NCBI GenBank assembly: GCA_002783405.1
Contig: PFGG01000080.1
Span: 124,001 to 188,000 of the forward strand
Direction: 5' to 3'
From: a bacterium (Candidatus Blackallbacteria) CG13_big_fil_rev_8_21_14_2_50_49_14
GTDB taxonomy: Bacteria > Cyanobacteriota > Sericytochromatia > UBA7694
Length of the DNA stretch: 64,000 nucleotides
Shown here: piece by piece, positions 1 to 64,000 of the stretch
Layout: each line of letters begins with the position of its first letter
How positions within the stretch are numbered: the first letter of the stretch is position 1
Made by a program: the position numbers and the translations under genes
The notes under the pieces: generated by a model
Databases searched by the model: none
Seen by the model: the letters and a program-made list of their open reading frames with translations, nothing else
Told to the model about the DNA's origin: nothing

Positions 1-1387
1 TATCGAGCAGAACGAGGTCGAAATGTTGACCTGAGTTCAGCGCCTGCAAAGCTTCTTCCCCATTATTGGTCTGAAAAATCTGATAGTGTTCCAAAGACAA
101 TAAATTGGCGAGGACTTGGGCGTTGATGGGCTCATCGTCGACAATCAGAATTCGGAACCCTTCCCCTTTGCTGATTTCTGAGAGGGAATCTTCTGATTCT
201 TTAAACAGACTGGCCTGATCGTGAAAGAGATTGAACTGCGAGAGATCTTCCTGGCCCGCACCGACAGATTCTAGAGCTCGTTCATGGGAGATCGGCAAAC
301 TGAAACTGAAGACAGAGCCTTGGCCGGGTTCCGATTCCACCCAGATTTTTCCGCCGTGTAGTTCTACCAATTGGCGGGTAATCGCCAACCCAATGCCTGT
401 TCCTCCGGCTTCGCGTTCGCTGCTGCCATCTCCCTGTTCAAAGGATTCAAAGATCTGTTCCTGTTGTTCTTTGGGGATCCCTTTACCTGCATCGCAGACG
501 GAGACGATGATTTCGTCCACTTTCTGTCGAGCGATGACTTCTATCAGGCCGATTTCTGTAAATTTAATCGCGTTGCCAATCAGATTGTAGAGAATCTGTT
601 GCAGGCGGTTTTCATCGGCCTGAACGGCCATCAATTCGTCAGGAATCCCATTGTGTAAATTGATCGGTTTGTTGTGGGTCAGGTGCATCAAGATCGTGAT
701 CACCACATCGGTCAAAGAGCGCAGACTCACCGGACGCAAATTTAAGACCAGATTGCGGTGTTTGAGTTTGGAAAAATCAAGAATATCATTGACGAGGTGG
801 GCCAAACGGCGACCACTGGAAACAATTAACGAGAGGTTATAGCGCAGTTGGGCATTGAGTTCTCCTGTGGCGCCATCTAAAATGGATTCGGCGATGCCGA
901 TAATCCCATTGAGGGGGGTGCGCAATTCATGAGAAGTATTGGCTAAAAACTCATCCTTAAGACGATCCAATTGACTGAGGGAATCGTTTTCCCGTTCAAG
1001 GTGTCTGACCATGGTTTTCATTAAGTCGCGCATGCCGAGCATGCCTATTCCACGCCCTGTTTGATCAACAATGGGCAAGTGCCGGATATTCCGACTCTCC
1101 ATGAGTTTCAGGGCGTCGTTGATATCCTGATCTGCAGACAGTGTGAGCAGAGAGCGGGTCATAACCTCAGAAACCAAGGTGGTATAGATATTTAAACCTG
1201 GTCCGACTACTTTGTTGAGCAAATCCCGCTCTGAAAAAATGCCTTTCATTTCTTCTGGGGTGCCCAGAAGAATCGCGCCTATTTTTTGTCTGTGCATGAC
1301 CGCGACGACCTCAGAAACAGAAAGGTCTTCTGGCAGGCACGAAAGACCGGGATTCATAATGCTTTGAACGCAAATTTTGGTGTTCAC
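1..1387 (-). CDS. CBS-domain hybrid histidine kinase, C-terminus cut by window edge
   Basis: Reading the minus strand from a GTG at 1387 gives 462 residues before the window ends. A tandem CBS pair (about residues 5-125) comes first, then a HisKA domain with the phospho-acceptor motif SHELRTPLNG (His153), a HATPase domain with GNAIKF and GTGIGLAI motifs, and the start of a receiver domain (FRILIVDDEPIN). The last complete codon at the left edge is the Asp of LVLLD, the expected phosphorylation site. There is no membrane segment, so this should be a cytosolic sensor kinase, with the CBS pair possibly binding an adenine nucleotide (family knowledge). A TTG 30 bases further upstream is an alternative start; a TAG stop lies just before it. 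Confidence 0.85.
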   Translation of the reverse strand, partial: MNTKICVQSIMNPGLSCLPEDLSVSEVVAVMHRQKIGAILLGTPEEMKGIFSERDLLNKVVGPGLNIYTTLVSEVMTRSLLTLSADQDINDALKLMESRNIRHLPIVDQTGRGIGMLGMRDLMKTMVRHLERENDSLSQLDRLKDEFLANTSHELRTPLNGIIGIAESILDGATGELNAQLRYNLSLIVSSGRRLAHLVNDILDFSKLKHRNLVLNLRPVSLRSLTDVVITILMHLTHNKPINLHNGIPDELMAVQADENRLQQILYNLIGNAIKFTEIGLIEVIARQKVDEIIVSVCDAGKGIPKEQQEQIFESFEQGDGSSEREAGGTGIGLAITRQLVELHGGKIWVESEPGQGSVFSFSLPISHERALESVGAGQEDLSQFNLFHDQASLFKESEDSLSEISKGEGFRILIVDDEPINAQVLANLLSLEHYQIFQTNNGEEALQALNSGQHFDLVLLD

Positions 1388-1540
1388 TGAATATTTTCCA
1401 GGAAAAGTCTTGTTCAAATTCTAACAGATTGTGCCAAAAGCTAAAAATAAGCCTTGATTTACGTCTGACAGCGGCATGAGGATCTCTTCTGTTCGTGTTA
1501 AAATAGGCACACACCAAAGAATAAAAACAGGAACAGCACT

Positions 1541-3349
1541 GTGAGTTTTATTGAGCGCAAAAAAGCAGGGATCTACAAGCTATACCCTGGATTGATCGGG
1601 CGTAGAACCGAGATCTCAGCTGTAAAATATGCCATTCGGCAAATGGAAAACCGCATCAGTTCTGGCTTAAAAGTCAGAGATTACGCAAATATTTTCTATT
1701 TTTATGGCCGTGTAGGTTCCGGTAAAACCACTTTGTTGAGAACCATTTTTGATGATTGTGAACGTGGTGAGCTGGGTTTTCAGCCGCTCAGTGTCTGGTT
1801 TGACTGCTCAAAAATAGCCCAGTCTGAGGCCACGGCAGAAGAGAGTTTTGTGGTTGAATTGACCCGCGCTTTGGTGAGTATGGAAGAGCAATTGGCGCCC
1901 CTTTTTCAGCCGGTTTTTGATTATTGGGCCAATTTGGTCAAAGACCCTGCGGCTGCTCCCGCTGGCAACCTTCCAGCAGTTGTAGATCCTGCCACCCAAG
2001 CTTCGGCTTCACCTGTAAACCGCACCAATCCTGTGAAAGCTGCCTATGGTTCGATTTCAAGTATTGAAGTCAAGAAGAGCCCTTCAGGCAAACAAAACGT
2101 GAAAGATATTGCCCGCAGCGTCAACCGCAATATGCAGGCCATGGAAGCTGCCCAACGGACAACGCCAGCCCCCCCTCCTCTCAACAGCAAAGGGGAACTG
2201 GTCAAGCGTTTTGCCCATGCGGTGGATCAAATGGCAGGCCATTTTCGGGTGGTGTTTTTTTTGGATAATTTTGAAACCTTTGAGCGTTCCGAAGAATGGT
2301 TTCGCCAGGTATTTCTGAAGGCCTTTCAAAAAGAACTGATCCTGGTGATTGCCGGTGAAACCGATCTGCATACCACCTATCAGCAGGAATTTGGCAATGT
2401 TGCCAATTGTGTGGGTCTTCAACCCTTTTCTGTTTTTGAAACCGGGCATTTTCTGGCCTTTCAGAATCAGATTAGCGATCCTAAAATTGTGGTTTCGGCG
2501 CACCGCTTGGCCGGTGGCAATCCGCTCTGCGTGACCATGATTGCCGCAGCATTGCAGCATGTGATCAATCAACAGGCACCGGCAGCACCGTCTGGGCCTT
2601 CAGGGCAATCCCGTCTCTTTGCGCTACAGCAAGGGCTTACCCCTGCAAACAGTGTGCCCCCCTCTGCCGCTTTGCGTTTTCTGGAATGGCCAGGAGATGA
2701 TTATGGCGAAAAGATCAACAAATATATCGCCTATATCATGATGGATGAACTGCCCCAGACTGATCAGAATATGTTGGCAGCTTTGGCCCTGATGAATCAT
2801 TTTCAAGCTGAACTTTTTCAGCATTTGTCTGGCGTGATGAATGTCAGTCGAACGCTCGAAAACTTAAGCCAGCGCTACCGTTTTATTTCACCGGATGGCG
2901 AGATGATGGAGTTTATGAAGCGCACGCTGCGTGGCTATTTTAAACAGGAAATGGAAAATGTCTTTGATGACATCATGCGGGCAGCCTACGATTTTATGGC
3001 TGAACAGGTGCGTCAGCACCCTGAGGATTTGAACCTTTTAATTGATGCCATGTATTATTATTTTCATCTGGATTTCAGAGTCGCTTACCGCCATTATGTG
3101 GGTTTGGTTTCACATTATATGCACACGGAACTTGATTTCTGCGATCGGTTGGCTGCCGAAATGCTCTCCTGCTCGATTCCACAGGAGGTCAAGCATAAGA
3201 TTCGCTCAATGTCGCGCAGTTTGGGCTGGTTCCGTAAGAAAGATCCCAATGGCTCACAGTTTATTATGTCTGAGGTGGCCAATCCAGAGGCGATTGATAA
3301 CGAAGAAATGCGCTTTGTCGCGGATCTGTTCTTAATGACGGATCATTGA
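1541..3349 (+). CDS. P-loop ATPase (AAA/STAND-like), unknown role
   Basis: 602 residues from a GTG start. The N-terminus has an ORC/AAA_16-like segment (LIGRRTEISAVKYAI), then a Walker A motif GRVGSGKTT near residues 56-64 and a Walker B-like VVFFLDNFE near residue 240. A proline/alanine-rich, probably disordered insert (about residues 135-215) separates them. The C-terminal half is helical and could be a winged-helix or TPR-like sensor part, as in STAND ATPases. No membrane segment is visible. It is followed 12 bases later by an exported TPR protein and a small unknown protein on the same strand, so the three are probably co-transcribed. The substrate or effector cannot be told from the sequence. 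Confidence 0.8.
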   Translation: MSFIERKKAGIYKLYPGLIGRRTEISAVKYAIRQMENRISSGLKVRDYANIFYFYGRVGSGKTTLLRTIFDDCERGELGFQPLSVWFDCSKIAQSEATAEESFVVELTRALVSMEEQLAPLFQPVFDYWANLVKDPAAAPAGNLPAVVDPATQASASPVNRTNPVKAAYGSISSIEVKKSPSGKQNVKDIARSVNRNMQAMEAAQRTTPAPPPLNSKGELVKRFAHAVDQMAGHFRVVFFLDNFETFERSEEWFRQVFLKAFQKELILVIAGETDLHTTYQQEFGNVANCVGLQPFSVFETGHFLAFQNQISDPKIVVSAHRLAGGNPLCVTMIAAALQHVINQQAPAAPSGPSGQSRLFALQQGLTPANSVPPSAALRFLEWPGDDYGEKINKYIAYIMMDELPQTDQNMLAALALMNHFQAELFQHLSGVMNVSRTLENLSQRYRFISPDGEMMEFMKRTLRGYFKQEMENVFDDIMRAAYDFMAEQVRQHPEDLNLLIDAMYYYFHLDFRVAYRHYVGLVSHYMHTELDFCDRLAAEMLSCSIPQEVKHKIRSMSRSLGWFRKKDPNGSQFIMSEVANPEAIDNEEMRFVADLFLMTDH

Positions 3350-3361
3350 TTGAGGTAAATC

Positions 3362-3832
3362 ATGAAAAAACTGCTTTTGATTTGTGTTTTCTTAGCGAAT
3401 GCTTTTGTGCTCTCTCCGGCGAGAGCCGCTTCAGCAGAGGATTTCTTTCACCAAGGGCAGATTTTTGCTGCTCAAAAATCCTATGATAAAGCCCAGGAAG
3501 CCTATCTGCAGGCCTTGGCCACCGATCCTGAATTTGAGCCTGCGTATATTTCGTTGGCTTTGATCTACAGTATGAAAAAAGACTATGCCAAGGCTTTGTT
3601 TCAGCTGGATGCCGCCTTAAAATTGAACCCCAAAGGTGCATTGGCACATAAGGTCAAAGGCTTGATTTTCAAAGAGCAGGGCAAAGCTGAGGCTGCAATT
3701 GCTTCTTTTCAGGCCTATTTAAAGGCTGTGCCTGCCGAGCAGTTGAAAGCAAAAGAGAAACAGGAAATTGAAGCCTTGATCGCCCAGCTCGAAAAAGAGA
3801 AGGGGCAGCCCGCTGCAGAAGGAGGTCAATAA
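3362..3832 (+). CDS. Exported tetratricopeptide-repeat protein
   Basis: 156 residues. The N-terminus (MKKLLLICVFLANAFVLSPARA, ending near residue 22) reads as a cleavable signal peptide, so the mature protein should be periplasmic. Three TPR units follow, with the usual A..Y..AL..DP pattern (for example AQEAYLQALATDPEFEPAY and ALFQLDAALKLNP), then a charged helical tail. A ribosome-binding site GAGG lies 6 bases before the ATG. TPR proteins act as protein-protein scaffolds; the partner is unknown. The stop codon overlaps the next start by one base (TAATG), which indicates translational coupling. Confidence 0.8.
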   Translation: MKKLLLICVFLANAFVLSPARAASAEDFFHQGQIFAAQKSYDKAQEAYLQALATDPEFEPAYISLALIYSMKKDYAKALFQLDAALKLNPKGALAHKVKGLIFKEQGKAEAAIASFQAYLKAVPAEQLKAKEKQEIEALIAQLEKEKGQPAAEGGQ

Positions 3833-4116
3833 TGTCGGTTTATCGTTTTCGCTATCTGCGCACCATGTACGATAAAATTGTGGGCATTGCCGTAGAGAAA
3901 CCCAGTGGTGAATTGATGATGCAGGTGGGTCGGCAATTGATCGAGTTTGATCAGGGAGCGCCCAAGCTTGAAATGTTGCATCTCTATGTTGAAAAAATAG
4001 CGGATAAACCGGCCTTTAAAGCACTCCAAATTTATGATGTGAGCAAGATCTATACCACCAAAACCTTTACAACTTGCCAACAATTGATGGATGAAGGTCG
4101 TAATTTTCTGGTCTGA
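3832..4116 (+). CDS. Small conserved-looking protein of unknown function
   Basis: 94 residues, coupled to the TPR gene by a TAATG overlap. I recognise no family. It is rich in beta-strand/helix alternation, has no signal peptide or membrane segment, and carries a single cysteine (Cys82). The overlap with an exported TPR gene and the preceding ATPase suggests a three-gene unit, but a cytosolic protein coupled to a periplasmic one gives no direct functional clue. Coding is supported by the overlap, an upstream GGAGG ribosome-binding site inside the TPR gene and the lack of a better frame. Confidence 0.7.
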   Translation: MSVYRFRYLRTMYDKIVGIAVEKPSGELMMQVGRQLIEFDQGAPKLEMLHLYVEKIADKPAFKALQIYDVSKIYTTKTFTTCQQLMDEGRNFLV

Positions 4117-4159
4117 AGCAAGCGCTTTCTTCTGCTACCCTTCAGGGAGGAATCCGGGC

Positions 4160-4165
4160 TACAAT
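4160..4165 (+). promoter_or_regulatory. Candidate -10 box upstream of hemE
   Basis: TACAAT lies about 64 bases before the hemE start, in the only gap between the ATPase/TPR unit and the haem genes. No good -35 is seen at the right spacing, so this is a tentative promoter for hemE-hemN. Confidence 0.3.
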
Positions 4166-4228
4166 ACCTTTGGGCTCGTTTTGGAAGTCTTTGTAAGAGT
4201 CCCAGTTTTTATGGATTGAGATAAAGTT

Positions 4229-5269
4229 ATGACTGAAGAACCCGATTTTTTAATTTTACGTGCGGCACGCAAACAGTCCGTACCCCGCCCTCCCGTTTGG
4301 CTGATGCGTCAGGCGGGCCGTTATATGCCCGAGTTTCGTGCGGTCAGAGCGCAGGTTGATTTTTTAACCCTTTGTGATACGGCTGAGCGTGTGGTTGAAG
4401 TTTCTATGCAGCCGGTTGAGCAATTGGGTGTAGATGGGGCGATTATTTTTTCCGACCTCTTGATTCCTGCCCGCGATATGGGCTGTGATTTAGAGTATGT
4501 CAAGGGCGAAGGCCCTGTGATACACAATCCGATTCGCAATGAGGCAGATTTACGGGCTTTGAAAACGCCAGACCCTTCCGAAGCTTCTCCTGCTTTGGGG
4601 CAAGCGATTGCCATGCTCAAACGTGAAGTGGAGCCCAAAATTCCTGTTCTGGGGTTTACAGGGGCCCCCTGGACAACTGCGGCCTATATGATCGAAGGCG
4701 GGGGCAGTCGCAATTATATTGAAATTAAAACCATGATGTACCAGGCTCCTGAACTGTTTCAGCGCCTGCTTGAGCATATTTCAGGGGTCTTGATTAGCTA
4801 TTTGTCGTATCAGGTCAAAGCAGGTGCGCGCCTGGTGCAGATTTTTGATTCCTGGGCCGGTACTTTAAATCAGGCCGATTACCGCCGCTATGCGCTGCCT
4901 GCCACCCAACAAGTAATTCAAGGGTTTAAACAATTGCATCCTGAAGTTCCCTTGATTCTCTATGTGGGCAATTCAGGGCATTTTCTTGAGGCCACTGCAG
5001 AAAGTGGTGCCGACGTACTCAGCCTGGACTGGCGTGTTGATCTGAATGACGCGGCCGAGCGGGTGGGTGAGAAGGTGGCTTTTCAAGGCAATCTTGACCC
5101 TGTTCGTCTGTTCTCAACCGCTGAGGATGTCGAAGCCCAGACCCGCGCCTTGATTGGGGGCTTTGCCTGGAAGACCGGGCATATCTTTAATTTAGGCCAT
5201 GGTATTCTGCCTGGAACGCCGGTTGAAAATGTTAAACGTCTTGTTGATACTGTGAAATCCTATGCCTGA
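4229..5269 (+). CDS. hemE: Uroporphyrinogen decarboxylase
   Basis: 346 residues, the normal length for HemE. It removes the four acetate carboxyl groups of uroporphyrinogen III to give coproporphyrinogen III in haem synthesis, in the cytosol. Signatures present: PVWLMRQAGRYMPEFR near the N-terminus (substrate-binding arginines), the FSDLLIPARDMG segment with the catalytic Asp, GFTGAPWTTAAYMIEGGGS, and the C-terminal FNLGHGILPGTPVENV. The gene overlaps hemN by 8 bases, so consecutive pathway steps are translated together. Confidence 0.97.
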   Translation: MTEEPDFLILRAARKQSVPRPPVWLMRQAGRYMPEFRAVRAQVDFLTLCDTAERVVEVSMQPVEQLGVDGAIIFSDLLIPARDMGCDLEYVKGEGPVIHNPIRNEADLRALKTPDPSEASPALGQAIAMLKREVEPKIPVLGFTGAPWTTAAYMIEGGGSRNYIEIKTMMYQAPELFQRLLEHISGVLISYLSYQVKAGARLVQIFDSWAGTLNQADYRRYALPATQQVIQGFKQLHPEVPLILYVGNSGHFLEATAESGADVLSLDWRVDLNDAAERVGEKVAFQGNLDPVRLFSTAEDVEAQTRALIGGFAWKTGHIFNLGHGILPGTPVENVKRLVDTVKSYA

Positions 5270-6653
5270 GGCCTTAGATTTTCACGTTCCGCGCGATCTG
5301 CTCGCCAAATATGCCAAGCCAGGCCCCCGTTATACCTCTTACCCGACGGCGCCTGTCTGGCGCGATGATTTTGGCCCAGAACAGGCTGAAGCGCTTTACC
5401 GTGCCAATAATCCAGAGAACAGTACCCGTGCCCTGGCGCTTTATTTTCACATGCCCTTTTGTACCAGTTTGTGCTGGTATTGTGGCTGCAATGTAAAAAT
5501 TTCTCGCAATAAGGCGGTTCTTGGCCCCTATCTCGAAGCTGTCGAGCGGGAGCTTGAATTGGTTTCACCTTTTCTGGCCTCAGGCCGTGAAATTTCTCAA
5601 ATGCATTGGGGCGGGGGCACACCGACCTATCTCAGTCCTGAACAGATTGTCGATGTGGTGGCGATGATCAAAAAACGCATGCGTTTTTCTGAAAACGCCG
5701 AACTTTCGATTGAAGTCGATCCGCGTGTGACGACCCTTGAGCACCTACAGGCCTTGCGCGCGTCTGGCTTTAACCGTATCAGCATGGGGGTTCAGGATTT
5801 TAATCCTGAGGTTCAGGAAGCCGTTCACCGGGTACAGCGTTTTGAAGATACTGCTGAGCTGATTGCCAACAGCCGTAAATTGGGTTTTTTATCCGTCAAT
5901 ATTGACCTGATGTATGGCCTGCCCTATCAAACGGTGGCTTCCTTTTCTGAAACCTTGAAACAGGTCGCCAGCTTGGATCCTGATCGGCTGGCGCTCTTTC
6001 ACTATGCCCATGTGCCCTGGCTGAAACCGGCTCAAAAACTGATCAAAGAAGAAACCTTGCCATCGTCTGAAACCAAGCTCGATATCTTTGAACTGGCAAT
6101 TGACGATTTTCTGCAAAAGGGCTATCGCTATATTGGCATGGACCATTTTGCCAAGCCCGATGACGAGCTTTCTCTGGCCCAGCAGGAACACACCCTGCGC
6201 CGAAATTTTATGGGCTATACCACCCAGGCGGGCACCGATCTCTATGGCTTTGGCGTATCTTCGATTTCTGAAATTGAAGGTCATTTTATTCAAAATGAAC
6301 GCCTGGTGCCTGATTACGAAGCGCGTCTCAAAGCTGGGCATTTGCCCACTTTGCGGGGCATGGTGCTGTCTGCCGATGACCATTTGCGCAAAGCCGTGAT
6401 TGAAGATTTGATCTGCAATTGCTACCTGGATTATGCGCGTTTGGAGAAAGCCTTTGAAATTGATTTTAAAACCTATTTCGCAGCTGAAATTGCCGAGATG
6501 GAAACTCTGGTGGATGACCAATTGGTGGCGATGAGCCCCTCTGGAGTTCAGGTTTTACCACGTGGGCAGATTTTAATTCGCAATGTCTGTATGATTTGGG
6601 ATGCCTATCTCAAACAGCAGCAGGGCAAACAGCAGTTTTCACGAACGGCTTAG
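5262..6653 (+). CDS. hemN: Oxygen-independent coproporphyrinogen III dehydrogenase (radical SAM)
   Basis: 463 residues, matching true HemN rather than the shorter HemW type. It converts coproporphyrinogen III to protoporphyrinogen IX using S-adenosylmethionine and a 4Fe-4S cluster, without oxygen. The cluster motif CxxxCxxC plus the extra Cys appears as PFCTSLCWYCGC. Other HemN features are the N-terminal KYAKPGPRYTSYPTAP, the HWGGGTPTYL glycine motif and GMDHFAKPDDEL. The start lies inside the hemE end (8-base overlap). Carrying HemN and no neighbouring oxygen-dependent HemF fits low-oxygen haem synthesis. Confidence 0.96.
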   Translation: MPEALDFHVPRDLLAKYAKPGPRYTSYPTAPVWRDDFGPEQAEALYRANNPENSTRALALYFHMPFCTSLCWYCGCNVKISRNKAVLGPYLEAVERELELVSPFLASGREISQMHWGGGTPTYLSPEQIVDVVAMIKKRMRFSENAELSIEVDPRVTTLEHLQALRASGFNRISMGVQDFNPEVQEAVHRVQRFEDTAELIANSRKLGFLSVNIDLMYGLPYQTVASFSETLKQVASLDPDRLALFHYAHVPWLKPAQKLIKEETLPSSETKLDIFELAIDDFLQKGYRYIGMDHFAKPDDELSLAQQEHTLRRNFMGYTTQAGTDLYGFGVSSISEIEGHFIQNERLVPDYEARLKAGHLPTLRGMVLSADDHLRKAVIEDLICNCYLDYARLEKAFEIDFKTYFAAEIAEMETLVDDQLVAMSPSGVQVLPRGQILIRNVCMIWDAYLKQQQGKQQFSRTA

Positions 6654-6662
6654 GCTTGCTTT

Positions 6663-7172
6663 TTAGAGAAAGGCCGCAAACCCTTCTTCTGTTTGGGCAA
6701 AATTCCAGGCCTCAAATTCTGGCTTGTCACTGACCTCTTCCCGACAGAAAGTTGGGGGAAAAAATGCCTCGGCTTCTGTTTCCGACAGAAATTCACATTC
6801 TGCAATCACAGGAGCCTTGGGGTTTTCTGGGAAATTAATCGCCAGATGGTGTCCTTGGTAGGGAAAATAGATTCTTTTTCGGCGCAAAATCGCACCCGGC
6901 AGGCTTTTTAAGAGCTGTTCATATTCACTCTGTGTTAGGTAGATATTTGTGATGTCTTCAGTCAAGGGATGTGCTTTGCCATATTTTTTGCAAAGTTTAA
7001 ATTGAACGTCTGCCTGATTTTCAATTTTTCTCAGGCGCAGGCGTGTTGCCTGAAGATAAGAATCGGTGATCAGTGCGTGTCGACAACTGCTTAAATCGGG
7101 AAGTGCAGAAGTATCCACCAGCCAACGCCTTTCAATTTCAGCTTGGGCGTATTTCATGGGGCTGGAGCACAC
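6663..7172 (-). CDS. CYTH-domain protein (triphosphate-binding fold)
   Basis: 169 residues. The N-terminal AEIERRWLV is a variant of the ExExK motif of CYTH proteins, followed by the alternating charged strands expected of the triphosphate tunnel (RLRLRKIE, FKLCKKYG, LTEDITNIYL, AECEFLSETEAE). Family members hydrolyse inorganic or organic triphosphates or act as class IV adenylate cyclases; which one applies is not clear, and a tripolyphosphatase-like role is the simplest reading. The GTG start abuts the sigma-factor stop (TAA then GTG), which suggests reinitiation; an ATG five codons later (7157) is an alternative. Convergent with hemN. Confidence 0.82.
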   Translation of the reverse strand: MCSSPMKYAQAEIERRWLVDTSALPDLSSCRHALITDSYLQATRLRLRKIENQADVQFKLCKKYGKAHPLTEDITNIYLTQSEYEQLLKSLPGAILRRKRIYFPYQGHHLAINFPENPKAPVIAECEFLSETEAEAFFPPTFCREEVSDKPEFEAWNFAQTEEGFAAFL

Positions 7173-7901
7173 TTACCAGGGCGTGATGCGGGTATTGAGG
7201 CTATCCCATAGTTCGCCCAGGGCTTTTTTCAAGCGGCGCGAAACTTGCATTTGTGAAATGCCTAGATTTTTAGCAATTTCGGTTTGGGTCAGATCCTGAT
7301 AAAAGGCAAATTCGAGGATCTGGCGGGATTGAAAACGCACTTTTTTAAGTGCATCTTGTAAAAGAATCCGATCTTCCTGGGCCAGCTGAAAGCTTTTATA
7401 ACGTCTATCTTCCAGTTGATCCAAGATCGAAGTGGTGCCTTCTTGAAAGGCTTTGTAATCCTGATCTAAAGAAATGGGAAAGAAGTTTTTTTCGAGATGG
7501 CGAACTTCTTCGAGTTTTTCCTGACTGATGCCCAAATGTTCGCTGATTTCTTCCTGAGAGCCTTCCCGGCCCAATGTGCTTAAGAGATGAAGCTCTGCAT
7601 TGCGCACTTTGGGAAGCAGTTCTTGCAGTTCGCGGGGAGGTCTGACCACAGGCAACTGGTCACGCAGGTAGTGTTTGATTTCACTTGCAATCAGATGGGC
7701 AGCATAGGTGCGAAAATTGATTTTTCGTTCGGGGTCATAGCGTTTAATTGCATTGAGTAGGCCGATGGCACCGACTTGAACCAGATCCTCATAATGACTT
7801 TGCACCATTTGACTGTAATTACGCGCAATCCGATGCACCAGATCCATATTCTGGATTAGAATTTCTTCACGCGTATTTTCTTGATCTTTGAGGGCGGTCA
7901 T
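7173..7901 (-). CDS. Group 3 sigma-70 family sigma factor (SigF/SigB-like)
   Basis: 242 residues. Region 2 is clear: YEDLVQVGAIGLLNAIKRYDP followed by the core-binding and -10-recognition helix FRTYAAHLIASEIKHYLRD. Region 3 (QEEISEHLGISQEKLEEVRH) and region 4 with the helix-turn-helix LTQTEIAKNLGISQMQVSRRLKKAL follow. Region 1 is absent, as expected of a group 3 factor. Relatives control stress, sporulation, flagella or, in cyanobacteria, pilus and motility genes (SigF). Its place between haem genes and the pilus motor genes fits a motility or surface role but does not prove it. No anti-sigma gene is adjacent. Confidence 0.93.
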   Translation of the reverse strand: MTALKDQENTREEILIQNMDLVHRIARNYSQMVQSHYEDLVQVGAIGLLNAIKRYDPERKINFRTYAAHLIASEIKHYLRDQLPVVRPPRELQELLPKVRNAELHLLSTLGREGSQEEISEHLGISQEKLEEVRHLEKNFFPISLDQDYKAFQEGTTSILDQLEDRRYKSFQLAQEDRILLQDALKKVRFQSRQILEFAFYQDLTQTEIAKNLGISQMQVSRRLKKALGELWDSLNTRITPW

Positions 7902-7925
7902 TCCCAGCCTGCCTTTTTCAATGCG

Positions 7926-7953
7926 TTTCTGTTGCCGTAAGGAAACAGAAGCG
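7926..7953 (-). other. Stem-loop between pilC and the sigma-factor gene
   Basis: An inverted repeat (TTCTGTTTCC / GGCAACAGAA on the minus strand, loop TTAC, one mismatch) lies immediately after the pilC stop. There is no T-run after it on the minus strand, so it is more likely an mRNA-stabilising or processing hairpin than an intrinsic terminator. Confidence 0.35.
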
Positions 7954-7954
7954 A

Positions 7955-9181
7955 TTATTGAATCGCACTGATAACACTGAACATGGGCAAATACATCCCA
8001 ATGATAATACTACCCACCATGCCACCAATTAGCACCATCATAAGCGGCTCAAGTAAAGAAGTCAAGGCCTTAACCGCTTGCTCTACTTCTTCATCATAGA
8101 AGTCAGCGACCTTTGAGAGCATGGTGTCTACGTTTCCGGATTCTTCCCCAATGGAGATCATCTGGGTGACCATGGGGGGAAAGAGCTTGGTTTGTGTCAG
8201 GGGTTTGGTCATGCCTTCACCTTCACTGACAGCTTCACGAACCTTTGCGATCCCGGCGGCAATATGCACATTTCCAGCCGTATCTTGGGTGATTTCAAGG
8301 GCGCTCATTAAGGGAACGCCACTGCGCAAGAGGGTTCCCAGTGTGCGGGTGAAACGGGCAATGGCTACTTTACGAACAATATCTCCAAAAATGGGAGCTT
8401 TCAGGATGACATTGTCAAATTGTGAGCGGCCAAAGGGAGTTTTGACATAGGCGAAGAGCCCCCAGGCTGAACCAAATATCGACGGAAAGATAATAAACCA
8501 ATAGCCGCGAACCAAAGCACTCATATTCAGTAGCAATTGGGTAAAGGCTGGCAGGGGAACCCCCATGGAGTCAAACATTTCCTTAAAGATTGGAATCACG
8601 AAACTCAAGAGGAAAATAAAGATCGAGGTGGCGATAAAGCAGACGACCGAAGGGTAGGTCATGGCAGATTTTAACTGCCCAATCAGTTTGGCATTGCTTT
8701 CCATAAAGAGTGCCAAACGGTTGAGCACCTCATCGAGAACCCCGCCCATTTCTCCTGCCGAAACCATGCTGCAATAGAGCTTGTTAAACGTTTTGGGATG
8801 ATCGGCCAGACATTCAGACAGCGAGCGTCCTTCTTCAACGCCATCACGCACCTCACTGAGGATACGCTTGAAAACAGGGCTTTGGGCTTGTTCTGCCATG
8901 ATATTCAAGGCTCTTAAAAGCGCTACACCTGAATTGATCATGGTGGCAAACTGACGGGTAAAAACCACCATCTCTTTCAGTTTGACCTTCTGCATTTTCA
9001 TCAGACGGCTATTGATGGCAGCGCCTAAGCCCCCGCCACCACTTTGTTTCTCGGTAATATCCAGTGGGAAAAGACCCTGTTCACGCAACTTTGCACGGGC
9101 CTGTGCCAGATTAGGGGCCTCTATGGTTTTAGATACCTGTTGTCCACGGGCATCTCTTACGGTACATGCGAAAGTTGCCAT
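7955..9181 (-). CDS. pilC: Type IV pilus inner-membrane platform protein PilC (GspF family)
   Basis: 408 residues, the standard PilC length. Two repeated T2SSF cytoplasmic domains (VVFTRQFATMINSGVALLRAL and IARFTRTLGTLLRSGVPLMSAL) are each followed by membrane helices, near residues 168-190, 220-245 and 375-400. PilC anchors the pilus assembly and retraction ATPases beneath the pilus. The N-terminal region (ATFACTVRDARGQQV... EAPNLAQARAKLREQGL) is the usual PilC opening. A gap of 18 bases from pilT places it third in a pilB-pilT-pilC unit. Confidence 0.95.
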   Translation of the reverse strand: MATFACTVRDARGQQVSKTIEAPNLAQARAKLREQGLFPLDITEKQSGGGGLGAAINSRLMKMQKVKLKEMVVFTRQFATMINSGVALLRALNIMAEQAQSPVFKRILSEVRDGVEEGRSLSECLADHPKTFNKLYCSMVSAGEMGGVLDEVLNRLALFMESNAKLIGQLKSAMTYPSVVCFIATSIFIFLLSFVIPIFKEMFDSMGVPLPAFTQLLLNMSALVRGYWFIIFPSIFGSAWGLFAYVKTPFGRSQFDNVILKAPIFGDIVRKVAIARFTRTLGTLLRSGVPLMSALEITQDTAGNVHIAAGIAKVREAVSEGEGMTKPLTQTKLFPPMVTQMISIGEESGNVDTMLSKVADFYDEEVEQAVKALTSLLEPLMMVLIGGMVGSIIIGMYLPMFSVISAIQ

Positions 9182-9199
9182 TCTTTTCTCCTCTTACAG

Positions 9200-10312
9200 T
9201 TAACGACGTCCGCCAGCTGCGCCGCCACTTTCATTCATCAAACGTTGGAAATCATCCGGTCGACTTGTCTTTTGGATCGCGTCTTCAAAGGTGATTTGGC
9301 GTGAAATACACAAATCACGCAGTACCATTTCCAGGGTAGCCATGCCGTATTTGCCACCGGTTTGAATGGCTGAATAGATTTGGGGAGTTTTACCTTCCCG
9401 GATCAGGTTGGCAATAGCAGGTGTCACGGTCATGATTTCCATGGCCATGACACGGCCTTTGCCGCGCGGGGCAAAATCTCCCACGGTGGCACGGGGCAAT
9501 AGGGTTTGAGAAAGTACAGCGACAAGACTGTTGGAAAGTTGGATACGAATTTGGGTTTGCTGGTGGGGCGGAAAAACGTCTACCACACGATCAATGGTCT
9601 GACTGGCAGAGCTGGTGTGAAGGGTGCCAAAGACCAAGTGACCTGTTTCCGCTGCGGTGAGTGCCAGACGGATGGTTTCAAGGTCACGCATTTCGCCGAC
9701 CAGAATAACGTCTGGATCTTCACGCAGAGCTGCGCGCAGGGCATTGTCAAAGGAACGGGTATCTTCTCCCAATTCGCGGGAATTAACCAAGCTTTTTTTG
9801 GAAACGTGTACATATTCAATCGGATCTTCAATCGTGAGAATATGTTCTGCTCTTTCTGTATTGATTAAATCAATCATGGATGCCAGGGTGGTGGATTTTC
9901 CGCTCCCGGTAGGCCCTGTTACCAAGACCAGACCTCTGGGTTTTTTGGTAAGCTCTTTGACGACAGGAGGCAGACCCAGCTCATCAAAACGGGGAATTTT
10001 GGAGGAAATCGTACGCAGGGCAGCCGCATAGGCACCTTTGTCTTTGTAGACATTGACACGAAAACGTCCCAGACCCACCACCCCGTAAGAACAGTCAAGC
10101 TCCCAGGTTTGCTCGAGGGTTTTGCGCTGTTCATTGGTGAGAATATTAAAGATCAGTTTTTGTGTGTCTTCTGGAGTGAGAGGCTCAAAGTCTGTCGGTG
10201 TAAGTTTGCCATTGACGCGAATCATGGGGGGAACGCCTGCCGCAATATGCAGGTCGCTGCCATCCTTATCGAAAACCATCTGAAGCAATTCTTCCATGAA
10301 GATCTGGGACAT
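9200..10312 (-). CDS. pilT: Type IV pilus retraction ATPase PilT
   Basis: 370 residues. The N-terminal PAS-like domain (GSDLHIAAGVPPMIRVNGKL) and the RecA-like ATPase carry Walker A GPTGSGKSTT near residue 135, the Asp box LTIEDPIEYVH, Walker B ILVGEMRDLETI and the His box GHLVFGTLHTSSA. The retraction-specific motif appears as AIRELI-like IANLIREGK near the C-terminus. PilT hydrolyses ATP to depolymerise pilin, which drives twitching motility. It follows pilB with a 30-base gap and precedes pilC. Confidence 0.96.
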   Translation of the reverse strand: MSQIFMEELLQMVFDKDGSDLHIAAGVPPMIRVNGKLTPTDFEPLTPEDTQKLIFNILTNEQRKTLEQTWELDCSYGVVGLGRFRVNVYKDKGAYAAALRTISSKIPRFDELGLPPVVKELTKKPRGLVLVTGPTGSGKSTTLASMIDLINTERAEHILTIEDPIEYVHVSKKSLVNSRELGEDTRSFDNALRAALREDPDVILVGEMRDLETIRLALTAAETGHLVFGTLHTSSASQTIDRVVDVFPPHQQTQIRIQLSNSLVAVLSQTLLPRATVGDFAPRGKGRVMAMEIMTVTPAIANLIREGKTPQIYSAIQTGGKYGMATLEMVLRDLCISRQITFEDAIQKTSRPDDFQRLMNESGGAAGGRR

Positions 10313-10342
10313 AGAGCAGATACTCCTCTTCTCAACCTGATA

Positions 10343-12526
10343 TTAAGCTTTTTGTTTAAGTGTTGTAAAGCAGTATGGGCAAGTATCCCATTCTTCTTCG
10401 ACCGTCGCCAGACAAGAGGGACAACGATCAGAGGCCGAAGCGGTTGATTGACCTGCAGCAGGCAAGGCCCCTCTGATTTTAGGCTGTGGGGGGCCTTTTT
10501 TCTTGTCAGAAGGGGGTGCAATGGCAATCGCTTCTGAGCCACTGCCATCTGAAACAGCAGGGGCACTGTGCTGCGGTGATGATGTTTCCAGTGAAGAACC
10601 ACTGGGGGAAGGCGAACTTGCTTGTTTTGAAGCAGCAGCCTGTTGTTTTGCTTGTGCTCGGTAGTCTGGCTTGCGGGGAGGGATCAGCCGAATCAATTCT
10701 CGGGGTTCAGGCACTTCGGGAGGGGGGAAGAATCCCATTTCAATGTCCCCATCTTCAGAGCCTTCATCGGTCATGGTGACGCGTAAAACCTCGTCAAAGT
10801 CTGTAAAACCGTCGCGTACCAGCATTAGGGAATATTCTTTGAGCGGCACCATGCCACTGCGTTTAGCGGCCTGGCGGATAATCGATTTAACTGCGTCTTT
10901 GTTGATGGCTTCGCGCAGATCATCATTGATGGCCATCAGCTCATAAACACCCATACGGCCTTTGTAGCCGCCACTGCATTTTTCGCAGCCTTCTTCATTG
11001 TGCTTGTAAACCTGAATTTTTTCACCGGGTTTCCAGAAGGGGTAACCTACATAATAGAGCAAGGCTTCGTCTGGCTCATATAAAACACGGCATTCTGGGC
11101 ACATACGGCGCACCAGACGTTGAGCCAGTACACAGATCGTGGAAGAAGAAATCAGGAAACCATCGATCCCCATTTCCTGGAGACGGGTAATCGCCCCTGG
11201 AGCATCGTTGGTGTGCAGACTGGTAAACACCAAGTGACCTGTCAGCGCAGATTCAATTGCAATATGTGCGAGTTCTTTGTCACGGGTCTCCCCGATCAGC
11301 ATGATATCCGGATCTTGACGCAAGAAGGCCTTCAAGATGCGTGCGAAAGTTAAGCCAATTTCAGGCTGGGCCTGTGATTGGGTAATACCCGCCAAATCAT
11401 ATTCAATCGGGTCTTCTGCGGTTGAGATATTGACATCTGGGGTATTGCGCTCTGCCAGGATGGAATAGAGCGAGGTGGTTTTTCCGGAGCCTGTGGGGCC
11501 TGTTACGAAGATAATGCCGTAGGGGCGTTGTACGAATTCGCGAATGGCTTTTAGCAATTCGGGATAAATCATCAGCTTTTCAAGGCCCAATGAAGTATTG
11601 GAGTTGTCCAGAATACGCATAACGATCTTTTCACCGTGTTTGGAAGGCAGGGTGGAAACGCGAAAGTCAATATTGCGCCCGCCAATACGGCGTCTCAGAC
11701 GACCATCCTGGGGTAGACGTTTTTCGGCAATATTCAGGTTGGTAATAATCTTGAAGCGAGAAGCCAAGGCATTGGCGATGCGTTTGGGCAGGTGAGGTTC
11801 TGAGTGCAAGACCCCGTCAATACGGTAACGCAGGCGCAGTTCATGTTCCTGGGGTTCAATATGAATATCACTGGCTTTCTTTTTTAAGGCATTGGCCAGA
11901 ATGGCGTTTGCCAAACGTACAATTGGGGCGGCATCGGCGTCTGACTCGTCAAACTCTTCATCATCATCGACTTCAGAAACTTCCATTTCACCGACAATTT
12001 CATCGGTGTCATGGTCTTTGTCGAGCGCAATCCCGACGGGTCCTTTTTTGACCTCCGTGGTTGCGGCGGGTTTGGCTGCATCCAATTGGTCATTCAAAAA
12101 TGCGTAAAAATCATCTTCTGTGATGACCACTGCGCGTACAGAGATACTTTTGCCAATTTTTTTACTGACAGACATGCGCACATCGTCAATGGCTGGCAAA
12201 TCCTGTGGATTGACCATGGCAATCGTCAGGTTATTGTTGACGAAATTAATCGGGATAATCTGACGTTGTCGAATCAGATTTTCAGGAATCATCGTTAAGA
12301 GGTCTGATGTCAGTTTGATCGTTTTGACATTGACATAGCTGATGCCAAATTGCAACTCGAGTGCGTCTTTGATATTGCTTTCAGTGACATAATTCTGTTC
12401 AATCAGAATTTGCCCCAGGGATTTGCTGGTGTTTTTCTGTTGAACCAGCGCTTCTTCAAGCTGATCCTCGCTGATCATGCCAGCTTCGAGCAGAATTTCT
12501 CCGAGTCGCTTGCGTACTAGAGCCAT
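10343..12526 (-). CDS. pilB: Type IV pilus extension ATPase PilB with a C-terminal zinc ribbon
   Basis: 727 residues; typical PilB is about 560-580. The N-terminal MshEN/T2SSE_N domain (RLGEILLEAGMISEDQLEEAL) binds platform proteins or c-di-GMP in relatives. The ATPase has Walker A GPTGSGKTTSL near residue 345, DPIEYDL, GETRDKELA and HLVFTSLHTNDA, and the PilB zinc-binding pair CPEC / CEKCSGGYKGR. After about residue 605 comes an extra proline/serine-rich linker and a terminal CPSC...CPYC ribbon not found in ordinary PilB. That tail is inferred to be a docking or regulatory module. First gene of pilB-pilT-pilC. Confidence 0.95.
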   Translation of the reverse strand: MALVRKRLGEILLEAGMISEDQLEEALVQQKNTSKSLGQILIEQNYVTESNIKDALELQFGISYVNVKTIKLTSDLLTMIPENLIRQRQIIPINFVNNNLTIAMVNPQDLPAIDDVRMSVSKKIGKSISVRAVVITEDDFYAFLNDQLDAAKPAATTEVKKGPVGIALDKDHDTDEIVGEMEVSEVDDDEEFDESDADAAPIVRLANAILANALKKKASDIHIEPQEHELRLRYRIDGVLHSEPHLPKRIANALASRFKIITNLNIAEKRLPQDGRLRRRIGGRNIDFRVSTLPSKHGEKIVMRILDNSNTSLGLEKLMIYPELLKAIREFVQRPYGIIFVTGPTGSGKTTSLYSILAERNTPDVNISTAEDPIEYDLAGITQSQAQPEIGLTFARILKAFLRQDPDIMLIGETRDKELAHIAIESALTGHLVFTSLHTNDAPGAITRLQEMGIDGFLISSSTICVLAQRLVRRMCPECRVLYEPDEALLYYVGYPFWKPGEKIQVYKHNEEGCEKCSGGYKGRMGVYELMAINDDLREAINKDAVKSIIRQAAKRSGMVPLKEYSLMLVRDGFTDFDEVLRVTMTDEGSEDGDIEMGFFPPPEVPEPRELIRLIPPRKPDYRAQAKQQAAASKQASSPSPSGSSLETSSPQHSAPAVSDGSGSEAIAIAPPSDKKKGPPQPKIRGALPAAGQSTASASDRCPSCLATVEEEWDTCPYCFTTLKQKA

Positions 12527-12577
12527 GCCTGTTGATCTACACCCTCTGCAATTATTAATAGTACCGGTATATTTTTA

Positions 12578-12583
12578 ATTATA
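12578..12583 (-). promoter_or_regulatory. Candidate -10 box upstream of pilB
   Basis: On the minus strand TATAAT lies about 52 bases before the pilB start, in the 96-base gap after the roadblock genes. No convincing -35 is seen. It suggests pilBTC can be transcribed independently of the roadblock genes. Confidence 0.35.
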
Positions 12584-12622
12584 TCGGCTTTTAGCTGAAC
12601 AACGCGTGACAAGCGAACACCC

Positions 12623-12949
12623 CTAGAGGCTGGCCGCTGTTTCCATCAGTTTTGAAAGATTGAAGCCATCTGTGCTGTTTACAAAAACAACCATCAGACT
12701 CCCATCTGCTAATCCTGATAATAAGGTAATGCCTTGTTCCGTTTCAAGCAGAATGCGTTTGAGTGTTCCTCTCTGCATACGTTTGATCTGAACACCCAGA
12801 TTGGCAAACATTGACATGGCAACATTGCCTACTTCTGCTTCCATGGGTGGATTGCTGGTCACCAATTGTCCTGCACCGCTGACAATTCCGACAGATGTCA
12901 CGCCAGGCAGTTGTTGCATGGTTGAAATTTCATTTTGGTAGTTAGACAT
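12623..12949 (-). CDS. Roadblock/LC7 domain protein (MglB-like), single domain
   Basis: 108 residues, entirely one Roadblock/LC7 fold: ISTMQQLPGVTSVGIVSGAGQ, then the LGVQIKRMQRGTLKRILLETEQG strand-helix block and a final LMVVFVNS strand. Such proteins dimerise and, as MglB, serve as GTPase-activating partners of Ras-like MglA that set polarity of type IV pili. No MglA-like GTPase is in this window. It sits 5 bases after the larger roadblock protein and just before pilB, so a role in regulating pilus position or activity is inferred. The two roadblock domains share the V(K/Q)(Q/I)(K/R)xM(K/Q)RG segment and could heterodimerise. Confidence 0.85.
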   Translation of the reverse strand: MSNYQNEISTMQQLPGVTSVGIVSGAGQLVTSNPPMEAEVGNVAMSMFANLGVQIKRMQRGTLKRILLETEQGITLLSGLADGSLMVVFVNSTDGFNLSKLMETAASL

Positions 12950-12954
12950 GGTTT

Positions 12955-14922
12955 TTATTGTCTCCCGCTCATGGCAATTACTGCAGCTATCAGTTTGTTC
13001 ATACTGAACTCAGGGGTATTTTGGCTGAAGGCAACCAAGGTTCCCATTTCAAGTGAAGAAAGCACGGTATATCCAATATCCGTTTCGATCACCATCCGGC
13101 GAATACCGCCACGTTTCATTTGTTTTACCTGAACATCAATATTCAAGTAAATTGAGGAGGTTAAGGCACCTACAATTTCCTTGTCGATTTCAGTGGGCAT
13201 GGTATTGGCAATCACCAGGCCATCATTGCCGACAATCAGGGTGCCGACAACACCAGGCACTTCATTGACTTCTTTCAAGAGTTCGTCAAAGGTTTGGCCT
13301 TGAGCGGCCAAAATGACCTGGGTCGTGGTCAGGCCTTTGGAGCCTAATTTTTCAGCTCTGCGAATGATATCTTCCAAGGTGCTTTGATCCACGAGCATTT
13401 TGCCCATGGGCGCCAGTCCTTCTTTTTTGGGTTGCGTAGAAGGCGGTTTTTGGTTGACATCAATTGAAGATTTTGAATCATCCAGTTTAAAAGACGAAAG
13501 AAAATCGGAGCCAATGCTGTCTGCGCTGAAGGTGGCTGGCTGTGCAGGAGGTTCGGGAGCTGCTGCGGCAGGAGCCGAGGCCAGATCATCAAAATTCAGA
13601 TCATTCAGATCCAAACCACTGCTGGTTGGCGCAGCGGCCGGGGCAGGGCTTGAATCGCCAAAGAGATTATCCAAGGCATTGTCGAGACCGCCACTGTCAA
13701 ACATGCCTCCACCGGAAGGGGCGGAAGCAGGGGCTGGGGCCGCTTTGGGGGCTGCTGCAGGGGCGGGAGCGGGGGCCGGGGCCGAGCCTGCATCGCCAAA
13801 GAGATCGTCCAAAGCGTTGTCTAAACCACCGGCGTCAAAGAGGCCTCCACCAGCAGGAGCTGCGGCCGGAGCGGCAGCGGCAGGGGCTGCTGCAGGGGCG
13901 GGAGCGGGGGCCGGCGCAGGGGCGGCAGGTTCTTCACCAAAGAGGTCATCCAGGGCACTGTCAAGGCCGCCACTGTCAAAAAGGCCTCCTCCTGAGGGGG
14001 CTGCTGCAGGAGCAGGGGCCGGAGCAGGGGCCGGAGCGGGAGCCGGTGCGGGAGCAGGGGCTGGGCTGGAATCACCAAAGAGGTCATCTAAGGCATTGTC
14101 AAGGCCGCCATTGTCAAAGAGACCTCCTCCAGCGGGGGCTGCTGCAGGGGCAGGGGCCGGAGCCGGGCTTGAATCGCCAAAGAGGTCATCCAGAGCGTTG
14201 TCGAGGCCGCCATCGAAAAGACCTCCGCCAACAGGGGCTGCTGCAGGAGCAGGGGCCGGAGCTGGGCTTGAATCGCCAAAGAGGTCATCCAGAGCGTTGT
14301 CGAGGCCGCCATCGAAAAGGCCACCACCAGCGGGCGCTGGAGCAGGGGCGGGTGCAGCTGTTGGTTTATCACTGTCTTCAAGCAGTGAGTCCAAAGCATT
14401 GTCTAAGGCTGAAGAGTCAAAAACAGAAGAAGCAGCCGCAGGAGCGGGTGCTGGCTTAGGGGGGGGAGCCAGGCTAGGAGCTGCTGGAGCCGCTGGAGGT
14501 GCCAGACTCGGCGGTGCCGATGAAACTGGGGGTGCAGAGGACACAGGAGGCGTAGACGAGACGGGAGGAGGCGTCAGCGGTTTTTTTGCTGCGATGGGGG
14601 AGGCTGGCTTCTTTAAGGGAGAAGGGGGGGCAGAACCCGGACGTGACGAAGTTGTGGGACGTGATTTTTTCTGTCCTGAAGACTTGCCCTTCATCAAGAA
14701 AAGTGCGGCCACAACCGAAATAACAGCGACAGCGCCTATGGCAATCAATGCTACAGGGGGGCCGCCGGCAGCGGCCTGTTGAGTTGTTGTTTGTACTGCA
14801 GTTGTTGTTTGAGTGGCGGTCTGGGCCACCGCTTCTTGATTAATCAGAGGAAAGACAAGCAGGCAGACGCCAATCATCCACTGGTGGTAGTCATTCAGTT
14901 GAGGTATATCCCCTCTGCGCAT
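12955..14922 (-). CDS. Membrane-anchored roadblock protein with repeated [15 protein letters not shown] motifs
   Basis: 655 residues. Ribosome-binding site AAGGAG lies 7 bases before the ATG. Residues about 16-34 form a signal-like hydrophobic stretch, and residues about 57-76 a second membrane helix followed by Lys/Arg, so the rest should be cytosolic. A Ser/Pro-rich region leads to seven motif units: a degenerate [17 protein letters not shown] followed by six close copies of [20 protein letters not shown], separated by Pro-Ala linkers; a further weak copy ([13 protein letters not shown]) ends the array. The last about 110 residues are a Roadblock/LC7 domain ([20 protein letters not shown]). 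I infer a membrane scaffold that displays repeated short helical docking motifs near the pilus motor. No known gene name fits. Confidence 0.85.
14165..14319 (-). repeat. Near-identical 99-base tandem repeat inside the roadblock scaffold gene
   Basis: A block of about 56 bases starting GGGCTTGAATCGCCAAAGAG occurs identically at 14165-14220 and again from 14264, a period of 99 bases (33 codons). Identity at synonymous positions indicates recent duplication or gene conversion of one docking unit. Confidence 0.85.
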
Positions 14923-15019
14923 TGCAATGCTCCTTTTTCAAAATTCTGTCTGAATATGTGTCGCAATGTAGTGAGACGGGCCATTTGATCGTCTGCCCGA
15001 ACCAGTTTCAGTTCATCGA

Positions 15020-15025
15020 ATTATA
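15020..15025 (-). promoter_or_regulatory. Extended -10 promoter for the roadblock/pilus operon
   Basis: On the minus strand the sequence reads TGCTATAAT, an extended -10 box, about 98 bases before the roadblock scaffold start. No consensus -35 is obvious at 16-18 bases, which is acceptable for an extended -10 promoter. Confidence 0.45.
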
Positions 15026-15078
15026 GCATACCTTTTTTCAGACCCATACAGCAGGCCTGAACTTATTGTCATCAGGTT

Positions 15079-16041
15079 TCAGATTACGAGTTTACGCAAG
15101 CGTGCACTCAGATTGTCAACGCCCATGACCAGAACAATCAGAATAACCACAATCGAGGATGCTTCTTGGTATTGAAAGGTTCTGAAAGAGGTATTTAAGA
15201 GATAGCCAATACCTCCTGCACCGATCAAACCCAAAATAGCCGCTGCTCTGATATTGGTTTCAAAACGATAAAGCGTAAATGAAATCAGATCAGGCAACAT
15301 TTGTGGCACCACCGCAAAAGATAAAATTTGCGGATAGGAGGCGCCTGTTGCGCGAATGGCTTCTACCACGCCCTTGTCGATGTTTTCAATCGATTCAGAG
15401 AGCAGTTTCGTGAGCACTGTGGTGGTATGAAAAGCCAGGGCCAAAGTGCCCGCAAAAGGTCCCAGGCCCACTGCTGAAACGAAAATTAAGCCCAGAGCCA
15501 GATCTGGAATGGTGCGCAGGAGATTGATTAAAAAACGTACGCATTTATAAACCACAGGGTGAGGCGTGGTATTGATCGCCGCCAGAAAGGCCAAGGGAAA
15601 GGCAAAAATAACAGCAAGTACAGTCCCCACCAAGGCCATTTGAATGGTTTGAATGGTTGCACCTACAATCGTCTGTGGAAAGGTATTGTTCCACCAACGC
15701 TGTTTGAGCTTGGCCTGTTCTTTGGATAAAGGCATGGGAGTTAAGAGTTGAGGTACTGTCATCCCTTCAGGTACTGAATAGGATTTCTTGTCTACGATGC
15801 GTGTGCCGTCAGGAGGCAGCATGCGTCCAATGGTTTCGATAATTTTGGGCAGGCCTTCAAAGAGTTCGTTAAAACGGAATTTTGCCCCATCAAAAGCCCA
15901 AAGAACAAGCAGCGCTGCTAAAAAAAGCATGACCAAGCGCTTTGAACCTTTATGCGGTGGTTTGGGGGCATGCTGAAGTGTACTTTCACGCAGCTCAGCT
16001 GTATTTTTCCATTGACGGGTTTCGGTCTGCAAATCACTCAT
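15079..16041 (-). CDS. phnE: Phosphonate-type ABC transporter permease
   Basis: 320 residues with five or six membrane helices. It opens with a cytosolic N-terminal stretch and a helix at about residues 33-50 (LVMLFLAALLVLWAF), then a periplasmic segment and the BPD_transp_1 domain (QTIQMALVGTVLAVIFAFPLAFLAA). The EAA-type loop is VEAIRATGASYPQILSFAVVPQMLPD. It is longer than most PhnE proteins because of the N-terminal extension. The start overlaps the end of phnC by 4 bases. It forms the membrane channel of an importer for phosphonate, phosphite or a related oxyanion. Confidence 0.9.
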   Translation of the reverse strand: MSDLQTETRQWKNTAELRESTLQHAPKPPHKGSKRLVMLFLAALLVLWAFDGAKFRFNELFEGLPKIIETIGRMLPPDGTRIVDKKSYSVPEGMTVPQLLTPMPLSKEQAKLKQRWWNNTFPQTIVGATIQTIQMALVGTVLAVIFAFPLAFLAAINTTPHPVVYKCVRFLINLLRTIPDLALGLIFVSAVGLGPFAGTLALAFHTTTVLTKLLSESIENIDKGVVEAIRATGASYPQILSFAVVPQMLPDLISFTLYRFETNIRAAAILGLIGAGGIGYLLNTSFRTFQYQEASSIVVILIVLVMGVDNLSARLRKLVI

Positions 16042-16838
16042 TTGGTAGCCTGCCGGGTAAATCTTTGGTAAATATTGGCGACAACTTCGTCGCTTAAATT
16101 TGCGGGAAGATCGTCAAATGCGACCTCTCCTTGAGCCAAACCAATCACGCGATCGGAATAACGTCGGGTCATTTCAAGGGTGTGCAGGCTGACAATCGTC
16201 GTGATATTGTCTTCCTGGCTGACGCGTTTCAAAATATCCAGTACGGTTTCTGCAAGTTTAGGATCCAGGCTCGCAACCGGCTCATCTGCCAGAATCAGAC
16301 TGGGATTTTGCATCAGGGTGCGTGCAATTGCAACCCGTTGTTGTTCTCCTCCACTCAGGGCGTCGGCACGCTTATAGGCGTGAGAGAGCAGGCCGACACG
16401 TTCAAGATTGATCAGCGCGGTTTCTTTTTCCTGCTGGTTAAAGATTCTCAGGGTGGTACGCATGGCATCGAGGTAGCCCAGGCGCCCAGACAAGACATTT
16501 TCAAGCACGGTTAAACGTTTGACAATATTAAACTGTTGGAAGATCATGCCTGTTTTTCTGCGCCAGGCACGCAGTTCTTTGCCGCGTAAGCTGCTGATAT
16601 CCAGGCGGGTTGGATCGTTGTTGTTGAGAAAGACAGCACCGGGAACGAGCATTTCTCCTTCAGAAGGTTCAACCAAACGGTTGATGCAGCGCAGCAAGGT
16701 CGATTTTCCTGCGCCACTGAGCCCAATTAAACCGACAAACTGCCCGGCCTGAATTTGGATGCTCAAGCCCTTGAGAATCGGGCGCCCATCGGCGTAGGAT
16801 TTTTTCAGATTTACCAGCTCGAGTAAAGGCGTACGCAT
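16038..16838 (-). CDS. phnC: Phosphonate-type ABC transporter ATPase
   Basis: 266 residues. Walker A GLSGAGKSTLLRCINRL, Q-loop FQQFNIV, signature ALSGGEQQRVAIART, Walker B LILADEPVASLDP and the H-loop VSLHTLE are all intact. The INRLVEPSEGEM and GRLGYLDAMRTTLRIF segments are typical of PhnC. It energises import through PhnE. It lies 3 bases after phnD and overlaps phnE by 4 bases, so the three genes form one tight operon. Confidence 0.93.
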   Translation of the reverse strand: MRTPLLELVNLKKSYADGRPILKGLSIQIQAGQFVGLIGLSGAGKSTLLRCINRLVEPSEGEMLVPGAVFLNNNDPTRLDISSLRGKELRAWRRKTGMIFQQFNIVKRLTVLENVLSGRLGYLDAMRTTLRIFNQQEKETALINLERVGLLSHAYKRADALSGGEQQRVAIARTLMQNPSLILADEPVASLDPKLAETVLDILKRVSQEDNITTIVSLHTLEMTRRYSDRVIGLAQGEVAFDDLPANLSDEVVANIYQRFTRQATK

Positions 16839-16841
16839 GGT

Positions 16842-17774
16842 CTATTTTCCTTTGCCTGAAGCGCTAAGCTCTTTTTTCACTTCGATTCCGGCTTCAGAAA
16901 AGGCGCTTCTGATCCCTTGGTAATCTTCGTCAGTTGCAGGCACAAAGCTGTCGATGCGGTAGAGCTTTTGAATCAGTTTTTGACCTTCAGGATCTTTGCT
17001 GAGTTCAATAAAGAAATCCTGAACCTGTTTGGCCAATTCAGGGGCAATGTCTTTGCTAATGCAGATATTATCTGAAGGGATGGCGTCAGAGACTGCCAAA
17101 ATTTTGAGCTGCTTGGCTTCTTCAGGTTTGAGCAGATGTTTCCAGGCTGCGTCATCTCCCTTGGGGTCATTGGCATAGGTCGCGCCAGCCACTACTTTTT
17201 TATTGAAGACAGCCAGGACGGTGGCGTCGTGACCCCCTGAAAAAATCAGATTGTCAAAATCCGTGGCCGGGTTAATGCCCTGTGCTTTGAGCATTTTTAA
17301 GGGGTAAATATAACCTGCAGTGGAGAGGGTGTCGCCAAAGGCAAAGGTTTTGCCTTTGAGATCCGTCAATTGATTGACCCCAGCATCCTGGCGGGTAAAA
17401 ATAATCGAATGGTAAAAGGGTTTGTCACCCCGCTGAGCTTTGAGAATGACTTTGACACCGGCCTCACTGTTGGCCATAACGTAAGAGGCTGGGGTGAGAA
17501 AGGCTGCATCGAGTTTTCCTCCCCGAAAAGCCTCTACAATGCCTGTATAATCGGTCGCAATAAAAGGCTGTACTTCTCTGCCGATTTTTTTGCTCATCAT
17601 GTCGATCAGGGGCTGAGAATTGCGTTGAATTTCTTCCATATTTTCAGAGGGAATGAATCCAATTCTTACTGCAGCTTTTTCGGGGCTTGAGTTAGAAGTC
17701 TCGGATTGTCCAGAAGGGCAGCCAGTCAGTAAGGGAAAGATCAGGGCGATAAGGGGAAGGCAGCGTTTGAGCAC
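16842..17774 (-). CDS. phnD: Phosphonate-type substrate-binding lipoprotein
   Basis: 310 residues. The N-terminus ends in the lipobox LLTGC, so the protein should be lipid-anchored facing the periplasm. The PhnD-like fold shows RIGFIPSENMEEIQRNSQPLIDMM, then FLTPASYVMAN and FAFGDTLSTAGYIYPL, which line the oxyanion site in this family. First gene of phnDCE. No C-P lyase, phosphonatase or phosphite dehydrogenase gene is in the window, so the real substrate (phosphonate, phosphite, phosphate) cannot be decided. Confidence 0.92.
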   Translation of the reverse strand: MLKRCLPLIALIFPLLTGCPSGQSETSNSSPEKAAVRIGFIPSENMEEIQRNSQPLIDMMSKKIGREVQPFIATDYTGIVEAFRGGKLDAAFLTPASYVMANSEAGVKVILKAQRGDKPFYHSIIFTRQDAGVNQLTDLKGKTFAFGDTLSTAGYIYPLKMLKAQGINPATDFDNLIFSGGHDATVLAVFNKKVVAGATYANDPKGDDAAWKHLLKPEEAKQLKILAVSDAIPSDNICISKDIAPELAKQVQDFFIELSKDPEGQKLIQKLYRIDSFVPATDEDYQGIRSAFSEAGIEVKKELSASGKGK

Positions 17775-17856
17775 GAGAAAACTCCATCTTCGTATCTGCG
17801 AAATTGATCAACAGTATAGCACCCATAAGCGGCATGCACAGGAAGAATTCACTATT

Positions 17857-18630
17857 TCAGACAAGATCCGGCTCTCTGAAAATATCGGCAAAGCGTTCTG
17901 GTGACCAATTTTTCAAGTCTGAAACTTGGCCATCCCCCAACTCCACGATGCGCCACTCACCCAGACTGTTTTGAATTAGATCCACACTGAAAAAAGGAGC
18001 AGCGATCTCCTGTAAGACTTTTTCAAGTGGCGGCGGAATTTCTGTCTCGGACTGAGGGCTGAAGGCCTTCCCTTTCCAGATAAACCAGCGGACTTCGCTT
18101 TCTGGCAACCAGGATTCCCAGCGACGGATACAAATTCCCCCTTCGATCCGACCTTTAAATTGTTTCATTTCACGCACCCATTCTTGGGCTTCTGCCAAGG
18201 TCTTTACGTGGGAGCCGTTTCCAGTATTTAAAGATTTCACATCGTCTTTTAAAAAATAGCTGTCCCAATTTAAGCTCTCCAAGATTTCAGGTAATTCTTC
18301 AGGGGTTTTGATTCTTACCGTTTCGGGGGTCCATTCTGAGAGCAGGGGATACCAATTGGGCAGGTAGTGGCAGAGGCCATACTGTTCCGGGCTTGTCAGC
18401 GGAAGAACTCCTGCTTTTGCCCACTGGGCGTAAAGATTTTGATAATCTTTTAAACTGAGCATCCAGCCCCTGTAAAGGGCCCGGATCGGCGTGTTGGGCG
18501 AAAACACCTGTCCATTCCAAACCTGAACTTGAAAACCTGCATTCTCAAGGGCTTTGGCTTCTGTTTGAAATTGAGCATCGGGTAAACGGGGTTTGAAATA
18601 ATCTGCTGGGTACAGAAAGATTGGGGTCAT
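17857..18630 (-). CDS. ATP-grasp protein (R2K-type), unknown substrate
   Basis: 257 residues without signal peptide. It matches the compact ATP-grasp R2K family: FLKDDVKSLNTGNGSHV supplies the lysine/phosphate loop, GGICIRRWESW the adenine-contacting strand, EVRWFIWKGKAF a central strand and SVDLIQNSLGEWRIVELGDGQVSDL the metal-binding end with Asp/Glu. ATP-grasp enzymes join a carboxylate to an amine or thiol through an acyl phosphate. The gene's first codons overlap the M23 peptidase stop by 4 bases, so it is translated after the cell-wall enzyme; a link with peptidoglycan or peptide metabolism is only an inference. Confidence 0.78.
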   Translation of the reverse strand: MTPIFLYPADYFKPRLPDAQFQTEAKALENAGFQVQVWNGQVFSPNTPIRALYRGWMLSLKDYQNLYAQWAKAGVLPLTSPEQYGLCHYLPNWYPLLSEWTPETVRIKTPEELPEILESLNWDSYFLKDDVKSLNTGNGSHVKTLAEAQEWVREMKQFKGRIEGGICIRRWESWLPESEVRWFIWKGKAFSPQSETEIPPPLEKVLQEIAAPFFSVDLIQNSLGEWRIVELGDGQVSDLKNWSPERFADIFREPDLV

Positions 18631-19484
18631 AAATTTTTGCGTTTTTGGACCAGGGTTTTGTTTTGTCTTATTTTCCAGCGGGCAATTTCTTCATTCTCAG
18701 GTTGAAACTCACTCAGCCAAGGTTTGAACTCGTAGTGATTGAAAAAAAGCTCAGGGTTATAGTAAATCAGACCACTGCGGAGTGGAATATCGCCGCATCC
18801 AGAAGGGCGTTGACGGCGAATGCTCTGCATTTCCCGAGCGGCCAGGTTGAGAAAATTGAAACGCAGCAAATCCTGGCCTTTGGGGGGTTGTCTGCAGATA
18901 TAAGCATAGCCCCAGGCGCCGTCTCTTACTGGAACCCGATCCATGACTTCAAAGTGAAGATGGGGATAGCCCGCTGCGCCCGTGCGCCCAACCGCCCCAA
19001 CGGTTTCGCCTGTTTTCAGCGTTTGATTCTGTTTGACCTGAATTTTGGCAAGATGGCCATAGAGCGCATAAAAACCATCGCCGTGTTGAATGACCACATA
19101 ATAGCCATAGCGTCTGTCCTGATGGGGGTGGATCATCACCACTTTGCCTTCGCTTGCAGAGACAACAGGAGCCCCCGATGTGGCCTTGATATCAATGCCG
19201 GTATGTCCACCTCGATAAATTCCGTAATACCAATAGCCATTGCCGAAGGGATTGGTTAGTTTGCCTTGAACGGGAATTTGCCAGTCATGGGGCAATTCTT
19301 TTTGGGGGAAGATATGGGTGGCTGTGGCCGATGGTTCTGGCGAAACGGGTAAAACTGCCGTTTTGTAGGTGTGCTTACCCGGATTTTTTGATTGGGAGAG
19401 GGGGTGAGAATTCAGGGGAGAACTCAAGGCACTTGCTTGAAGCACCAGCAAAACCAGAGACGTTAAAATCAGGGATAAACGCAT
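18627..19484 (-). CDS. M23-family metallopeptidase, exported
   Basis: About 285 residues from the ATG at 19484; a GTG three codons earlier (19493) is an alternative. The N-terminus (MRLSLILTSLVLLVLQASA) is a signal peptide. The LytM/M23 domain (about residues 80-190) has the zinc ligands in GHTGIDIKA and HLHFEVMD and the catalytic region YALYGHLAKI, so it should be an active peptidoglycan endopeptidase or a secreted peptidase. A C-terminal extension (FLNLAAREMQSIRRQRPSGCGD onward, in pieces) is not typical. It overlaps the ATP-grasp gene downstream by 4 bases. Confidence 0.88.
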   Translation of the reverse strand: MRLSLILTSLVLLVLQASALSSPLNSHPLSQSKNPGKHTYKTAVLPVSPEPSATATHIFPQKELPHDWQIPVQGKLTNPFGNGYWYYGIYRGGHTGIDIKATSGAPVVSASEGKVVMIHPHQDRRYGYYVVIQHGDGFYALYGHLAKIQVKQNQTLKTGETVGAVGRTGAAGYPHLHFEVMDRVPVRDGAWGYAYICRQPPKGQDLLRFNFLNLAAREMQSIRRQRPSGCGDIPLRSGLIYYNPELFFNHYEFKPWLSEFQPENEEIARWKIRQNKTLVQKRKNL

Positions 19485-19798
19485 AATCAGCACATTCTAT
19501 TTCGTATTCAGGAGGGTTTCTGACCTTTCGCATGCTTCCAGAACCGGTTGTGGGCTAGGCACAAGAGGGAGGGGGAAATTTCATGCGGGCTGTCTTTGAG
19601 ACATCCACCTGAGATGAATTATATCATTGAAATCCAGACCCTCTGTCACTGGTTTTATTTTTCTCAAGATAAAAAAATAAAAATTTACATGTCATCAACA
19701 TGTCATCAAAAGGGAGGACTTCCGCTGAATACTCTTGGTGTTTTGCAAGGGCTTCTGTTAGGTTAAAGGGCAGACAATCTTCTTGGAGGGTGATGAGT
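19485..19798. other. Divergent intergenic region with an 11-base tandem repeat
   Basis: This 314-base gap separates the M23 peptidase (minus) from the metallo-beta-lactamase-fold gene (plus). It holds a minus-strand extended -10 (TGATATAAT, 19618-19626), an A/T-rich tract (about 19665-19690) and a perfect tandem pair ACATGTCATCA at 19687-19697 and 19698-19708 that could be an operator for the plus-strand gene. No ORF with a ribosome-binding site is seen. Confidence 0.4.
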
Positions 19799-20641
19799 AT
19801 GCAAATTGGTGAATACGAAGTGGTAACGCTCGAAACAGGACGTTTTGCGCTGGATGGTGGAGCGATGTTTGGGGTGGTTCCAAAAATCATTTGGGAAAAA
19901 AAACACCCTGCTGATGAAAAAAACCGCATCGAAATGGCGATGCGTGTGGTGCTTTTGCGCTCTCAAGAGCAGGTGATTCTGATTGATACAGGCATTGGCG
20001 ATAAGCTGAGTGCCAAACAGAGACAAATTTATGGGGTTAATTTAGAACACAGTCATTTATTGAACTCGCTTGCGCAAGTGGGTTTACAGCCTGAAGATAT
20101 TAGCGATGTGATTTTGACCCATTTGCATTTTGATCATGCGGGTGGAGCGACCCGTATAGAAGATGGAAATCTAAAACCCGCTTTTCCCAAGGCCAAGTAT
20201 TGGGTGCAACGCGAAAACTGGGAATGGGCACTTCAACCCTCTGAAAAAGACAGGGCCAGTTATTTACAGGAGAATTTTGTACCTTTGCAAGCGGCTGGGC
20301 AACTGCATTTTTTGGAGGGGGCAGGTGATATTTTTCCTGGCGTTCGTGCCCGTTTGTCTCAAGGACATACAACAGGGCAGCAGTTGATTGAAATCTATGC
20401 CGAAAATCAGTTTGCAATTTATGGGGCGGATATTATCCCCATGGCAGCCCATATTGCAATTCCCTATGTGATGGGGTATGATTTGCGCCCCCTGGTAACG
20501 ATCGAAGAAAAAAAGCAGATCTTAGAAGATGTTTTGGCCCAAAATGGCATTTTGATCTTTGAACATGATCCAGAAATGAAGGCTTGTCGTCTGCGTCGGG
20601 GAGAAAAATCCATTGAAGCAGCTGAAGCTGTTGAGATTTAG
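19799..20641 (+). CDS. Metallo-beta-lactamase-fold hydrolase
   Basis: 280 residues from the ATG at 19799, chosen because GGAGGG lies 8 bases upstream; an open frame extends further back to 19700 but has no ribosome-binding site. The metal site is complete: LTHLHFDHAGG (HxHxDH), the later His in GHTTGQ, the Asp in GADIIP and the final His in FEHDPEM. The size and layout resemble the quorum-quenching lactonase and glyoxalase II-like branch (a YtnP-like enzyme is the nearest style I recognise). Cytosolic, monocistronic, convergent with the kinase gene that follows. Substrate unknown. Confidence 0.88.
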   Translation: MQIGEYEVVTLETGRFALDGGAMFGVVPKIIWEKKHPADEKNRIEMAMRVVLLRSQEQVILIDTGIGDKLSAKQRQIYGVNLEHSHLLNSLAQVGLQPEDISDVILTHLHFDHAGGATRIEDGNLKPAFPKAKYWVQRENWEWALQPSEKDRASYLQENFVPLQAAGQLHFLEGAGDIFPGVRARLSQGHTTGQQLIEIYAENQFAIYGADIIPMAAHIAIPYVMGYDLRPLVTIEEKKQILEDVLAQNGILIFEHDPEMKACRLRRGEKSIEAAEAVEI

Positions 20642-20692
20642 TGGTTTTTTTCTGTGGATTGTTTTACGTCTGTGTGCTTGAATGTCAGGCGA

Positions 20693-21826
20693 TTAAAGAG
20701 ACGGGATGACCAGTTTTTCAGGCAGTTCTAAGACAAAGCAACTGCCCTTGCCCAGTTCACTGCTGCAGCTGATTTTCCCCCCGAGAAGTGCTGTCAGTCT
20801 TTTGACAATTGACAGTCCCAATCCTGTTGAACGCTCACCATTGGGCAAAGGAGAAGACAATCTTCTGAAAGGCTTGAAGAGCTGTTCCTGTTCTGATTTT
20901 GAAATACCCGGCCCCTGATCTTCAATTTCAAACCGAATCGGATAGGGCGTTTGGGGCTGTGAGATCAGGCGCAGCCAAACCGATTGATGAGCCGGTGTAT
21001 ATTTTAGGGCGTTTGAAAATAGGTTTTCAAGGATTTGCTGTAAAGCCAGAAGATCGGTTTCGAAATGCAGGCGCTCCTGGATTTCGAGGTAGACATTGAC
21101 TTCGCGCAAACTTACCCATTCCTGGTAATGTACCAGCAGTTCTTTGAGTAAATCAGAGCCCTGCAGGCGTTCTGAATTGAGCTGCAATTTTCCTGTTTCC
21201 ATGCTTTCAAGGCTGAGAAAATTACCCACCAGGGCGTTCATCCTCTGGGCTGCGATCAGCATATTATTGAGTCTGCGTGAGCTGTTGCTGGCCAATTCCA
21301 ATTCTTTGATGCGCAGGTATTCGATGCCTGAAACAATCACCGTTAGCGGGTTTTTGAGATCATGGGCGACAATTCCCATTAACTCGCTTTTTTCACGGGT
21401 CATGCGTTCTAATTCTTGATTTTGCCAGATGATTTTGTCTTTTGCGGCTTTCAGAGAAAGATGGGTTCGGACTCTGGCCTGAAGTTCCATGGGTTCAAAG
21501 GGTTTGGTGATATAATCGACCGCTCCGAACTGCAGGCCCATGACCAGTTTTTCAGTTTCAGAGACAGCCGTGAGAAAAATGACGGGAATCTCACGCGTGA
21601 GTGGGTTTTGTTTGAGCTGTTTACAGACCTCAAAACCGTCCATTCCGGGCATATGCAAGTCCAATAAGACCAGATCAAATTTACGTTGCTGCAAGAGTTG
21701 CAGGGCATCGGCCCCCCTTTGGGCAAAGCTGAGATGGTAGCCTTCTTTTTCAAGAATCGAAGCGACCAATTGAATATTTGCAGCGATATCATCGACGATG
21801 AGTACCCGGGGGCGGAAGTCAGGCAT
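20693..21826 (-). CDS. Receiver-first histidine kinase (REC-HisKA-HATPase)
   Basis: 377 residues. A receiver domain comes first (VLIVDDIAANIQ, phospho-Asp in DLVLLDLHMP, TKPFEPMEL), then HisKA with VAHDLKNPLTVIVSG and a HATPase with NLFSNALKYT and STGLGLSIVKRL. It lacks membrane segments. This order suits a kinase switched by phosphotransfer from another kinase, and the likely donor is the large hybrid kinase whose end overlaps this gene by 8 bases. Last gene of the peptide/radical-SAM/kinase block. A second gene with the same architecture is at 49924-51069. Confidence 0.92.
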   Translation of the reverse strand: MPDFRPRVLIVDDIAANIQLVASILEKEGYHLSFAQRGADALQLLQQRKFDLVLLDLHMPGMDGFEVCKQLKQNPLTREIPVIFLTAVSETEKLVMGLQFGAVDYITKPFEPMELQARVRTHLSLKAAKDKIIWQNQELERMTREKSELMGIVAHDLKNPLTVIVSGIEYLRIKELELASNSSRRLNNMLIAAQRMNALVGNFLSLESMETGKLQLNSERLQGSDLLKELLVHYQEWVSLREVNVYLEIQERLHFETDLLALQQILENLFSNALKYTPAHQSVWLRLISQPQTPYPIRFEIEDQGPGISKSEQEQLFKPFRRLSSPLPNGERSTGLGLSIVKRLTALLGGKISCSSELGKGSCFVLELPEKLVIPSL

Positions 21827-24800
21827 TGGGGGGCGGCTCCTCTGGTTTTGACTGGGCCAGCTCAGGAAAAATCGCCAAAATTTGGTTAATTTTTTCGATA
21901 TGGTAATCTGCTACCGCATCTAATAATTGGCGTGAATAATCTACCACAGGAAGAATAGAGGCCTGCTCAGCCAGTTCATTCAATTCCTCTGCGAAGGCCT
22001 TGATATCTTCAAAAGAACCACTTTGTACAACGGTCAGCCAGCGGTCTGTCAGAATTTCCTGCAATTGTTTTTTTAAAATACTGGCTCCCGTTTGAAAATT
22101 AGAGGGGTAAAAACTTTCAGGTTCTTCACTGACCCATTCGGGTAGGGAGTCTAAAAATTTACTCAGACAGCGAAAGAGGCTTTCTCGGGAAATGGGTTTG
22201 TGTAAAAAATCGCGAAAACCTGAACGCTCGATATCTTCGGGAGCAAGTAAAGAGGCCGAGACTGCAATCACAGGAATAGAATCCAGTTCGGGGGTTTGCT
22301 GAAGACGATAAATAAAATCAAACCCATTGCTATGCGGCATAAAGATATCCAGCAGAATCAGATCGGGTTGAAAGCTCAATGCTGTTTGATAGGCACTTTC
22401 TGAGTCTTCGGCCTCGCGCAGGATAAAGGCCTGTTCTGTCAGATATTCGCGTAAGAGTTCACGGTTATTGGGAAGGTCATCCACAATCAGGATTTTTTTT
22501 CCTTCTGAAAAATTCCAGCGGTTGAACTGAAATTCTGAATTGGATTTTGGTTCTTCAGCCGAAACGATCGAAATATCGGGCAACCTGATTGTAAAACTGC
22601 TGCCTTTATGGGGTTCGCTTTCGACCCAGATGGTTCCCCCCATCATCTCCACCAAGCGTTTTGATATCGTCAGTCCCAACCCTGTTCCGCCAAAATGTTT
22701 GGCTGCTTGCCCATCCTGTTGGGTAAAGGCTTCAAAAACCCCTTGCAGGGATTCAGGGGCAATCCCGATCCCTGAATCTTCAACTTTGAGAATTAAATCA
22801 AGGCTCTCTGTGTTCATTCGCGCGGCTTCTGCTTTGAGCCTGATCCAACCTGATTGGGTAAATTTGACGGCATTTCCCAAGAGATTAAAGAGGACCTGTC
22901 TCAGGCGAATTTCATCGAGCAGCATTTGTTCAGGTAAATGCTCTTGAATGGCGAGTTTAAAGTGCAGCCCTTTTTCCTGAAGCTTGAGTTGAAAGATCTG
23001 TTCGGTATCCTGCAGTATTTTGTGGATAAAAACGGGTTCAGGTTTAATATCCAGTTTGCCAGCTTCGATTTTTGAAAGGTCAAGAATATCATTGATGAGT
23101 GTTAAAAGATTGCGACCGCTGGATTTGATCGCTCTGAGATAGCGCTTTAAACGGGGATCGTCAATCAATTCATCGAGCAGATCCGAGAAGCCCAGCACGG
23201 CATTCATGGGGGTTCTGATTTCGTGAGAGATATTGGCGAGAAATTCTGATTTGGCTTGATTGGCTTTTTCTGCTGCTTCTTTGGCAATTTGTAATTCGGA
23301 AGTGCGTTCCTGTACTCTTTGTTCCAGTTCTTGATTCAAGCTGCGCAGGGTTTCTTCGATCTGTTTTCGGGCTGTAATATCATGAATAATAATCACGCAG
23401 CCTGTAACCTCATGCTGTTCATTCAGCACAGGGTTGAACATGAATTCAAAATAAAAATCCTGCCCCTTGTGGATTTCTTTGCGTTCTACGATTTGGTTTT
23501 GACCCATCAGGGCCCGGTCAAGCGCTTGGTTCCACAGCTTCTGTATCTCGGGGGGATGTCTCTGAATCAGTTTTTTGATACTCATGCCCTGATCGATGGA
23601 AACCCCTGAAAGCTCTTCGAGCTTATCGCGGAAGCGTGAGTTCAGGGTTACAATTTCAAGTTTTGGATTGATAAAGACAATGCTGTCACCGCTGTTTTCT
23701 ATCATCGAAAGCAAATTTTGACGGCTTTGCTGTACTTCAAAATGTGCTCTTTTCAGTTCGCTAATATCACGGGAATTAAACGAAACTGCCCAGACCTCGT
23801 GGGCCTGATTGAAAATGGGGTGAAAACTTACGTGGAACCAGTGGGTCTGCTCTGGACTGAGCTGATAATCCACTTCAAGAATGACTTTTTCACCTTTTAA
23901 AGCGCTTTGAAAACTGCTTTGAAACCGAGCTGCACAGGGTAAACTCTCGGGGTGAAAGGGAGAGCCAATTTTGAGTTCTTCATTGAGAAAATCTTGAAGA
24001 CCTTGCTGGGCAACTTCATTAAACGCCAAGACGCGAAGTTCTTTATCAAGCAAGATATTGCTGTCTGTGGTGCTGTTATAGACTGCGCTCAATTTGTGTT
24101 CTGAAATCTGAAGTTCTTCCAAGAGCTGTTTCTGTACACTGATATCTTTGCTGTTCGAGGCATATCCCATGGGGTGACCATCTGTACCCTGAATCAGAGA
24201 AACTGTCAGTAGGGCGTGAAACACAGAGTTGTCTTTGCGGCGTTGAATCAGCGTACCAGACCATCCCCCCTGGCTGACGATACTGTCGATGATTTCCTGG
24301 GTATGCAGGGTTAAATGAGAATTGAAGATATCGACATGTTTCCCTATCAATTCTCCTGAGTCATAGCCATAAAGTTGCTCTGCTGCGGGGTTGGCATAAA
24401 TGACATGACCCGTCATATCGGCGAAGACAACGGCTTCCCAGTTTTGTTGTAAAATCTGCTCAAAGGCTTTGAGACGTTGGGAATTTATATACTTTTCGGT
24501 AATATCGCGTGCAACCACCACAATGAAATCGGGGATTTGATCCATTTCCGGCGGCCAAAGTGAGGTGGTGGTCTGTAAATAGCGCAGGCTGCCATCTGGA
24601 AACTCAATCCGGTAGGTGGCATCTCCGCGCCGATTTTGCTGGAGATCCAGGTAGAGCTTTTCTTCTTCGCTGTGACTGAGACAGGTATAGGGATAGAGCT
24701 GATCAATTCTGCGCCCCATGGCCTCAGACTGTTTAATTCCATAGAAAAGCTCTGCTTCCTGGTTCCAGAAGATAATTTCTTGGGCAGCATTGCAAATAAT

Positions 24801-24869
24801 CACCAAATCGCTCAGTCCTTCTAGAATTTGAGGCAAAAATGCCGTTAAACTCTCAGATTGGAAGGACAT
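21819..24869 (-). CDS. Multi-PAS hybrid histidine kinase
   Basis: 1016 residues from the ATG at 24869, chosen because AAGGAG lies 7 bases upstream; a longer frame to 24932 is unlikely. About four PAS/PAC domains (residues 15-500) precede a coiled coil, HisKA with NISHEIRTPMNAVLG, HATPase with NLLGNAVKFT and GTGLGLTISKRL, a receiver (ILIVDDLPNNR, Asp in LILLDIFMP, HKPISRESL) and a helical tail that resembles HPt-like modules but shows no clear phospho-His. No membrane helices, so the signal should be cytosolic. The start overlaps the upstream radical SAM gene by 17 bases. Confidence 0.92.
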   Translation of the reverse strand: MSFQSESLTAFLPQILEGLSDLVIICNAAQEIIFWNQEAELFYGIKQSEAMGRRIDQLYPYTCLSHSEEEKLYLDLQQNRRGDATYRIEFPDGSLRYLQTTTSLWPPEMDQIPDFIVVVARDITEKYINSQRLKAFEQILQQNWEAVVFADMTGHVIYANPAAEQLYGYDSGELIGKHVDIFNSHLTLHTQEIIDSIVSQGGWSGTLIQRRKDNSVFHALLTVSLIQGTDGHPMGYASNSKDISVQKQLLEELQISEHKLSAVYNSTTDSNILLDKELRVLAFNEVAQQGLQDFLNEELKIGSPFHPESLPCAARFQSSFQSALKGEKVILEVDYQLSPEQTHWFHVSFHPIFNQAHEVWAVSFNSRDISELKRAHFEVQQSRQNLLSMIENSGDSIVFINPKLEIVTLNSRFRDKLEELSGVSIDQGMSIKKLIQRHPPEIQKLWNQALDRALMGQNQIVERKEIHKGQDFYFEFMFNPVLNEQHEVTGCVIIIHDITARKQIEETLRSLNQELEQRVQERTSELQIAKEAAEKANQAKSEFLANISHEIRTPMNAVLGFSDLLDELIDDPRLKRYLRAIKSSGRNLLTLINDILDLSKIEAGKLDIKPEPVFIHKILQDTEQIFQLKLQEKGLHFKLAIQEHLPEQMLLDEIRLRQVLFNLLGNAVKFTQSGWIRLKAEAARMNTESLDLILKVEDSGIGIAPESLQGVFEAFTQQDGQAAKHFGGTGLGLTISKRLVEMMGGTIWVESEPHKGSSFTIRLPDISIVSAEEPKSNSEFQFNRWNFSEGKKILIVDDLPNNRELLREYLTEQAFILREAEDSESAYQTALSFQPDLILLDIFMPHSNGFDFIYRLQQTPELDSIPVIAVSASLLAPEDIERSGFRDFLHKPISRESLFRCLSKFLDSLPEWVSEEPESFYPSNFQTGASILKKQLQEILTDRWLTVVQSGSFEDIKAFAEELNELAEQASILPVVDYSRQLLDAVADYHIEKINQILAIFPELAQSKPEEPPPNA

Positions 24870-26802
24870 GGGGGGGCTCCTTGGGATGGGGTTTTGCTTC
24901 TGCATTTTGACTGATTTTTCCTGGGGATACAAGTTCCCGTGGGAGCCAAAAATGGGTAAAACTGTGAATCTGCAGATCTTCAGGTTGCCCGAGTAGGGAG
25001 AATAATTTTAGCAGGGAAGGATCGGGTTCATGCTGGGATACATGTGGAACGATCCCCGCTTGCTGATACCCTTTGTTTTCGAAAAGTTCTTGCAGGCTGC
25101 GCCGGGTAAAATAGCGTAGGTTTCTGCGTTGACGGGTGCCATAAATGCCTTCTTCCCATTTGCCCAATAAAAGCAGGGCCCAGCTATAGTAAAAGCCGAT
25201 ATTTTGAGACAGGCAGATCAAGGGAAGATCTGTCGGCAGGCTTTCAAGCCAGGTTTCAGGAGCCCGTTTCTGCTCGAGACTGTAGTAAAGCAGAAGGGCA
25301 TCCAGATCCTCTGGCCAGAGCTGGGGGTCGCGGGGCAGGTAAACAAACTGGGAGGTTGGCGGTAGATGCGTTTCTCTTTCACTCAGAATGCCTACTTTTT
25401 TCCAACCCTTTTGCTCACAACTGGAAAGGATGTATTCTGGCCATTGCCAGCGCTCAAAGGCCGTGAGCTCTCTTAAAAAACTTTGTTCTCTGTAATAGCG
25501 GTCATTTAAAAAGGTTTCTAATTTCTTAAAGGCCCGATAGGCTATTTCATAACTTTCTTCACTGTAATGCCGGTTGAGCATGACACTTTGGCCCCGCTGG
25601 TATTCCAGATTCAGCACGCGGAAATCGAGGTTTTCTGGAATCAGGCCTTCAGCTTGGGCTTCGTCCCAGACCCGTGTGCCGGGGAAAGGAGTCATATGGC
25701 TGAAATAGACAGAGGCCAGCCGATCAAGGTGTGCTCTTACAAAATGATAGGTTTTGTGAAGATCGTGAAGGGTTTCGTTTTGCGAGCCAATGATAAAATT
25801 TCCGTGGGCATAAATTCCGAAGTTTTCACACAGTGCCAAGACTCTTTCGTAATCGGCCTGGCGGGTTCCCACCCCTTTTAAATCTTTGATCAGGGCATCT
25901 GAAGCGGCTTCAAAACCAAAACTGATCATCAGCACATTCATATCCCGCAGCAGGCGACACATGTCTGGGGTCAGGGTATTGGAACGCGAAGAACAAAAGA
26001 AAAAGAAGCGTTTGTGCAAGCCTGCAGCCCGAATGGCGCTTACCAATTCTTCAAGTCGACTTTTTTTAAGTGTAAACAGATCATCTGAGAGGGTAATATC
26101 TGTGGCTTCAGGAAATTGATGTGCGATGGCTTCCAGTTCTGCAACCACCCATTGGGGGCTGTGAAAACGCCATTGGGGGTTCACCAGGGGCGCAGAACAA
26201 AAAGAGCAGCGATAGGGGCAACCGCGTGCAGTATGAATATGCAGAATGGGTTTGAAATCAGGCCAGATTTTTTGCATAGGGGCAAACATTAACTGGCGAT
26301 CTGGGTGGGCCAATTGATCGAGGTTTTGAATCGCTGGGCAACGCCCTTGGCTGATGACTTTGCCCTGCTCTCGAAAGGTGACACCCGTGATCCCCTTTAA
26401 GGATTCAGGCCTAAAATTTTTTGCTTTCACCAGGCGTACCAGTTTTAAAAAGACTTCTTCGCCTTCCCCGGCGACACCAGCCTCAAATTCAAGCGGTAGA
26501 TCAGCTGGATTGGAGGCAATATGTGCGCCGCCCAAGATCAGGGGAACTTGGAGTATTTTTAATTCGTTGGCAAAGCTGCGGGCCAGGGGCAGGGTTTCGG
26601 TATAGGCTGAAATGCCGATCAGATCAGGCTGCCAATTGATGAGTTCTTCCGTACGAATGGCGATTAACACTTCACAGTCTGGTTCTTCCTGTTTGAGCCA
26701 GGCGGCAAGATAGCCCAGCCCCAATGAACCAATCATCTGACTGCGGGGCTGTTGAAAATTATCCACATAGAGTAGGCCTATGCGCAGGGGGCGAGGGCTC
26801 AT
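24853..26802 (-). CDS. B12-binding radical SAM protein with methyltransferase-like C-terminus (second of tandem pair)
   Basis: 649 residues. Residues about 5-150 form a cobalamin-binding-type Rossmann domain (DLIGISAYTETLPLARSF, LILGGAHIASNP, VAGEGEEVF) without the DxHxxG base-off motif. The radical SAM core has CPYRCSFCSAP and FGFEAASDALIKDLKG. The last 190 residues resemble the second half of a class I methyltransferase (LICLSQNIGFYYSWALLLLG, then LRYFTRRSLQELF), but the SAM-binding ExGxG motif is not recognisable, so this part may be structural. It overlaps the upstream radical SAM gene by 4 bases and the downstream kinase by 17. Substrate unknown. Confidence 0.88.
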   Translation of the reverse strand: MSPRPLRIGLLYVDNFQQPRSQMIGSLGLGYLAAWLKQEEPDCEVLIAIRTEELINWQPDLIGISAYTETLPLARSFANELKILQVPLILGGAHIASNPADLPLEFEAGVAGEGEEVFLKLVRLVKAKNFRPESLKGITGVTFREQGKVISQGRCPAIQNLDQLAHPDRQLMFAPMQKIWPDFKPILHIHTARGCPYRCSFCSAPLVNPQWRFHSPQWVVAELEAIAHQFPEATDITLSDDLFTLKKSRLEELVSAIRAAGLHKRFFFFCSSRSNTLTPDMCRLLRDMNVLMISFGFEAASDALIKDLKGVGTRQADYERVLALCENFGIYAHGNFIIGSQNETLHDLHKTYHFVRAHLDRLASVYFSHMTPFPGTRVWDEAQAEGLIPENLDFRVLNLEYQRGQSVMLNRHYSEESYEIAYRAFKKLETFLNDRYYREQSFLRELTAFERWQWPEYILSSCEQKGWKKVGILSERETHLPPTSQFVYLPRDPQLWPEDLDALLLYYSLEQKRAPETWLESLPTDLPLICLSQNIGFYYSWALLLLGKWEEGIYGTRQRRNLRYFTRRSLQELFENKGYQQAGIVPHVSQHEPDPSLLKLFSLLGQPEDLQIHSFTHFWLPRELVSPGKISQNAEAKPHPKEPPHVLPI

Positions 26803-28709
26803 GGGCGCTGAATCAGCAAGCCATAGCAGAAAACATCCATATCCTGTAAAAAGGCTTGCAGGGGAAGCACTTGGGACATATTCTGCAGAAGGCTTTGCAG
26901 TTCCTTGCGATTGGGAATTTGCTCAGGCAAGCGGTATTTTTGAGTCTGACGAATTTGAAAACCATGCTGGCTCAAGGCCTTGGTCAAACTGCTCAGGGTA
27001 TAGCGGTAGTTCTGTTGGTAAAGATCCAATTCTTCTAAAGCATTCGGAAACTGCCCCTGCAGAAGATGGAGCAGGTTTAAGAAATTGCCACTGTTTTCCA
27101 CCAGTAGATAGATCGGGCCTTTAAATTCAGAAATGGCTTGCCATTGCGGTGAGTCGAAGCCAAATTTTTCGAGCACATGCGTCAATACGAGCGCTTCAGA
27201 CGGTGTTTCCGGGGACAAGGTCGGATATTCTTTCCAATGCAGGGTTGCTGTTTGGTAATGCTGTTCAAGCTCAAAACTCAGCCAGCGATCTCCCCTGCCA
27301 ATTTCGAGCACTTGACTGCCTTCAGAAAAGAGGCGCTGGATATTTGGAAAAACCTGTTTAAAATAGGTTTCTAGGAGTTTTTCGTATTCCAATACCTGTG
27401 AAAAAATGCGGGTGGTCCACTCCATTAAGGGGGCAAATTTGTGGTCGTAGGCGTTTTTGAGCGTATCCAGTGAATAGTTCTCATTGAGATGCAGATAGTG
27501 TTCGCGGTCCAGATGTAAAAATTCAAGGTGATCCCAGTTGGAAAAGCTGCCATCAATCAGGCCGCGGCTTTGAGTCTCCTGCCAGAGTGTGGTTCCAGGC
27601 AAAGGAATTAAGGGAAACACGCTGATCAAGGGCATGCGCGGCTGATTATTGCGAATAAACCAATAGGTCTTGGCCAGTTCCTCTTCTGTTTCGAGTGACG
27701 ATCCGACAATAAAATAACCTCCCGAATAAATGCCGACACGGCTACAAATATCCACGGCCTGTTGGTGTTTGCGTACCGTGGAATGGCGATCCTTGAGGTA
27801 GTGCAAAACCCGATCGGCTCCGCTTTCAAAACCCCAAGAAATCACGCGGATATTCATGTCTTTCAGAATCAGGGCAAACTCACGATCAAAAAAACTGGTT
27901 TTGGCCATGCAACCAAAAGAAACGCGTTGGTGAAGCTTTTCTGCGCGAATGCCGTCGGCCAGTTCCTTCAGACGCGATTTTTTGGTCACGAAGAGATCAT
28001 CATAAAAAATAATATGTTTTTGTTCAGGGTAATGGCGCACAATTTCGAGAATGTCTTCAATGACTTTGTCGACTGAAACATAGCGGATTAAATTGGCGCG
28101 TTCGCTGTACATGCAGAAATGACAACGAAAAGAACAACCGCGGGAAGAATATACGCCCCTGTCAAAAACCACTTCTTTTTCAAGTGCAGGCCACCAGGCC
28201 CGCATAATATCGCGACGGGGCAAGGGCAGTTCATCGAGATCTTTGATCCGGTCTTCAAAAACGGTGCGTTCTAATTTTTTTTCAGCTCCCCAATAGACCA
28301 GGTTTTGAATGTTTTGAAGCTGATCGGTCTCCCATGACTTGCCTTCAAGCAAGGTTTTAATCAAACTATACATGGGCTTCTCGCCCTCACCAATCACGCC
28401 GACATTGATCAAAGGGTGGAGAGAATGGGGGAGGGCTGAAATATGGGGCCCCCCTAAAACCAAGGGGGTTTCAGGCTGCGCTTTGCGAAATTGATGGGCG
28501 GCTTGAATGACCTGATTGTATTTTTCTGAGAAGGCGGAAATGGCAATGACATCAGGCTTTTTTTCCAGAACCCGTTCGGGATCGACTTCAAGAAAAATAT
28601 CCTCAACACCCAATTTTTCCTGCAAATAGGAGGCAATATAAGCAATGCCCATTAATGGGCCCGCCTGCCGGTTAAACTCATTGCAGGGAGCGTAAAAACC
28701 AATCCGCAT
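26799..28709 (-). CDS. B12-binding radical SAM protein with methyltransferase-like C-terminus (first of tandem pair)
   Basis: 636 residues. The N-terminal domain is of the cobalamin-binding type (LMGIAYIASYLQEKLG, DVIAISAFSEKY, LVLGGPHISALP, VGVIGEGEK), then the radical SAM core with CSFRCHFCMYS and WGFESGADRVLHYLK. From about residue 460 comes a methyltransferase-like domain with motif I VLEIGRGDRW, more intact than in its neighbour, and YLLVENSGNFLNLLHLLQG further on. Proteins of this class methylate or rearrange unactivated carbons, often in lipids or peptides. It starts 19 bases after a 43-codon peptide gene and overlaps the second radical SAM gene by 4 bases. Confidence 0.88.
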   Translation of the reverse strand: MRIGFYAPCNEFNRQAGPLMGIAYIASYLQEKLGVEDIFLEVDPERVLEKKPDVIAISAFSEKYNQVIQAAHQFRKAQPETPLVLGGPHISALPHSLHPLINVGVIGEGEKPMYSLIKTLLEGKSWETDQLQNIQNLVYWGAEKKLERTVFEDRIKDLDELPLPRRDIMRAWWPALEKEVVFDRGVYSSRGCSFRCHFCMYSERANLIRYVSVDKVIEDILEIVRHYPEQKHIIFYDDLFVTKKSRLKELADGIRAEKLHQRVSFGCMAKTSFFDREFALILKDMNIRVISWGFESGADRVLHYLKDRHSTVRKHQQAVDICSRVGIYSGGYFIVGSSLETEEELAKTYWFIRNNQPRMPLISVFPLIPLPGTTLWQETQSRGLIDGSFSNWDHLEFLHLDREHYLHLNENYSLDTLKNAYDHKFAPLMEWTTRIFSQVLEYEKLLETYFKQVFPNIQRLFSEGSQVLEIGRGDRWLSFELEQHYQTATLHWKEYPTLSPETPSEALVLTHVLEKFGFDSPQWQAISEFKGPIYLLVENSGNFLNLLHLLQGQFPNALEELDLYQQNYRYTLSSLTKALSQHGFQIRQTQKYRLPEQIPNRKELQSLLQNMSQVLPLQAFLQDMDVFCYGLLIQRP

Positions 28710-28723
28710 TTTGTATTGCTAGA

Positions 28724-28736
28724 CCCCTTCAGGGGG
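28724..28736 (-). other. Small hairpin over the peptide-gene stop codon
   Basis: On the minus strand CCCC-TGAA-GGGG forms a short hairpin whose loop contains the peptide gene's TGA. The 3' arm (GAAGGGG) is the only purine-rich stretch before the radical SAM ATG (about 14 bases away). Ribosomes ending the peptide would open it, which would couple the two translations. Inference from sequence only. Confidence 0.35.
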
Positions 28737-28860
28737 AGGAATAAGGAGAAGCCGCCGGTGGGTAAGGATTACTTCTGACGACGATCGGTTGCAGCACAGG
28801 TTGGGGCAGAAAAAACAGACGGCGTAAAAAGTCTGCCAGGCGGGAAAGCGAATGGTTCAT
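28729..28860 (-). CDS. Short 43-residue peptide gene upstream of tandem radical SAM genes
   Basis: Too short for a usual gene call. ATG at 28860 follows GGAGG with 5 bases of spacing, the strongest ribosome-binding site in this block, and the frame ends in TGA at 28729. The peptide has an amphipathic, basic N-terminal half (MNHSLSRLADFLRRLFFLPQ) and a Pro/Ser/Tyr/Asn-rich C-terminal half ending in SNPYPPAASPYSSP. That leader-plus-core look, together with two cobalamin-type radical SAM genes directly downstream, is how a ribosomally made, modified peptide precursor would appear. Alternatives: a regulatory leader peptide for the operon, or a membrane-binding microprotein. No cysteine is present, so thioether chemistry is excluded. 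Confidence 0.55.
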   Translation of the reverse strand: MNHSLSRLADFLRRLFFLPQPVLQPIVVRSNPYPPAASPYSSP

Positions 28861-29048
28861 GGTTTCCTCCTCTGCCCATTGCGCATAAAACTACTCGTAT
28901 CTTATAGAACTATTCTAGCTGTTCTGAAGACTTCAAATCAAGCTTTAATAGCTATTTAATAAAATCAGAAGCCTTCGCGGCCCTCCTTCAGATGGTATAC
29001 TGAATCCAAAATTTGCAATCAATTCAAAGGCATTAGAGGTTTTTTGAG

Positions 29049-29393
29049 ATGAAGCCCCTTGGTAAACGTAATCAAATGAATATGTCCAGTATGCTGGAAC
29101 AAGCCCAAAAAATGCAGCAGTCTTTGCTCGAAATTCAAGAAAAGCTCGCAGAAGAAGTGATCGAAGGCAGTGCTGGCAATGGCGCTGTTAAGGTTGCTTT
29201 GACGGGTAAGCATGAAGTTAAATCCGTACGGATTAAACCTGAAGCTGTAGATCCCGATGATCTGGAAATGTTGGAAGATCTTTTGGTCACTGCTTTTAAT
29301 CATGCTGTTGAGCTGGCCAATCAGAAAGCTTCTGAGCAGATGAGCGCCGTTACGGGTGGCTTACCGATCCCTGGTCTGGACAGTATTTTTTAA
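29049..29393 (+). CDS. ybaB: YbaB/EbfC family nucleoid-associated protein
   Basis: 114 residues. The YbaB core is clear: [22 protein letters not shown] coiled coil, then the strand pattern [21 protein letters not shown], the KSVRIKPE strand and [22 protein letters not shown]. The protein forms dimers that bind DNA. It directly precedes recR (2-base gap), the same pairing as ybaB-recR in many bacteria. An ATG 12 codons later (29085) is an alternative start and would give the commoner length. Confidence 0.93.
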
Positions 29394-29395
29394 CC

Positions 29396-30010
29396 ATGTC
29401 CTATCTTACGCCCCCGCTGGGTCGCCTGGTGGGGGCCTTGCAAAAATTGCCGGGCATTGGTCCCAAGTCTGCTCAAAGACTGGCTTTTCATATTTTGAAA
29501 CAACCTCAGTCTCAGGTTGATGAATTGTCCCAGGCACTATTGGATGCAAAATCACAGATTCATTTTTGCTCGATTTGCAGCAATCTCAGCGCTCAAGATC
29601 CTTGCGAATTGTGTTCTCAGGCAGATCGCAACCAGGCAGTTATTTGCGTGGTCGCGGATTCACGTGATGTTTTAGCACTGGAAAAAACCCATGAATACCG
29701 TGGAGCCTACCATGTGCTGCAAGGTCTGATTTCTCCCATGGATGGCATTGGCCCCGAGCAACTGAAGGTGAGAGAATTGGTGCTGCGTTTGCAGGCACGT
29801 CTGGATCAGCCCGGTGGAATTGAAGAAGTGATCTTTGCTTTGAGCCCTTCTGTTGAAGGCGAAGCTACAACGCTCTATCTCTCGAAACTTTTGCGCCCGC
29901 TTGAATTGCGCATGAGCCGGATTGCCTATGGCTTGCCCATGGGTGGAGATTTAGAGTTTGTCGATGAAGTGACTCTGGCGCGTGCCATGGAAGGTCGGCG
30001 GGAAATTTAG
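29396..30010 (+). CDS. recR: Recombination mediator protein RecR
   Basis: 204 residues, the normal length. The helix-hairpin-helix [24 protein letters not shown], the four-cysteine zinc finger [16 protein letters not shown] and the Toprim domain ([36 protein letters not shown]) are all present and intact. With RecF/RecO it loads RecA onto gapped DNA. It follows ybaB after 2 bases; the next gene begins just past its stop codon. Confidence 0.97.
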
Positions 30011-30011
30011 T

Positions 30012-31139
30012 ATGGAATCCGGCAAGGAATCTGGATTGGATTTTGCCCTCCTGGATCATCGTTTTCGCCGCATTCTGCTGATCAATTTTGGTGGCATTGG
30101 CGATGAAATTTTATTTTTTCCGGTGATTGAAGACCTGCGCCGCCATTACCCTGATGCTCGTATTTCGGTGGTGGTTGAGCCGCGTTGTAAAAGTATCATG
30201 GAGCAAAACTACTTTATTGATGAAGTCTTTTGCTTTGATATCAAGCACCGCAGGCATCCCGGAGATCTGCTCGAGCTTCTGGGCATTTTACGCAATGAGG
30301 CCCCTGATCTGTTGATTTCAAGTGGGGGCTCCCCTTTGGTTGCCTGTCTTTTGTTTCTCAGTGGTGCGCCCGTGCGTGTGGGCTATGCGACCCCCCGCTT
30401 TCAATTTTTGCTGACCCATCCTGTGGCTCTGAACAAAGAGCAATATGCGGCCCGCATGTACCATGATTTGCTCAATCCTTTGGGTTTTCCCAATAAAAAC
30501 CCTGTTCCGGGCATTTATCTTCCTCACAGTGTCAGGCATTGGGTGGATGAATGGCTGAAAAATAAGGGGGTGACAGAGCCCTATATTTTGATCCATCCCG
30601 GAGTCAGTCTTTTGAGCAAACAAAAACAATTGATTAAGAGTTGGGCGCTTGAAAAATGGGAAGCCTTGATTCGCCAACTCCTGCAGGAGGGACGCACCGT
30701 GATTCTGGCAGGAGGGCCTGACGATGCAGAAGAACTGGCCTATCTGACCAGTCATCTTGAAGACCCCCGTTTACTTTCGATTTATGGCCAAACCCGTGAT
30801 ATGTATCAATTGGGAGGCTTTATTCAAAGAGCAGGGGTGATGATCTGTGTGGATTCTGCTCCCATGCATTTGGGGGTGGGCTTGAATGTACCGTTGGTGG
30901 CGATTTTTGGCCCAACCGATGAGACCAAGCTTTTGCCGCCTGAAGCTGAAAATATCCGCGTGATTCATGCCGGAACTTCCTGTCGCCCTTGCCTCTGGGC
31001 TGTGCGCCAGACCACCTGTGAAGCCTTGACCTGTCTTCAGGATATTCAGGTGGCTCAGGTTTATCAGGCCGTATCGGAATTATTGGCACGAGAAGCCGAG
31101 CGAGCCGCTGAGAAGGCATTGGAAAAGTCGAAAAATTAA
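30012..31139 (+). CDS. Family 9 glycosyltransferase (heptosyltransferase-like)
   Basis: 375 residues from the ATG at 30012, directly after the recR stop; an in-frame ATG at 29982 lies inside recR. The fold is GT-B: RRILLINFGGIGDEILFFPVI at the N-terminus, ISSGGSPLVACL in the middle, then ILIHPGVS and the sugar-nucleotide site VILAGGPDDAEE, CVDSAPMHLGVGLNVPLVAIFGPTDE split over the last third. Family members add heptose or related sugars to the inner core of lipopolysaccharide or other glycans at the cytosolic face of the inner membrane. The actual sugar is not predictable. The Cys-rich CRPCLWAVRQTTC near the end is common in this family. Confidence 0.88.
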   Translation: MESGKESGLDFALLDHRFRRILLINFGGIGDEILFFPVIEDLRRHYPDARISVVVEPRCKSIMEQNYFIDEVFCFDIKHRRHPGDLLELLGILRNEAPDLLISSGGSPLVACLLFLSGAPVRVGYATPRFQFLLTHPVALNKEQYAARMYHDLLNPLGFPNKNPVPGIYLPHSVRHWVDEWLKNKGVTEPYILIHPGVSLLSKQKQLIKSWALEKWEALIRQLLQEGRTVILAGGPDDAEELAYLTSHLEDPRLLSIYGQTRDMYQLGGFIQRAGVMICVDSAPMHLGVGLNVPLVAIFGPTDETKLLPPEAENIRVIHAGTSCRPCLWAVRQTTCEALTCLQDIQVAQVYQAVSELLAREAERAAEKALEKSKN

Positions 31140-31234
31140 TCACAAATTAATATATGTTTGAAATTAATTTTACTTTTTTAGTTCAGTTTGAGGCCGCGAT
31201 CGACGATAATCAAAATAGCAAAAAGGAAGGATAA

Positions 31235-31894
31235 ATGGTTCCCATGGGAAACTTTTCAATTCGTGTTAAACCCGAAATTATTCAGGAGCGCGTTTCTGCC
31301 GCTCAAACCCGTGATATTGATCGTCTAGCAGCACAGTTTAAACTCGATAAGGGTGAAATCCTGGGTGATGGTATTGATATCAACGAAGCTCAGCATCTTC
31401 CCTTTGATGCGTTTATGCAGCTTTCTGGCAATGATACCAAAATTACCAAAGCTGATTTATTGAAATTTGCAGGCACAGAAACAGAGGAAGATGTTATTCG
31501 TGAATATGCCCGCAATATTGCGGCATCTTTGCCTGCCCGCATTGCTGATACGACCCCCCGTACCGATGATCAGCAGGCATTTCTTGATTTTAAAGTTAAA
31601 AAACGCGGCGATGAGATTGTCGTTCAAGCTGAACGCACCATTCCGCATCAAGGTACAGAGGCCACTGCTGCAGGTGTCTTCAGCATTATTAATGGCAAAG
31701 ATGTCAACCAAGATGGCAAAATCTCCCTCGGTGGCGAACTGATGGGATCTGCCTTTGTTTCCACTGCTGGCGATGCCTTGAAACTGGCCCAGGGAGATAC
31801 CTTCGTCACTCCGACTGAAGCTTTGCAGGCGATCTTTGAAAAAGCCAGCAAATTTGCTCCCGCCGATGTTGAAATTGCTTATAACAACCAGTAA
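31235..31894 (+). CDS. Unknown protein with EF-hand-like calcium-binding loops
   Basis: 219 residues with a strong ribosome-binding site (AAGGAAGG) 4 bases before the ATG. No signal peptide. Residues 170-185 contain DVNQDGKISLGGEL, a canonical EF-hand loop with Asp1, Asn3, Asp5, Gly6, Ile8 and Glu12-type positions. Two weaker loops (GDGIDINEAQHL near 46 and SGNDTKITKADLL near 68) are spaced like paired hands. I recognise no full-length family. It is bracketed by gaps and an intrinsic terminator, so it is transcribed alone. A calcium-binding regulator or structural protein is the most that can be inferred. Confidence 0.75.
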   Translation: MVPMGNFSIRVKPEIIQERVSAAQTRDIDRLAAQFKLDKGEILGDGIDINEAQHLPFDAFMQLSGNDTKITKADLLKFAGTETEEDVIREYARNIAASLPARIADTTPRTDDQQAFLDFKVKKRGDEIVVQAERTIPHQGTEATAAGVFSIINGKDVNQDGKISLGGELMGSAFVSTAGDALKLAQGDTFVTPTEALQAIFEKASKFAPADVEIAYNNQ

Positions 31895-31925
31895 TTTCAG
31901 AATCGCTTCCTGAATTTTTGCAAAC

Positions 31926-31968
31926 AAAAGCTCCTGTCTTCTAGGCAGGAGCTTTTGGCTGTTTTTTT
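31926..31968 (+). terminator. Intrinsic terminator after the EF-hand-like gene
   Basis: Stem AAAAGCTCCTG / CAGGAGCTTTT (11 bp, loop of 9) followed after four bases by a run of seven T. It is 32 bases past the stop codon. Confidence 0.8.
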
Positions 31969-32105
31969 GCTTTTATGGGGCTTGAGATCCTGAGTGTTTT
32001 AAGTTTTAATAAGAATATTCGCTGTCACTTCATATTTTATTTTTTGTGTTCTTTGAGCTTTTGGGTGTAAGGCAGCAAGGTTTGAGGGAAAAGAGGCCTG
32101 TGTGA

Positions 32106-32414
32106 ATGGGGTATGCTCAAGTTGATGTTCTTTGTGAAAGTTTATCCAGACAAACATTGCCCGTAAATACACGTGAAACTTTGCGCGTGGCTTTATCGTT
32201 GGCGCTTGCCAAGCGAGAGTCTGAAGAGCCTGAGCCTGTCTCCCGGCGACCGCGCAGTCGCTCGTGGGAGCCCGATCTCCAGGCCAATTTCCGTTATGTG
32301 CTTGAGGAGTTTGAACCGCCTCAACCTGTTCTCTCTGCTCCGCTTGCACTTCCTCGGGATTTAAAACGCCTGAAGCGGGCCTTGGCCGATCTGGATCGCT
32401 TACAGGAATATTAA
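32106..32414 (+). CDS. Small basic protein of unknown function
   Basis: 102 residues, rich in Arg, Pro and Leu. The middle (ESEEPEPVSRRPRSRSW) is charged and probably disordered; the ends are helical (LRVALSLALAKR and LKRLKRALADLDRL). No signal peptide, membrane segment or known motif. AGAGG lies about 13 bases upstream of the ATG, farther than ideal. It ends 8 bases before the convergent response-regulator gene. I do not recognise a family; the length is compatible with a small adaptor or anti-sigma-like protein, but nothing specific shows this. Confidence 0.5.
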   Translation: MGYAQVDVLCESLSRQTLPVNTRETLRVALSLALAKRESEEPEPVSRRPRSRSWEPDLQANFRYVLEEFEPPQPVLSAPLALPRDLKRLKRALADLDRLQEY

Positions 32415-32422
32415 GCTCGGGT

Positions 32423-33373
32423 TCAGTCTTTGAGCGTTTCTAAATAGTTGGGATACAATTGCTCAAAGCAATGGGGGCAAATGCCGTGGCTGAATTTTAC
32501 CTGGAAGTATTGCCGAAAATAGGTTTCAAAATTTGAAAATTCTCCACTGGGCATACGAATCTGTTTGCATGAAGCACAAATGGTGGTGACATCGTGCGCA
32601 GGGTGGAGCTGTTGCGGAGGTGTGATGGCTTCTGCTTGTGCCTGTTGGTATAAATTGAGCACGCGTCCTTGAAACTTGCCTTGTGTATCGTGTAAGGCGG
32701 CTGTAAAAAGTTTTACCTTGCACCTTTTTTGATTTCTTAACATTAAAATCAAGGGGGTTAGTTTTCGGATATTTTCGAAAGAATCAACAGGGTTTTGGCT
32801 CTCAGGATCATAAAATCGTGCAATTTCCTGCAATGTTTTTCCCTGCTCATTGAGCAGGGTGGTCTCTAAGAGTGCCTCTGCGGAGGGATTCATAAACTGA
32901 AGTTCATTCAGTTCGTTTAAGACCAAGATCGCATCAGGTGTATTGTCGAGGGTTTGCATAAACATATTCTGACGTAATTTGGCTTGTTTTTCCTGCGCAT
33001 GGCGATACAGCGAAATTTCAACCATGGCATGAAGTTCTCGCTCGCGAAAGGGCTTGATAATATAGCCAAAGGGGTTTGTCATCTTTGCGCGTTGCAGAGT
33101 TTGACTGTCAGCATTGGCGGTCAGATAAATGACGGCACAGTCATCAATTTTTTGAATGGCTTGGGTGGTATTGATGCCATCCATATCCCCTTTGAGATTA
33201 ATGTCCATGAGCACCAAATCAGGAGACTCTTCCTGGACTTTGCGCAGTGCGTCTGGGCCCGAATGTGCCGGGGTCAATACACGATAGCCAGCTTCCTGCA
33301 GACTTTCGCACAGATCTTCTGCAATCATCGTCTCGTCATCGACGACCAGAATCGTACGTTGTAAAGGGGTCAT
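32423..33373 (-). CDS. Response regulator with PAS domain and C-terminal zinc ribbon
   Basis: 316 residues. Receiver domain at residues 5-125 (ILVVDDETMIAEDL, Asp in DLVLMDINLKG, IKPFRERELH). A PAS-like domain follows (LDNTPDAILVLNELNELQFMN). The tail TTICASCKQIRMPSGEF...HGICPHCFEQLYP is the four-cysteine module found at the end of many environmental response regulators. No DNA-binding or enzymatic output is visible, so it may act by protein contact. Its start overlaps the kinase gene upstream by 4 bases, so the two form a two-component pair. Confidence 0.92.
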   Translation of the reverse strand: MTPLQRTILVVDDETMIAEDLCESLQEAGYRVLTPAHSGPDALRKVQEESPDLVLMDINLKGDMDGINTTQAIQKIDDCAVIYLTANADSQTLQRAKMTNPFGYIIKPFRERELHAMVEISLYRHAQEKQAKLRQNMFMQTLDNTPDAILVLNELNELQFMNPSAEALLETTLLNEQGKTLQEIARFYDPESQNPVDSFENIRKLTPLILMLRNQKRCKVKLFTAALHDTQGKFQGRVLNLYQQAQAEAITPPQQLHPAHDVTTICASCKQIRMPSGEFSNFETYFRQYFQVKFSHGICPHCFEQLYPNYLETLKD

Positions 33374-34740
33374 GGGGCCTCCCGCTGGCGTGGAAACAGA
33401 ATGCTGATCCGTGTTCCGCTCTCATTGTCTACAAAGATCCGCCCCCCGAGTTGTCGGCTGAGGCTGTTCACCAGTCGCAGCCCCAAGGTCTGTGGGCTGA
33501 GGGGCTCGATCTGCGAAGGCAAACCGATTCCATTATCGCGCACCACCAATTCGAATAGGTCGGGTTCGAGAGAGCGAATTTTAAGGCTGATTACGCAGTT
33601 TTCACAGGTATGGTGCTTGGGAAATGCAAATTTGATGGCATTGCTAAGCAGTTCATTTACAATCAAACCACAGGAAATGGATTGATCAATATCCATGTGT
33701 ACAGATTCACACTCATGCTCAAGCGAGATGGCAGACAATCCCATGCCATAGGCGTGGAAAAGATATTGGCTTAAGTCACGCAGATATTCAGCAATATCTA
33801 TTTTTTCAAGGTTATGAGACTCATAGAGTTTTTCATGCGCCAGGGCCATCGTCAGAATACGGTTCTGGGTCTCGCGAAGCACGCGAGAAGTCTGAGGATC
33901 TTCGCTTCGTCTGGCTTGAAGGCTGAGCATACTGGAGATTACCTGCAAGTTGTTTTTGACGCGGTGATAAACTTCTTGCAGCAGGTATTCCCGGTTCTGT
34001 AAGGAGCGTTCCAGTTTGAACTGCGTTTCTTTGAGATGGGTAATATCACGTGCGCCGACCATTAGGCTCCTGTGCTGCTCATCGTGAAATTGAGAGGCTT
34101 GGCATGAAAGCCAGAGATAATGCCCGTTTTTGTGACGATACCGGCATTCAATTGGGCCATAGTGGTTCTGGCTTTTGAGTATTTCGAGTCCTTCTGCGAC
34201 CAGGCCTTGATCTTCTGGATGAACCCAATCAAAGAGCGAGTGGCCCTTGAGTTCTTCCGGTGAGTAACCCAAGGTGGTAAGGTGGGACGGGCTGGCATAG
34301 AGGTAGATGCCCTGTTCAGAAAATTCAGCCAACAGATCCAGCATGATCTCTGAAAATCCAGACAGGCGGGCACTGAGCTTCTGTTTTGCTAGCAGACTTT
34401 TTTGGTGGTGCTGAAAGGCCATTAAAAGACCGCGTTTGAGCTGGGCTTCGTCAAAATTGTCAAAACACAGATAATCATCGATCAGGCCCTGTTCAAGCCA
34501 GGAAAGCGCCTTGTTTTGATCTGCAGCGGATACCAGGGCCAGAGCCCAGGCTTCAGGGGCTTCCTGGCGCCAGGTCTGCCATTCGCGGGTAGCGTTTTCA
34601 GCGGAAAAAGTACCCATTAGCAGATCGGGTGACCCTGTTGGCAACTCAAAAGCGACTCCGAATGTTTCCAAGGCTTTTTTTACCTCTGTTGGAAGATCGG
34701 AGCCACGGTATGCAATGCGAAGCGAAGCGAAGTCTGTCAC
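33370..34740 (-). CDS. HWE/HisKA_2 histidine kinase with PAS domain
   Basis: 456 residues from a GTG. Residues 1-115 look like a receiver that has lost its phospho-Asp. A PAS domain follows (IYLYASPSHLTTLGYSPEELKG, PIECRYRHKNGHYLWLSCQA). The dimerisation/phosphoacceptor helix is EVYHRVKNNLQVISSMLSLQA, the HisKA_2 type, and the HATPase has NELLSNAIKFAF. No membrane segments. Proteins like this feed response regulators with stress-type outputs; here the partner is the overlapping gene downstream (4 bases). Confidence 0.92.
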   Translation of the reverse strand: MTDFASLRIAYRGSDLPTEVKKALETFGVAFELPTGSPDLLMGTFSAENATREWQTWRQEAPEAWALALVSAADQNKALSWLEQGLIDDYLCFDNFDEAQLKRGLLMAFQHHQKSLLAKQKLSARLSGFSEIMLDLLAEFSEQGIYLYASPSHLTTLGYSPEELKGHSLFDWVHPEDQGLVAEGLEILKSQNHYGPIECRYRHKNGHYLWLSCQASQFHDEQHRSLMVGARDITHLKETQFKLERSLQNREYLLQEVYHRVKNNLQVISSMLSLQARRSEDPQTSRVLRETQNRILTMALAHEKLYESHNLEKIDIAEYLRDLSQYLFHAYGMGLSAISLEHECESVHMDIDQSISCGLIVNELLSNAIKFAFPKHHTCENCVISLKIRSLEPDLFELVVRDNGIGLPSQIEPLSPQTLGLRLVNSLSRQLGGRIFVDNESGTRISILFPRQREAP

Positions 34741-34777
34741 GCTTGGTTTTTCCTATGGAACCCTGAAAGGTATTGCT

Positions 34778-34783
34778 ATTATA
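34778..34783 (-). promoter_or_regulatory. Candidate -10 box for the kinase/response-regulator pair
   Basis: TATAAT on the minus strand, about 38 bases before the kinase GTG, in the divergent gap with the ATP-grasp gene. No convincing -35. Confidence 0.35.
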
Positions 34784-34922
34784 TCAGGTTGGTTTGAGAG
34801 TTTTCCAGAAAGGGAGAGAGACGTTTTATTTCTGGGCTGAAGAGGTGTGTCAAACGTCCTGTCCAAGAGACTGGGGCTGTGTTAAGATATGCGGTAATTC
34901 TGCTCTGAAGAGAAAATGATAC

Positions 34923-36131
34923 ATGAATATTGTGCTTTTATCCCCCCATTTTCCAGAACAACATTTTCGCTATGCAGCCCATCTTAAACAAATGGGAGCC
35001 CAGGTGATTGGTTTGGCAGATGAACCGCCTCATTTTCTCAAACCCCATGTCAAAGAGGCTTTGAGTGACTATTTCTGGGTTTCAGATATGAACAATTACG
35101 AAGAGTTGATTCGGATCTGTGGTCAGATCACCTATCAGTATGGAAAAATCGACAGGATTGAGTCCCTGAATGAGCATTGGCTCGAAACAGAAGCCGCCCT
35201 GCGTACGGATTTTAACGTAGCCGGCATTAAAAACGACACGATTGAGCGCATCAAGAAAAAATCCGAAATGAAAAAAGTCTTTCAGGCCCATGGCTTGCCC
35301 TGTGCCCGTGGCAAGGTGGTGCTGAGCCTTGAAGATGCCTTGGCTTTTGCTACAGAAGTGGGGTATCCCCTGGTCATGAAACCCGATACGGGAGTGGGTG
35401 CCAACCATACTTATAAGGTGCATGATGCTGCTGAATTGATGGCTGTTTTTGAAAACAAGCCCCAGGAGCCGTATATCTTGGAAGAGTTTATCAGTGGGCA
35501 GATCTGCAGCTTTGATGGCTTGACCGATCGCAGCGGCAAACCTGTTTTTTATACCTCGACGGTTTACAGTTCCGGCATTATGGAAGTGGTCAACAGCAAT
35601 GACCATGTCTATTACTATACCCTGCGTGAAGTTCCCCCCGAGCTGAAAGACTTGGGAATGCAGATGCTTACGCTTTTTGATGTCAAGGAGCGCTTCTTTC
35701 ATTTTGAGTTCTTTCGCCGTCCTGAAACAGGCGATTATGTGGTGCTTGAGATCAATATGCGTCCCCCCGGTGGGCCTACGGTCGATATGTTCAACTATTC
35801 CAATGATTTTGACCTCTATCGGGAATGGGCCCATGTGGTTTTGTTTAACCATTTCAATGCCCAGGTTCCACGACTTTATCACTGTGGTTATGGGGGGCGA
35901 AAATTTCACAAAGCCTATCTGCATTCGCATGAAGAGGTATTGCAGGTCTGTGGGCCCTGGATGGTTCAACACGGTCAACTCAGTCCGATCTTCCGTCAGG
36001 CCATGGGCGATTATTTTTATATCCTGCGCTCAGGTGATGAACTTGAGCTGCTTGAAAAACTGGCCTTTATTCAAGCCACACGAGAGATCCCCGCACGTGC
36101 AGTGGTGGCCTTTGGGCAGGCAGGTGTCTGA
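34923..36131 (+). CDS. ATP-grasp ligase, carboxylate-amine type
   Basis: 402 residues. An N-terminal Rossmann-like domain (NIVLLSPHFPEQHFRYAAHLKQMG) precedes an ATP-grasp domain: YPLVMKPDTGVGANHTYKV with the ATP-binding lysine, PYILEEFISGQICSFDG, and the metal-binding end VVLEINMRPPGGPTVDMFNYS. The layout resembles the carboxylate-amine ligases that build small peptides or amino-acid adducts, for example the BacD or carnosine-synthase-like group. The stop overlaps the next gene, a SAM methyltransferase, by one base (TGATG), which suggests a two-step modification. Substrate unknown. Confidence 0.85.
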   Translation: MNIVLLSPHFPEQHFRYAAHLKQMGAQVIGLADEPPHFLKPHVKEALSDYFWVSDMNNYEELIRICGQITYQYGKIDRIESLNEHWLETEAALRTDFNVAGIKNDTIERIKKKSEMKKVFQAHGLPCARGKVVLSLEDALAFATEVGYPLVMKPDTGVGANHTYKVHDAAELMAVFENKPQEPYILEEFISGQICSFDGLTDRSGKPVFYTSTVYSSGIMEVVNSNDHVYYYTLREVPPELKDLGMQMLTLFDVKERFFHFEFFRRPETGDYVVLEINMRPPGGPTVDMFNYSNDFDLYREWAHVVLFNHFNAQVPRLYHCGYGGRKFHKAYLHSHEEVLQVCGPWMVQHGQLSPIFRQAMGDYFYILRSGDELELLEKLAFIQATREIPARAVVAFGQAGV

Positions 36132-36901
36132 TGAGTTGGAATCCGCAACAGTATGAGAAATTCAAAGCCGAGCGCTTTGCACCCTTTGAAGACCTTTTGG
36201 GTTTGATTTCGATTGAGCCTGACCTTTCGCTTGTGGATTTGGGTTGTGGCACGGGAGAGTTGACCGCCCGCCTGCGCGATGCGCTGCCCGGAAGCGAAGC
36301 CTTGGGGGTAGATTCCTCTGCTGAAATGCTGGTCAAGGCCCGTGAATGGGCCGATGACTCTCTGCATTTTCGCCAAACGCCGCTTGAAAATCTGAAGGGG
36401 TCCTGGGATTTGGTTTTTTCACATGCCGCCCTGCAGTGGGTGGATCATCATCCTGTCCTTTTTGCTTCACTGTGGGAACGTGTGCGCCCGGGGGGGCAAT
36501 TGGCGATTCAAATGCCTTCCAACCACAGCCATCCCACGCATCAGCTTTTAACTGAACTGGCTGCAGAAGAACCTTTTTATTCCGCTTTAAAGGGCTGGAG
36601 CCGTCAGTCTCCTGTCTTGGGAATAGAGGCCTATGCCCAGGGACTGTATGAATTGGGAGCCAGTCAACAGGTGGTGCTTGAAAAGGTTTACCCCCATCTG
36701 CTCGACAGTTCAGCAGATTTGGTGGAATGGGTCAAAGGCACTGCGCTTTTGCCCTATCTTGAGCGTTTGGGCCCTGAGCTGGAAGCTGTCTTTTTAGAGC
36801 GCTATTCTCAGCGACTGGCGGCCCTTTTTCCACGCAGCCCGGTCTTTTATGGCTTTCGCCGGATTCTGATCTGGGCTCGCAAACCGCTTTCCTCTGAGTG
36901 A
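36131..36901 (+). CDS. SAM-dependent methyltransferase, trans-aconitate methyltransferase-like
   Basis: 256 residues. Class I methyltransferase with motif I LVDLGCGTGELTARL, acidic loop LGVDSSAEML and motif IV FSHAALQWVDHH, the last being characteristic of the Tam group. SWNPQQYEKF at the N-terminus is also the Tam opening. Tam methylates trans-aconitate, but here the gene is coupled to an ATP-grasp ligase by a one-base overlap, so the carboxylate substrate may be the ligase's product instead. That assignment is inference. Confidence 0.85.
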   Translation: MSWNPQQYEKFKAERFAPFEDLLGLISIEPDLSLVDLGCGTGELTARLRDALPGSEALGVDSSAEMLVKAREWADDSLHFRQTPLENLKGSWDLVFSHAALQWVDHHPVLFASLWERVRPGGQLAIQMPSNHSHPTHQLLTELAAEEPFYSALKGWSRQSPVLGIEAYAQGLYELGASQQVVLEKVYPHLLDSSADLVEWVKGTALLPYLERLGPELEAVFLERYSQRLAALFPRSPVFYGFRRILIWARKPLSSE

Positions 36902-36962
36902 TACTTGCCCCGCTCTTTGGGCGCCTGTGGCAGAATAGAGTATTCCTGTTCTGGAGGCGCCT

Positions 36963-38849
36963 GTGTTTTATTTGCGTGTAGACAGCCTGTCCAAGGCTTA
37001 TCATGACAAGGTTTTATTTGAAGATGTGGCCTTTTCGCTCAGCAAGGGGCAACGTGTAGCACTGGTGGCGCGCAATGGCACGGGCAAAACCACCCTGATT
37101 CGTATTCTGGCAGGCGAAGAGCCTGCAGACAAGGGCCGGATTGAATGGGCGCGCGATATACGGGTCGGCTTTTTACCCCAGGAACCCCGTCTGAACCCGG
37201 AACACACGATTCTGGAAGCGCTTTATGCCTCTGAGCGCCCCGAGCTTCAGGCCATTCAGGCCTATGAAAAAGCTTTGCAAACCCATGATTCGGCGCTGAT
37301 TCAAAAGGCCTATGCCGAGGTGGATCGTCTGCATGCCTGGGATTTTCAGCTCAAAGCCCAGCAGATTCTTTCGCGGCTGAAAATTGACCAGCTTTCGCAA
37401 CCTGTGGCTGTGCTGTCTGGTGGGCAAAAGCGCAGAATCGCCTTGGCTCAGACCTTGATCGATGCGCCAGATTTTCTGATTCTGGATGAGCCGACCAACC
37501 ATCTGGATTTGGAAATGATGGAATGGCTTGAACAATACCTGACAGCGCAAAGCATGACCCTTTTGATGGTGACCCATGATCGCTATTTTTTAGAGGCGGT
37601 CTGCGATGAAATTCTGGAATTGGATCGGGGCCAGCTCTATCGGGTGAGTGGGGGCTTCAGTGACTACTTGGCCCAGAAATACGCCCGTCTGGCCCGCGAA
37701 GAACGCGAAACAGAAGTGGCACGTAATCGCTATCGCCGTGAACTGGTCTGGTTCCGTAAACAGCCTCGGGCACGGGGTACCAAATCGCGGGCCCGTTCAG
37801 AGGCTTTTTTGGCCTTGGAAGAGGAATTGAACGCCGGCGCACCTGAAAAAGCCTTGGAATTGGATATTTTGATGCCCCGTCTGGGCACGAAAATTCTGGA
37901 GCTTCACCATTTGGCCAAGGCCTTTGGTCCCCAGGTGCTTTTGAACGATTTTAGCCATACCTTTTCACGGGGGGATCGGATCGGCGTAGTCGGCCCCAAT
38001 GGCAGCGGCAAGAGTACTTTTTTGAACCTGATTACGGGTGAAGAAGACCTTGACCAGGGTGAAAGGGTGCTGGGAGAAACGGTTTCACTGGGCTATTACC
38101 GCCAGCAGAATATGGCCTTTCGTGAAGATCAGCGTGTGATTGACGCAGTCAAAGAAATCGCTGAAGTTTTGCCTGTGCGGGGGGGCGGACAGATCACCGC
38201 CGCACAGATGCTGGAGCGTTTTCTTTTTCCCGCTCCCGTGCATTGGCGGCAGATCTCGACCCTGAGTGGGGGTGAAAAGCGCCGTTTGTATCTCTTGACC
38301 GTCTTGCTCAGCAATCCCAATTTTCTGATTCTCGATGAGCCCACCAATGATTTGGATATTGCCACGATTGAAGTGCTTGAAGACTTTTTACAGGATTTTC
38401 AGGGCAATCTGCTCGTGGTTTCACATGACCGCTGGTTTATGGACCGTCTGGTGGATCACCTGTTTGTCTTTGAAGGCCGGGGGCTGGTTCGCTATTTTCC
38501 GGGCAATTATACCGATTACTGGCTGGCCCAGCAGGAACAGGAAAAAGCCCAACGCCTGCAGGCCCGTGAAGAAAAACCTGCTGAACGCAAACCCCCACGT
38601 GAGAACAAGCCCCGTCTGAGTTATAAACAGCAGAAGGAATTTGAGGGGCTTGAGCAGGAATTGGAAAAGCTTCAGCAGCGCAAGGCTGAGCTGGAGCAGG
38701 AGCTCGCCAATCCTGGAGATTTGGGGGCAGGCAGTTTGCAAAGGCTTTCAGCGGCTTTTGGTGAGATCGAAGCTGAAATTGAGAGCAAAGAAATGCGTTG
38801 GCTGGAACTGGCAGAGCTGGCTGAGGGGAACCAGGATTCCACTCTCTAA
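36963..38849 (+). CDS. uup: ABC-F family ATPase (Uup-like)
   Basis: 628 residues from a GTG preceded by GGAGG at 5 bases. Two ABC domains in one chain without membrane helices: Walker A ARNGTGKTTLIRIL and GPNGSGKSTFLNLI, signatures LSGGQKRRIALAQ and LSGGEKRRLYLL, Walker B LILDEPTNHLDL and LILDEPTNDLDI. The linker region after the first ABC is typical of ABC-F. A C-terminal coiled coil (KQQKEFEGLEQELEKLQQRK) matches Uup rather than EttA. These proteins act on ribosomes or on DNA structures. Confidence 0.92.
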   Translation: MFYLRVDSLSKAYHDKVLFEDVAFSLSKGQRVALVARNGTGKTTLIRILAGEEPADKGRIEWARDIRVGFLPQEPRLNPEHTILEALYASERPELQAIQAYEKALQTHDSALIQKAYAEVDRLHAWDFQLKAQQILSRLKIDQLSQPVAVLSGGQKRRIALAQTLIDAPDFLILDEPTNHLDLEMMEWLEQYLTAQSMTLLMVTHDRYFLEAVCDEILELDRGQLYRVSGGFSDYLAQKYARLAREERETEVARNRYRRELVWFRKQPRARGTKSRARSEAFLALEEELNAGAPEKALELDILMPRLGTKILELHHLAKAFGPQVLLNDFSHTFSRGDRIGVVGPNGSGKSTFLNLITGEEDLDQGERVLGETVSLGYYRQQNMAFREDQRVIDAVKEIAEVLPVRGGGQITAAQMLERFLFPAPVHWRQISTLSGGEKRRLYLLTVLLSNPNFLILDEPTNDLDIATIEVLEDFLQDFQGNLLVVSHDRWFMDRLVDHLFVFEGRGLVRYFPGNYTDYWLAQQEQEKAQRLQAREEKPAERKPPRENKPRLSYKQQKEFEGLEQELEKLQQRKAELEQELANPGDLGAGSLQRLSAAFGEIEAEIESKEMRWLELAELAEGNQDSTL

Positions 38850-38870
38850 GCGCTTTAGAGACTGTTTTTT
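38843..38870 (+). terminator. Terminator after the ABC-F gene
   Basis: Stem TCTCTAA / TTAGAGA with loop GCGCT, overlapping the stop codon, then CTG and six T. It separates the ABC-F gene from the convergent EAL gene. Confidence 0.65.
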
Positions 38871-38871
38871 C

Positions 38872-40656
38872 TCAATCGTCGCTGGGCATGCTCAGGCTTT
38901 CGCTGACCACGGCTTCAGCGGGCTCTTCTTTGCTTTTCAGACTGTTGTCAAAATCGCGGTCGAGCAGTTTGGTAAATTCTTCGGGGGGCAAGGGCTTGGC
39001 AAAATAATAGCCCTGAATCTGGTCACAGTGGTGTGAACGCAGAAAATCGAGCTGTTTGCGGGTTTCAACCCCTTCAGCCACCACGGTCATGCCCAGGCTG
39101 TGCGCCATATTGATAATCGCAGAGACAATCGCCGCGTCATCGGAATCATTGTCGATATCGCGCACGAAAGATTGATCGATTTTGAGGGTATCCAGGCGGA
39201 AGCGTTTGAGATAGGCCAACGAGGAATAGCCTGTGCCGAAATCATCGACAGCAATCGAGACTCCGCGTTTTTTCAGATCGCCCAGTTTGACCACCGTATT
39301 GCTGATATTCTTCATCAAAACGCTTTCAGTCAGTTCCAATTGCAGGCATTCAGGCGGCAATTGAGTTTGATCGAGCACGTGGTTGACCAGTTTGACAATA
39401 TCCATGCGTTTGAACTGTTGGCCTGAAACATTGACGGTTACACACAGTTCGGGATAGCCCTGATCCATCCAGAGCTTATTCTGGCGGCAGGCTTCTTGCA
39501 GAACCCATTCCCCAATTGTCAGAATCAGATCGGTTTCTTCGGCCAGGGGGATAAACTGGGTGGGTGAAACCCAGCCAAAATCCTTGTGGTGCCAGCGAAT
39601 CAAGGCTTCCATGCCCACGACTCTGTTTTGTTCAAGATCGACCTTGGGTTGGTAGTAGAGTTTGAATTCCTCTTGCTTGAGGGCGCGGTAGAGGCCGCTT
39701 TCAAGATTGAGGCGATCATAGGCCTTGCTGCGGATAAAGCTGCTGTAAAACTCCAGGGTATTGCGTCCCTGCTCTTTGGCCTGATACATGGCGGTTTCGG
39801 CACAGCGCAGCAGCTTTTTGATTTCGGTTGTGTCGGTGGGATAGAGGCTGATGCCGATACTGGCGGTAATGTGGAGTTCGTGATTCTGAAAGGGAATCGT
39901 CTGCTTGATTTCATGAATAATATCATTGGCGACTTTGGCGGCATCCTGCTCTTGAATCAGGTCGGGCAAGAGCACTGCGAATTTGTCTTCGCCGAGGTGA
40001 AAGACCCGCTCATTGCTGCCCACGCAGTTGATCAGACGTTGGCTGATGGCCTTGAGCAGGAGATCGCCATTGTCGTGGCCCAGGGCATCGTTGATGGTGC
40101 GAAAACGATCCAGGTCAATCACGAGTACCCCCACCAGAAATTCGGAGGGGGTGGTTTGTACGTCTTCGATCAGCACCTGGTGGAGCAGAATATGGTTGGG
40201 CAGCCCTGTAATGCTGTCGTAATAGTGGGCTGGAATGTTGACATTGGTAATCACAGGTGAAGTCGCGACGGCCAGATGACGGTAGGATGTATTGATCGGC
40301 AAATGCTGGTTGACCTTGAGCATCAGTTCTTCGGGACGGAAGGGGTTGATCAGATAGCGCTCTGGATCAAAGGTCTTTTCGAGCATTTTGAAGGTATACA
40401 TGGATTCTGAAATAATGCAGATCAAGGGGATCGTGGCGGTATCGAGATCGGATTGCAGAATTTCTTCCAGCTCTTGGGGCTTTATTTTCTGGGTTTCGTG
40501 GCTGTAGATGATCAGATCGGGCGTATATTCCTGAGCAAGTGCCAGTCCTGTGGTTTCATTGTCAGCGGTCAGGGTCTCAAAACCACTGACATGTAAAATA
40601 TCAATGATTTTTTGACACAATTGTGCTGAGGGTTCAATGATCAGGACTTTTTTCAT
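38872..40656 (-). CDS. EAL-domain protein with degenerate receiver and GGDEF domains
   Basis: 594 residues from the ATG at 40656; a GTG 11 codons earlier is less likely. Residues 1-120 are receiver-like (KKVLIIEPSAQL) but the phospho-Asp is replaced (LIIYSHET) and the conserved Lys is Asn (INPFRPEEL). The GGDEF domain has HLGEDKFAVLL where GGDEF should be, so no cyclase activity is expected. The EAL domain keeps MEALIRWHH, the DDFGTGYSSLAYLKR loop and KIDQSF, so it should hydrolyse cyclic di-GMP. Such a protein lowers c-di-GMP and favours motility; the receiver is likely a protein-binding module. Confidence 0.92.
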   Translation of the reverse strand: MKKVLIIEPSAQLCQKIIDILHVSGFETLTADNETTGLALAQEYTPDLIIYSHETQKIKPQELEEILQSDLDTATIPLICIISESMYTFKMLEKTFDPERYLINPFRPEELMLKVNQHLPINTSYRHLAVATSPVITNVNIPAHYYDSITGLPNHILLHQVLIEDVQTTPSEFLVGVLVIDLDRFRTINDALGHDNGDLLLKAISQRLINCVGSNERVFHLGEDKFAVLLPDLIQEQDAAKVANDIIHEIKQTIPFQNHELHITASIGISLYPTDTTEIKKLLRCAETAMYQAKEQGRNTLEFYSSFIRSKAYDRLNLESGLYRALKQEEFKLYYQPKVDLEQNRVVGMEALIRWHHKDFGWVSPTQFIPLAEETDLILTIGEWVLQEACRQNKLWMDQGYPELCVTVNVSGQQFKRMDIVKLVNHVLDQTQLPPECLQLELTESVLMKNISNTVVKLGDLKKRGVSIAVDDFGTGYSSLAYLKRFRLDTLKIDQSFVRDIDNDSDDAAIVSAIINMAHSLGMTVVAEGVETRKQLDFLRSHHCDQIQGYYFAKPLPPEEFTKLLDRDFDNSLKSKEEPAEAVVSESLSMPSDD

Positions 40657-40956
40657 GGAACAGGTGCCTGAAATCTGGCTTTTGCCCACGGTTCATTCAT
40701 CTTTGCGAAACCTCTATCTGTTCCGGTCTGAATCTCTTGACGGGAAGCGGAGAATCCCAAGTTTACGGTTCTCAGGCCCACAGACTGTTATTCTGTGCAA
40801 GAGTCATCATTTTGAGTGGAGAATACAAGCCCATTTTACCACAGGGTCTTTAAAAATGTGGATTAGAACTGCACTGTCTGCGCCTTTTCACTGGCCTGAA
40901 GCAAGCAATAAGCGAGGTGATCTGAACAAGATCACCTCGCTTAAGATTGAAAATTT
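40657..40956. other. Non-coding gap between EAL gene and lipoprotein gene
   Basis: 300 bases. Its left part is the leader of the EAL gene; its right part holds the terminator of the lipoprotein gene (40910-40942). A plus-strand open frame here has no ribosome-binding site and spans both, so I take it as non-coding. Confidence 0.5.
40910..40942 (-). terminator. Stem-loop terminator of the lipoprotein gene
   Basis: A perfect 14-bp stem AAGCGAGGTGATCT / AGATCACCTCGCTT with a five-base loop, 15 bases past the lipoprotein stop. The minus strand continues ATTGCTTGCTTC, only moderately T-rich, so termination may be partial. Confidence 0.6.
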
Positions 40957-43914
40957 TTAGGGGCTCAAACGGAAGAAGTCAGCGACATTCAGCTGATTGA
41001 CGAAGATATTGCCCTCTACGTAAACCAGACCCACGGTCGGCTGTTTGCCTTCCAGTACAGGTACCAGGTTTTTGCGTTTGGCTTTTTCATCGATCCGTTC
41101 AATACCTGTGCCCAGGGTGACATAGATATTGCCCAGGCCATCGACGGTTAAACGGCCATTGCCATTGCCCATGGGAGCGACATAATTGCTTTCAAACAAA
41201 TCTACGTCGCCACGGGCATTGAGGGTTAAGCGGAACATGCTGACGCTGTCGCCCACCGTGATATACATAAATCTTCCACCAGCATCCAGTTCAATGTCTT
41301 TAATCGGTTTGGGCAGGCCTTCGAGCAGAACTTCGGGCCGTCCAAAAATCTCACCGGTATAATCCATGCGAATGATTTGACCTTTGCTGGGCAAGGCCAC
41401 ATAGATTTTGTTATTGCTGGAACTGAAGGCGATAGCTCCTGGTTCTGCACCCAAATCAGCGGATTCAGACAAGCGGCTGAAAAGCTGACGCTCGGCACCG
41501 CTGCCTTGCAGTTGGTATTTGCTGATGCGGTAGGTGGAACGAACGCCGGGCAACTGACGTGCCTTGCCCAGCAGTGCGGCATCAAAATTGCTGACCAGCA
41601 TATTGCCACTGCTGTCCATGGTCAGATCTCGGAAGATCGAATCGTGGGTGATTTTGCTTGCCAAATCACGGTTCAGCACATTGCCGTTGATATCCATGAG
41701 CCAGATGCTGGAATCGCTCGCGGATTGACTGGTCATGAGGATATGTTGGAAGTTTGGCCCCTTGTCATAATAGAAGAATTCAGATTGCCCATTGCCTTTC
41801 AGCTGGGTTTGAATCATTTGGGTAATCGAGGGCAAAAGGGTAAAGCTGCGGGTATCATTGCTGTCAATATTGTTGACATTGACTTTGACCCTGACTTCAG
41901 TTGGCAGGTCGCTGATTTTCTGAGCCAGGCCTTCCACGACAGGGGCGACCAGGGTCCGGCGATCTGAAGAGACTGAACGCGCCGCATTGGTACTGCCCTG
42001 ACCAAAGGGGCTGATAAAGGTGACCGTATTATTGGCAAGATTTGAATCAAAGCCTGCACCTTCAATGGTCACGACACGGCTTGCGAAGGGCGAATCGCGG
42101 CCAATGGTTGATTCCTGGCGCACCATGGTGACCACCGGGCCGGGGCCGCCCACGACAATCGACGCTGTTGAGCGGTTGCCTGCTTCGTCGATAGCCGTTA
42201 AGCTCAGGAGATCCCCTGAGTCAGCTGCCAGATTGGCAGAAAATGCGCCTGTTTCATCGGTTTGAATCGTGGTGGCATTGCCCAATTTTCCGCCCTGAAT
42301 GACCAGGGTAGAACGGCCACTGTCAGCGATGGCACCAGAAGAACCGGTAATGATGGTTTCAAAGGACTGACCACTGGGGTTGCGGGCAATGATTTTATTG
42401 GTATCAATCACAGGGTTAAGCGTGTCTGCGCGCAGGCTCACGACAGTGGGCAAGCTGGTCAGACCATTGACAGTGGCTTTGACGAGTAATTGATGAGAAG
42501 AATTGCGTTTGAGAGGAACAGTAATGGAGAAGGCCGTTTCCCCTGCAGCCAGGGCTTTCTGCACCACTGAAGTTCCACCTTCCACACTGATCACTGCGCC
42601 TGCGGGAGCTGTACCTGTCAGAACAATGCTGTCCTGAGCGGTTGAGGGCGGCAAGCTGCTGCTGACGGTGGGGCTGGGAGTTCCTGCGACGGTTTTGAGT
42701 ACGTTCTTAACGGTGCTATTGTTTTGCGCGACAGGCTCAATCACAGACATAACAGCAAAGATATTACTGGCTCCGCCGAGATTGGTGCTGTCAGTGCTGC
42801 GTTGCACGGCATCCAGTACGGCATTGATCTCTGGAGGACTGAATTCTGTGATCGGAATTTTGGGTTGGTTCAAAAGAGTGCCATTGTTCAGAATTAAACG
42901 GGTGGTCAGTTCTGTCAGGGGAGAAATATTCAGACTGGAACTGCCACTGAGCATGGCGCGCATTTGACTGGAGCCACTGCCTACTGTTACCACAAACTCA
43001 CTGGAAATCAGGGCTTCGGAAGGCAAAGACAGGCTGTATTTGCCGTCAGAGCGGGTGAGTGTTGTGGCCAGGGCCTGACCCAGGGTATTGCCGTTATTGT
43101 CGATTTTATAAAGATTGACGCGCACATTGGAGCCTACAGACTGTAAGCCACTCAGGGCTTCTGCAGAAGGTACCAGCCAGCTATCCAGGCGCATAGCGGG
43201 GGGAACACTGGCGACCCGACCACTGGGAGCCAAGACGCTGCCAGAAATGACGCGGGTCATGAGTTGATCCAGACGGGTGCTCAAGGTGGCGTTGGATTTG
43301 AGACTGACAAGCGTATTGCTGATAGCAGAAGCCAGCGGAACCGTGGCGTAGTTGATTTCCTGGGTGCCTTGATTGGCAAGTGTTTGCGATTCTGCAATGA
43401 CATTCAATGGAAAAGAGAACAGGGGTTCGTTGCGATCCACCAGGTACTGAACCGAGGCCGTGGTAACGGGAGAAAGGTCAAGATTGGCGCTGGTCGCAAA
43501 ATTGCGCAGGAATTTACCTGAGGCGTAGTTACCGGCTTCTACCACCAGATTGGAAGCTGGCAAGCTGACCTGATCGGTGGGGAGGTCAAGCTGATAATGG
43601 CCATTGGCATCTGTTTTGACGGTGGCATAGGGTTCTGCTGATACGGGTTTCCCATCGTCATCAATCCGAATCAGACGGACTTCAATGCCAGCAGGTGCTT
43701 TGACCAGACCGGTGGCTGCCTGGGCTGGGGGATCGATAAAGCTTTTGACTGGGCCCATTAGATTGAGGGGGGCTTGGGCAATCAGAGAAGTGTCTCCCTG
43801 AGGCAGATAGACATCCCCTTCAATTCGGAAGATGTCCAATGTTACCTGCTGGGGTGCCGGGCAGCCGACGACCAGGAGTGAAGCAGCGCAGGCCAAAGCA
43901 AGTTGTCGTTTCAT
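40957..43914 (-). CDS. Large surface lipoprotein with CarboxypepD-like, TIG and beta-propeller domains
   Basis: 985 residues. The signal peptide ends in the lipobox LVVGC (Cys18), so the protein is lipid-anchored. Two carboxypeptidase-regulatory-like beta domains recognisable by GHYQLDLP and GKYSLSLP are followed by Ig-like repeats (residues about 420-590), an IPT/TIG domain (VVTIEGAGFDSNLANN) and a C-terminal NHL-like propeller of at least four blades (SIWLMDINGNVL, KIYVALPSKGQIIRMD, MYITVGDSVSMFRL, NIYVTLGTGIERID). Domains of this type bind proteins or glycans. It shares an operon with the small coiled-coil protein just upstream, whose last codons hold its ribosome-binding site (AGGAG). Confidence 0.88.
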   Translation of the reverse strand: MKRQLALACAASLLVVGCPAPQQVTLDIFRIEGDVYLPQGDTSLIAQAPLNLMGPVKSFIDPPAQAATGLVKAPAGIEVRLIRIDDDGKPVSAEPYATVKTDANGHYQLDLPTDQVSLPASNLVVEAGNYASGKFLRNFATSANLDLSPVTTASVQYLVDRNEPLFSFPLNVIAESQTLANQGTQEINYATVPLASAISNTLVSLKSNATLSTRLDQLMTRVISGSVLAPSGRVASVPPAMRLDSWLVPSAEALSGLQSVGSNVRVNLYKIDNNGNTLGQALATTLTRSDGKYSLSLPSEALISSEFVVTVGSGSSQMRAMLSGSSSLNISPLTELTTRLILNNGTLLNQPKIPITEFSPPEINAVLDAVQRSTDSTNLGGASNIFAVMSVIEPVAQNNSTVKNVLKTVAGTPSPTVSSSLPPSTAQDSIVLTGTAPAGAVISVEGGTSVVQKALAAGETAFSITVPLKRNSSHQLLVKATVNGLTSLPTVVSLRADTLNPVIDTNKIIARNPSGQSFETIITGSSGAIADSGRSTLVIQGGKLGNATTIQTDETGAFSANLAADSGDLLSLTAIDEAGNRSTASIVVGGPGPVVTMVRQESTIGRDSPFASRVVTIEGAGFDSNLANNTVTFISPFGQGSTNAARSVSSDRRTLVAPVVEGLAQKISDLPTEVRVKVNVNNIDSNDTRSFTLLPSITQMIQTQLKGNGQSEFFYYDKGPNFQHILMTSQSASDSSIWLMDINGNVLNRDLASKITHDSIFRDLTMDSSGNMLVSNFDAALLGKARQLPGVRSTYRISKYQLQGSGAERQLFSRLSESADLGAEPGAIAFSSSNNKIYVALPSKGQIIRMDYTGEIFGRPEVLLEGLPKPIKDIELDAGGRFMYITVGDSVSMFRLTLNARGDVDLFESNYVAPMGNGNGRLTVDGLGNIYVTLGTGIERIDEKAKRKNLVPVLEGKQPTVGLVYVEGNIFVNQLNVADFFRLSP

Positions 43915-43923
43915 GATAGCGAA

Positions 43924-44217
43924 TTAGCTCCTCAGTAGTTTCAGTTTTTCGCTCAGGTGCCGAAGCTGATAATGCAACTCTTTAAGTTGTTCCGACAGGC
44001 CATCAGGGCCTTTCGGCGGCAGCAGGCAGATTTGCTCAGCAAGAAAACCTTGTTTGAGCAATAAAAATTTCATTGTTTCAGAATTCACCCAGATGTGCTT
44101 CCTGTTTTTAAGCTCTTCATTGTCTTTGCGGCTCAAGGCAAGCTCATCACAAAGACGGGCGTTCTGCAGAAAGGTTCCTGAATTCAACTGATTTTGTTTT
44201 TCAAGTACAAGTAACAT
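43924..44217 (-). CDS. Small coiled-coil protein upstream of the lipoprotein gene
   Basis: 97 residues, mostly charged helix (LSRKDNEELKNRK and LSEQLKELHYQLRHLSEKLK read as heptads). No signal peptide. The region before its ATG has only a weak ribosome-binding site. Its end lies 9 bases before the lipoprotein start and contains that gene's AGGAG. I recognise no family. The open frame and the operon spacing support it, but it could also be a leader segment. Confidence 0.5.
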   Translation of the reverse strand: MLLVLEKQNQLNSGTFLQNARLCDELALSRKDNEELKNRKHIWVNSETMKFLLLKQGFLAEQICLLPPKGPDGLSEQLKELHYQLRHLSEKLKLLRS

Positions 44218-44647
44218 GCTTATTCAGATCTTCCCAATCTCTCTGCAGGTGAATTCTTTGTGAGGCCTTTCCGACGCTCATACTTAAAATCACATGATTC
44301 AAACATTATAACAAGGTCCTGCGAAGTAAAAAACCGCCGCTGTCCTTTTTCTGAAAAAGCCTCTTTCAGATTGTCTCATGGATATGACTCTCAAGCTCTT
44401 AAAAACAGGCCAATACTATGTATTTGAATATTAATGATAATAATACCATCTGAATTTAAATCTGACTGTAGCTTTTTTACAATTGAAGGGCTTTGAGCTG
44501 ACTTTAAGAAAATATCAGCGCTTGGTTGGGGGCTCATTTGATTATGGGTAGATTCCTGTGCCTCAGAACCTTGTGCAATTTTGCAAAAAAACAAGTCCGT
44601 GATTCTTTCACGGACTTGTTTTTAAATCAACTCAACAAACAGGGCTT
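44218..44647. other. A/T-rich non-coding region with promoter and terminator
   Basis: 430 bases between the coiled-coil gene and the 191-residue gene. It holds a bidirectional terminator (44591-44619), an A/T-rich stretch (about 44400-44475) and a minus-strand extended -10 (TGTTATAAT at 44305-44313) that would serve the coiled-coil/lipoprotein unit. No convincing gene. Confidence 0.5.
44585..44625 (-). terminator. Bidirectional intrinsic terminator
   Basis: Stem ACAAGTCCGTGA / TCACGGACTTGT (12 bp, five-base loop) flanked by A-run on one side and T-run on the other, so it would stop transcription in both directions. It ends the 481- and 191-residue gene pair, 29 bases past the stop. Confidence 0.85.
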
Positions 44648-45223
44648 TTATTTGATCAGGTTCAAAGTCGTGTCCAAATTGCCGGAGACGACGCTCAGAA
44701 TTTTGGTCATGCCTTCTACCGCGTTGCTGACATCGGCAATGCGGGTATTGATCGCTGCCAGAGCCAAGCCGGTGACCCCATCAAATTTGACGGTTCCAAC
44801 CAGTGTGCCGCCGGTGACCAAGCCTGTGGTGGCATTCAGTGTGCCGCCCAAACGAATTTCACCCGTTACGGGGCTGATCACGTAATTGGCTGCAACGTTA
44901 CTTTGGGCGGTAAAACCTGCAACCAAGGGGTCATCATTGATACCAATCGAGGCTGCGCCTTGGGCCAGATTGTACTCTTGGTCGAAGTTGTCTTTCATCC
45001 AAAGCTCAAAACGGGGCAGTTGGCCGGGTTTGTCGAAAAAGGTTTTGATAAAGGTCGGGTATTTGAAAGGGGTGGCCTGGTTATCCACTACTTCTAAGGT
45101 TTGAGCCGTGTCATCTTTATCACGTGGGCTGGGAATCACCATGGTTTTCGACAGACGGGACTGTTCTTGGCGCAGAGGCGCATAGTCAAAAGTTGATTTA
45201 CCGATTACAACAGGTACAGCCAT
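44648..45223 (-). CDS. Unknown protein paired with the 481-residue protein
   Basis: 191 residues, ribosome-binding site AGGAGG 6 bases before the ATG. No signal peptide, membrane helix or recognisable family. The first half is mixed; the middle is glycine/threonine-rich beta (GEIRLGGTLNATTGLVTGG), suggestive of a structural or beta-solenoid part. The C-terminal end (AVEGMTKILSVVSGNLDTTL) is an amphipathic helix resembling the end of the neighbouring 481-residue protein. Both genes form one operon closed by a strong terminator. A structural or exported complex is possible but not shown. Confidence 0.7.
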   Translation of the reverse strand: MAVPVVIGKSTFDYAPLRQEQSRLSKTMVIPSPRDKDDTAQTLEVVDNQATPFKYPTFIKTFFDKPGQLPRFELWMKDNFDQEYNLAQGAASIGINDDPLVAGFTAQSNVAANYVISPVTGEIRLGGTLNATTGLVTGGTLVGTVKFDGVTGLALAAINTRIADVSNAVEGMTKILSVVSGNLDTTLNLIK

Positions 45224-45251
45224 TAAATTCCTCCTAAAGCTTGAAAGCAGA

Positions 45252-46697
45252 TTATCTAATTATAGAGAGCAGACTGTTCAAGGGATTGATATCAATCCCA
45301 GAGATCAGTGTGGTTAAAGATTCAAGAACGCCTTGGGCCTTCTGAATTTCGTCGTTGACATCTTCAAGGCGAACCCGATCGCCCAAATCATAATCAACTT
45401 TGCCAGCAATTCCCAAAACGCTGTGTTGAGAAGCTGACCAGTCTGAGGTAATTACGGAACTTGCGGAGTGTGGCTTTATACCTGCGACAGCTCCTGTTTC
45501 AAGGTTGACCCCATTGAAAATACCTTCAACGCGTATTCCATTCTGACCAGCAACGGTAGAGGTTGCTTTGATCACGAGATTATTATTGCCATTTTTCAGA
45601 AAGCGTTGGATATAGACATCGGGGTCGATATCCTGGGCGCCCTTGAGTTGGTCATTGTTAAAATCAGGATCAAAGAAGGGGATCGTCAGGTTGGCTCCCG
45701 CACCGTTTGTGGGGTCACTGTAAATCGCCAGTTTGGCCCCATTTAGCTCAACCTCAAAGGTGACACCCGGAGGAGCCGTGATGCGAATATTGCTGAATTC
45801 ACCGTCGGGATAGGAGCGACCATAATTGGTTAAAACATTGGGGGCAGCAATGGGAACCAAAGGATTTGAACCTGAGGCTACGGGGTCATCGCGCATGCCC
45901 AATTGTTCGTTGTTGGCCACACCATCGCCCAAACCATTGGGTGGATCAGGAGGGCCCGCAGGTGGTGGAATACGGCGAATTTCCATTTCACGTCCAAAAT
46001 AATAGGGCTTATTGAGCTGGGCGTCTGGATGCCAAATGCTGTTATTCAATGAACCAAAAGATGGGCGGTAACGGATCAGGCCTGTCAGGCGGTCTACCTG
46101 ATAGCGGTTATCATCAATGATATTGCTGCCGTATTTATCGGTCAGACGGTTGACTGCTGTCATGTGAGGGTTGACGAAATCATGGCCTTTGATCAGAACC
46201 ATGGAACCCAGGGGCACAACACCGCCGACCAAATTGGTAAAGGCAGCACCAACCGTAACGGTCACGGTGTTTCCGGCTACACCGAGATTGGTAATCGTAC
46301 GTTGCTCGCCGTTGACTTCGATTTCTTCGCCGACATGCAACAAAGATTCAAACGGTGTTTGGCTTTTGTCGAGAGACAGGGTGGTGGCACTTCCCGAGGA
46401 AGAGACCAAACCCGCGTAGCGAACCGAGTCTGCACGCATACTTTCGATAAAAAGAGGGGTGCCCATGGGCATACTGTAGGTCGCAATATTGCTCGGTACA
46501 GTGACATTGCGTGTTAGCTCGGCGGTCATTTCGAGATTCACATCGCCATAATTCCGTGCCACGGTACGGTAAGTGTTGCGTGTTTTGATTTCCTGATTTT
46601 CAAGATTCTGAGCACGCAACTGCATCAGAACAAACTCGATATCCCCGAAGGGCATGATATTACTTGGGACTGACCGGTATCCACCCACTGCTACCAT
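45252..46697 (-). CDS. Unknown protein of 481 residues, possible structural protein
   Basis: No signal peptide or membrane helix. The N-terminal 100 residues are helical (IEFVLMQLRAQNLENQEIKTRN). Middle parts are beta-rich with Val/Thr/Gly strands (NTVTVTVGAAFTNLVGG) and a stretch LTGLIRYRPSFGSLN. A proline-rich loop (IPPPAGPPDPPNGLGDG) and an Ig-like half (FEVELNGAKLAIYSDPTNG) follow. The C-terminal helix LESLTTLISGIDINPLNSLL resembles the tail of the next protein. It opens the operon (26-base gap before the 191-residue gene). I recognise no family; phage-like or appendage-like structural proteins are a possibility only. Confidence 0.7.
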   Translation of the reverse strand: MVAVGGYRSVPSNIMPFGDIEFVLMQLRAQNLENQEIKTRNTYRTVARNYGDVNLEMTAELTRNVTVPSNIATYSMPMGTPLFIESMRADSVRYAGLVSSSGSATTLSLDKSQTPFESLLHVGEEIEVNGEQRTITNLGVAGNTVTVTVGAAFTNLVGGVVPLGSMVLIKGHDFVNPHMTAVNRLTDKYGSNIIDDNRYQVDRLTGLIRYRPSFGSLNNSIWHPDAQLNKPYYFGREMEIRRIPPPAGPPDPPNGLGDGVANNEQLGMRDDPVASGSNPLVPIAAPNVLTNYGRSYPDGEFSNIRITAPPGVTFEVELNGAKLAIYSDPTNGAGANLTIPFFDPDFNNDQLKGAQDIDPDVYIQRFLKNGNNNLVIKATSTVAGQNGIRVEGIFNGVNLETGAVAGIKPHSASSVITSDWSASQHSVLGIAGKVDYDLGDRVRLEDVNDEIQKAQGVLESLTTLISGIDINPLNSLLSIIR

Positions 46698-47162
46698 TGC
46701 GTGTTGTGTTCCTCGCTTCTGCTTATTTTACTCAGAAAGTCTCTAGTCACTATCTTAGATAGAAACCTGAAGAGACGAGCGTCATTTAATTAAAATTTAA
46801 TATTGGCTGGGATTTATTTAACAGTTTAAGTCACTTTCTGTTTGGTTGAGAGGGCATTTTTTATTTGCCTTGCCTTTGGCTGGGGGGTGAAGAAGCTGAT
46901 GGAGTTGAACTTCGCTGACTTCGTTCAGTTTCTTGCTGACTTTAGTGGACTGTATTCTGTGATATTATTTTTCTTGGTAATGCCCATCGGTCGCTCGGGC
47001 AGAGCAGACGTGAAACTTGGGAAATGAGAGCTTATGCTGCTGATTTTCCCATTCCGATGTAAAACTCAAAGTACGAAAATTCATGCCTGCAGGGGGGTGG
47101 AGTGTCACTCTTAATATACTCCTGGCACAACCAGAGCAATAATTACACTGAATGAGGTAGCT
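46698..47162. other. Divergent intergenic region, 465 bases
   Basis: It lies between the 481-residue gene (minus) and the S51-like peptidase gene (plus). Near its left end is a perfect palindrome CTATCT-T-AGATAG (46749-46761), a possible operator, followed by an A/T-rich stretch. TATACT at 47115-47120 is a candidate -10 for the peptidase gene. A short plus-strand frame (46842-47027) lacks a ribosome-binding site and is not taken as a gene. Confidence 0.45.
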
Positions 47163-48092
47163 ATGTTTCCAACAGCATTGATATACAGCTCACATAACCG
47201 TAGCGAAGAGATTCACCGTTGGTGGATTGTCGAACGGGCTTTAAAAGATCCTTTCAACAAAACCGTGCTCTATCTGCCCATGTCCATGGGAAGTCAAGAC
47301 AGCCAGGAATACAGTTGGGGAACTTTTCGTTGGTATTTTGAGTTCTTCCGTAAATGGGGCCTTGAACCCCGCAATTTTTACTGGAACGATCAGATGTCCA
47401 AAGCAGACGTAGATCTCCTCTTTGACTGGTTGGTGAATACCCAGGTTGTGATTTTGGGTGGCGGCAGCAGCACCCTTGGACGTAACCGTTACAATGCCTT
47501 GGGTGAGCGTTATTATGGTGACCCCTATATGTTTGAGCGAATTCTGCATGAACGTCAGGATCGGGGCTTGCTGACGGTTGGCTTTTCTGCCGGTGCAGAT
47601 CAACTCTGTTCTTATATGATGGGAGCTGTAGAAGCCGGTTCTCATGATGTCTCTGGTTTTGGCCTTGCCCATAATGTCATGTGTACACTTCACCATGAGT
47701 GGGGCCGTGAAGGCAGCCTGAAATATGCCGCAGCCCGTTTCCCCAGCAATGTGGTGTTTGGCTTGCCCAATGACTCAGCCTTGGCTGTTGATCAGGGTTT
47801 CCTTGATTCTGGCAATATCTGGCAGCTGATAGAGTTTGTGGTAGATACCAGCTGGGATATTCCCAACGAACAATTCCATATCAAGACCCGCCAGGGTATG
47901 AATATCGATCACTATTATGCTGACGGCCGCCACTGGACCTTCAAAAATGGCGACAAGATGGTGCGCGTTATGTCTCAGGATGATCAATACCATGGCGTTT
48001 GGGTTGTACTTGCCAATGGCCAGATCTATGATTACTGGTCTCAGAATCGCAGTCTGTATCCCAGTATTGAAGCCATTTTGGCTTCTCACTGA
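47163..48092 (+). CDS. Peptidase S51-like hydrolase (dipeptidase E / cyanophycinase fold)
   Basis: 309 residues with GAGG 6 bases before the ATG. The class I amidotransferase-like fold shows the nucleophile elbow TVGFSAGADQL (catalytic Ser), VVILGGGSSTLGR upstream of it and PNDSALAVDQG downstream, as in S51 peptidases. Family members cut Asp-X dipeptides or cyanophycin. No signal peptide, so cytosolic action is likely. It is followed 2 bases later by a beta-lactamase-fold membrane protein. Whether cyanophycin is the substrate cannot be told; there is no cyanophycin synthetase in the window. Confidence 0.8.
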   Translation: MFPTALIYSSHNRSEEIHRWWIVERALKDPFNKTVLYLPMSMGSQDSQEYSWGTFRWYFEFFRKWGLEPRNFYWNDQMSKADVDLLFDWLVNTQVVILGGGSSTLGRNRYNALGERYYGDPYMFERILHERQDRGLLTVGFSAGADQLCSYMMGAVEAGSHDVSGFGLAHNVMCTLHHEWGREGSLKYAAARFPSNVVFGLPNDSALAVDQGFLDSGNIWQLIEFVVDTSWDIPNEQFHIKTRQGMNIDHYYADGRHWTFKNGDKMVRVMSQDDQYHGVWVVLANGQIYDYWSQNRSLYPSIEAILASH

Positions 48093-48094
48093 TT

Positions 48095-49927
48095 TTGTCT
48101 GAACTTCAGGGCAGGGGGGCTTCGGCCCTCCTGTCCCTCCTCGTTTTTGTGCTTGTTTCAGGCGTTTTGATGCCCCCTGTCTTTGCTTTGGACTGGGGGC
48201 ATCGTCTGGAAGCTGAAAAGATTCCAGGGGCTGTTGCTTTGCAGGTGGCTGCCGGTCATCCTGTGCTGGTAAAGACCTTTGGCGTGCAAAGGCACAAAGC
48301 GAAGATTCCACTTTCAGAAAACACACTTTTGCCCCTGGATGCGCTGTCTGAGCTTTTTTTAAGCAATTTGCTTTTGCAGGATGTGAAAGCCGGCAAACTG
48401 GATTTGGATGAGAATATTAACAGCTATTTGCAAAAGCTTCAGGTCGTCAATCCTTTTTCGAGTGCCCTAAGCTTGCGTCATTTACTTTCTCACCGCGATG
48501 GTTTCCCTGAATGGTGGGCGGGGCGTTGGGTTGAAAATTCACGCAAAGTTCCCAGTTTGGAAAAAAATCTGAACTATGGTTTAAAACCCCTGGTGCTGGC
48601 GCCTGGCAGCACGCCTACGCCTGGCAGCTGGGGTGCGGTTTTGGAGGGCTATTTACTTGAAACACTGAACAACAAACCTGTCGCAGATCAGATCAAAGCA
48701 GCCTGGGGTTTAAAATCCCTTCATGTGGGCCTGCCCGCTGCTGAACGGCGTTTACAGGGCCATCTGCTCAAAGAAGAGCGTCTCTTGACTTATCCTGAGC
48801 GGCTTTACAGTACGGCTCCTTTGCAGGATCAGCTCTATCTCAGTGTTGCTGAAATGGGAAAAATGCTTGAGAAATGGGCGGGCACACAAGTGGGCATGGA
48901 ATCCATTTCGCCGCTCTTATTTTCTTCTGGCAGAGAGGCTTCTGAGCCGACTTTGGGGGTTTACCGTTTGGCTGGGGCTGAGGGACTGTTTTACGTTGAA
49001 AGCCATCATTTAGGCGTCTCTCAGCTTTTATTGGTGCAGCCGCGTGAAAAAAAAGCTGTTTATTTGAGTTTGGGGCGCGAAGACCGTGATTTGATTTGGG
49101 AATGGGCCTATGAACTCTTGGGTTGGCAGCCTACCAAACTAAAACCTTCTGTTTCTGCTTCACAGCAGGGGGTTTCAGGGCTTTATGGGTATCCCCATTT
49201 TCACCGTCAGAGTCTGGCTGCCTTGGCGCGTTTGCATCGGGGCCTGCTGAAGGTTGAAGAAAATTCAACGGGAGTTCTCACGCTTAGCAGCCAGGGCTTG
49301 GATCCTTTTGGTGGCTTTGTAGGCCAAACGATTTGGGAACCGGTAGGCCCGCTTGAATACCAGCGCCAAAATAGATCAGAGCGACTTCGCTTCAGCAAAC
49401 TGGCGGAAGGTGGGTTTGCACTGCATTCTGAGCAGGGCCAGCAGGGGGTGTATTTTCCGCTTGTCTGGCAGAAGCATCCTCTTGTACAAGCGGCGATGGC
49501 CTTGTTTTTGGCGCTGTGTTTGCTGCTCTGTTCCGTTCGTCAGTTTTATAATTTCTGGAACCATGAAGAACCGCTGACCCAAGCGGAGCGTTCAGAGGCC
49601 GAGACCTCAGATCCTTCTCTTTTAATGGCCATTGCTGCGGCCTGTGGCTGGGTCTTTTTGCTGGGTTTTCCCTTGGCCTTTTTCCATGAGGCCTTGCCCG
49701 GTGAAATGAGTCTGGCCTGGCAGGACCCCTTGAATCCGTGGCTATTTGGACTCTTGCTTCTGCCGCTTTTTCAGATTATTTTTACGGTAATAGCTTTGCT
49801 TTTGGCTTGGAGCCAGTTCAAAACTTGGGGGCGTTTGGATCGGGGCCTTGCGCTTTTGCAAGCAGGAGCTACGTTTGCCCTTGTTTGGGTTTTATATACC
49901 TGGCATTTAATTGGCTTTCAGTTTTAA
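48095..49927 (+). CDS. Beta-lactamase-fold membrane protein, probably catalytically inactive
   Basis: 610 residues, TTG start 2 bases after the S51 stop. A signal sequence (ALLSLLVFVLVSGVLMPPVFA) is followed by a class C-type serine hydrolase domain: the usual hydrophobic/GKLDLDENI and LRHLLSHRDGFPEWW segments are present, but the SxxK position reads DALSELF (Ser to Asp, Lys to Glu) and no YxN is recognisable. After residue 460 come four membrane helices with a long loop. The protein looks like a pseudo-enzyme presented outside the inner membrane, possibly binding peptidoglycan peptides. Operon with the S51-like gene. Confidence 0.8.
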   Translation: MSELQGRGASALLSLLVFVLVSGVLMPPVFALDWGHRLEAEKIPGAVALQVAAGHPVLVKTFGVQRHKAKIPLSENTLLPLDALSELFLSNLLLQDVKAGKLDLDENINSYLQKLQVVNPFSSALSLRHLLSHRDGFPEWWAGRWVENSRKVPSLEKNLNYGLKPLVLAPGSTPTPGSWGAVLEGYLLETLNNKPVADQIKAAWGLKSLHVGLPAAERRLQGHLLKEERLLTYPERLYSTAPLQDQLYLSVAEMGKMLEKWAGTQVGMESISPLLFSSGREASEPTLGVYRLAGAEGLFYVESHHLGVSQLLLVQPREKKAVYLSLGREDRDLIWEWAYELLGWQPTKLKPSVSASQQGVSGLYGYPHFHRQSLAALARLHRGLLKVEENSTGVLTLSSQGLDPFGGFVGQTIWEPVGPLEYQRQNRSERLRFSKLAEGGFALHSEQGQQGVYFPLVWQKHPLVQAAMALFLALCLLLCSVRQFYNFWNHEEPLTQAERSEAETSDPSLLMAIAAACGWVFLLGFPLAFFHEALPGEMSLAWQDPLNPWLFGLLLLPLFQIIFTVIALLLAWSQFKTWGRLDRGLALLQAGATFALVWVLYTWHLIGFQF

Positions 49928-51069
49928 CCTGGGCTCTGGTAGCGCATCGGCAGCCAGAGATTAAACGTGCTGCTGGGGCCTTCTTGGGGGACATACTCCA
50001 GTTGGGCCTGCAATAATTGGCTGAGACGAAGTGCAATTGAAAGCCCCAGGCCTGTGGAATGTTCTCCAGAAGTGGGGCGGGCCGAAAGATGAGCAAACTT
50101 TTCATACATATGGGCTTGATCTTCCTTGCTGAAGCCGGGGCCTTGATCTTCTACCTGTAAGCGGATTTTGGGCTCAAGATAGTCTGCGTGCAGGGTGATT
50201 TGTTTCATGGGAGGAGAAAACTTCAAGGCGTTTGAGACCAGATTATCAAGAATTTCTCTCAAGAGAAGCGGGTCTGTGCAGATCGTTGGCAGATCAGGAT
50301 CTGTTTTTAAAACCAGATCTAAATTTTTTTCTTTGGCCAAGGGCAAAGCATCTGACCAGATTTGCTCCAAAAGTTCCTGAACAGAAAACCAGTGGGGATG
50401 CGCCCTGATTTTTCCATTTTCCAAACGGTGGATATCGAGCAGGTTGCTGATAATCGCCCGCATGCGTTGGGCATTGCGATCGACCATTTGGGCGTATTGT
50501 GAGATTTCTTCTGCTTGAATCTGAGTTGCATTTTCTTCCAGAATATGGGCTGCACCTGAAATCGCATTGAGAGGGGAGCGCAGATCGTGAGAGACAATTG
50601 CTAAAAGCTCATCTTTTTCCTGATTTAAGACCTCTAATTTCAAGGCTTGTTTTTCAAATTGCAGGGCCTGTTGTGAGATCTGTTCCTGGGCCCGACGCAG
50701 TGAAAGATGGGTATTGACCCGTGCCAAGAGTTCCTGAACGCGGAAGGGTTTGGTGATATAGTCTACGCCCCCGGCCTTGAATCCTTCTAGAATATCTTCC
50801 TGTTCGGTGCGCGCAGTTAAAAAGACCACAGGAATTTTTTCAGTTTCTGCCTGTGATTTGAGTTTGCGGCAAAGTTCAAATCCACTGATTTCAGGCATCA
50901 TGACATCGAGCAGAATAAGATCTGGGATTTCATGAGCAAGAATTTTAAGTGCTTCTTGCCCACTTTCTGCACTGGAAATCAAATAACCCTGTCGTTCCAG
51001 GGCTGTTCTTAAGACAAAAATATTTTGACGCGAGTCATCCACAATAAGAATCTGATCAGTTTTAGCCAA
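49924..51069 (-). CDS. Receiver-first histidine kinase (REC-HisKA-HATPase)
   Basis: 381 residues. Receiver: ILIVDDSRQNIFVL, Asp in LILLDVMMPEISG, TKPFRVQEL. A coiled linker (QISQQALQFEKQALKLE) leads to HisKA with IVSHDLRSPLNAISG and a HATPase with NLVSNALKFS and STGLGLSIALRL. No membrane segments. It has the same architecture and size as the gene at 20693-21826 and is likely its paralogue. Convergent with the beta-lactamase-fold gene, overlapping it by 4 bases at their ends. Confidence 0.92.
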   Translation of the reverse strand: MAKTDQILIVDDSRQNIFVLRTALERQGYLISSAESGQEALKILAHEIPDLILLDVMMPEISGFELCRKLKSQAETEKIPVVFLTARTEQEDILEGFKAGGVDYITKPFRVQELLARVNTHLSLRRAQEQISQQALQFEKQALKLEVLNQEKDELLAIVSHDLRSPLNAISGAAHILEENATQIQAEEISQYAQMVDRNAQRMRAIISNLLDIHRLENGKIRAHPHWFSVQELLEQIWSDALPLAKEKNLDLVLKTDPDLPTICTDPLLLREILDNLVSNALKFSPPMKQITLHADYLEPKIRLQVEDQGPGFSKEDQAHMYEKFAHLSARPTSGEHSTGLGLSIALRLSQLLQAQLEYVPQEGPSSTFNLWLPMRYQSPG

Positions 51070-51150
51070 CGGCTTTACTCCATCGGGTTACTCTAGAAAG
51101 GTGTGCTTATTATAGCAAAAGCAGGTTTTTTTTTCTTGATTATTTTTTAC

Positions 51151-51792
51151 TCAGCTGTCTTGCTTGAGTGTACGCGCCAAGGTCAGACTTAGCCCCGATT
51201 CTGTCGGCAGGGTCTTTTTTGCTTCTGCCAAGGTGGCGCCTGTGGTGAAGATATCGTCTACCAGCAGAAGGGTTTTTCCGCTCAGTTTTTGCACTTGTCG
51301 CTCTGAGACGGTGTCAAAGCAGTTATTCAGGGCCAGTCGGCGTTCTTCTAAAGAAAGTGCGTGTAAGGCGGGGGTGAGTTTTTTACGGATCAGAATTGGT
51401 CTCACAGGGCTGTTTAAGGCTTCAGACAAACCGCGCGCCAGAGCTTCTGCCTGATTATAACCCCGTTCGTTCAGGCGTTCTGCATGCAGGGGAATGGGCA
51501 CAATGGCCTGTATCGGGCGATTGAAATGTCGGAACCACTCTCCCAGATAAAACCCCATGCTGTGTGCCAGAGGGGCGCGACCGTGGTATTTGGTTTGACC
51601 CAGCAATTGACGTAAAAGACCCTGATAGGGGCCGTAGGCCATTTCAGGCCAATCTCCCCCTATCAGGGCTTCTGAATCAGAAAAACTTTCAATTTGCTGC
51701 CAACAGGCACGACACAAGGCTCGTTGGGCGGAACGCCGACAATTCAGGCAGCGGATTTGCCAAAACAAGGGGCTATTTAATAACGACTTCAA
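51151..51792 (-). CDS. comF: ComF family phosphoribosyltransferase-like protein
   Basis: 213 residues if the TTG at 51792 is used; the open frame runs on to 51939 inside the FecR gene, which is unlikely. The N-terminal four-cysteine finger (CLNCRRSAQRALCRACW) and the phosphoribosyltransferase loop LLLVDDIFTTGATL are both intact, with PIPLHAERLNERGYNQAEALA between them, the ComF signature. ComF supports single-stranded DNA uptake in natural transformation. That fits the type IV pilus genes in this window. It overlaps the fecR-like gene. Confidence 0.88.
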   Translation of the reverse strand: MKSLLNSPLFWQIRCLNCRRSAQRALCRACWQQIESFSDSEALIGGDWPEMAYGPYQGLLRQLLGQTKYHGRAPLAHSMGFYLGEWFRHFNRPIQAIVPIPLHAERLNERGYNQAEALARGLSEALNSPVRPILIRKKLTPALHALSLEERRLALNNCFDTVSERQVQKLSGKTLLLVDDIFTTGATLAEAKKTLPTESGLSLTLARTLKQDS

Positions 51793-52624
51793 GTTCTCCC
51801 GTGGCAGGCGTCGTGTTAATATTCTGACCTGGAGAATTCTGGTTGATCTGAACCTGTTGTTGCGGGTTGTCGGGTGAAACCGGGCTATTGGAAAAACCAT
51901 TGCCAGTTTGCCCGTTGTTTTCAGGAGGGTCCTGGGCAACGGGTTCCTGTTGGCGCAGATTGTTCAGATCCACAGGTTGAGGCGGAGCCGGAGGCAGGCC
52001 TTGGCCGACCAGGGTCATCATGCCAGCCCCCAAATTCACCATGTTTTGCAGGTCGGGGCCACTTACGCCCACATTGCCTTCAAAAACAGTGATCTGCGTG
52101 ATAATATCAGGCAGAGCGAGTGCCACGGGGAAGGTGCCAAAACCCAAGGGTTGCGCTGTATTCATGCTGCTGCGGTCGGGCATGGGTAGAAAGGTGCTTT
52201 GGGTCGTGGGTTTTTCTTCCACACTGACCATAAATTCGGTTCCCAAAACAGTGGCAACAGCGGTACGGGTGCGTACACGCATTTTCTGGTTTTGTTTTTG
52301 AACTTTGAAATAGGCTTTTCCCTTGTGCAACTGCACTTGTTTGGCGGCCGCTGCACGGATGCGTGCTATTGAACGACTGCCCAAGCGCACCACAGAACCA
52401 TCGGCGTAATGGATTTGCGCGCGGGAATTCCCACCTGTGCGGATATAGGTACCACTTGAAAGGGGCATGCCACGCGAAGCGCTGATCCAATGGCCTCCGC
52501 GATTGATTTGAACCGTATTGTGGGTCCAGGCGACACGGGCTGCACTATCAGCCTGACTTTCGTGGGGGCTTGCCAGAACCAGAACGACGGCGGTCAGACT
52601 CAGCGGTAAAATTCTTTTCATCAT
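51773..52624 (-). CDS. FecR-domain exported protein
   Basis: 283 residues, signal peptide MMKRILPLSLTAVVLVLASPHESQA. The FecR domain follows: GGHWISASRGMPLSSGTYI, RTGGNSRAQIHYADGSVVRLG and VATVLGTEFMVSV. It normally senses a signal or binds peptidoglycan in the periplasm. The C-terminal 80 residues are Pro/Gln/Asn-rich and probably disordered. The FecR role in a sigma/anti-sigma system is not supported here because no ECF sigma gene is adjacent. It lies 10 bases after the outer-membrane protein gene in one operon. Confidence 0.85.
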   Translation of the reverse strand: MMKRILPLSLTAVVLVLASPHESQADSAARVAWTHNTVQINRGGHWISASRGMPLSSGTYIRTGGNSRAQIHYADGSVVRLGSRSIARIRAAAAKQVQLHKGKAYFKVQKQNQKMRVRTRTAVATVLGTEFMVSVEEKPTTQSTFLPMPDRSSMNTAQPLGFGTFPVALALPDIITQITVFEGNVGVSGPDLQNMVNLGAGMMTLVGQGLPPAPPQPVDLNNLRQQEPVAQDPPENNGQTGNGFSNSPVSPDNPQQQVQINQNSPGQNINTTPATGELEVVIK

Positions 52625-52634
52625 GCGTTTTCCT

Positions 52635-53627
52635 CTAGCTTTCAGATTGAATCGCTGTAATCAGATTGATACCCATGGAGAAAATCCCCGCACTGCGTTG
52701 AGCATCTACCATATTCACGATCTGATTATAGTCTCCCCTTGCTTCGATTATAAACCATGGGCGCAGGACGTGCCACTGTAAGGCGAGACTTCCACCAAAC
52801 CTGAATTCATCAAGAAATTCAGGGGTTGCAGAATAGCCACGGGGCTGAACCTGGGCGTTGGCAAACAGGAAAAGATCGTCGGTGATATTGTGGCGGTAAC
52901 CAGCGAAAAGCAGGTTGCCCATATAGGAAAAATCATTGCTTTGGGCTGCGAGGTAGTCCATCTGGTAACCCAGATAGAGAATATGTTTCTTTTCAAAGAA
53001 CTGATACCAGGTGGCTCCGAGCATAAAATCGTTGTCAAAACGCTGAACATTGGGGTCGCGCCCCAAAGAACTGGACAGCACGGGTATCCAACCGCCATAG
53101 AGATTGAAACTGTCGCCGAACCACTGTGAAACAGTCGCTGAGAGGGGGATTCCCAAAATCTGGTTGCGGCCCGCCAGATTGAAGTTATTGAACCAAAAGC
53201 CCTGACTGCGCAGCAGGATTTGGGTATTGGTGGGGAAGGTATAGCGCAGAATGCCGGTCAGCATACTGCGGTTGACCACACTGCCCTGGCCGCCAGCGAC
53301 CTGATCTACATTGCTGTTGTATTCGGTTTGATTGCGCAGCTCCAAACGCCAAAACCAAGGGTTTTGGGTGGGCAACATCCGACTGAAATCATCTTCAAGA
53401 GGGCGTTGGTTGGGGTCGGGAACATAATTGGGATCCTCTTCTGGCAGAACCAGCTCTGACTCAGACAATTCAGGCTCTTCATCTGCGGTTTCGCTGTCAT
53501 CTGTCTGTTGGACCTGGCTGAGAAGAAGAGGGGCTGGGGCCGCCACCGCGAAATTGCTGAAACTCAGAACTGAGGCGCTCAGTAAGGCTGTTAGCCAAGT
53601 AGGGTTGAGTAGAGAAGACATTTTCAT
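52635..53627 (-). CDS. Outer-membrane beta-barrel-like protein
   Basis: 330 residues. Signal peptide ends after NFAVAA, then an acidic, disordered stretch (DDSETADEEPELSESELVLPEEDP) and about 250 residues of alternating aromatic strands (WFWRLELRNQTEYNSNVDQ, ILLRSQGFWFNNF, ILYLGYQMDYLAAQ) as in outer-membrane barrels. I recognise no exact family. With the FecR-domain protein it forms a two-gene unit. The short distance and shared strand suggest the two act together at the envelope. Confidence 0.78.
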   Translation of the reverse strand: MKMSSLLNPTWLTALLSASVLSFSNFAVAAPAPLLLSQVQQTDDSETADEEPELSESELVLPEEDPNYVPDPNQRPLEDDFSRMLPTQNPWFWRLELRNQTEYNSNVDQVAGGQGSVVNRSMLTGILRYTFPTNTQILLRSQGFWFNNFNLAGRNQILGIPLSATVSQWFGDSFNLYGGWIPVLSSSLGRDPNVQRFDNDFMLGATWYQFFEKKHILYLGYQMDYLAAQSNDFSYMGNLLFAGYRHNITDDLFLFANAQVQPRGYSATPEFLDEFRFGGSLALQWHVLRPWFIIEARGDYNQIVNMVDAQRSAGIFSMGINLITAIQSES

Positions 53628-53825
53628 GACAGATATCCTTTAGCTGTTTAAAGGTTGTTATTCTGGTACAAAGCAAATTCATTATGGCAGACCAGAGAAA
53701 AATACGTCAACTCTGGCTTTTCAGCCTGAATTGAAGACATTTAAAGCACTTAAGACTATCGCCAATTCGTCGAAAGCCCAGTATAGTGGGGGTAAATAAA
53801 AATTCAACCGTGCATTTTGACGCCT

Positions 53826-54941
53826 ATGGATACGCTGACCGCCATTATTTGTCTTTCAGGCTCTCCTTCCTGGAGCTTGCCGCTTTTGCATGTGCCCGTG
53901 CCGTTTCTGGTTTCGTTTTGCAATCAACCCCTGCTTAAAAATATGCTTTTGCAGTTGAAGAAGTCTTCCGTGGAGCGGGTGGTATTTATTTTGGATGATC
54001 TCTCTGCTTCCTGGATGCATCCGATTCGTGCGGAATTGGCCCGAACGGGATTGGTAATTGATTATCTGCTCATGCGTCATTTATACGATACCGAAACCAC
54101 CCTGCGCGACGAATTGTTGGATCGCCTGCCCTTGGAGCAGCCCGTGCTTTTGCTTCAGGATCCCTTTCCTGATTTGGTAAATATTGGCGCTTTTCTCAAG
54201 TTTCACCGTGAGTGTCAGGCCGATTGCAGCGTGCGCCTTTTGCCGGGGCGACAGGCCCACGGCCTGCTCAAGCAGGTTTATCTTGATGCTGAAGATCAGG
54301 TGAGTCTGAAAGAGCAGGAGGGGGTGCGACCCACCCAGGATACACGCATGTATTTGCTCGAAACAGATATCTTTGAAGATTTATTACAGGCCCGCATTCC
54401 GCTGCTCAAGGCTTCTTTTTCTGAGTATTTTGCTGAAGCTGTTCCCTATTATTATGGCTATTCCGATGCCCAACCTCTGTGTATCTGGAATTCTGTCAAC
54501 GAGTATCTGGCGACCCAGAAGCTCTTTTTTGAACAGACCGACTTGCGGCCCGAAGGCAAAATTCTGCAGAAAACAGAGAACACCCAGGTTTGGATGGGGG
54601 AGGGGGGCTTTTGTGAAAGCCCGCCCGAATGTCAGGGGCAGGTTGTGATGGGCCGCAACTGCCGGATTGGGAAGGGAGTCAAACTGCAGGGCCCTGTCTT
54701 TTTGGGGGATTATGTGCAGATTGGGTCGGGCACCCATTTGGAGAATGTGACGGTTTGGGCCCAAACCCAAATTGGAGCACGCTGCCAGCTTGAAAACAGC
54801 CTGATCGCGGCCCGCAGTTCAGTGGCTTCGGATTGCCGTTTGCAATCGGCTTTGATTGCTGACCAGGCCCATCTTGGGCCGGGCCAGCATTTGCGCAAGG
54901 GAGATGTTTTGGGGCCTTTCAGCCGCTTGGGCATGGAATAG
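53826..54941 (+). CDS. Nucleotidyltransferase-like protein with left-handed beta-helix domain
   Basis: 371 residues from the ATG at 53826; a TTG at 53817 is an alternative. The N-terminal 220 residues have a sugar-nucleotidyltransferase layout (VPFLVSFCNQPLLKNMLLQL, QPVLLLQDPFPDLVNIGAFL), but the GxGTRxxP phosphate-binding signature is absent, so transfer activity is doubtful. The C-terminal third has hexapeptide repeats (VVMGRNCRIGKGVKLQGPVF, VQIGSGTHLENVTVWAQ) that form a left-handed helix. GlmU-like and GCD1-type relatives combine these parts. It may be a regulatory or scaffold member of a sugar-phosphate pathway. TATAGT at 53782 is a likely -10. Confidence 0.8.
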   Translation: MDTLTAIICLSGSPSWSLPLLHVPVPFLVSFCNQPLLKNMLLQLKKSSVERVVFILDDLSASWMHPIRAELARTGLVIDYLLMRHLYDTETTLRDELLDRLPLEQPVLLLQDPFPDLVNIGAFLKFHRECQADCSVRLLPGRQAHGLLKQVYLDAEDQVSLKEQEGVRPTQDTRMYLLETDIFEDLLQARIPLLKASFSEYFAEAVPYYYGYSDAQPLCIWNSVNEYLATQKLFFEQTDLRPEGKILQKTENTQVWMGEGGFCESPPECQGQVVMGRNCRIGKGVKLQGPVFLGDYVQIGSGTHLENVTVWAQTQIGARCQLENSLIAARSSVASDCRLQSALIADQAHLGPGQHLRKGDVLGPFSRLGME

Positions 54942-54943
54942 TC

Positions 54944-57547
54944 TCAAGCCTTGGTAAAGACCAGCTGGCCTTCGCCCAGATTGGCCTGAATCGTATCCCC
55001 TTCCCGGAAGGTGCCCTGCAAAATCGCCATTGAGAGTGGGTTTTCCAGCTCTCTCTGAATCACACGTTTGAGCGGACGGGCCCCAAAGGTGGGGTCATAG
55101 CCCACTTCAGTGAGGTGATCCTTGGCGGCATCGGTCAGTTCCAAGCTGAGTTGCTTGTCAGCCAGCAGCTTGCGCAGGCGTTTGAGTTGAATTTCAAGAA
55201 TATGGTGAAGCTGATTGCGTCCCAGAGAGTGAAAAACAATCGTCTCATCAATCCGGTTTAAAAATTCAGGTCTAAAATGCCCTGCCAGTGAGGTCATGAC
55301 GGCATCCTTCATTTCTTCGTACTGAAAGTCGCCGTCGCGGTATTGCAGAATATACTGGCTGCCAATATTGCTGGTCATGATGATCAGGGTATTCTTGAAA
55401 TCGACCTTTTTGCCTTTGCCATCGGTCAATTGGCCGTCATCGAGAATTTGCAGCATGATATTGAAGACCTCGCTGTGGGCCTTTTCAATCTCATCAAAGA
55501 GCAATACGCTGAAGGGTTTGCGGCGCACGGCTTCTGTCAGTTGGCCGCCCTCATCATAGCCGATATACCCTGGAGGCGCACCGATCAAGCGGGAGACCGA
55601 GTGTTTTTCCATATACTCTGACATATCAATCCGTACCATGGCGCGTTCGTCATCGAAGAGAAATTCTGCCAGGGCTTTGGCCAGCTCGGTTTTGCCGACC
55701 CCTGTGGGGCCCAGGAAAATAAACGAACCGATTGGGCGATTGGCCTCTTTCAAACCGGCACGGGCCCGGCGCACGGCATTGGATACCGCTGTGATCGCAT
55801 CTTCCTGGCCCACCACCCGTTTGTGCAGGTTTTCTTCAAGGTAGACCAGTTTCTGAACTTCACCTTCCACCAGTTTGGTGACGGGAATATTGGTCCAACG
55901 ACTGACCACTTCGGCAATATCTTCGCCATCAATTTCTTCCTTGAGCAGGCGTTCTCCACCTTCGCCCTGCAAGGCCAGTTCGCTTTCCTTGAGCAGACGC
56001 TCCAGTTCGTTCAGACGGCCATATTTCAGCTCTGCGGCTTTGGCCAGATTGGCTTCGCGTTCGGCTTGGGCAATCTGCACATTGGTCTGTTCAATTTCTT
56101 CTTTGATCTGGCGCACTTTCATGATCTGATCCTTTTCCCCCTGCCATTGGCGGTGGAAAGCATCGGATTTCTGACTGAGATCGGTGAGTTCGGCCTCCAG
56201 TTTCTGCAGACGATCGGCGGAAGCACTGTCGGTTTCTTTGAGCAGGGCTTCGCGCTCGATTTCGAGCTGCATTTTGCGGCGTTCGATTTCATCCAGCTCA
56301 GTGGGCATGGAATCTATTTCTGTGCGGATTTTGGCCCCAGCTTCATCGAGCAGATCAATGGCCTTATCGGGCAGCTTGCGATCGGTCAGGTAGCGGTGTG
56401 AGAGCGTGGCTGCGGCGATAATCGCAGAATCTTTGATGCGCACGCCGTGGTGAACCTCGTAGCGTTCACGCAGACCGCGCAGAATGCTGATGGTGTCTTC
56501 AACCGAAGGCTCATTGACCAAGGTGGGTTGAAAGCGGCGCTCCAGAGCCGGGTCTTTTTCGATGTATTTGCGGTATTCATCGATCGTGGTAGCACCGATA
56601 CAATGCAGTTCTCCACGCGCCAACATCGGTTTGAGCAGATTGGCAGCATCGACGGAGCCTTCGGCTGAACCCGCCCCCACCACGGTATGCAGCTCGTCAA
56701 TAAAGAGCACGAGCTGTCCTTCACTTTCTTTGACTTCTTTGAGCACGGCTTTGAGGCGTTCTTCAAATTCTCCCCGGTATTTGGCCCCGGCAATCAGTGC
56801 CCCCATATCCAGGGTGATCAATTCTTTGTTTTTGAGGCCCTCTGGCACGTCGCCTTTGACAATGCGCTGGGCCAGGCCTTCGACGATTGCGGTTTTACCC
56901 ACCCCCGGATCGCCAATCAGAACGGGATTGTTTTTGGTGCGGCGGCTGAGCACCTGAATCACGCGCCGGATTTCGTCATCTCGGCCAATCACAGGGTCGA
57001 GCTTGCCTTTGCGGGCATATTCAGTCAGGTTGCTGCCATATTTTTCCAGGGATTGGTAGCTGGCTTCGGGGTTTTTATCGGTGATGCGCTGTTTGCCGCG
57101 AATACTGCTCAAGACCTGGTAGATATTCTCACGGCTGATGCCCTGTTCTTTGAGCACCTGGTGGGCAGCGCCTCTGTCCTGATCATCTGCCAGGGCGATC
57201 AGCAGGTGTTCTACGCCGATGAATTCATCTTTCATGCGTTTGGATTCCTGCTCGGCCAGCGCAAAGGCCCGGTTGAGGCGGTTTGAGATATAGGCCCGGT
57301 TGACATCGCCCGTTGAGGAAGTCACGCGGGGCAGTTTGTTCAACTCTGCTTTGACCTTGTCGGCGACCAGTTCGGGCCGTTTGTTGAGCTTTTTCAGAAT
57401 CTCAGTGACAACCCCTTCGGGTTGCTCGATCAACGCCAAAAGCAAATGCTCGTTGTCGATATAGTTGTGGTTGTATTCTTCAACCATTTGTTGGGCCTGG
57501 GCCAGGGCGGCCTGGGCTTTTTCGGTCATTTTATTAAAGTCCAGCAT
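54944..57547 (-). CDS. clpB: ATP-dependent chaperone ClpB
   Basis: 867 residues, the full ClpB length, with GGAGG 10 bases before the ATG. Double Clp-N domain ([36 protein letters not shown]), first AAA+ with [14 protein letters not shown] and [13 protein letters not shown], the long middle domain of coiled coils that defines ClpB (residues about 410-530), second AAA+ with [14 protein letters not shown] and the C-terminal domain. It disaggregates proteins with DnaK. No partner gene is adjacent. Confidence 0.97.
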
Positions 57548-57627
57548 GGTCTTTTTGCCTCCATCAGGGGTTCCTGTAATGGTTATATCAAATTAAAAAT
57601 GAAAAGTTAATAGGATTGATAAATAAT

Positions 57628-59130
57628 TTATCTTTTCTGGGGGGACCGATCGCTGCCCTGAAGCGGGAACGAAGGGGCCTGGGCCTCCAGATATTTTCTG
57701 AGCTCTGGGGGAGAGGTGTGATAGAGCAAGCTTTTTTTTGTTTGCTGTGCATGGTAAAGCAGCGGGGCCTCTTCCTGATCCGGCGCCCCAACTGGGATTA
57801 CCAGATCTGTTTCTGCAAGGGCTTCACTCAGGCTCATGTCTGCCAAAAGTTCAAGCGCAAGATCGGGCAAAGTTCCCAGATAGTGCGTGATCTCAAGCAA
57901 GGCCTTTTCAAGCTCCTGTTGGATGGTTTCCAGGGATTCTGAGCCCGGAACCCAAATCAGAATGCGGATGGGATCCTCTGCGCGAAAAGCTTCGAAGAGA
58001 TGGGTTAAACAGGCATACCAGCGAGAGCTGGGCAGGGTGGCTTCAGACAAATACATTAAAAAACTCAAACGCTGATCGCCGCGTTGCGGAGCGGGTTCTA
58101 AGTTTCCCACTTGTTTTTGCAGACGCAGGATTTCAGCTTCCCAGGAAGGATCCAAAGGGCCTGCCTGGCGAGCGCGCTTCAACCAGCTGAGTTCGTAATC
58201 TGCAATCTGGCGAAATTGCATAATCCGTGCCAGGAATAAATCTGTTTGCTCGGGGGCAAAACCTTGTGCTAAACGTGCTGAACGCAATTGTTCTGATTGG
58301 CTCAATTCAGAATAAAGGCGTACAATCAAAGCCGCTTCGGCTGGGATATCGCTGCGGTAGCGTTCGAGATTGCCGGCATGCATGCGGGAGTAGCTATAGG
58401 CCTGGGGCATGACGCGAAAAGGAATGCCCTGCCAAGCCAGACGAAACCAAAATTCATAATCCTGGGTGAGTGGAAAAGACTCTGAAAACAGGCCAAAGCG
58501 TTCGACCAGAAGACGTGGAAAAAAGACAGTAATGCCGTTGATATAGTTGAACAGGAAAAAATAAAAGAACTGCAAATCATCAGCGGGGTCTTCGGCCTCT
58601 TCCTGCCAGCTGACGCAGCCTTGGGTTTGGAAAGTCTGTCGGATTTCCGCTTCTGGCAATTTTGCTGATTTCAGTGCGTAGTCTAAATCATGGGAAATAT
58701 AGCCGGGGGCAGTATGTAAAACCCCCGGCCTGTCTGAAAATATCCGGGCATAGGCCTGGCGTTGCTGGCTTATTTTTTGAGGCAAAAACCAATCATCGGC
58801 GCTGAGCCAGCAGATAAATTCTCCGCTGGCCTGTTCCAGGGCGGTATTGAGTGCGCGGGTGGTGCCGCAACGGTTGCGTTTTTGGCGAATCAGCCTGACG
58901 CCTGAGGATGTGTATTTTTGCTCAACCAAGCGGTCTCCGCCATCACTGGAGCCATCATCGACCACCAGAATTTCAAGCTGGGGGTAATCCTGGCTGAGTA
59001 AGGAGTCGAGGGCCTGCTCAATATAAGCAGCATGGTTATAGAGCGGCACCAGGACTGAAACGCATTCTTCAAACACAATGGCATCTCTTTGGGCGGTTAA
59101 TTTAAAAGACAAAAGGAACCTGCTCTTCAA
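57628..59130 (-). CDS. Family 2 glycosyltransferase with long C-terminal region
   Basis: 500 residues from a TTG; a GTG 18 codons later (59076), with AAGAGA upstream, is an alternative start that removes a non-typical extension. The GT-A core (residues about 25-240) has [21 protein letters not shown], the DDGSSDGG and [10 protein letters not shown] nucleotide/metal motifs. The remainder is helical and carries no recognised domain. It transfers a sugar, probably to a lipid or surface glycan, in the cytosol or at the membrane. No other polysaccharide genes flank it; the neighbours are clpB and an ABC exporter. Confidence 0.88.
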
Positions 59131-59268
59131 CCTTACTCCGAGATAATTTTTGAGGCAAGTCTGCTCAGTCGGCCCGTGATACTTTCTCAGAGTTGTTCAG
59201 TCTGTGCCTTTCTCTTGTACAATAGAAATACATACATCAATATACAAGTCTATGGGAGCCCTGCAACC

Positions 59269-60225
59269 TTGAATACTCTCTCTACACGGACGGCAGTTCC
59301 TGATCCTGTCATTACCATTTCTGGCCTGAGCAAAGCTTATGCGTCTGGATTTCAAGCCCTAAAGCAAGTCGATCTGCAAATTCAGAGAGGTGAAATCTTT
59401 GCGCTTTTGGGCCCCAATGGCGCAGGCAAAACTACGCTGATCAGTATTATCTGTGGCATTGTCAATCCCAGCCAGGGCTCTGTCAGCGTCGATGGCCATG
59501 ATATTCTCAAAGACTACCGGGCCGCCCGCGCCAAGATTGGTCTGGTGCCCCAGGAATTGACCAGCGATATCTTTGAAAAGGTTTGGAGTACCGTGCAATT
59601 CAGTCGGGGGCTTTTTGGCAAAGCGCCCAATCCTGCACACCTCGAAAAAATTCTCAAGGATCTTTCACTTTGGGAAAAAAAAGAAAATAAAATCATGACC
59701 CTTTCAGGGGGCATGAAACGCCGTGTCATGATTGCCAAAGCCCTTTCTCATGAACCCAGCGTTTTGTTTCTGGATGAACCCACAGCCGGTGTCGATGTCG
59801 AATTGCGGCGCGATATGTGGGAGATGGTGCGTAAATTGCGCGATCAGGGCGTGACGATTATTTTGACCACCCATTATATTGAAGAGGCCGAAGAGATGGC
59901 CGATCGGATTGGCGTGATCAACAAAGGGGAATTGATGCTGGTTGAAGAAAAAACAGCCCTGATGAAAAAACTGGGCAAAAAACAATTAACGCTTCACCTG
60001 CAGGCCCCGCTTGCACAAATCCCTGCGGGGCTGGAAGGCTTTCAATTGGAGCTGTCTCCCGATTGCTGTGAGCTGATTTATACCTTTGATACCCAGGCAG
60101 AGCATACGGGTATTGCCCATTTGTTCAGGCTTTTGGGAGAGGCCGGCATTGATTTTAAAGACCTCAATACCTGTGAAAGTTCACTTGAAGAAATTTTTGT
60201 AAAGCTGATTGGAGAAAAAGCATGA
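59269..60225 (+). CDS. ABC exporter ATPase, ABC-2 type
   Basis: 318 residues from the TTG at 59269, where GGGAG lies 10 bases upstream; the open frame goes back to 59176 without a ribosome-binding site. Motifs: Walker [17 protein letters not shown], signature [16 protein letters not shown], Walker [13 protein letters not shown] and H-loop [14 protein letters not shown], typical of the CcmA/NodI-type exporters. The C-terminal domain ([12 protein letters not shown]) is also common in that group. The gene overlaps the permease by 4 bases, so both form one export pump for a drug, lipid or polysaccharide. Confidence 0.92.
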
Positions 60226-60983
60226 ATCTCCATGCCATCAAAGCCATTTACCAGTTTGAACTTGCCCGTTTTTTTCGTACCCTTTTTCAAAGCATTGCTT
60301 CGCCCGTGATCTCGACATCGCTCTATTTTATTGTTTTTGGTTCCGCGATTGGTTCGCGCATGACTGAAATCGATGGCACCAGCTATGGGGCCTTTATTGT
60401 GCCTGGCTTGATCATGCTCTCGGTTCTGACAGAAAGCATTTCCAATGCTTCGTTTGGGATTTATATGCCCAAGTATTCAGGCACGATTTATGAGATTTTA
60501 TCTGCGCCGATTTCGGCCTTTGAAATTGTAACGGGATATGTGGGTGCGGCAGCTACCAAATCGATGATTCTGGGCACGATTATTTTGGCGACGGCCCGCC
60601 TGTTTGTCAGTTTTTCAGTGCTTCACCCGTTTTGGATGCTGGCTTTTTTGATCCTGACTTCCCTGACCTTCAGTTTGTTTGGCTTTATTATTGGGGTCTG
60701 GGCCGATGGCTTTGAAAAATTGCAAATTATTCCGATGATGATCATTACGCCCCTGACCTTTTTAGGTGGCAGTTTTTATTCGATTCATATGTTGCCGCCT
60801 TTTTGGCAAAAGCTGACGCTTTTTAATCCGATTGTCTATTTGGTCAGTGGTTTTCGCTGGAGTTTTTATGGCATTTCAGACGTGGGCGTGGGTCTGAGCT
60901 TGGGCATGACGGGTTTCTTTCTGGTGCTCTGCCTGTTTGCGGTCTGGCTGATTTTTAAAACCGGTTACAAGATTAAAAATTAA
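60222..60983 (+). CDS. ABC-2 type exporter permease
   Basis: 253 residues with six membrane helices. The N-terminal amphipathic helix ([19 protein letters not shown]) and the ABC-2 signature [22 protein letters not shown] followed by [21 protein letters not shown] and [20 protein letters not shown] are typical. It provides the channel for the overlapping ATPase. Its stop overlaps the convergent DUF1992 gene by 4 bases. Confidence 0.92.
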
Positions 60984-61309
60984 GGTCCGTTTTTACGTTT
61001 TTCCAGAGCGGCATGGTAACGGGCCCAGCCCAGATTGATTTTTGCCAAAAGCTCCTGGCGGCGCTCGCTTTCACTGAGGGGAATTTCCCGCACGAGGGCT
61101 TCCAGGGCTTTGAGGTCTTTGCGCAATTGCAGCTCTTCAGGCAAAACGCCGGCATTTTTGAGAATTTTATAGGCCATGCGTGATTCGGGCGGCACATCGC
61201 TATCTTCTTCCAGGTTCAGGGGTTGGCCTGCGCCGGGAAGATTTTCAAATTCTCCCCTGCGCAGGGCTTCTTGAATTTTTTGTTCGACAATTAAATCAAA
61301 ATTTCCCAT
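60980..61309 (-). CDS. DUF1992 protein (DnaJ-homologue subfamily C member 28-like)
   Basis: 109 residues. The conserved block [26 protein letters not shown] followed by [21 protein letters not shown] is the DUF1992 signature; I break it up here because of its length. No J-domain is present. Function is unknown in bacteria. It lies 4 bases after the HTH-FlhA fusion gene on the same strand, so it is probably co-transcribed with it. Confidence 0.9.
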
Positions 61310-61313
61310 GCCC

Positions 61314-62555
61314 TTATTTTAAATCCAATTCAGCAACCGATTCAAGCCAGTAGAGCCGGTCAATTTCTGCCGTCGAAATCACTTTCCAGGCACTGAAATT
61401 GCGGGCCAGGATTTCAAACAGGCTGCGTCTGAGATCGGGGGCGCAGAGCAGGATTTGGCTTTGGGCCACCTGCTCCAGTAATTTTTCCTGTAGGCTTCGC
61501 GCCAGCGCTTGAGTTTCGGGGCCTGGTTTTGCCTGGGCCTGGCGAAAAGCGTTTTCTGTTGTTTGAGAGAGGGTCAGCACTTTGAGTCTGCCCTGGGCAT
61601 CTGCCAGGCGGGCGCAAATGGAGCGGCTCAGGCCTTGCCTGACTTTTTCCCGCAATTCAGCTCCTTTTAGCCCCTGATCCAAACCGTCAGCCAGGCTTTC
61701 GCAGATCAAGGCCAGGGGGCGGATTGAAACCTGTTCTTCGAGCAGTTCTTTGAGAATGCGGGTGAATTGTCCAATCGTCAGTTTTCCTGGGGTGGGAGCA
61801 TCCAAACTCAGAAGTTCATCCAGAACCACAGGATGCGTTTTGCGCAGGTTTTCAAGCATGACAAAGACTTCTTCCCGCGAGAGAATTTCGTGTGCGAAGG
61901 CTTTGACCAAGCCTCCGAGATGTTGCAGCAAGAGTTCTGAGCCGTCCAGCCCTTCTGATTCGGATGAAACGGCGGCATAGCATTGGGGCAGACGTGCGAG
62001 TGGTTTTTCGTTTGCTTGGGGGGGTGCAGGCCTGAGTTGGTATCTTTGCTGCGGATTCAGCTGGCCTTCGGCAATGCTTGCGCCATGAACCAGGATACGG
62101 TAGCTGTCTCCTTTCAAATTCGCCTGGTCGTGAATTCTGATACCGGGCAGAATAAAGCCCAATTCTTGACTGATGGCCTGGCGTAAACTTTGCAGTTTGG
62201 CTAAAAACCCGCTGGCTTCCGCTTGTTCGCCCTCATTTTCAGGGGACAGGCTGTTTTGAATGGCTTGAGCCCATTCGGGGGAGAGTTCCAGGGCCAGGGG
62301 GGGAACCGAGAGGGTTGCGAGCAGGTCGGCGGGTCTTTGTCGGCGCGACTCGGCCTGGGCTTCGCTGTCGCGACGAACGCTATCGAGGTAGCTGAGCAGA
62401 TCCAAGCCTTTGATACGGTACTGACCGTGAATTTTAAAGGATTTCAGGCTATTGGCCTGAAGCAGACGTTGAACCGTGCGTAAACTGACACGCAGCAATT
62501 CGGCGACTTCTTCACTGTTATAGAGTTTTTCGGGAATGAGGGACAGACTTTGCAT
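61314..62555 (-). CDS. HTH-FlhA fusion: excisionase/MerR-like DNA-binding domain fused to the soluble FlhA export domain
   Basis: 413 residues, AGGAGA 8 bases before the ATG. Residues about 8-62 are a helix-turn-helix of the excisionase type (LYNSEEVAELLRVSLRTVQR, then the wing YRIKGLDLLSYL). After a linker, residues about 85-400 match the FlhA cytoplasmic domain: ELGFILPGIRIHDQANLKGD, YRILVHGASIAEGQL, AFAHEILSREEVFVMLENLR, GQFTRILKELLEEQVSIRPL and ILLCAPDLRRSLFEILARN. None of FlhA's eight membrane helices are present. FlhA's soluble part binds export chaperones and cargo; here it is inferred to sense them and act on DNA. It is divergent from fliPQR and followed by a DUF1992 gene. Confidence 0.85.
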   Translation of the reverse strand: MQSLSLIPEKLYNSEEVAELLRVSLRTVQRLLQANSLKSFKIHGQYRIKGLDLLSYLDSVRRDSEAQAESRRQRPADLLATLSVPPLALELSPEWAQAIQNSLSPENEGEQAEASGFLAKLQSLRQAISQELGFILPGIRIHDQANLKGDSYRILVHGASIAEGQLNPQQRYQLRPAPPQANEKPLARLPQCYAAVSSESEGLDGSELLLQHLGGLVKAFAHEILSREEVFVMLENLRKTHPVVLDELLSLDAPTPGKLTIGQFTRILKELLEEQVSIRPLALICESLADGLDQGLKGAELREKVRQGLSRSICARLADAQGRLKVLTLSQTTENAFRQAQAKPGPETQALARSLQEKLLEQVAQSQILLCAPDLRRSLFEILARNFSAWKVISTAEIDRLYWLESVAELDLK

Positions 62556-62614
62556 TGTATTTTCTCCTGGGTCGGAAACCTGTTGAGAGGCTTGGTTTCG
62601 CTAGACCTGATTTG

Positions 62615-62643
62615 AGTTTAAAGCGAAACGACAATCAGGTCAA
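62615..62643 (-). promoter_or_regulatory. Promoter of the HTH-FlhA fusion gene
   Basis: On the minus strand TTGACC and TAAACT are separated by 17 bases. The expected start of transcription is near 62604-62608, giving a leader of about 50 bases to the ATG at 62555. Two ACGACAA repeats fall in the spacer and at the -35, so binding there would block RNA polymerase. Confidence 0.55.
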
Positions 62644-62689
62644 CGACAATATTTTGTGATTTTAACGACAATGACGACATAAACGACAA
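62628..62689. promoter_or_regulatory. Array of five ACGACA(A/T) repeats, putative operator
   Basis: Copies begin at 62628, 62643, 62665, 62674 and 62683 (four ACGACAA, one ACGACAT), all in one orientation, with spacings of 15, 22, 9 and 9 bases. The array lies in the divergent gap between the HTH-FlhA gene and fliP and overlaps the former's promoter. Direct repeats of this kind are typical binding sites of a single-HTH regulator; the fusion protein is the natural candidate, but binding is inference. Confidence 0.65.
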
Positions 62690-62716
62690 GTTTTAAAATG
62701 GCTTTTGCAAGGCGAT

Positions 62717-62748
62717 GGTCTGATTCGGAGGAGCCGACTGCGCAGACC
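62717..62748. other. Nested inverted repeat upstream of the fliP promoter
   Basis: GGTCTG (62717-62722) and CAGACC (62743-62748) form a 6-bp inverted repeat around an inner TCGG / CCGA pair. It lies before the predicted fliP transcription start, so a protein site is more likely than an RNA structure. Confidence 0.3.
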
Positions 62749-62774
62749 TGAACCTGCGCTAGAAAGGCGAAAGA

Positions 62775-62803
62775 TTGATATCCCCTTCGCACCCGGCTAC
62801 AAT
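62775..62803 (+). promoter_or_regulatory. Sigma-70-type promoter of fliPQR
   Basis: TTGATA (62775-62780), 17 bases, then TACAAT (62798-62803). The expected start of transcription falls at about 62810, which is the A of the likely fliP ATG, so the mRNA may have no leader. Confidence 0.65.
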
Positions 62804-62809
62804 GGGAGC

Positions 62810-63583
62810 ATGTTCCAGATTCAGCGTCGACTTTATTCGTTTTTTGCCCAAGCCGGAATTCTTTTTCTGAGCTTGTTTTTGGCTTGGCCCGTTCAGGCTC
62901 AGAACTTTGCCATTCCCCGGATTAATATTGGGGTGGAGCAGGCCCGCACGCCCGAAGAAATGGTCTTCAGTGTTCAGCTGCTCTTATTGTTTACGGTTTT
63001 GGCACTGGCGCCTACGATTTTGGTGATGATGACGCCCTTTACCCGGATTGTGATTGTTTTGGGTTTTCTGCGCCAGGCGCTGGGTACACAGCAGGCGCCC
63101 CCCAACCAGGTTTTGGTCGGGCTTGCCCTGTTTATGACCCTGTTTATTTCCATGCCCACTTTTCAAGAGGCCAATGACAAAGCGCTTCAACCCTTCTTGA
63201 AAAAGCAGATCAACCAAGAACAGGCTCTGGAAGCTGGCTTGGAGCCTTTTCGCAAATTCATGCTCAAGCAGGTTCGCCAGGCTGATCTTGAGCTTTATTT
63301 AAGTTTAGCGAAAGTAGACCGCCCCAAAACCCCTTCTGAAGTGCCAACCCATGTGCTGATTCCTGCTTTTATTACCAGTGAACTCAAAACTGCTTTTTTG
63401 ATTGGATTTTTAGTCTATATCCCTTTTTTGATCATCGATATGGTGATTGCCAGTACCCTGATGTCGATGGGGATGATGATGCTGCCTCCCACAGTGGTGT
63501 CTTTGCCCTTTAAGCTGATCATGTTTGTGCTGATTGATGGCTGGAATATTCTCAGCCAAGCCATTATTGGGAGCTTTTCATGA
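62810..63583 (+). CDS. fliP: Flagellar export-gate protein FliP
   Basis: 257 residues from the ATG at 62810; an open frame extends to 62705 but would add an arginine-rich stretch not seen in FliP. A signal peptide (LFLSLFLAWPVQAQ) is followed by the FliP motifs VLALAPTILVMMTPFTRIVIVL, RQALGTQQAPPNQVLVGLAL and, at the end, FLIGFLVYIPFLIIDMVIAS with MGMMMLPPTVVSLPFKLI; I list them in pieces. FliP forms the ring of the type III export gate with FliQ and FliR. Its stop overlaps the fliQ start by 4 bases. Confidence 0.95.
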   Translation: MFQIQRRLYSFFAQAGILFLSLFLAWPVQAQNFAIPRINIGVEQARTPEEMVFSVQLLLLFTVLALAPTILVMMTPFTRIVIVLGFLRQALGTQQAPPNQVLVGLALFMTLFISMPTFQEANDKALQPFLKKQINQEQALEAGLEPFRKFMLKQVRQADLELYLSLAKVDRPKTPSEVPTHVLIPAFITSELKTAFLIGFLVYIPFLIIDMVIASTLMSMGMMMLPPTVVSLPFKLIMFVLIDGWNILSQAIIGSFS

Positions 63584-63855
63584 ACCCGGAAGCTTTGTTT
63601 TTACAGGTTTTGCAGCAGGGATTGGCCCTGACAGCCAAACTGCTGGCCCCGATGCTGCTGATCAGTTCTGCCGTGGGGATCATGGTCGGCCTTTTTCAGA
63701 CGGTGACACAGATCAACGAAATGACCCTGACCTTTATTCCCAAAATTATTGTGGTAGGGTTGGTTTTGCTGATTCTCGGGCCCTGGATGATGCATTTGCT
63801 CATGGATTTCTCCCATGATCTGATCTTGGGGATTCCTGCCGCCGTTAAGTTCTGA
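63580..63855 (+). CDS. fliQ: Flagellar export-gate protein FliQ
   Basis: 91 residues, the standard FliQ length. Two membrane helices (LLAPMLLISSAVGIMVGLFQ and PKIIVVGLVLLILGPWMM) around the conserved QTVTQINEMTLTFIPK loop. It inserts between FliP and FliR in the gate. It overlaps fliP by 4 bases and fliR starts one base after its stop. Confidence 0.96.
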   Translation: MNPEALFLQVLQQGLALTAKLLAPMLLISSAVGIMVGLFQTVTQINEMTLTFIPKIIVVGLVLLILGPWMMHLLMDFSHDLILGIPAAVKF

Positions 63856-63856
63856 A

Positions 63857-64000
63857 ATGGAACTCTATACCCAGGTTTTACAGCAATTGCCCTATTTTGC
63901 CCTGGTAGCTCTGCGGGGCAGTGGCTTGTTTCTTACCGCTCCGATTTTTGGTCAGCAGCGGATTCCCAACCAAGTGCGGGTGATGTTTGCGATTATAATT
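63857..64000 (+). CDS. fliR: Flagellar export-gate protein FliR, cut by window edge
   Basis: Forty-eight codons are visible. The N-terminus ELYTQVLQQLPYFALVALRG and the following LTAPIFGQQRIPNQVRVM are the FliR opening with its first membrane helix. The ATG is one base after the fliQ stop, so fliP-fliQ-fliR form one operon that continues past the window, where flhB and a full-length flhA would be expected. Confidence 0.9.
   Translation, partial: MELYTQVLQQLPYFALVALRGSGLFLTAPIFGQQRIPNQVRVMFAIII

Follow-up and report, generated by a model that had tools for sequence, protein, structure and literature searches.

A Roadblock-domain scaffold with an array of selected docking motifs beside the type IV pilus motors of Sericytochromatia

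LAMTOR/Ragulator and EGO are membrane-tethered roadblock scaffolds for Rag GTPases. SgmX, a TPR protein, and FrzS are hubs for MglA-controlled pili. In Myxococcus xanthus, MglA and SgmX stimulate type IV pili, according to the accessible parts of two reports (PMC7519303, PMC7668184), and the C-terminal helix of RomR docks in a positively charged cleft where the subunits of the MglC roadblock dimer meet (excerpt of PMC12719032). The tail of CheZ in complex with CheY is represented by structure 2FMF (in the available portion of PMC5760072), and the FliM consensus LSQXEIDALL, which is disordered before binding, binds CheY-P (PMC6700473, in part). In Pseudomonas aeruginosa, the CheY-like protein PilG directs PilB to the pole; the accessible text of PMC11656802 states that an interaction has yet to be reported and gives the recruiter as not known.

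Here we analyse a 64,000-nucleotide stretch of a Sericytochromatia genome (the window), in which a 655-aa protein, hereafter the scaffold, is encoded next to the type IV pilus motors. Its C-terminal domain has the fold of MglB and other Roadblock/LC7 proteins. A roadblock fold and a membrane tether are shared with LAMTOR/Ragulator and EGO, although the scaffold's context is a bacterial pilus. We know of no repeated motif array in either of those complexes. The scaffold also resembles the M. xanthus RomR–MglC pair, which combines a long disordered linker with a helix engaging a roadblock protein, but the Pfam scan found no receiver domain and the roadblock and the motifs lie in one chain. Like SgmX and FrzS it is a candidate type IV pilus hub in genomes that encode MglA, yet neither a TPR nor a receiver domain was detected. 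The scaffold and its neighbours comprise the following features.

14698..14754, minus strand: transmembrane segment, residues 57-75 (hydropathy)
14380..14424, minus strand: motif copy 1, degenerate, residues 167-181 (pattern search)
14278..14319, minus strand: motif copy 2, residues 202-215 (pattern search, core DNA pattern)
14179..14220, minus strand: motif copy 3, residues 235-248 (pattern search, core DNA pattern)
14077..14121, minus strand: motif copy 4, residues 268-282 (pattern search, core DNA pattern)
13939..13983, minus strand: motif copy 5, residues 314-328 (pattern search, core DNA pattern)
13798..13842, minus strand: motif copy 6, residues 361-375 (pattern search, core DNA pattern)
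13660..13704, minus strand: motif copy 7, residues 407-421 (pattern search, core DNA pattern)
13303..13422, minus strand: conserved GKMLVDQ (VDQ) segment, residues 501-540, N-terminal to the Roadblock domain (orthologue alignment)
13042..13290, minus strand: Roadblock/LC7 domain, residues 545-627 (Pfam PF03259, Robl_LC7; AlphaFold2 model; fold searches)
12955..14922, minus strand: the whole scaffold gene, 655 aa, ATG start (ORF call, Pfam, hydropathy)
12623..12949, minus strand: small roadblock protein, 108 aa, Robl_LC7 E 3.8e-6 (Pfam, gene-order comparison)
10343..12526, minus strand: PilB assembly ATPase with MshEN domain (Pfam)
~10370-10423, minus strand: zinc-ribbon-like CxxC...CxxC tail at the PilB C-terminus (sequence comparison)
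9200..10312, minus strand: PilT-type retraction ATPase (Pfam)
7955..9181, minus strand: PilC-type inner-membrane protein, T2SSF (Pfam)
7173..7901, minus strand: sigma-70-family factor, last in the conserved gene order (Pfam, gene-order comparison)

From the N-terminus, the scaffold consists of a signal-like stretch, the transmembrane segment, a Pro-rich linker, the motif array, the VDQ segment and the Roadblock domain. The signal-like stretch (residues ~15-28) is the weaker of the two hydrophobic regions and precedes the sole clear transmembrane segment. The membrane tether proposed in the sequence-only reading is thus present in the window protein, but a transmembrane segment was seen only in families f1 and f2; orthologues of f4, f6 and f7 have none, and their N-terminus is basic and includes a small hydrophobic patch. 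The VDQ segment is found in f1-f4 and f6 and is missing from f7. Its identification as half of an MshEN/T2SSE N-terminal domain was ruled out, with an hhalign probability of 0.4% to the PilB N-terminus.

The motif follows the consensus [LM]F-x2-4-LDxALDxLF, and its seven copies, six of them close and one degenerate, are set in linkers that are ~68% Pro+Ala (over 152 residues), making up a strongly acidic array (net -34). Across 20,000 shuffles of the scaffold protein the array pattern occurred 0.00005 times on average and at most once in any shuffle, so that pattern search and shuffling both bear out the six near-identical copies and the one degenerate copy in Pro-Ala linkers first read from the sequence. 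Furthermore, the core DNA pattern LDxxLDxLF has six matches in the 5.65-Mb genome, all inside the scaffold gene, against none for the reversed control. The copies follow one another at 35, 33, 33, 46, 47 and 46 residues, a regular spacing that nevertheless falls into two blocks (33-35, then 46-47 residues) and is not strictly even as had been proposed. A weaker acidic segment after the last motif, at window positions ~13570-13630, is possibly a decayed eighth copy.

Purifying selection on the motifs is strong. For the nine-codon core, pairs of copies taken from the same f1 array (33 copies from five genomes, with one or more copies of G003 hidden by N) gave pS 0.70, pN 0.064 and pN/pS 0.09 as uncorrected proportions over pooled, non-independent pairs; the flanking stretches gave pN/pS of 0.44, 0.52 and 0.39. 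Because synonymous sites vary freely while core residues barely change, the array is a selected docking motif and not a low-complexity artefact. The alternative, that the repeats are a product of low-complexity slippage with no specific partner, would fit the Pro/Ala-rich linkers, which are free in length, as well as the masking of the array region in G003 and the splitting of the G011 gene within the array. Yet the silent sites of the copies have strongly diverged while the core peptide was held, which slippage alone is insufficient to explain, and distant families still carry the same motif once. We regard slippage as extremely improbable.

With the roadblock part of the scaffold as query, 15 of the 39 genomes searched yielded a relative. 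When a profile of the C-terminal region was run against 386 genomes of the phylum, 14 of the 18 class genomes matched, but G006 did so over a short part alone, so that 13 have a scaffold; outside the class, the matches listed were generic roadblocks only, ~100 residues long and at most ~40 bits. As for the five class genomes lacking a scaffold, completeness is 74% for G006 and 64% for G017, the contig of G014 stops within pilB at the place where the scaffold would start, and the best PilB matches of G010 and G012 are 47% and 39% identical, compared with 56-84% for scaffold-adjacent pilB.

The motif is present in 13 of the 18 class genomes, always within the scaffold protein. Its columns F, D, L, D, L and F are invariant in all 12 aligned orthologues, as are the glycines of the Roadblock domain; G011, whose main contig lacks the front half, was excluded from alignments A1 and A4. 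By pattern search, the window protein and G001 have seven copies, G002 eight, G003 at least five (part of the region being N), G004 six, and G005 and G007 three each. A single copy is found in G008, G009, G013, G015 and G016, and in G011 on its other contig. By family, f4, f6 and f7 have one copy, f2 and f3 have three, and f1 has at least five. Every orthologue whose N-terminal half is available keeps at least one copy, so that a loss of the motif from relatives retaining the operon, which the sequence-only reading had named as evidence against itself, is not seen. Since single copies are widespread, while f1 has the arrays and f2 and f3 have smaller sets, the motif appears to be ancestral and the array to belong to f1; the simplest reading of these counts is that the f1 array arose by expansion from a single ancestral motif.

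A wider pattern run over the 18 class genomes also matched outside the scaffold in G016, G013, G011:C25, G004 (twice) and G003:C331; the five inspected, in G016, G013, G011:C25 and G004, were not scaffold-like frames. Scanning a genome contig database with the motif returned seven records, three of them scaffolds from the class and four unrelated frames. Several assemblies are masked or broken at or near the array gene (loci L042, L158, L161 and L051), with N in G003 and contig ends in G011 and G014, and copy numbers in fragmented genomes may therefore be underestimates.

The scaffold gene is part of a conserved pilus neighbourhood. In 12 of the 13 class genomes with a scaffold, pilB is the next gene downstream or, in f1, comes after the intervening small roadblock gene, and the order scaffold-pilB-pilT-pilC is conserved in f1, f2, f3, f4, f6 and f7 as far as contigs extend, with a sigma factor after pilC in several of the genomes compared. 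The exception is G011, where the short contig with the C-terminal half of the scaffold runs on into other sequence and the front half (G011:C161) sits at the end of another contig, which makes the assembly uncertain there. No chemosensory gene neighbourhood is shared with the scaffold in the stretches compared, and promoter and terminator scans gave matches no more frequent than in shuffles. Also in the window, a NACHT/AAA-type NTPase and a TPR neighbour (1541-3349) lie near the pilus operon and are kept in all three other f1 genomes that reach this far; phosphonate-type ABC transporter-like genes, labelled by resemblance, lie upstream on the same strand (15079-17774) and recur in all four other f1 genomes.

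PilB is one alternative partner: the motifs might bind it directly, through MshEN or the C-terminal zinc ribbons, so that the scaffold would decorate or store several motors. Besides the adjacency of scaffold and pilB in 12 of 13 genomes, CxxC tails accompany the scaffold-associated motor, with one to three CxxC pairs past the ATPase core in all ten PilB orthologues with a complete C-terminus and in the C-terminal part from G014, while in the scaffold-less G012 the best PilB match has no such tail. On the other hand, PilB of G010 has the same kind of tail although that genome has neither scaffold nor motif, which weakens any obligatory pairing of motif and ribbon. Nor does the number of CxxC pairs track the number of motifs: PilB ends in a single ribbon in f1 but has two of them in f4, f6 and f7 and three in f2 and f3, so that f1 combines the most motifs with the fewest ribbons. 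We consider direct binding to PilB distinctly unlikely.

Pfam confirms the C-terminal Roadblock domain and, downstream, the small roadblock gene and pilBTC, as the sequence-only reading had them. The Robl_LC7 match of the scaffold (E 1.9e-12, 47.2 bits against a curated cut-off of 23) was the only one in the Pfam scan, which gave no FliM core (PF02154), receiver domain or TPR array. An AlphaFold2 model of scaffold residues 383-655, built on a 12-sequence alignment, has a confident Roadblock domain (pLDDT ~77-91 per block of ten residues) and a disordered motif; a second model, of the single-motif orthologue from G015, gives the same picture of the Roadblock domain with the motif again disordered. 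In fold searches, archaeal roadblocks and M. xanthus MglB come out as the nearest solved structures, with Foldseek E values of 2e-8 to 3e-6 against 6h5b, 6hjm and 9jue, and VIA-align to the solved roadblocks gives Z 17-18.5 and rmsd 1.5-2.1 over 112-118 aligned residues. These matches are chains of ~109-134 residues, whereas the scaffold domain ends a 655-aa membrane protein with an array. Furthermore, the scaffold gene differs from mglB in its neighbours, which are the small roadblock gene, pilB, pilT and pilC instead of mglA.

Another alternative is that the motifs bind Roadblock dimers, either the scaffold's own or those of the small roadblock protein, in an MglA–MglB-style polarity hub bringing MglA to the pilus. 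The RomR helix on the MglC roadblock dimer offers an analogy (PMC12719032, in the excerpted text), and MglA is encoded in 17 of the 18 class genomes. All five f1 genomes, which have the largest arrays, carry the extra roadblock gene between scaffold and pilB, and the conserved QIKRMQRG stretch of its product is basic, as against the acidic array. Yet this gene lies beside the scaffold in no other family (G005, of f2, has two roadblock genes at other loci) while the motif is class-wide, so the small roadblock protein cannot be the ancestral partner. The motif has no ordered helix in either AlphaFold2 model and thus gives no indication of docking on the Roadblock domain, a weak objection coming from single chains and shallow alignments. 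MglA, moreover, is encoded on another contig with a different roadblock. Binding to Roadblock dimers seems to us unlikely.

Searching elsewhere in the genome for an MglA-like GTPase, a check proposed with the sequence-only reading, located MglA on contig G000:C10 beside a roadblock gene of its own and a further protein. At this locus (L056:7150-9074), with MglA at L056:7150-7728, the roadblock is MglB-like, and the further protein has 299 aa and appears to resemble DUF4388/PATAN. MglA-GTP or another effector might itself bind the motifs, as MglA acts via SgmX in Myxococcus, and the distribution of MglA across the class and the stimulation of M. xanthus pili by MglA and SgmX (PMC7519303 and PMC7668184, each in part) would agree with this. 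However, SgmX has TPRs whereas the Pfam scan of the scaffold gave Robl_LC7 alone, and we found no Ras-binding motif that resembles the scaffold motif. An MglA-GTP partner is accordingly rated highly unlikely. With MglA elsewhere and the closest sequence likeness being to CheY-binding peptides, the GTPase or motor originally proposed as the motif's partner is not supported.

The partner that we favour is of the CheY type, on account of the motif's likeness to the tail by which CheZ binds CheY and, to a lesser degree, to the CheY-binding motif in the class's own FliM. On the class-wide motif profile, the peptide of the CheZ tail, with its letters taken from the available portion of PMC5760072, scores above all 31,952 of 31,952 background windows, and on a BLOSUM-averaged profile only four of 31,952 score as high or higher, in a comparison picked after the motif had been seen and as a lead from convergent-looking short peptides. 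It is the best match to the motif that we found among CheY-binding peptides. The class is flagellated by gene content, with FliM encoded in 17 of its 18 genomes and FliM N-termini of the form [VI]LSQxxIDxL[LM]. The hydrophobic spacing of the FliM motif equals that of the 14-residue scaffold form (f4, f6 and window copies 2 and 3), a spacing that two sites fit in 32,616 background residues. On a FliM profile, two scaffold copies from f7 rank 5 and 7 among 31,537 windows, but most copies match weakly (27-615 of 31,537 windows as high) and the CheZ tail matches poorly (7,087 of 31,537). A phmmer search of two motif peptides against PDB sequences returned no CheZ, no FliM and no useful match.

The CheZ and FliM docking peptides share with the scaffold motif an acidic amphipathic segment with an [IVL]DxxL core. 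The scaffold is unlike both proteins in having neither domain, in carrying seven copies per chain and in its place by the pilus motors instead of the flagellum. Both the window's genome and G013 have stand-alone CheY genes adjoining their flagellar genes. CheW is encoded in 16 of the 18 class genomes; against a CheY-type partner, G013 lacks CheW while having the motif, although CheY is present there. In the window's genome, a separate region (G000:C65:188400-191500, L188) contains flagellar FliM, FliY-like and CheY genes, with CheY at L188:427-789, and the N-terminus of the FliY-like protein has an LSQxxINALL motif. By analogy with these peptides, we tentatively read the scaffold as an array at the pilus on which CheY-like response regulators would dock, a possibility that falls short of an even chance.

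At the pilus, the scaffold probably collects a signalling protein in many copies, since the motif is held almost unchanged by selection, as an array in the window protein and as a single copy in distant relatives. Of the multivalent platform at the pilus base that was first suggested, the multivalent nature is well supported and the purifying selection and the position directly upstream of pilB agree with it; the GTPase or motor as partner finds no support here. As a type IV pilus-associated docking protein, the scaffold would dimerise through its Roadblock domain, as the fold suggests, and be placed at the pilus motor that its neighbouring genes encode, held at the inner membrane by its transmembrane segment or, in other families, by its basic N-terminus. 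Each motif, disordered on its own, may become an amphipathic helix when it enters a groove of a soluble partner, with leucine and phenylalanine along one face and two aspartates that are invariant. If the CheZ tail and the N-terminus of FliM are a guide, this partner would most likely be a CheY-like response regulator, bound at its alpha4-beta5-alpha5 face. Expansion of the ancestral single motif into the f1 array would raise local capacity and avidity, and could allow a chemosensory signal to build up at PilB and PilT and to influence them.

An array of selected docking motifs in a pilus-operon Roadblock scaffold is apparently undescribed; searches of an open-licence library listed no paper that describes the scaffold or, for Sericytochromatia, a roadblock gene next to pilB. 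The fuller proposal, of a pilus-side CheY antenna in which a Roadblock (Ras-type) polarity module is joined to chemotaxis through up to eight CheY-docking motifs beside PilB, is rather doubtful at present. If true, it would be a pilus counterpart of the FliM ring, with repeats in one chain replacing many subunits, and would be found in non-photosynthetic relatives of Cyanobacteria. The scaffold is a concrete candidate for a link of the kind that has yet to be reported between PilG and PilB in P. aeruginosa (in the accessible text of PMC11656802), and its motif is short enough to synthesise. The passage from a single class-wide docking motif to an array in one lineage would offer a clear natural case of evolving avidity.

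Follow-up and report, generated by a model that had tools for sequence, protein, structure and literature searches.

A conserved fusion of an excisionase-type helix-turn-helix to the soluble domain of FlhA in Candidatus Blackallbacteria, with a direct-repeat array over its own promoter

A gene of Candidatus Blackallbacteria (Sericytochromatia; GCA_002783405.1) in which a putative DNA-binding head is followed by the soluble half of FlhA, a flagellar export protein, is, as judged from its sequence, real and conserved, and a unique, operator-like array of direct repeats lies over its promoter. We consider it fairly probable that the product is an autoregulated, BldC/Xis-like direct-repeat-binding protein in which the cytoplasmic domain of FlhA (FlhA-C) has been repurposed as a partner module. 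The gene lies in the window, by which we mean the whole stretch of DNA analysed (64,000 nt; PFGG01000080.1, positions 124,001-188,000).

Architecture and conservation of the fusion gene

The gene and its two domains are placed in the window as follows:

61314-62555, minus strand: HTH-FlhA-C fusion gene, an ORF of 413 aa with an orthologue at 65% identity
62379-62525, minus strand: HTH_17/excisionase-type winged helix-turn-helix (HTH), residues 11-59 (Pfam HTH_17, 1.4e-11; TIGR01764 above cut-off)
61317-62327, minus strand: FlhA-C-like domain, subdomains D1-D4, residues 77-413 (PF00771 positions 310-653, 6.9e-49)

A reading of the DNA made from its letters and ORF translations (hereafter the sequence-only reading) had seen an excisionase/MerR-like HTH at the N-terminus, and the head indeed scored above the curated cut-offs of both HTH_17 (44.9 bits against 27) and the NCBIfam excisionase domain TIGR01764 (32.6 bits against 28.8). 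The protein falls outside the BldC family proper, with 12.3 bits on NCBIfam HTH_BldC against a cut-off of 77; weak PDB sequence matches to the head include the BldC structure 6ama (E = 0.49). An AF2 model of the HTH built from two sequences displayed a helix, a beta wing and a helix (pLDDT 78) and gave no significant match in Foldseek, and prediction for the full protein was of low confidence. The alignments were too shallow for structure prediction to confirm the HTH fold, and a search of viral contigs to deepen them returned nothing.

The same reading had followed the FlhA cytoplasmic domain through about 315 residues without membrane helices. PF00771 (FHIPEP) matched residues 64-399 (167 bits against a cut-off of 29) and spanned positions 310-653 of its 657, which is the cytoplasmic half only; TIGR01398 (FlhA, NCBIfam) matched residues 204-407, and solved FlhA-C structures were matched by sequence, the best being 3mix (2.8e-27). 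By profile and alignment D1-D4 are complete, while the eight-helix N-terminal membrane domain is absent, the profile match starting only at position 310, and no transmembrane segment was detected (0 hydropathy windows above 1.6, compared to 83 in the full FlhA of the same genome). A Shine-Dalgarno sequence, AGGAG, precedes the start codon at 62564-62568 and is kept in the orthologue.

A close-relative scan of 84,980 GTDB species, from which records of the window's own genome may be missing, returned a single further locus with the fusion, in the same genus (Candidatus Sericytochromatia MAG_89, JADMKE010000013.1), and among 18 genomes of the class the HTH was present only in the two fusion-bearing ones. 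Between the orthologues the HTH is identical at 49 of 51 positions (96%, residues 8-58), followed by D3 (77%, residues 223-300), D4 (67%), D1a (54%) and D2 (32%), and pN is 0.24 against a pS of 0.70, a synonymous divergence near saturation. Although it rests on one pair of species, this comparison indicates that purifying selection acts on the protein, and most strongly on the predicted DNA-binding head.

The source genome (5.65 Mb, 84 contigs) encodes two separate full-length FlhA proteins and two FliP proteins, and therefore two flagellar-type export gates; one full-length flhA clusters with fliF and other basal-body genes, and both fusion-bearing genomes keep complete export-gate genes. The presence of the cytoplasmic part alone could be read as the mark of a decayed flhA or an assembly chimera. 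This is ruled out by the two intact flhA genes elsewhere in the genome and by a continuous ORF in two independent assemblies with differing neighbours, and the low pN relative to pS also speaks against decay, so that the probability left to it is practically nil. With strong profile matches to both parts and a continuous gene in an independent MAG, the description given by the sequence-only reading is right in every checkable respect.

Promoter, repeat array and neighbouring genes

The region 5' of the fusion gene and the genes on either side contain the following features:

62615-62643, minus strand: sigma70-like promoter of the fusion gene, TTGACC-17-TAAACT (orthologue TTGACC-17-TAGACT)
62627-62634, minus strand: TTGTCGTT, repeat 1, in the -35/-10 spacer
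62642-62649, minus strand: TTGTCGTT, repeat 2, abutting or overlapping the -35, 15 bp from repeat 1 with conserved spacing
62664-62671, minus strand: TTGTCGTT, repeat 3 (orthologue TTGGCGTT)
62675-62680, minus strand: degenerate repeat ATGTCG (orthologue ATGACG), read from sequence and alignment
62682-62689, minus strand: TTGTCGTT, repeat 4 (orthologue TTGTCGCC)
62810-63583, plus strand: fliP, divergent neighbour, followed by fliQ (63580-63855), with fliR and flhB beyond
60980-61309, minus strand: DJC28_CD (DUF1992) gene, downstream, 4 nt after the fusion gene

Within 63 bp, TTGTCGTT occurs four times without mismatch, always on the same strand; when the intergenic region (254 bp) was shuffled 2000 times with its dinucleotides preserved, no octamer came up four times. 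This TTGTCG array overlaps the promoter hexamers, and its copies are spaced by 15, 22 and 18 bp (~8-10 bp around the degenerate copy). In the orthologue alignment the promoter, the 15-bp spaced pair and the outer copies line up and are for the most part kept despite different neighbouring genes, which assigns the array to the fusion gene rather than to fliP. In each genome, the sole strong match to a sequence model of the array was at the fusion's own promoter (E = 7e-24 and 5e-25; next match at least 0.16), and searches of both genomes for exact repeat pairs found no further array. With these two kinds of scan, which single, non-arrayed sites could escape, no flagellar promoter with a TTGTCG array was detected in either genome, and therefore no array-type flagellar regulon is visible. 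No RNA element of Rfam was found in the intergenic region. The unique and conserved array over the promoter makes autoregulation, and with it a transcriptional role for the fusion protein, likely, while another factor could be the one that binds it.

A strong promoter-like site, TTGATA-17-TACAAT, was also observed at 62775-62803, ending 6 nt before the ATG of fliP, which suggests that the fliP transcript may be leaderless or nearly so.

The gene is divergent from fliP-fliQ-fliR-flhB on the opposite strand, as the sequence-only reading had noted in calling this exactly the place where a feedback regulator would be useful, and the DUF1992 gene is probably co-transcribed with it in the source genome. 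The orthologue stands between rnhA and an FBPase-like gene, with no DUF1992 gene downstream, and fliP of the MAG_89 genome has another divergent neighbour; the sole other carrier known from the survey of relatives thus has no fliP adjacency, and linkage to flagellar genes is not conserved. Because both the fliP and the DUF1992 linkages are missing there, the positional case for a feedback regulator is weak.

The FlhA-C module, its lost dimple and its soluble relatives

Two subdomains differ sharply in how well they are kept:

61947-62057, minus strand: degenerate D2 subdomain, about residues 167-203, ~13 residues shorter than that of FlhA, with K184 and A187 in place of D456 and F459
61626-61883, minus strand: D3 subdomain, residues 225-310, well kept, with 44% identity to the flagellar FlhA of the same genome

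In FlhA, D2 together with D1 forms the dimple that receives export chaperones. The Salmonella dimple, a conserved site with D456, F459 and T490, is where the chaperones FlgN, FliS and FliT dock (PMC8166844). The corresponding residues (Salmonella numbering) are K184, A187 and Q211 in the fusion, Q211 lying just downstream of D2; the orthologue has K, E and R at these positions. D2 comprises 36 residues compared to 49-51 in FlhA and is only 11% identical to that of the genome's flagellar FlhA (39% between the two full-length FlhAs), whereas D3 reaches 44% (50% between the full-length proteins), the values for D3 and D1b being 44-45%. Of the 17 full-length FlhAs aligned, nearly all of which come from the same phylum, 16 retain the dimple (scored as D/E, F/Y and T/A/S); of the 16 soluble FlhA-C proteins, none does. 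By these comparisons the chaperone-reading part is lost from the fusion protein and the ring-contact part kept, the conservation of D3 being compatible with formation of a nonameric ring.

These results bear directly on the mechanism first proposed, in which FlhA-C senses export chaperones with their cargo and the HTH controls the export-gate genes fliPQR-flhB. The divergent arrangement with fliP and the position of the array ~90 bp upstream of the fliP promoter-like site agree with it, and in H. pylori FlhA-C is thought to relieve the inhibition of FliA by FlgM through direct contact (PMC3930126), which indicates that FlhA-C can touch regulators. Against it stand the replacement of all dimple residues in the most eroded and shortened subdomain, the missing fliP linkage in the orthologue's genome and the restriction of the array to the fusion's own promoter. 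Since the cargo-gripping spot of FlhA is lost, the fusion probably does not read the same export signals, and we regard this mechanism as highly improbable. The observations of the sequence-only reading were confirmed and its interpretation was partly supported: a soluble FlhA-C is joined to an HTH under strong selection, and transcription control is favoured by the array over the gene's own promoter, while export-signal reading is not supported.

The module could instead contact the export machine away from the dimple, through D3/D1 ring contacts, FliJ/FliH, FlhB-C or the FlhA ring, and report gate assembly. The identity of D3 and D1b to flagellar FlhA, near the 50% seen between full-length FlhAs, and the complete export-gate genes in both genomes fit such a role; in Campylobacter, moreover, FlgSR senses the export apparatus, whose assembly is a known transcriptional checkpoint (PMC7064773). 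Nevertheless, neither a conserved flagellar linkage nor a flagellar promoter with the array was found, and the conservation of D3 may merely be that of a fold, so this role seems somewhat unlikely.

The best pairwise matches of the fusion's FlhA-C part are to flagellar-cluster FlhA, from which it probably derives, although a tree gave it no firm position. Sequence comparison further indicates that soluble FlhA-C proteins have radiated in non-photosynthetic Cyanobacteriota. They are common in Sericytochromatia, where some adjoin CBS/polyA-polymerase, glycine-cleavage or ABC-transporter genes, some occur in tandem and some lack D4, and the tree, of weak resolution, needs about five changes of state for the soluble forms, the origins of which would be multiple or weakly resolved. 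Each of the 48 genomes sampled from one gut-type family (f9) carries one soluble FlhA-C of ~490-530 aa, a protein that appears to be undescribed, and 4 of the 48 a second of ~600 aa.

That soluble FlhA-C proteins adjoin such unrelated genes, bamA-ompH among them, and that none of the 16 keeps the dimple, would suit recruitment of the FlhA-C fold purely for oligomerisation or small-ligand binding, with no flagellar tie. Genomic context, however, does not give function, and the gene content of the fusion-bearing clade is that of flagellated organisms; we judge this recruitment rather less likely than not. A broader view, in which FlhA-C is a free sensory module, the fusion reporting export-gate state to DNA and the soluble FlhA-Cs acting as adaptors or decoys around type III export, is in our estimate unlikely.

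Several further arrangements were observed among these proteins. In two genomes read, the f9 protein (L040:3211-4689, L041:3505-4983) lies near ompH, bamA and a nucleoside phosphorylase gene, and at its N-terminus it bears a weak resemblance to DUF4177. At least four genomes (L044:5010-5420, own genome, C64; L084:4570-4908; L085:4671-4991; L086:4093-4461) have a lone D4 of ~106-136 aa directly 3' of a thiolase gene, and a similar one (L087:4443-4802) lies in a context other than thiolase. Two genomes of one family encode proteins of 588-593 aa with FlhA-C behind an uncharacterised N-terminal part (L034:3129-4910, L035:3626-5392), divergent from gcvT (plus gcvH in L034), with a similar protein in L036. 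In another two (L027:1018-6577, L028:3-4732), adjacent FlhA-like genes, one degenerate or without D2 and the other with a short hydrophobic N-terminus, are followed by a DHH/CBS/polyA-polymerase gene, and in the sister species (L026:1510-5294) a soluble FlhA-C gene immediately precedes the genes for the ATPase and permease of an ABC transporter. Separately, a flagellar-cluster FliF carries a C-terminal FliG middle domain (L046:12610-14538, 1.7e-10), a natural FliF-FliG fusion.

Proposed mechanism and comparison with known systems

In the reading that we prefer, an autoregulated direct-repeat binder, the fusion would be a one-component DNA-binding regulator. We infer that its own HTH_17 head binds the TTGTCG array, and this binding would repress, or at least set, expression of the fusion gene. 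The FlhA-C module may serve oligomerisation and/or partner binding through D1, D3 and D4 instead of the dimple; a bound partner would then alter DNA binding, and components of the export machine are natural candidates for this ligand.

A core part of the export gate has here been moved onto a predicted DNA-binding protein and held under selection, which offers a clean natural test of which FlhA-C surfaces work without chaperone docking and lets one ask whether a promoter can respond directly to the state of the export machine. The soluble FlhA-C family as a whole is unstudied and occurs in organisms relevant to the origin of Cyanobacteria and to animal guts.

Among the papers searched, none described an HTH-FlhA-C fusion or soluble FlhA proteins. 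Compared to FlhA itself, residues 64-399 align with the cytoplasmic domain over all four subdomains (C-terminal half of PF00771; 3A5I, 3MIX), whereas the membrane domain and the FlhA linker are absent, D2 is shortened, the three dimple residues are replaced and an HTH is added. The other soluble FlhA-Cs of non-photosynthetic Cyanobacteriota share solubility and the loss of the dimple with the fusion; they have no HTH, and their N-terminal parts and neighbours differ. Stand-alone FlhB-C homologues (FlhX/YlqH) show that the cytoplasmic domain of a gate protein can have a soluble paralogue, although they derive from FlhB rather than FlhA and lack a DNA-binding domain. BldC, a protein of the HTH_17 group, binds direct repeats head-to-tail (PMC5859096, PMC11963761), and the fusion resembles it and the excisionases of this group (Xis, RdfS) in its HTH_17 match and in a direct-repeat array at the likely target promoter. 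The 9-bp repeats of BldC and the 15-, 22- and 18-bp spacings of the array are alike in kind, not in spacing, and BldC and Xis are small stand-alone winged-HTH proteins, whereas the head of the fusion carries a 330-residue FlhA-C module. The H. pylori FlhA-C/FlgM contact and Campylobacter FlgSR both couple the export apparatus to transcription, as gate-assembly reporting by the fusion would; there, FlgM or a two-component system relays the action of full-length FlhA or of an assembled complex, and no FlhA-C is itself a DNA-binding protein, whereas in the fusion the FlhA-C module and the predicted DNA-binding head form a single polypeptide.
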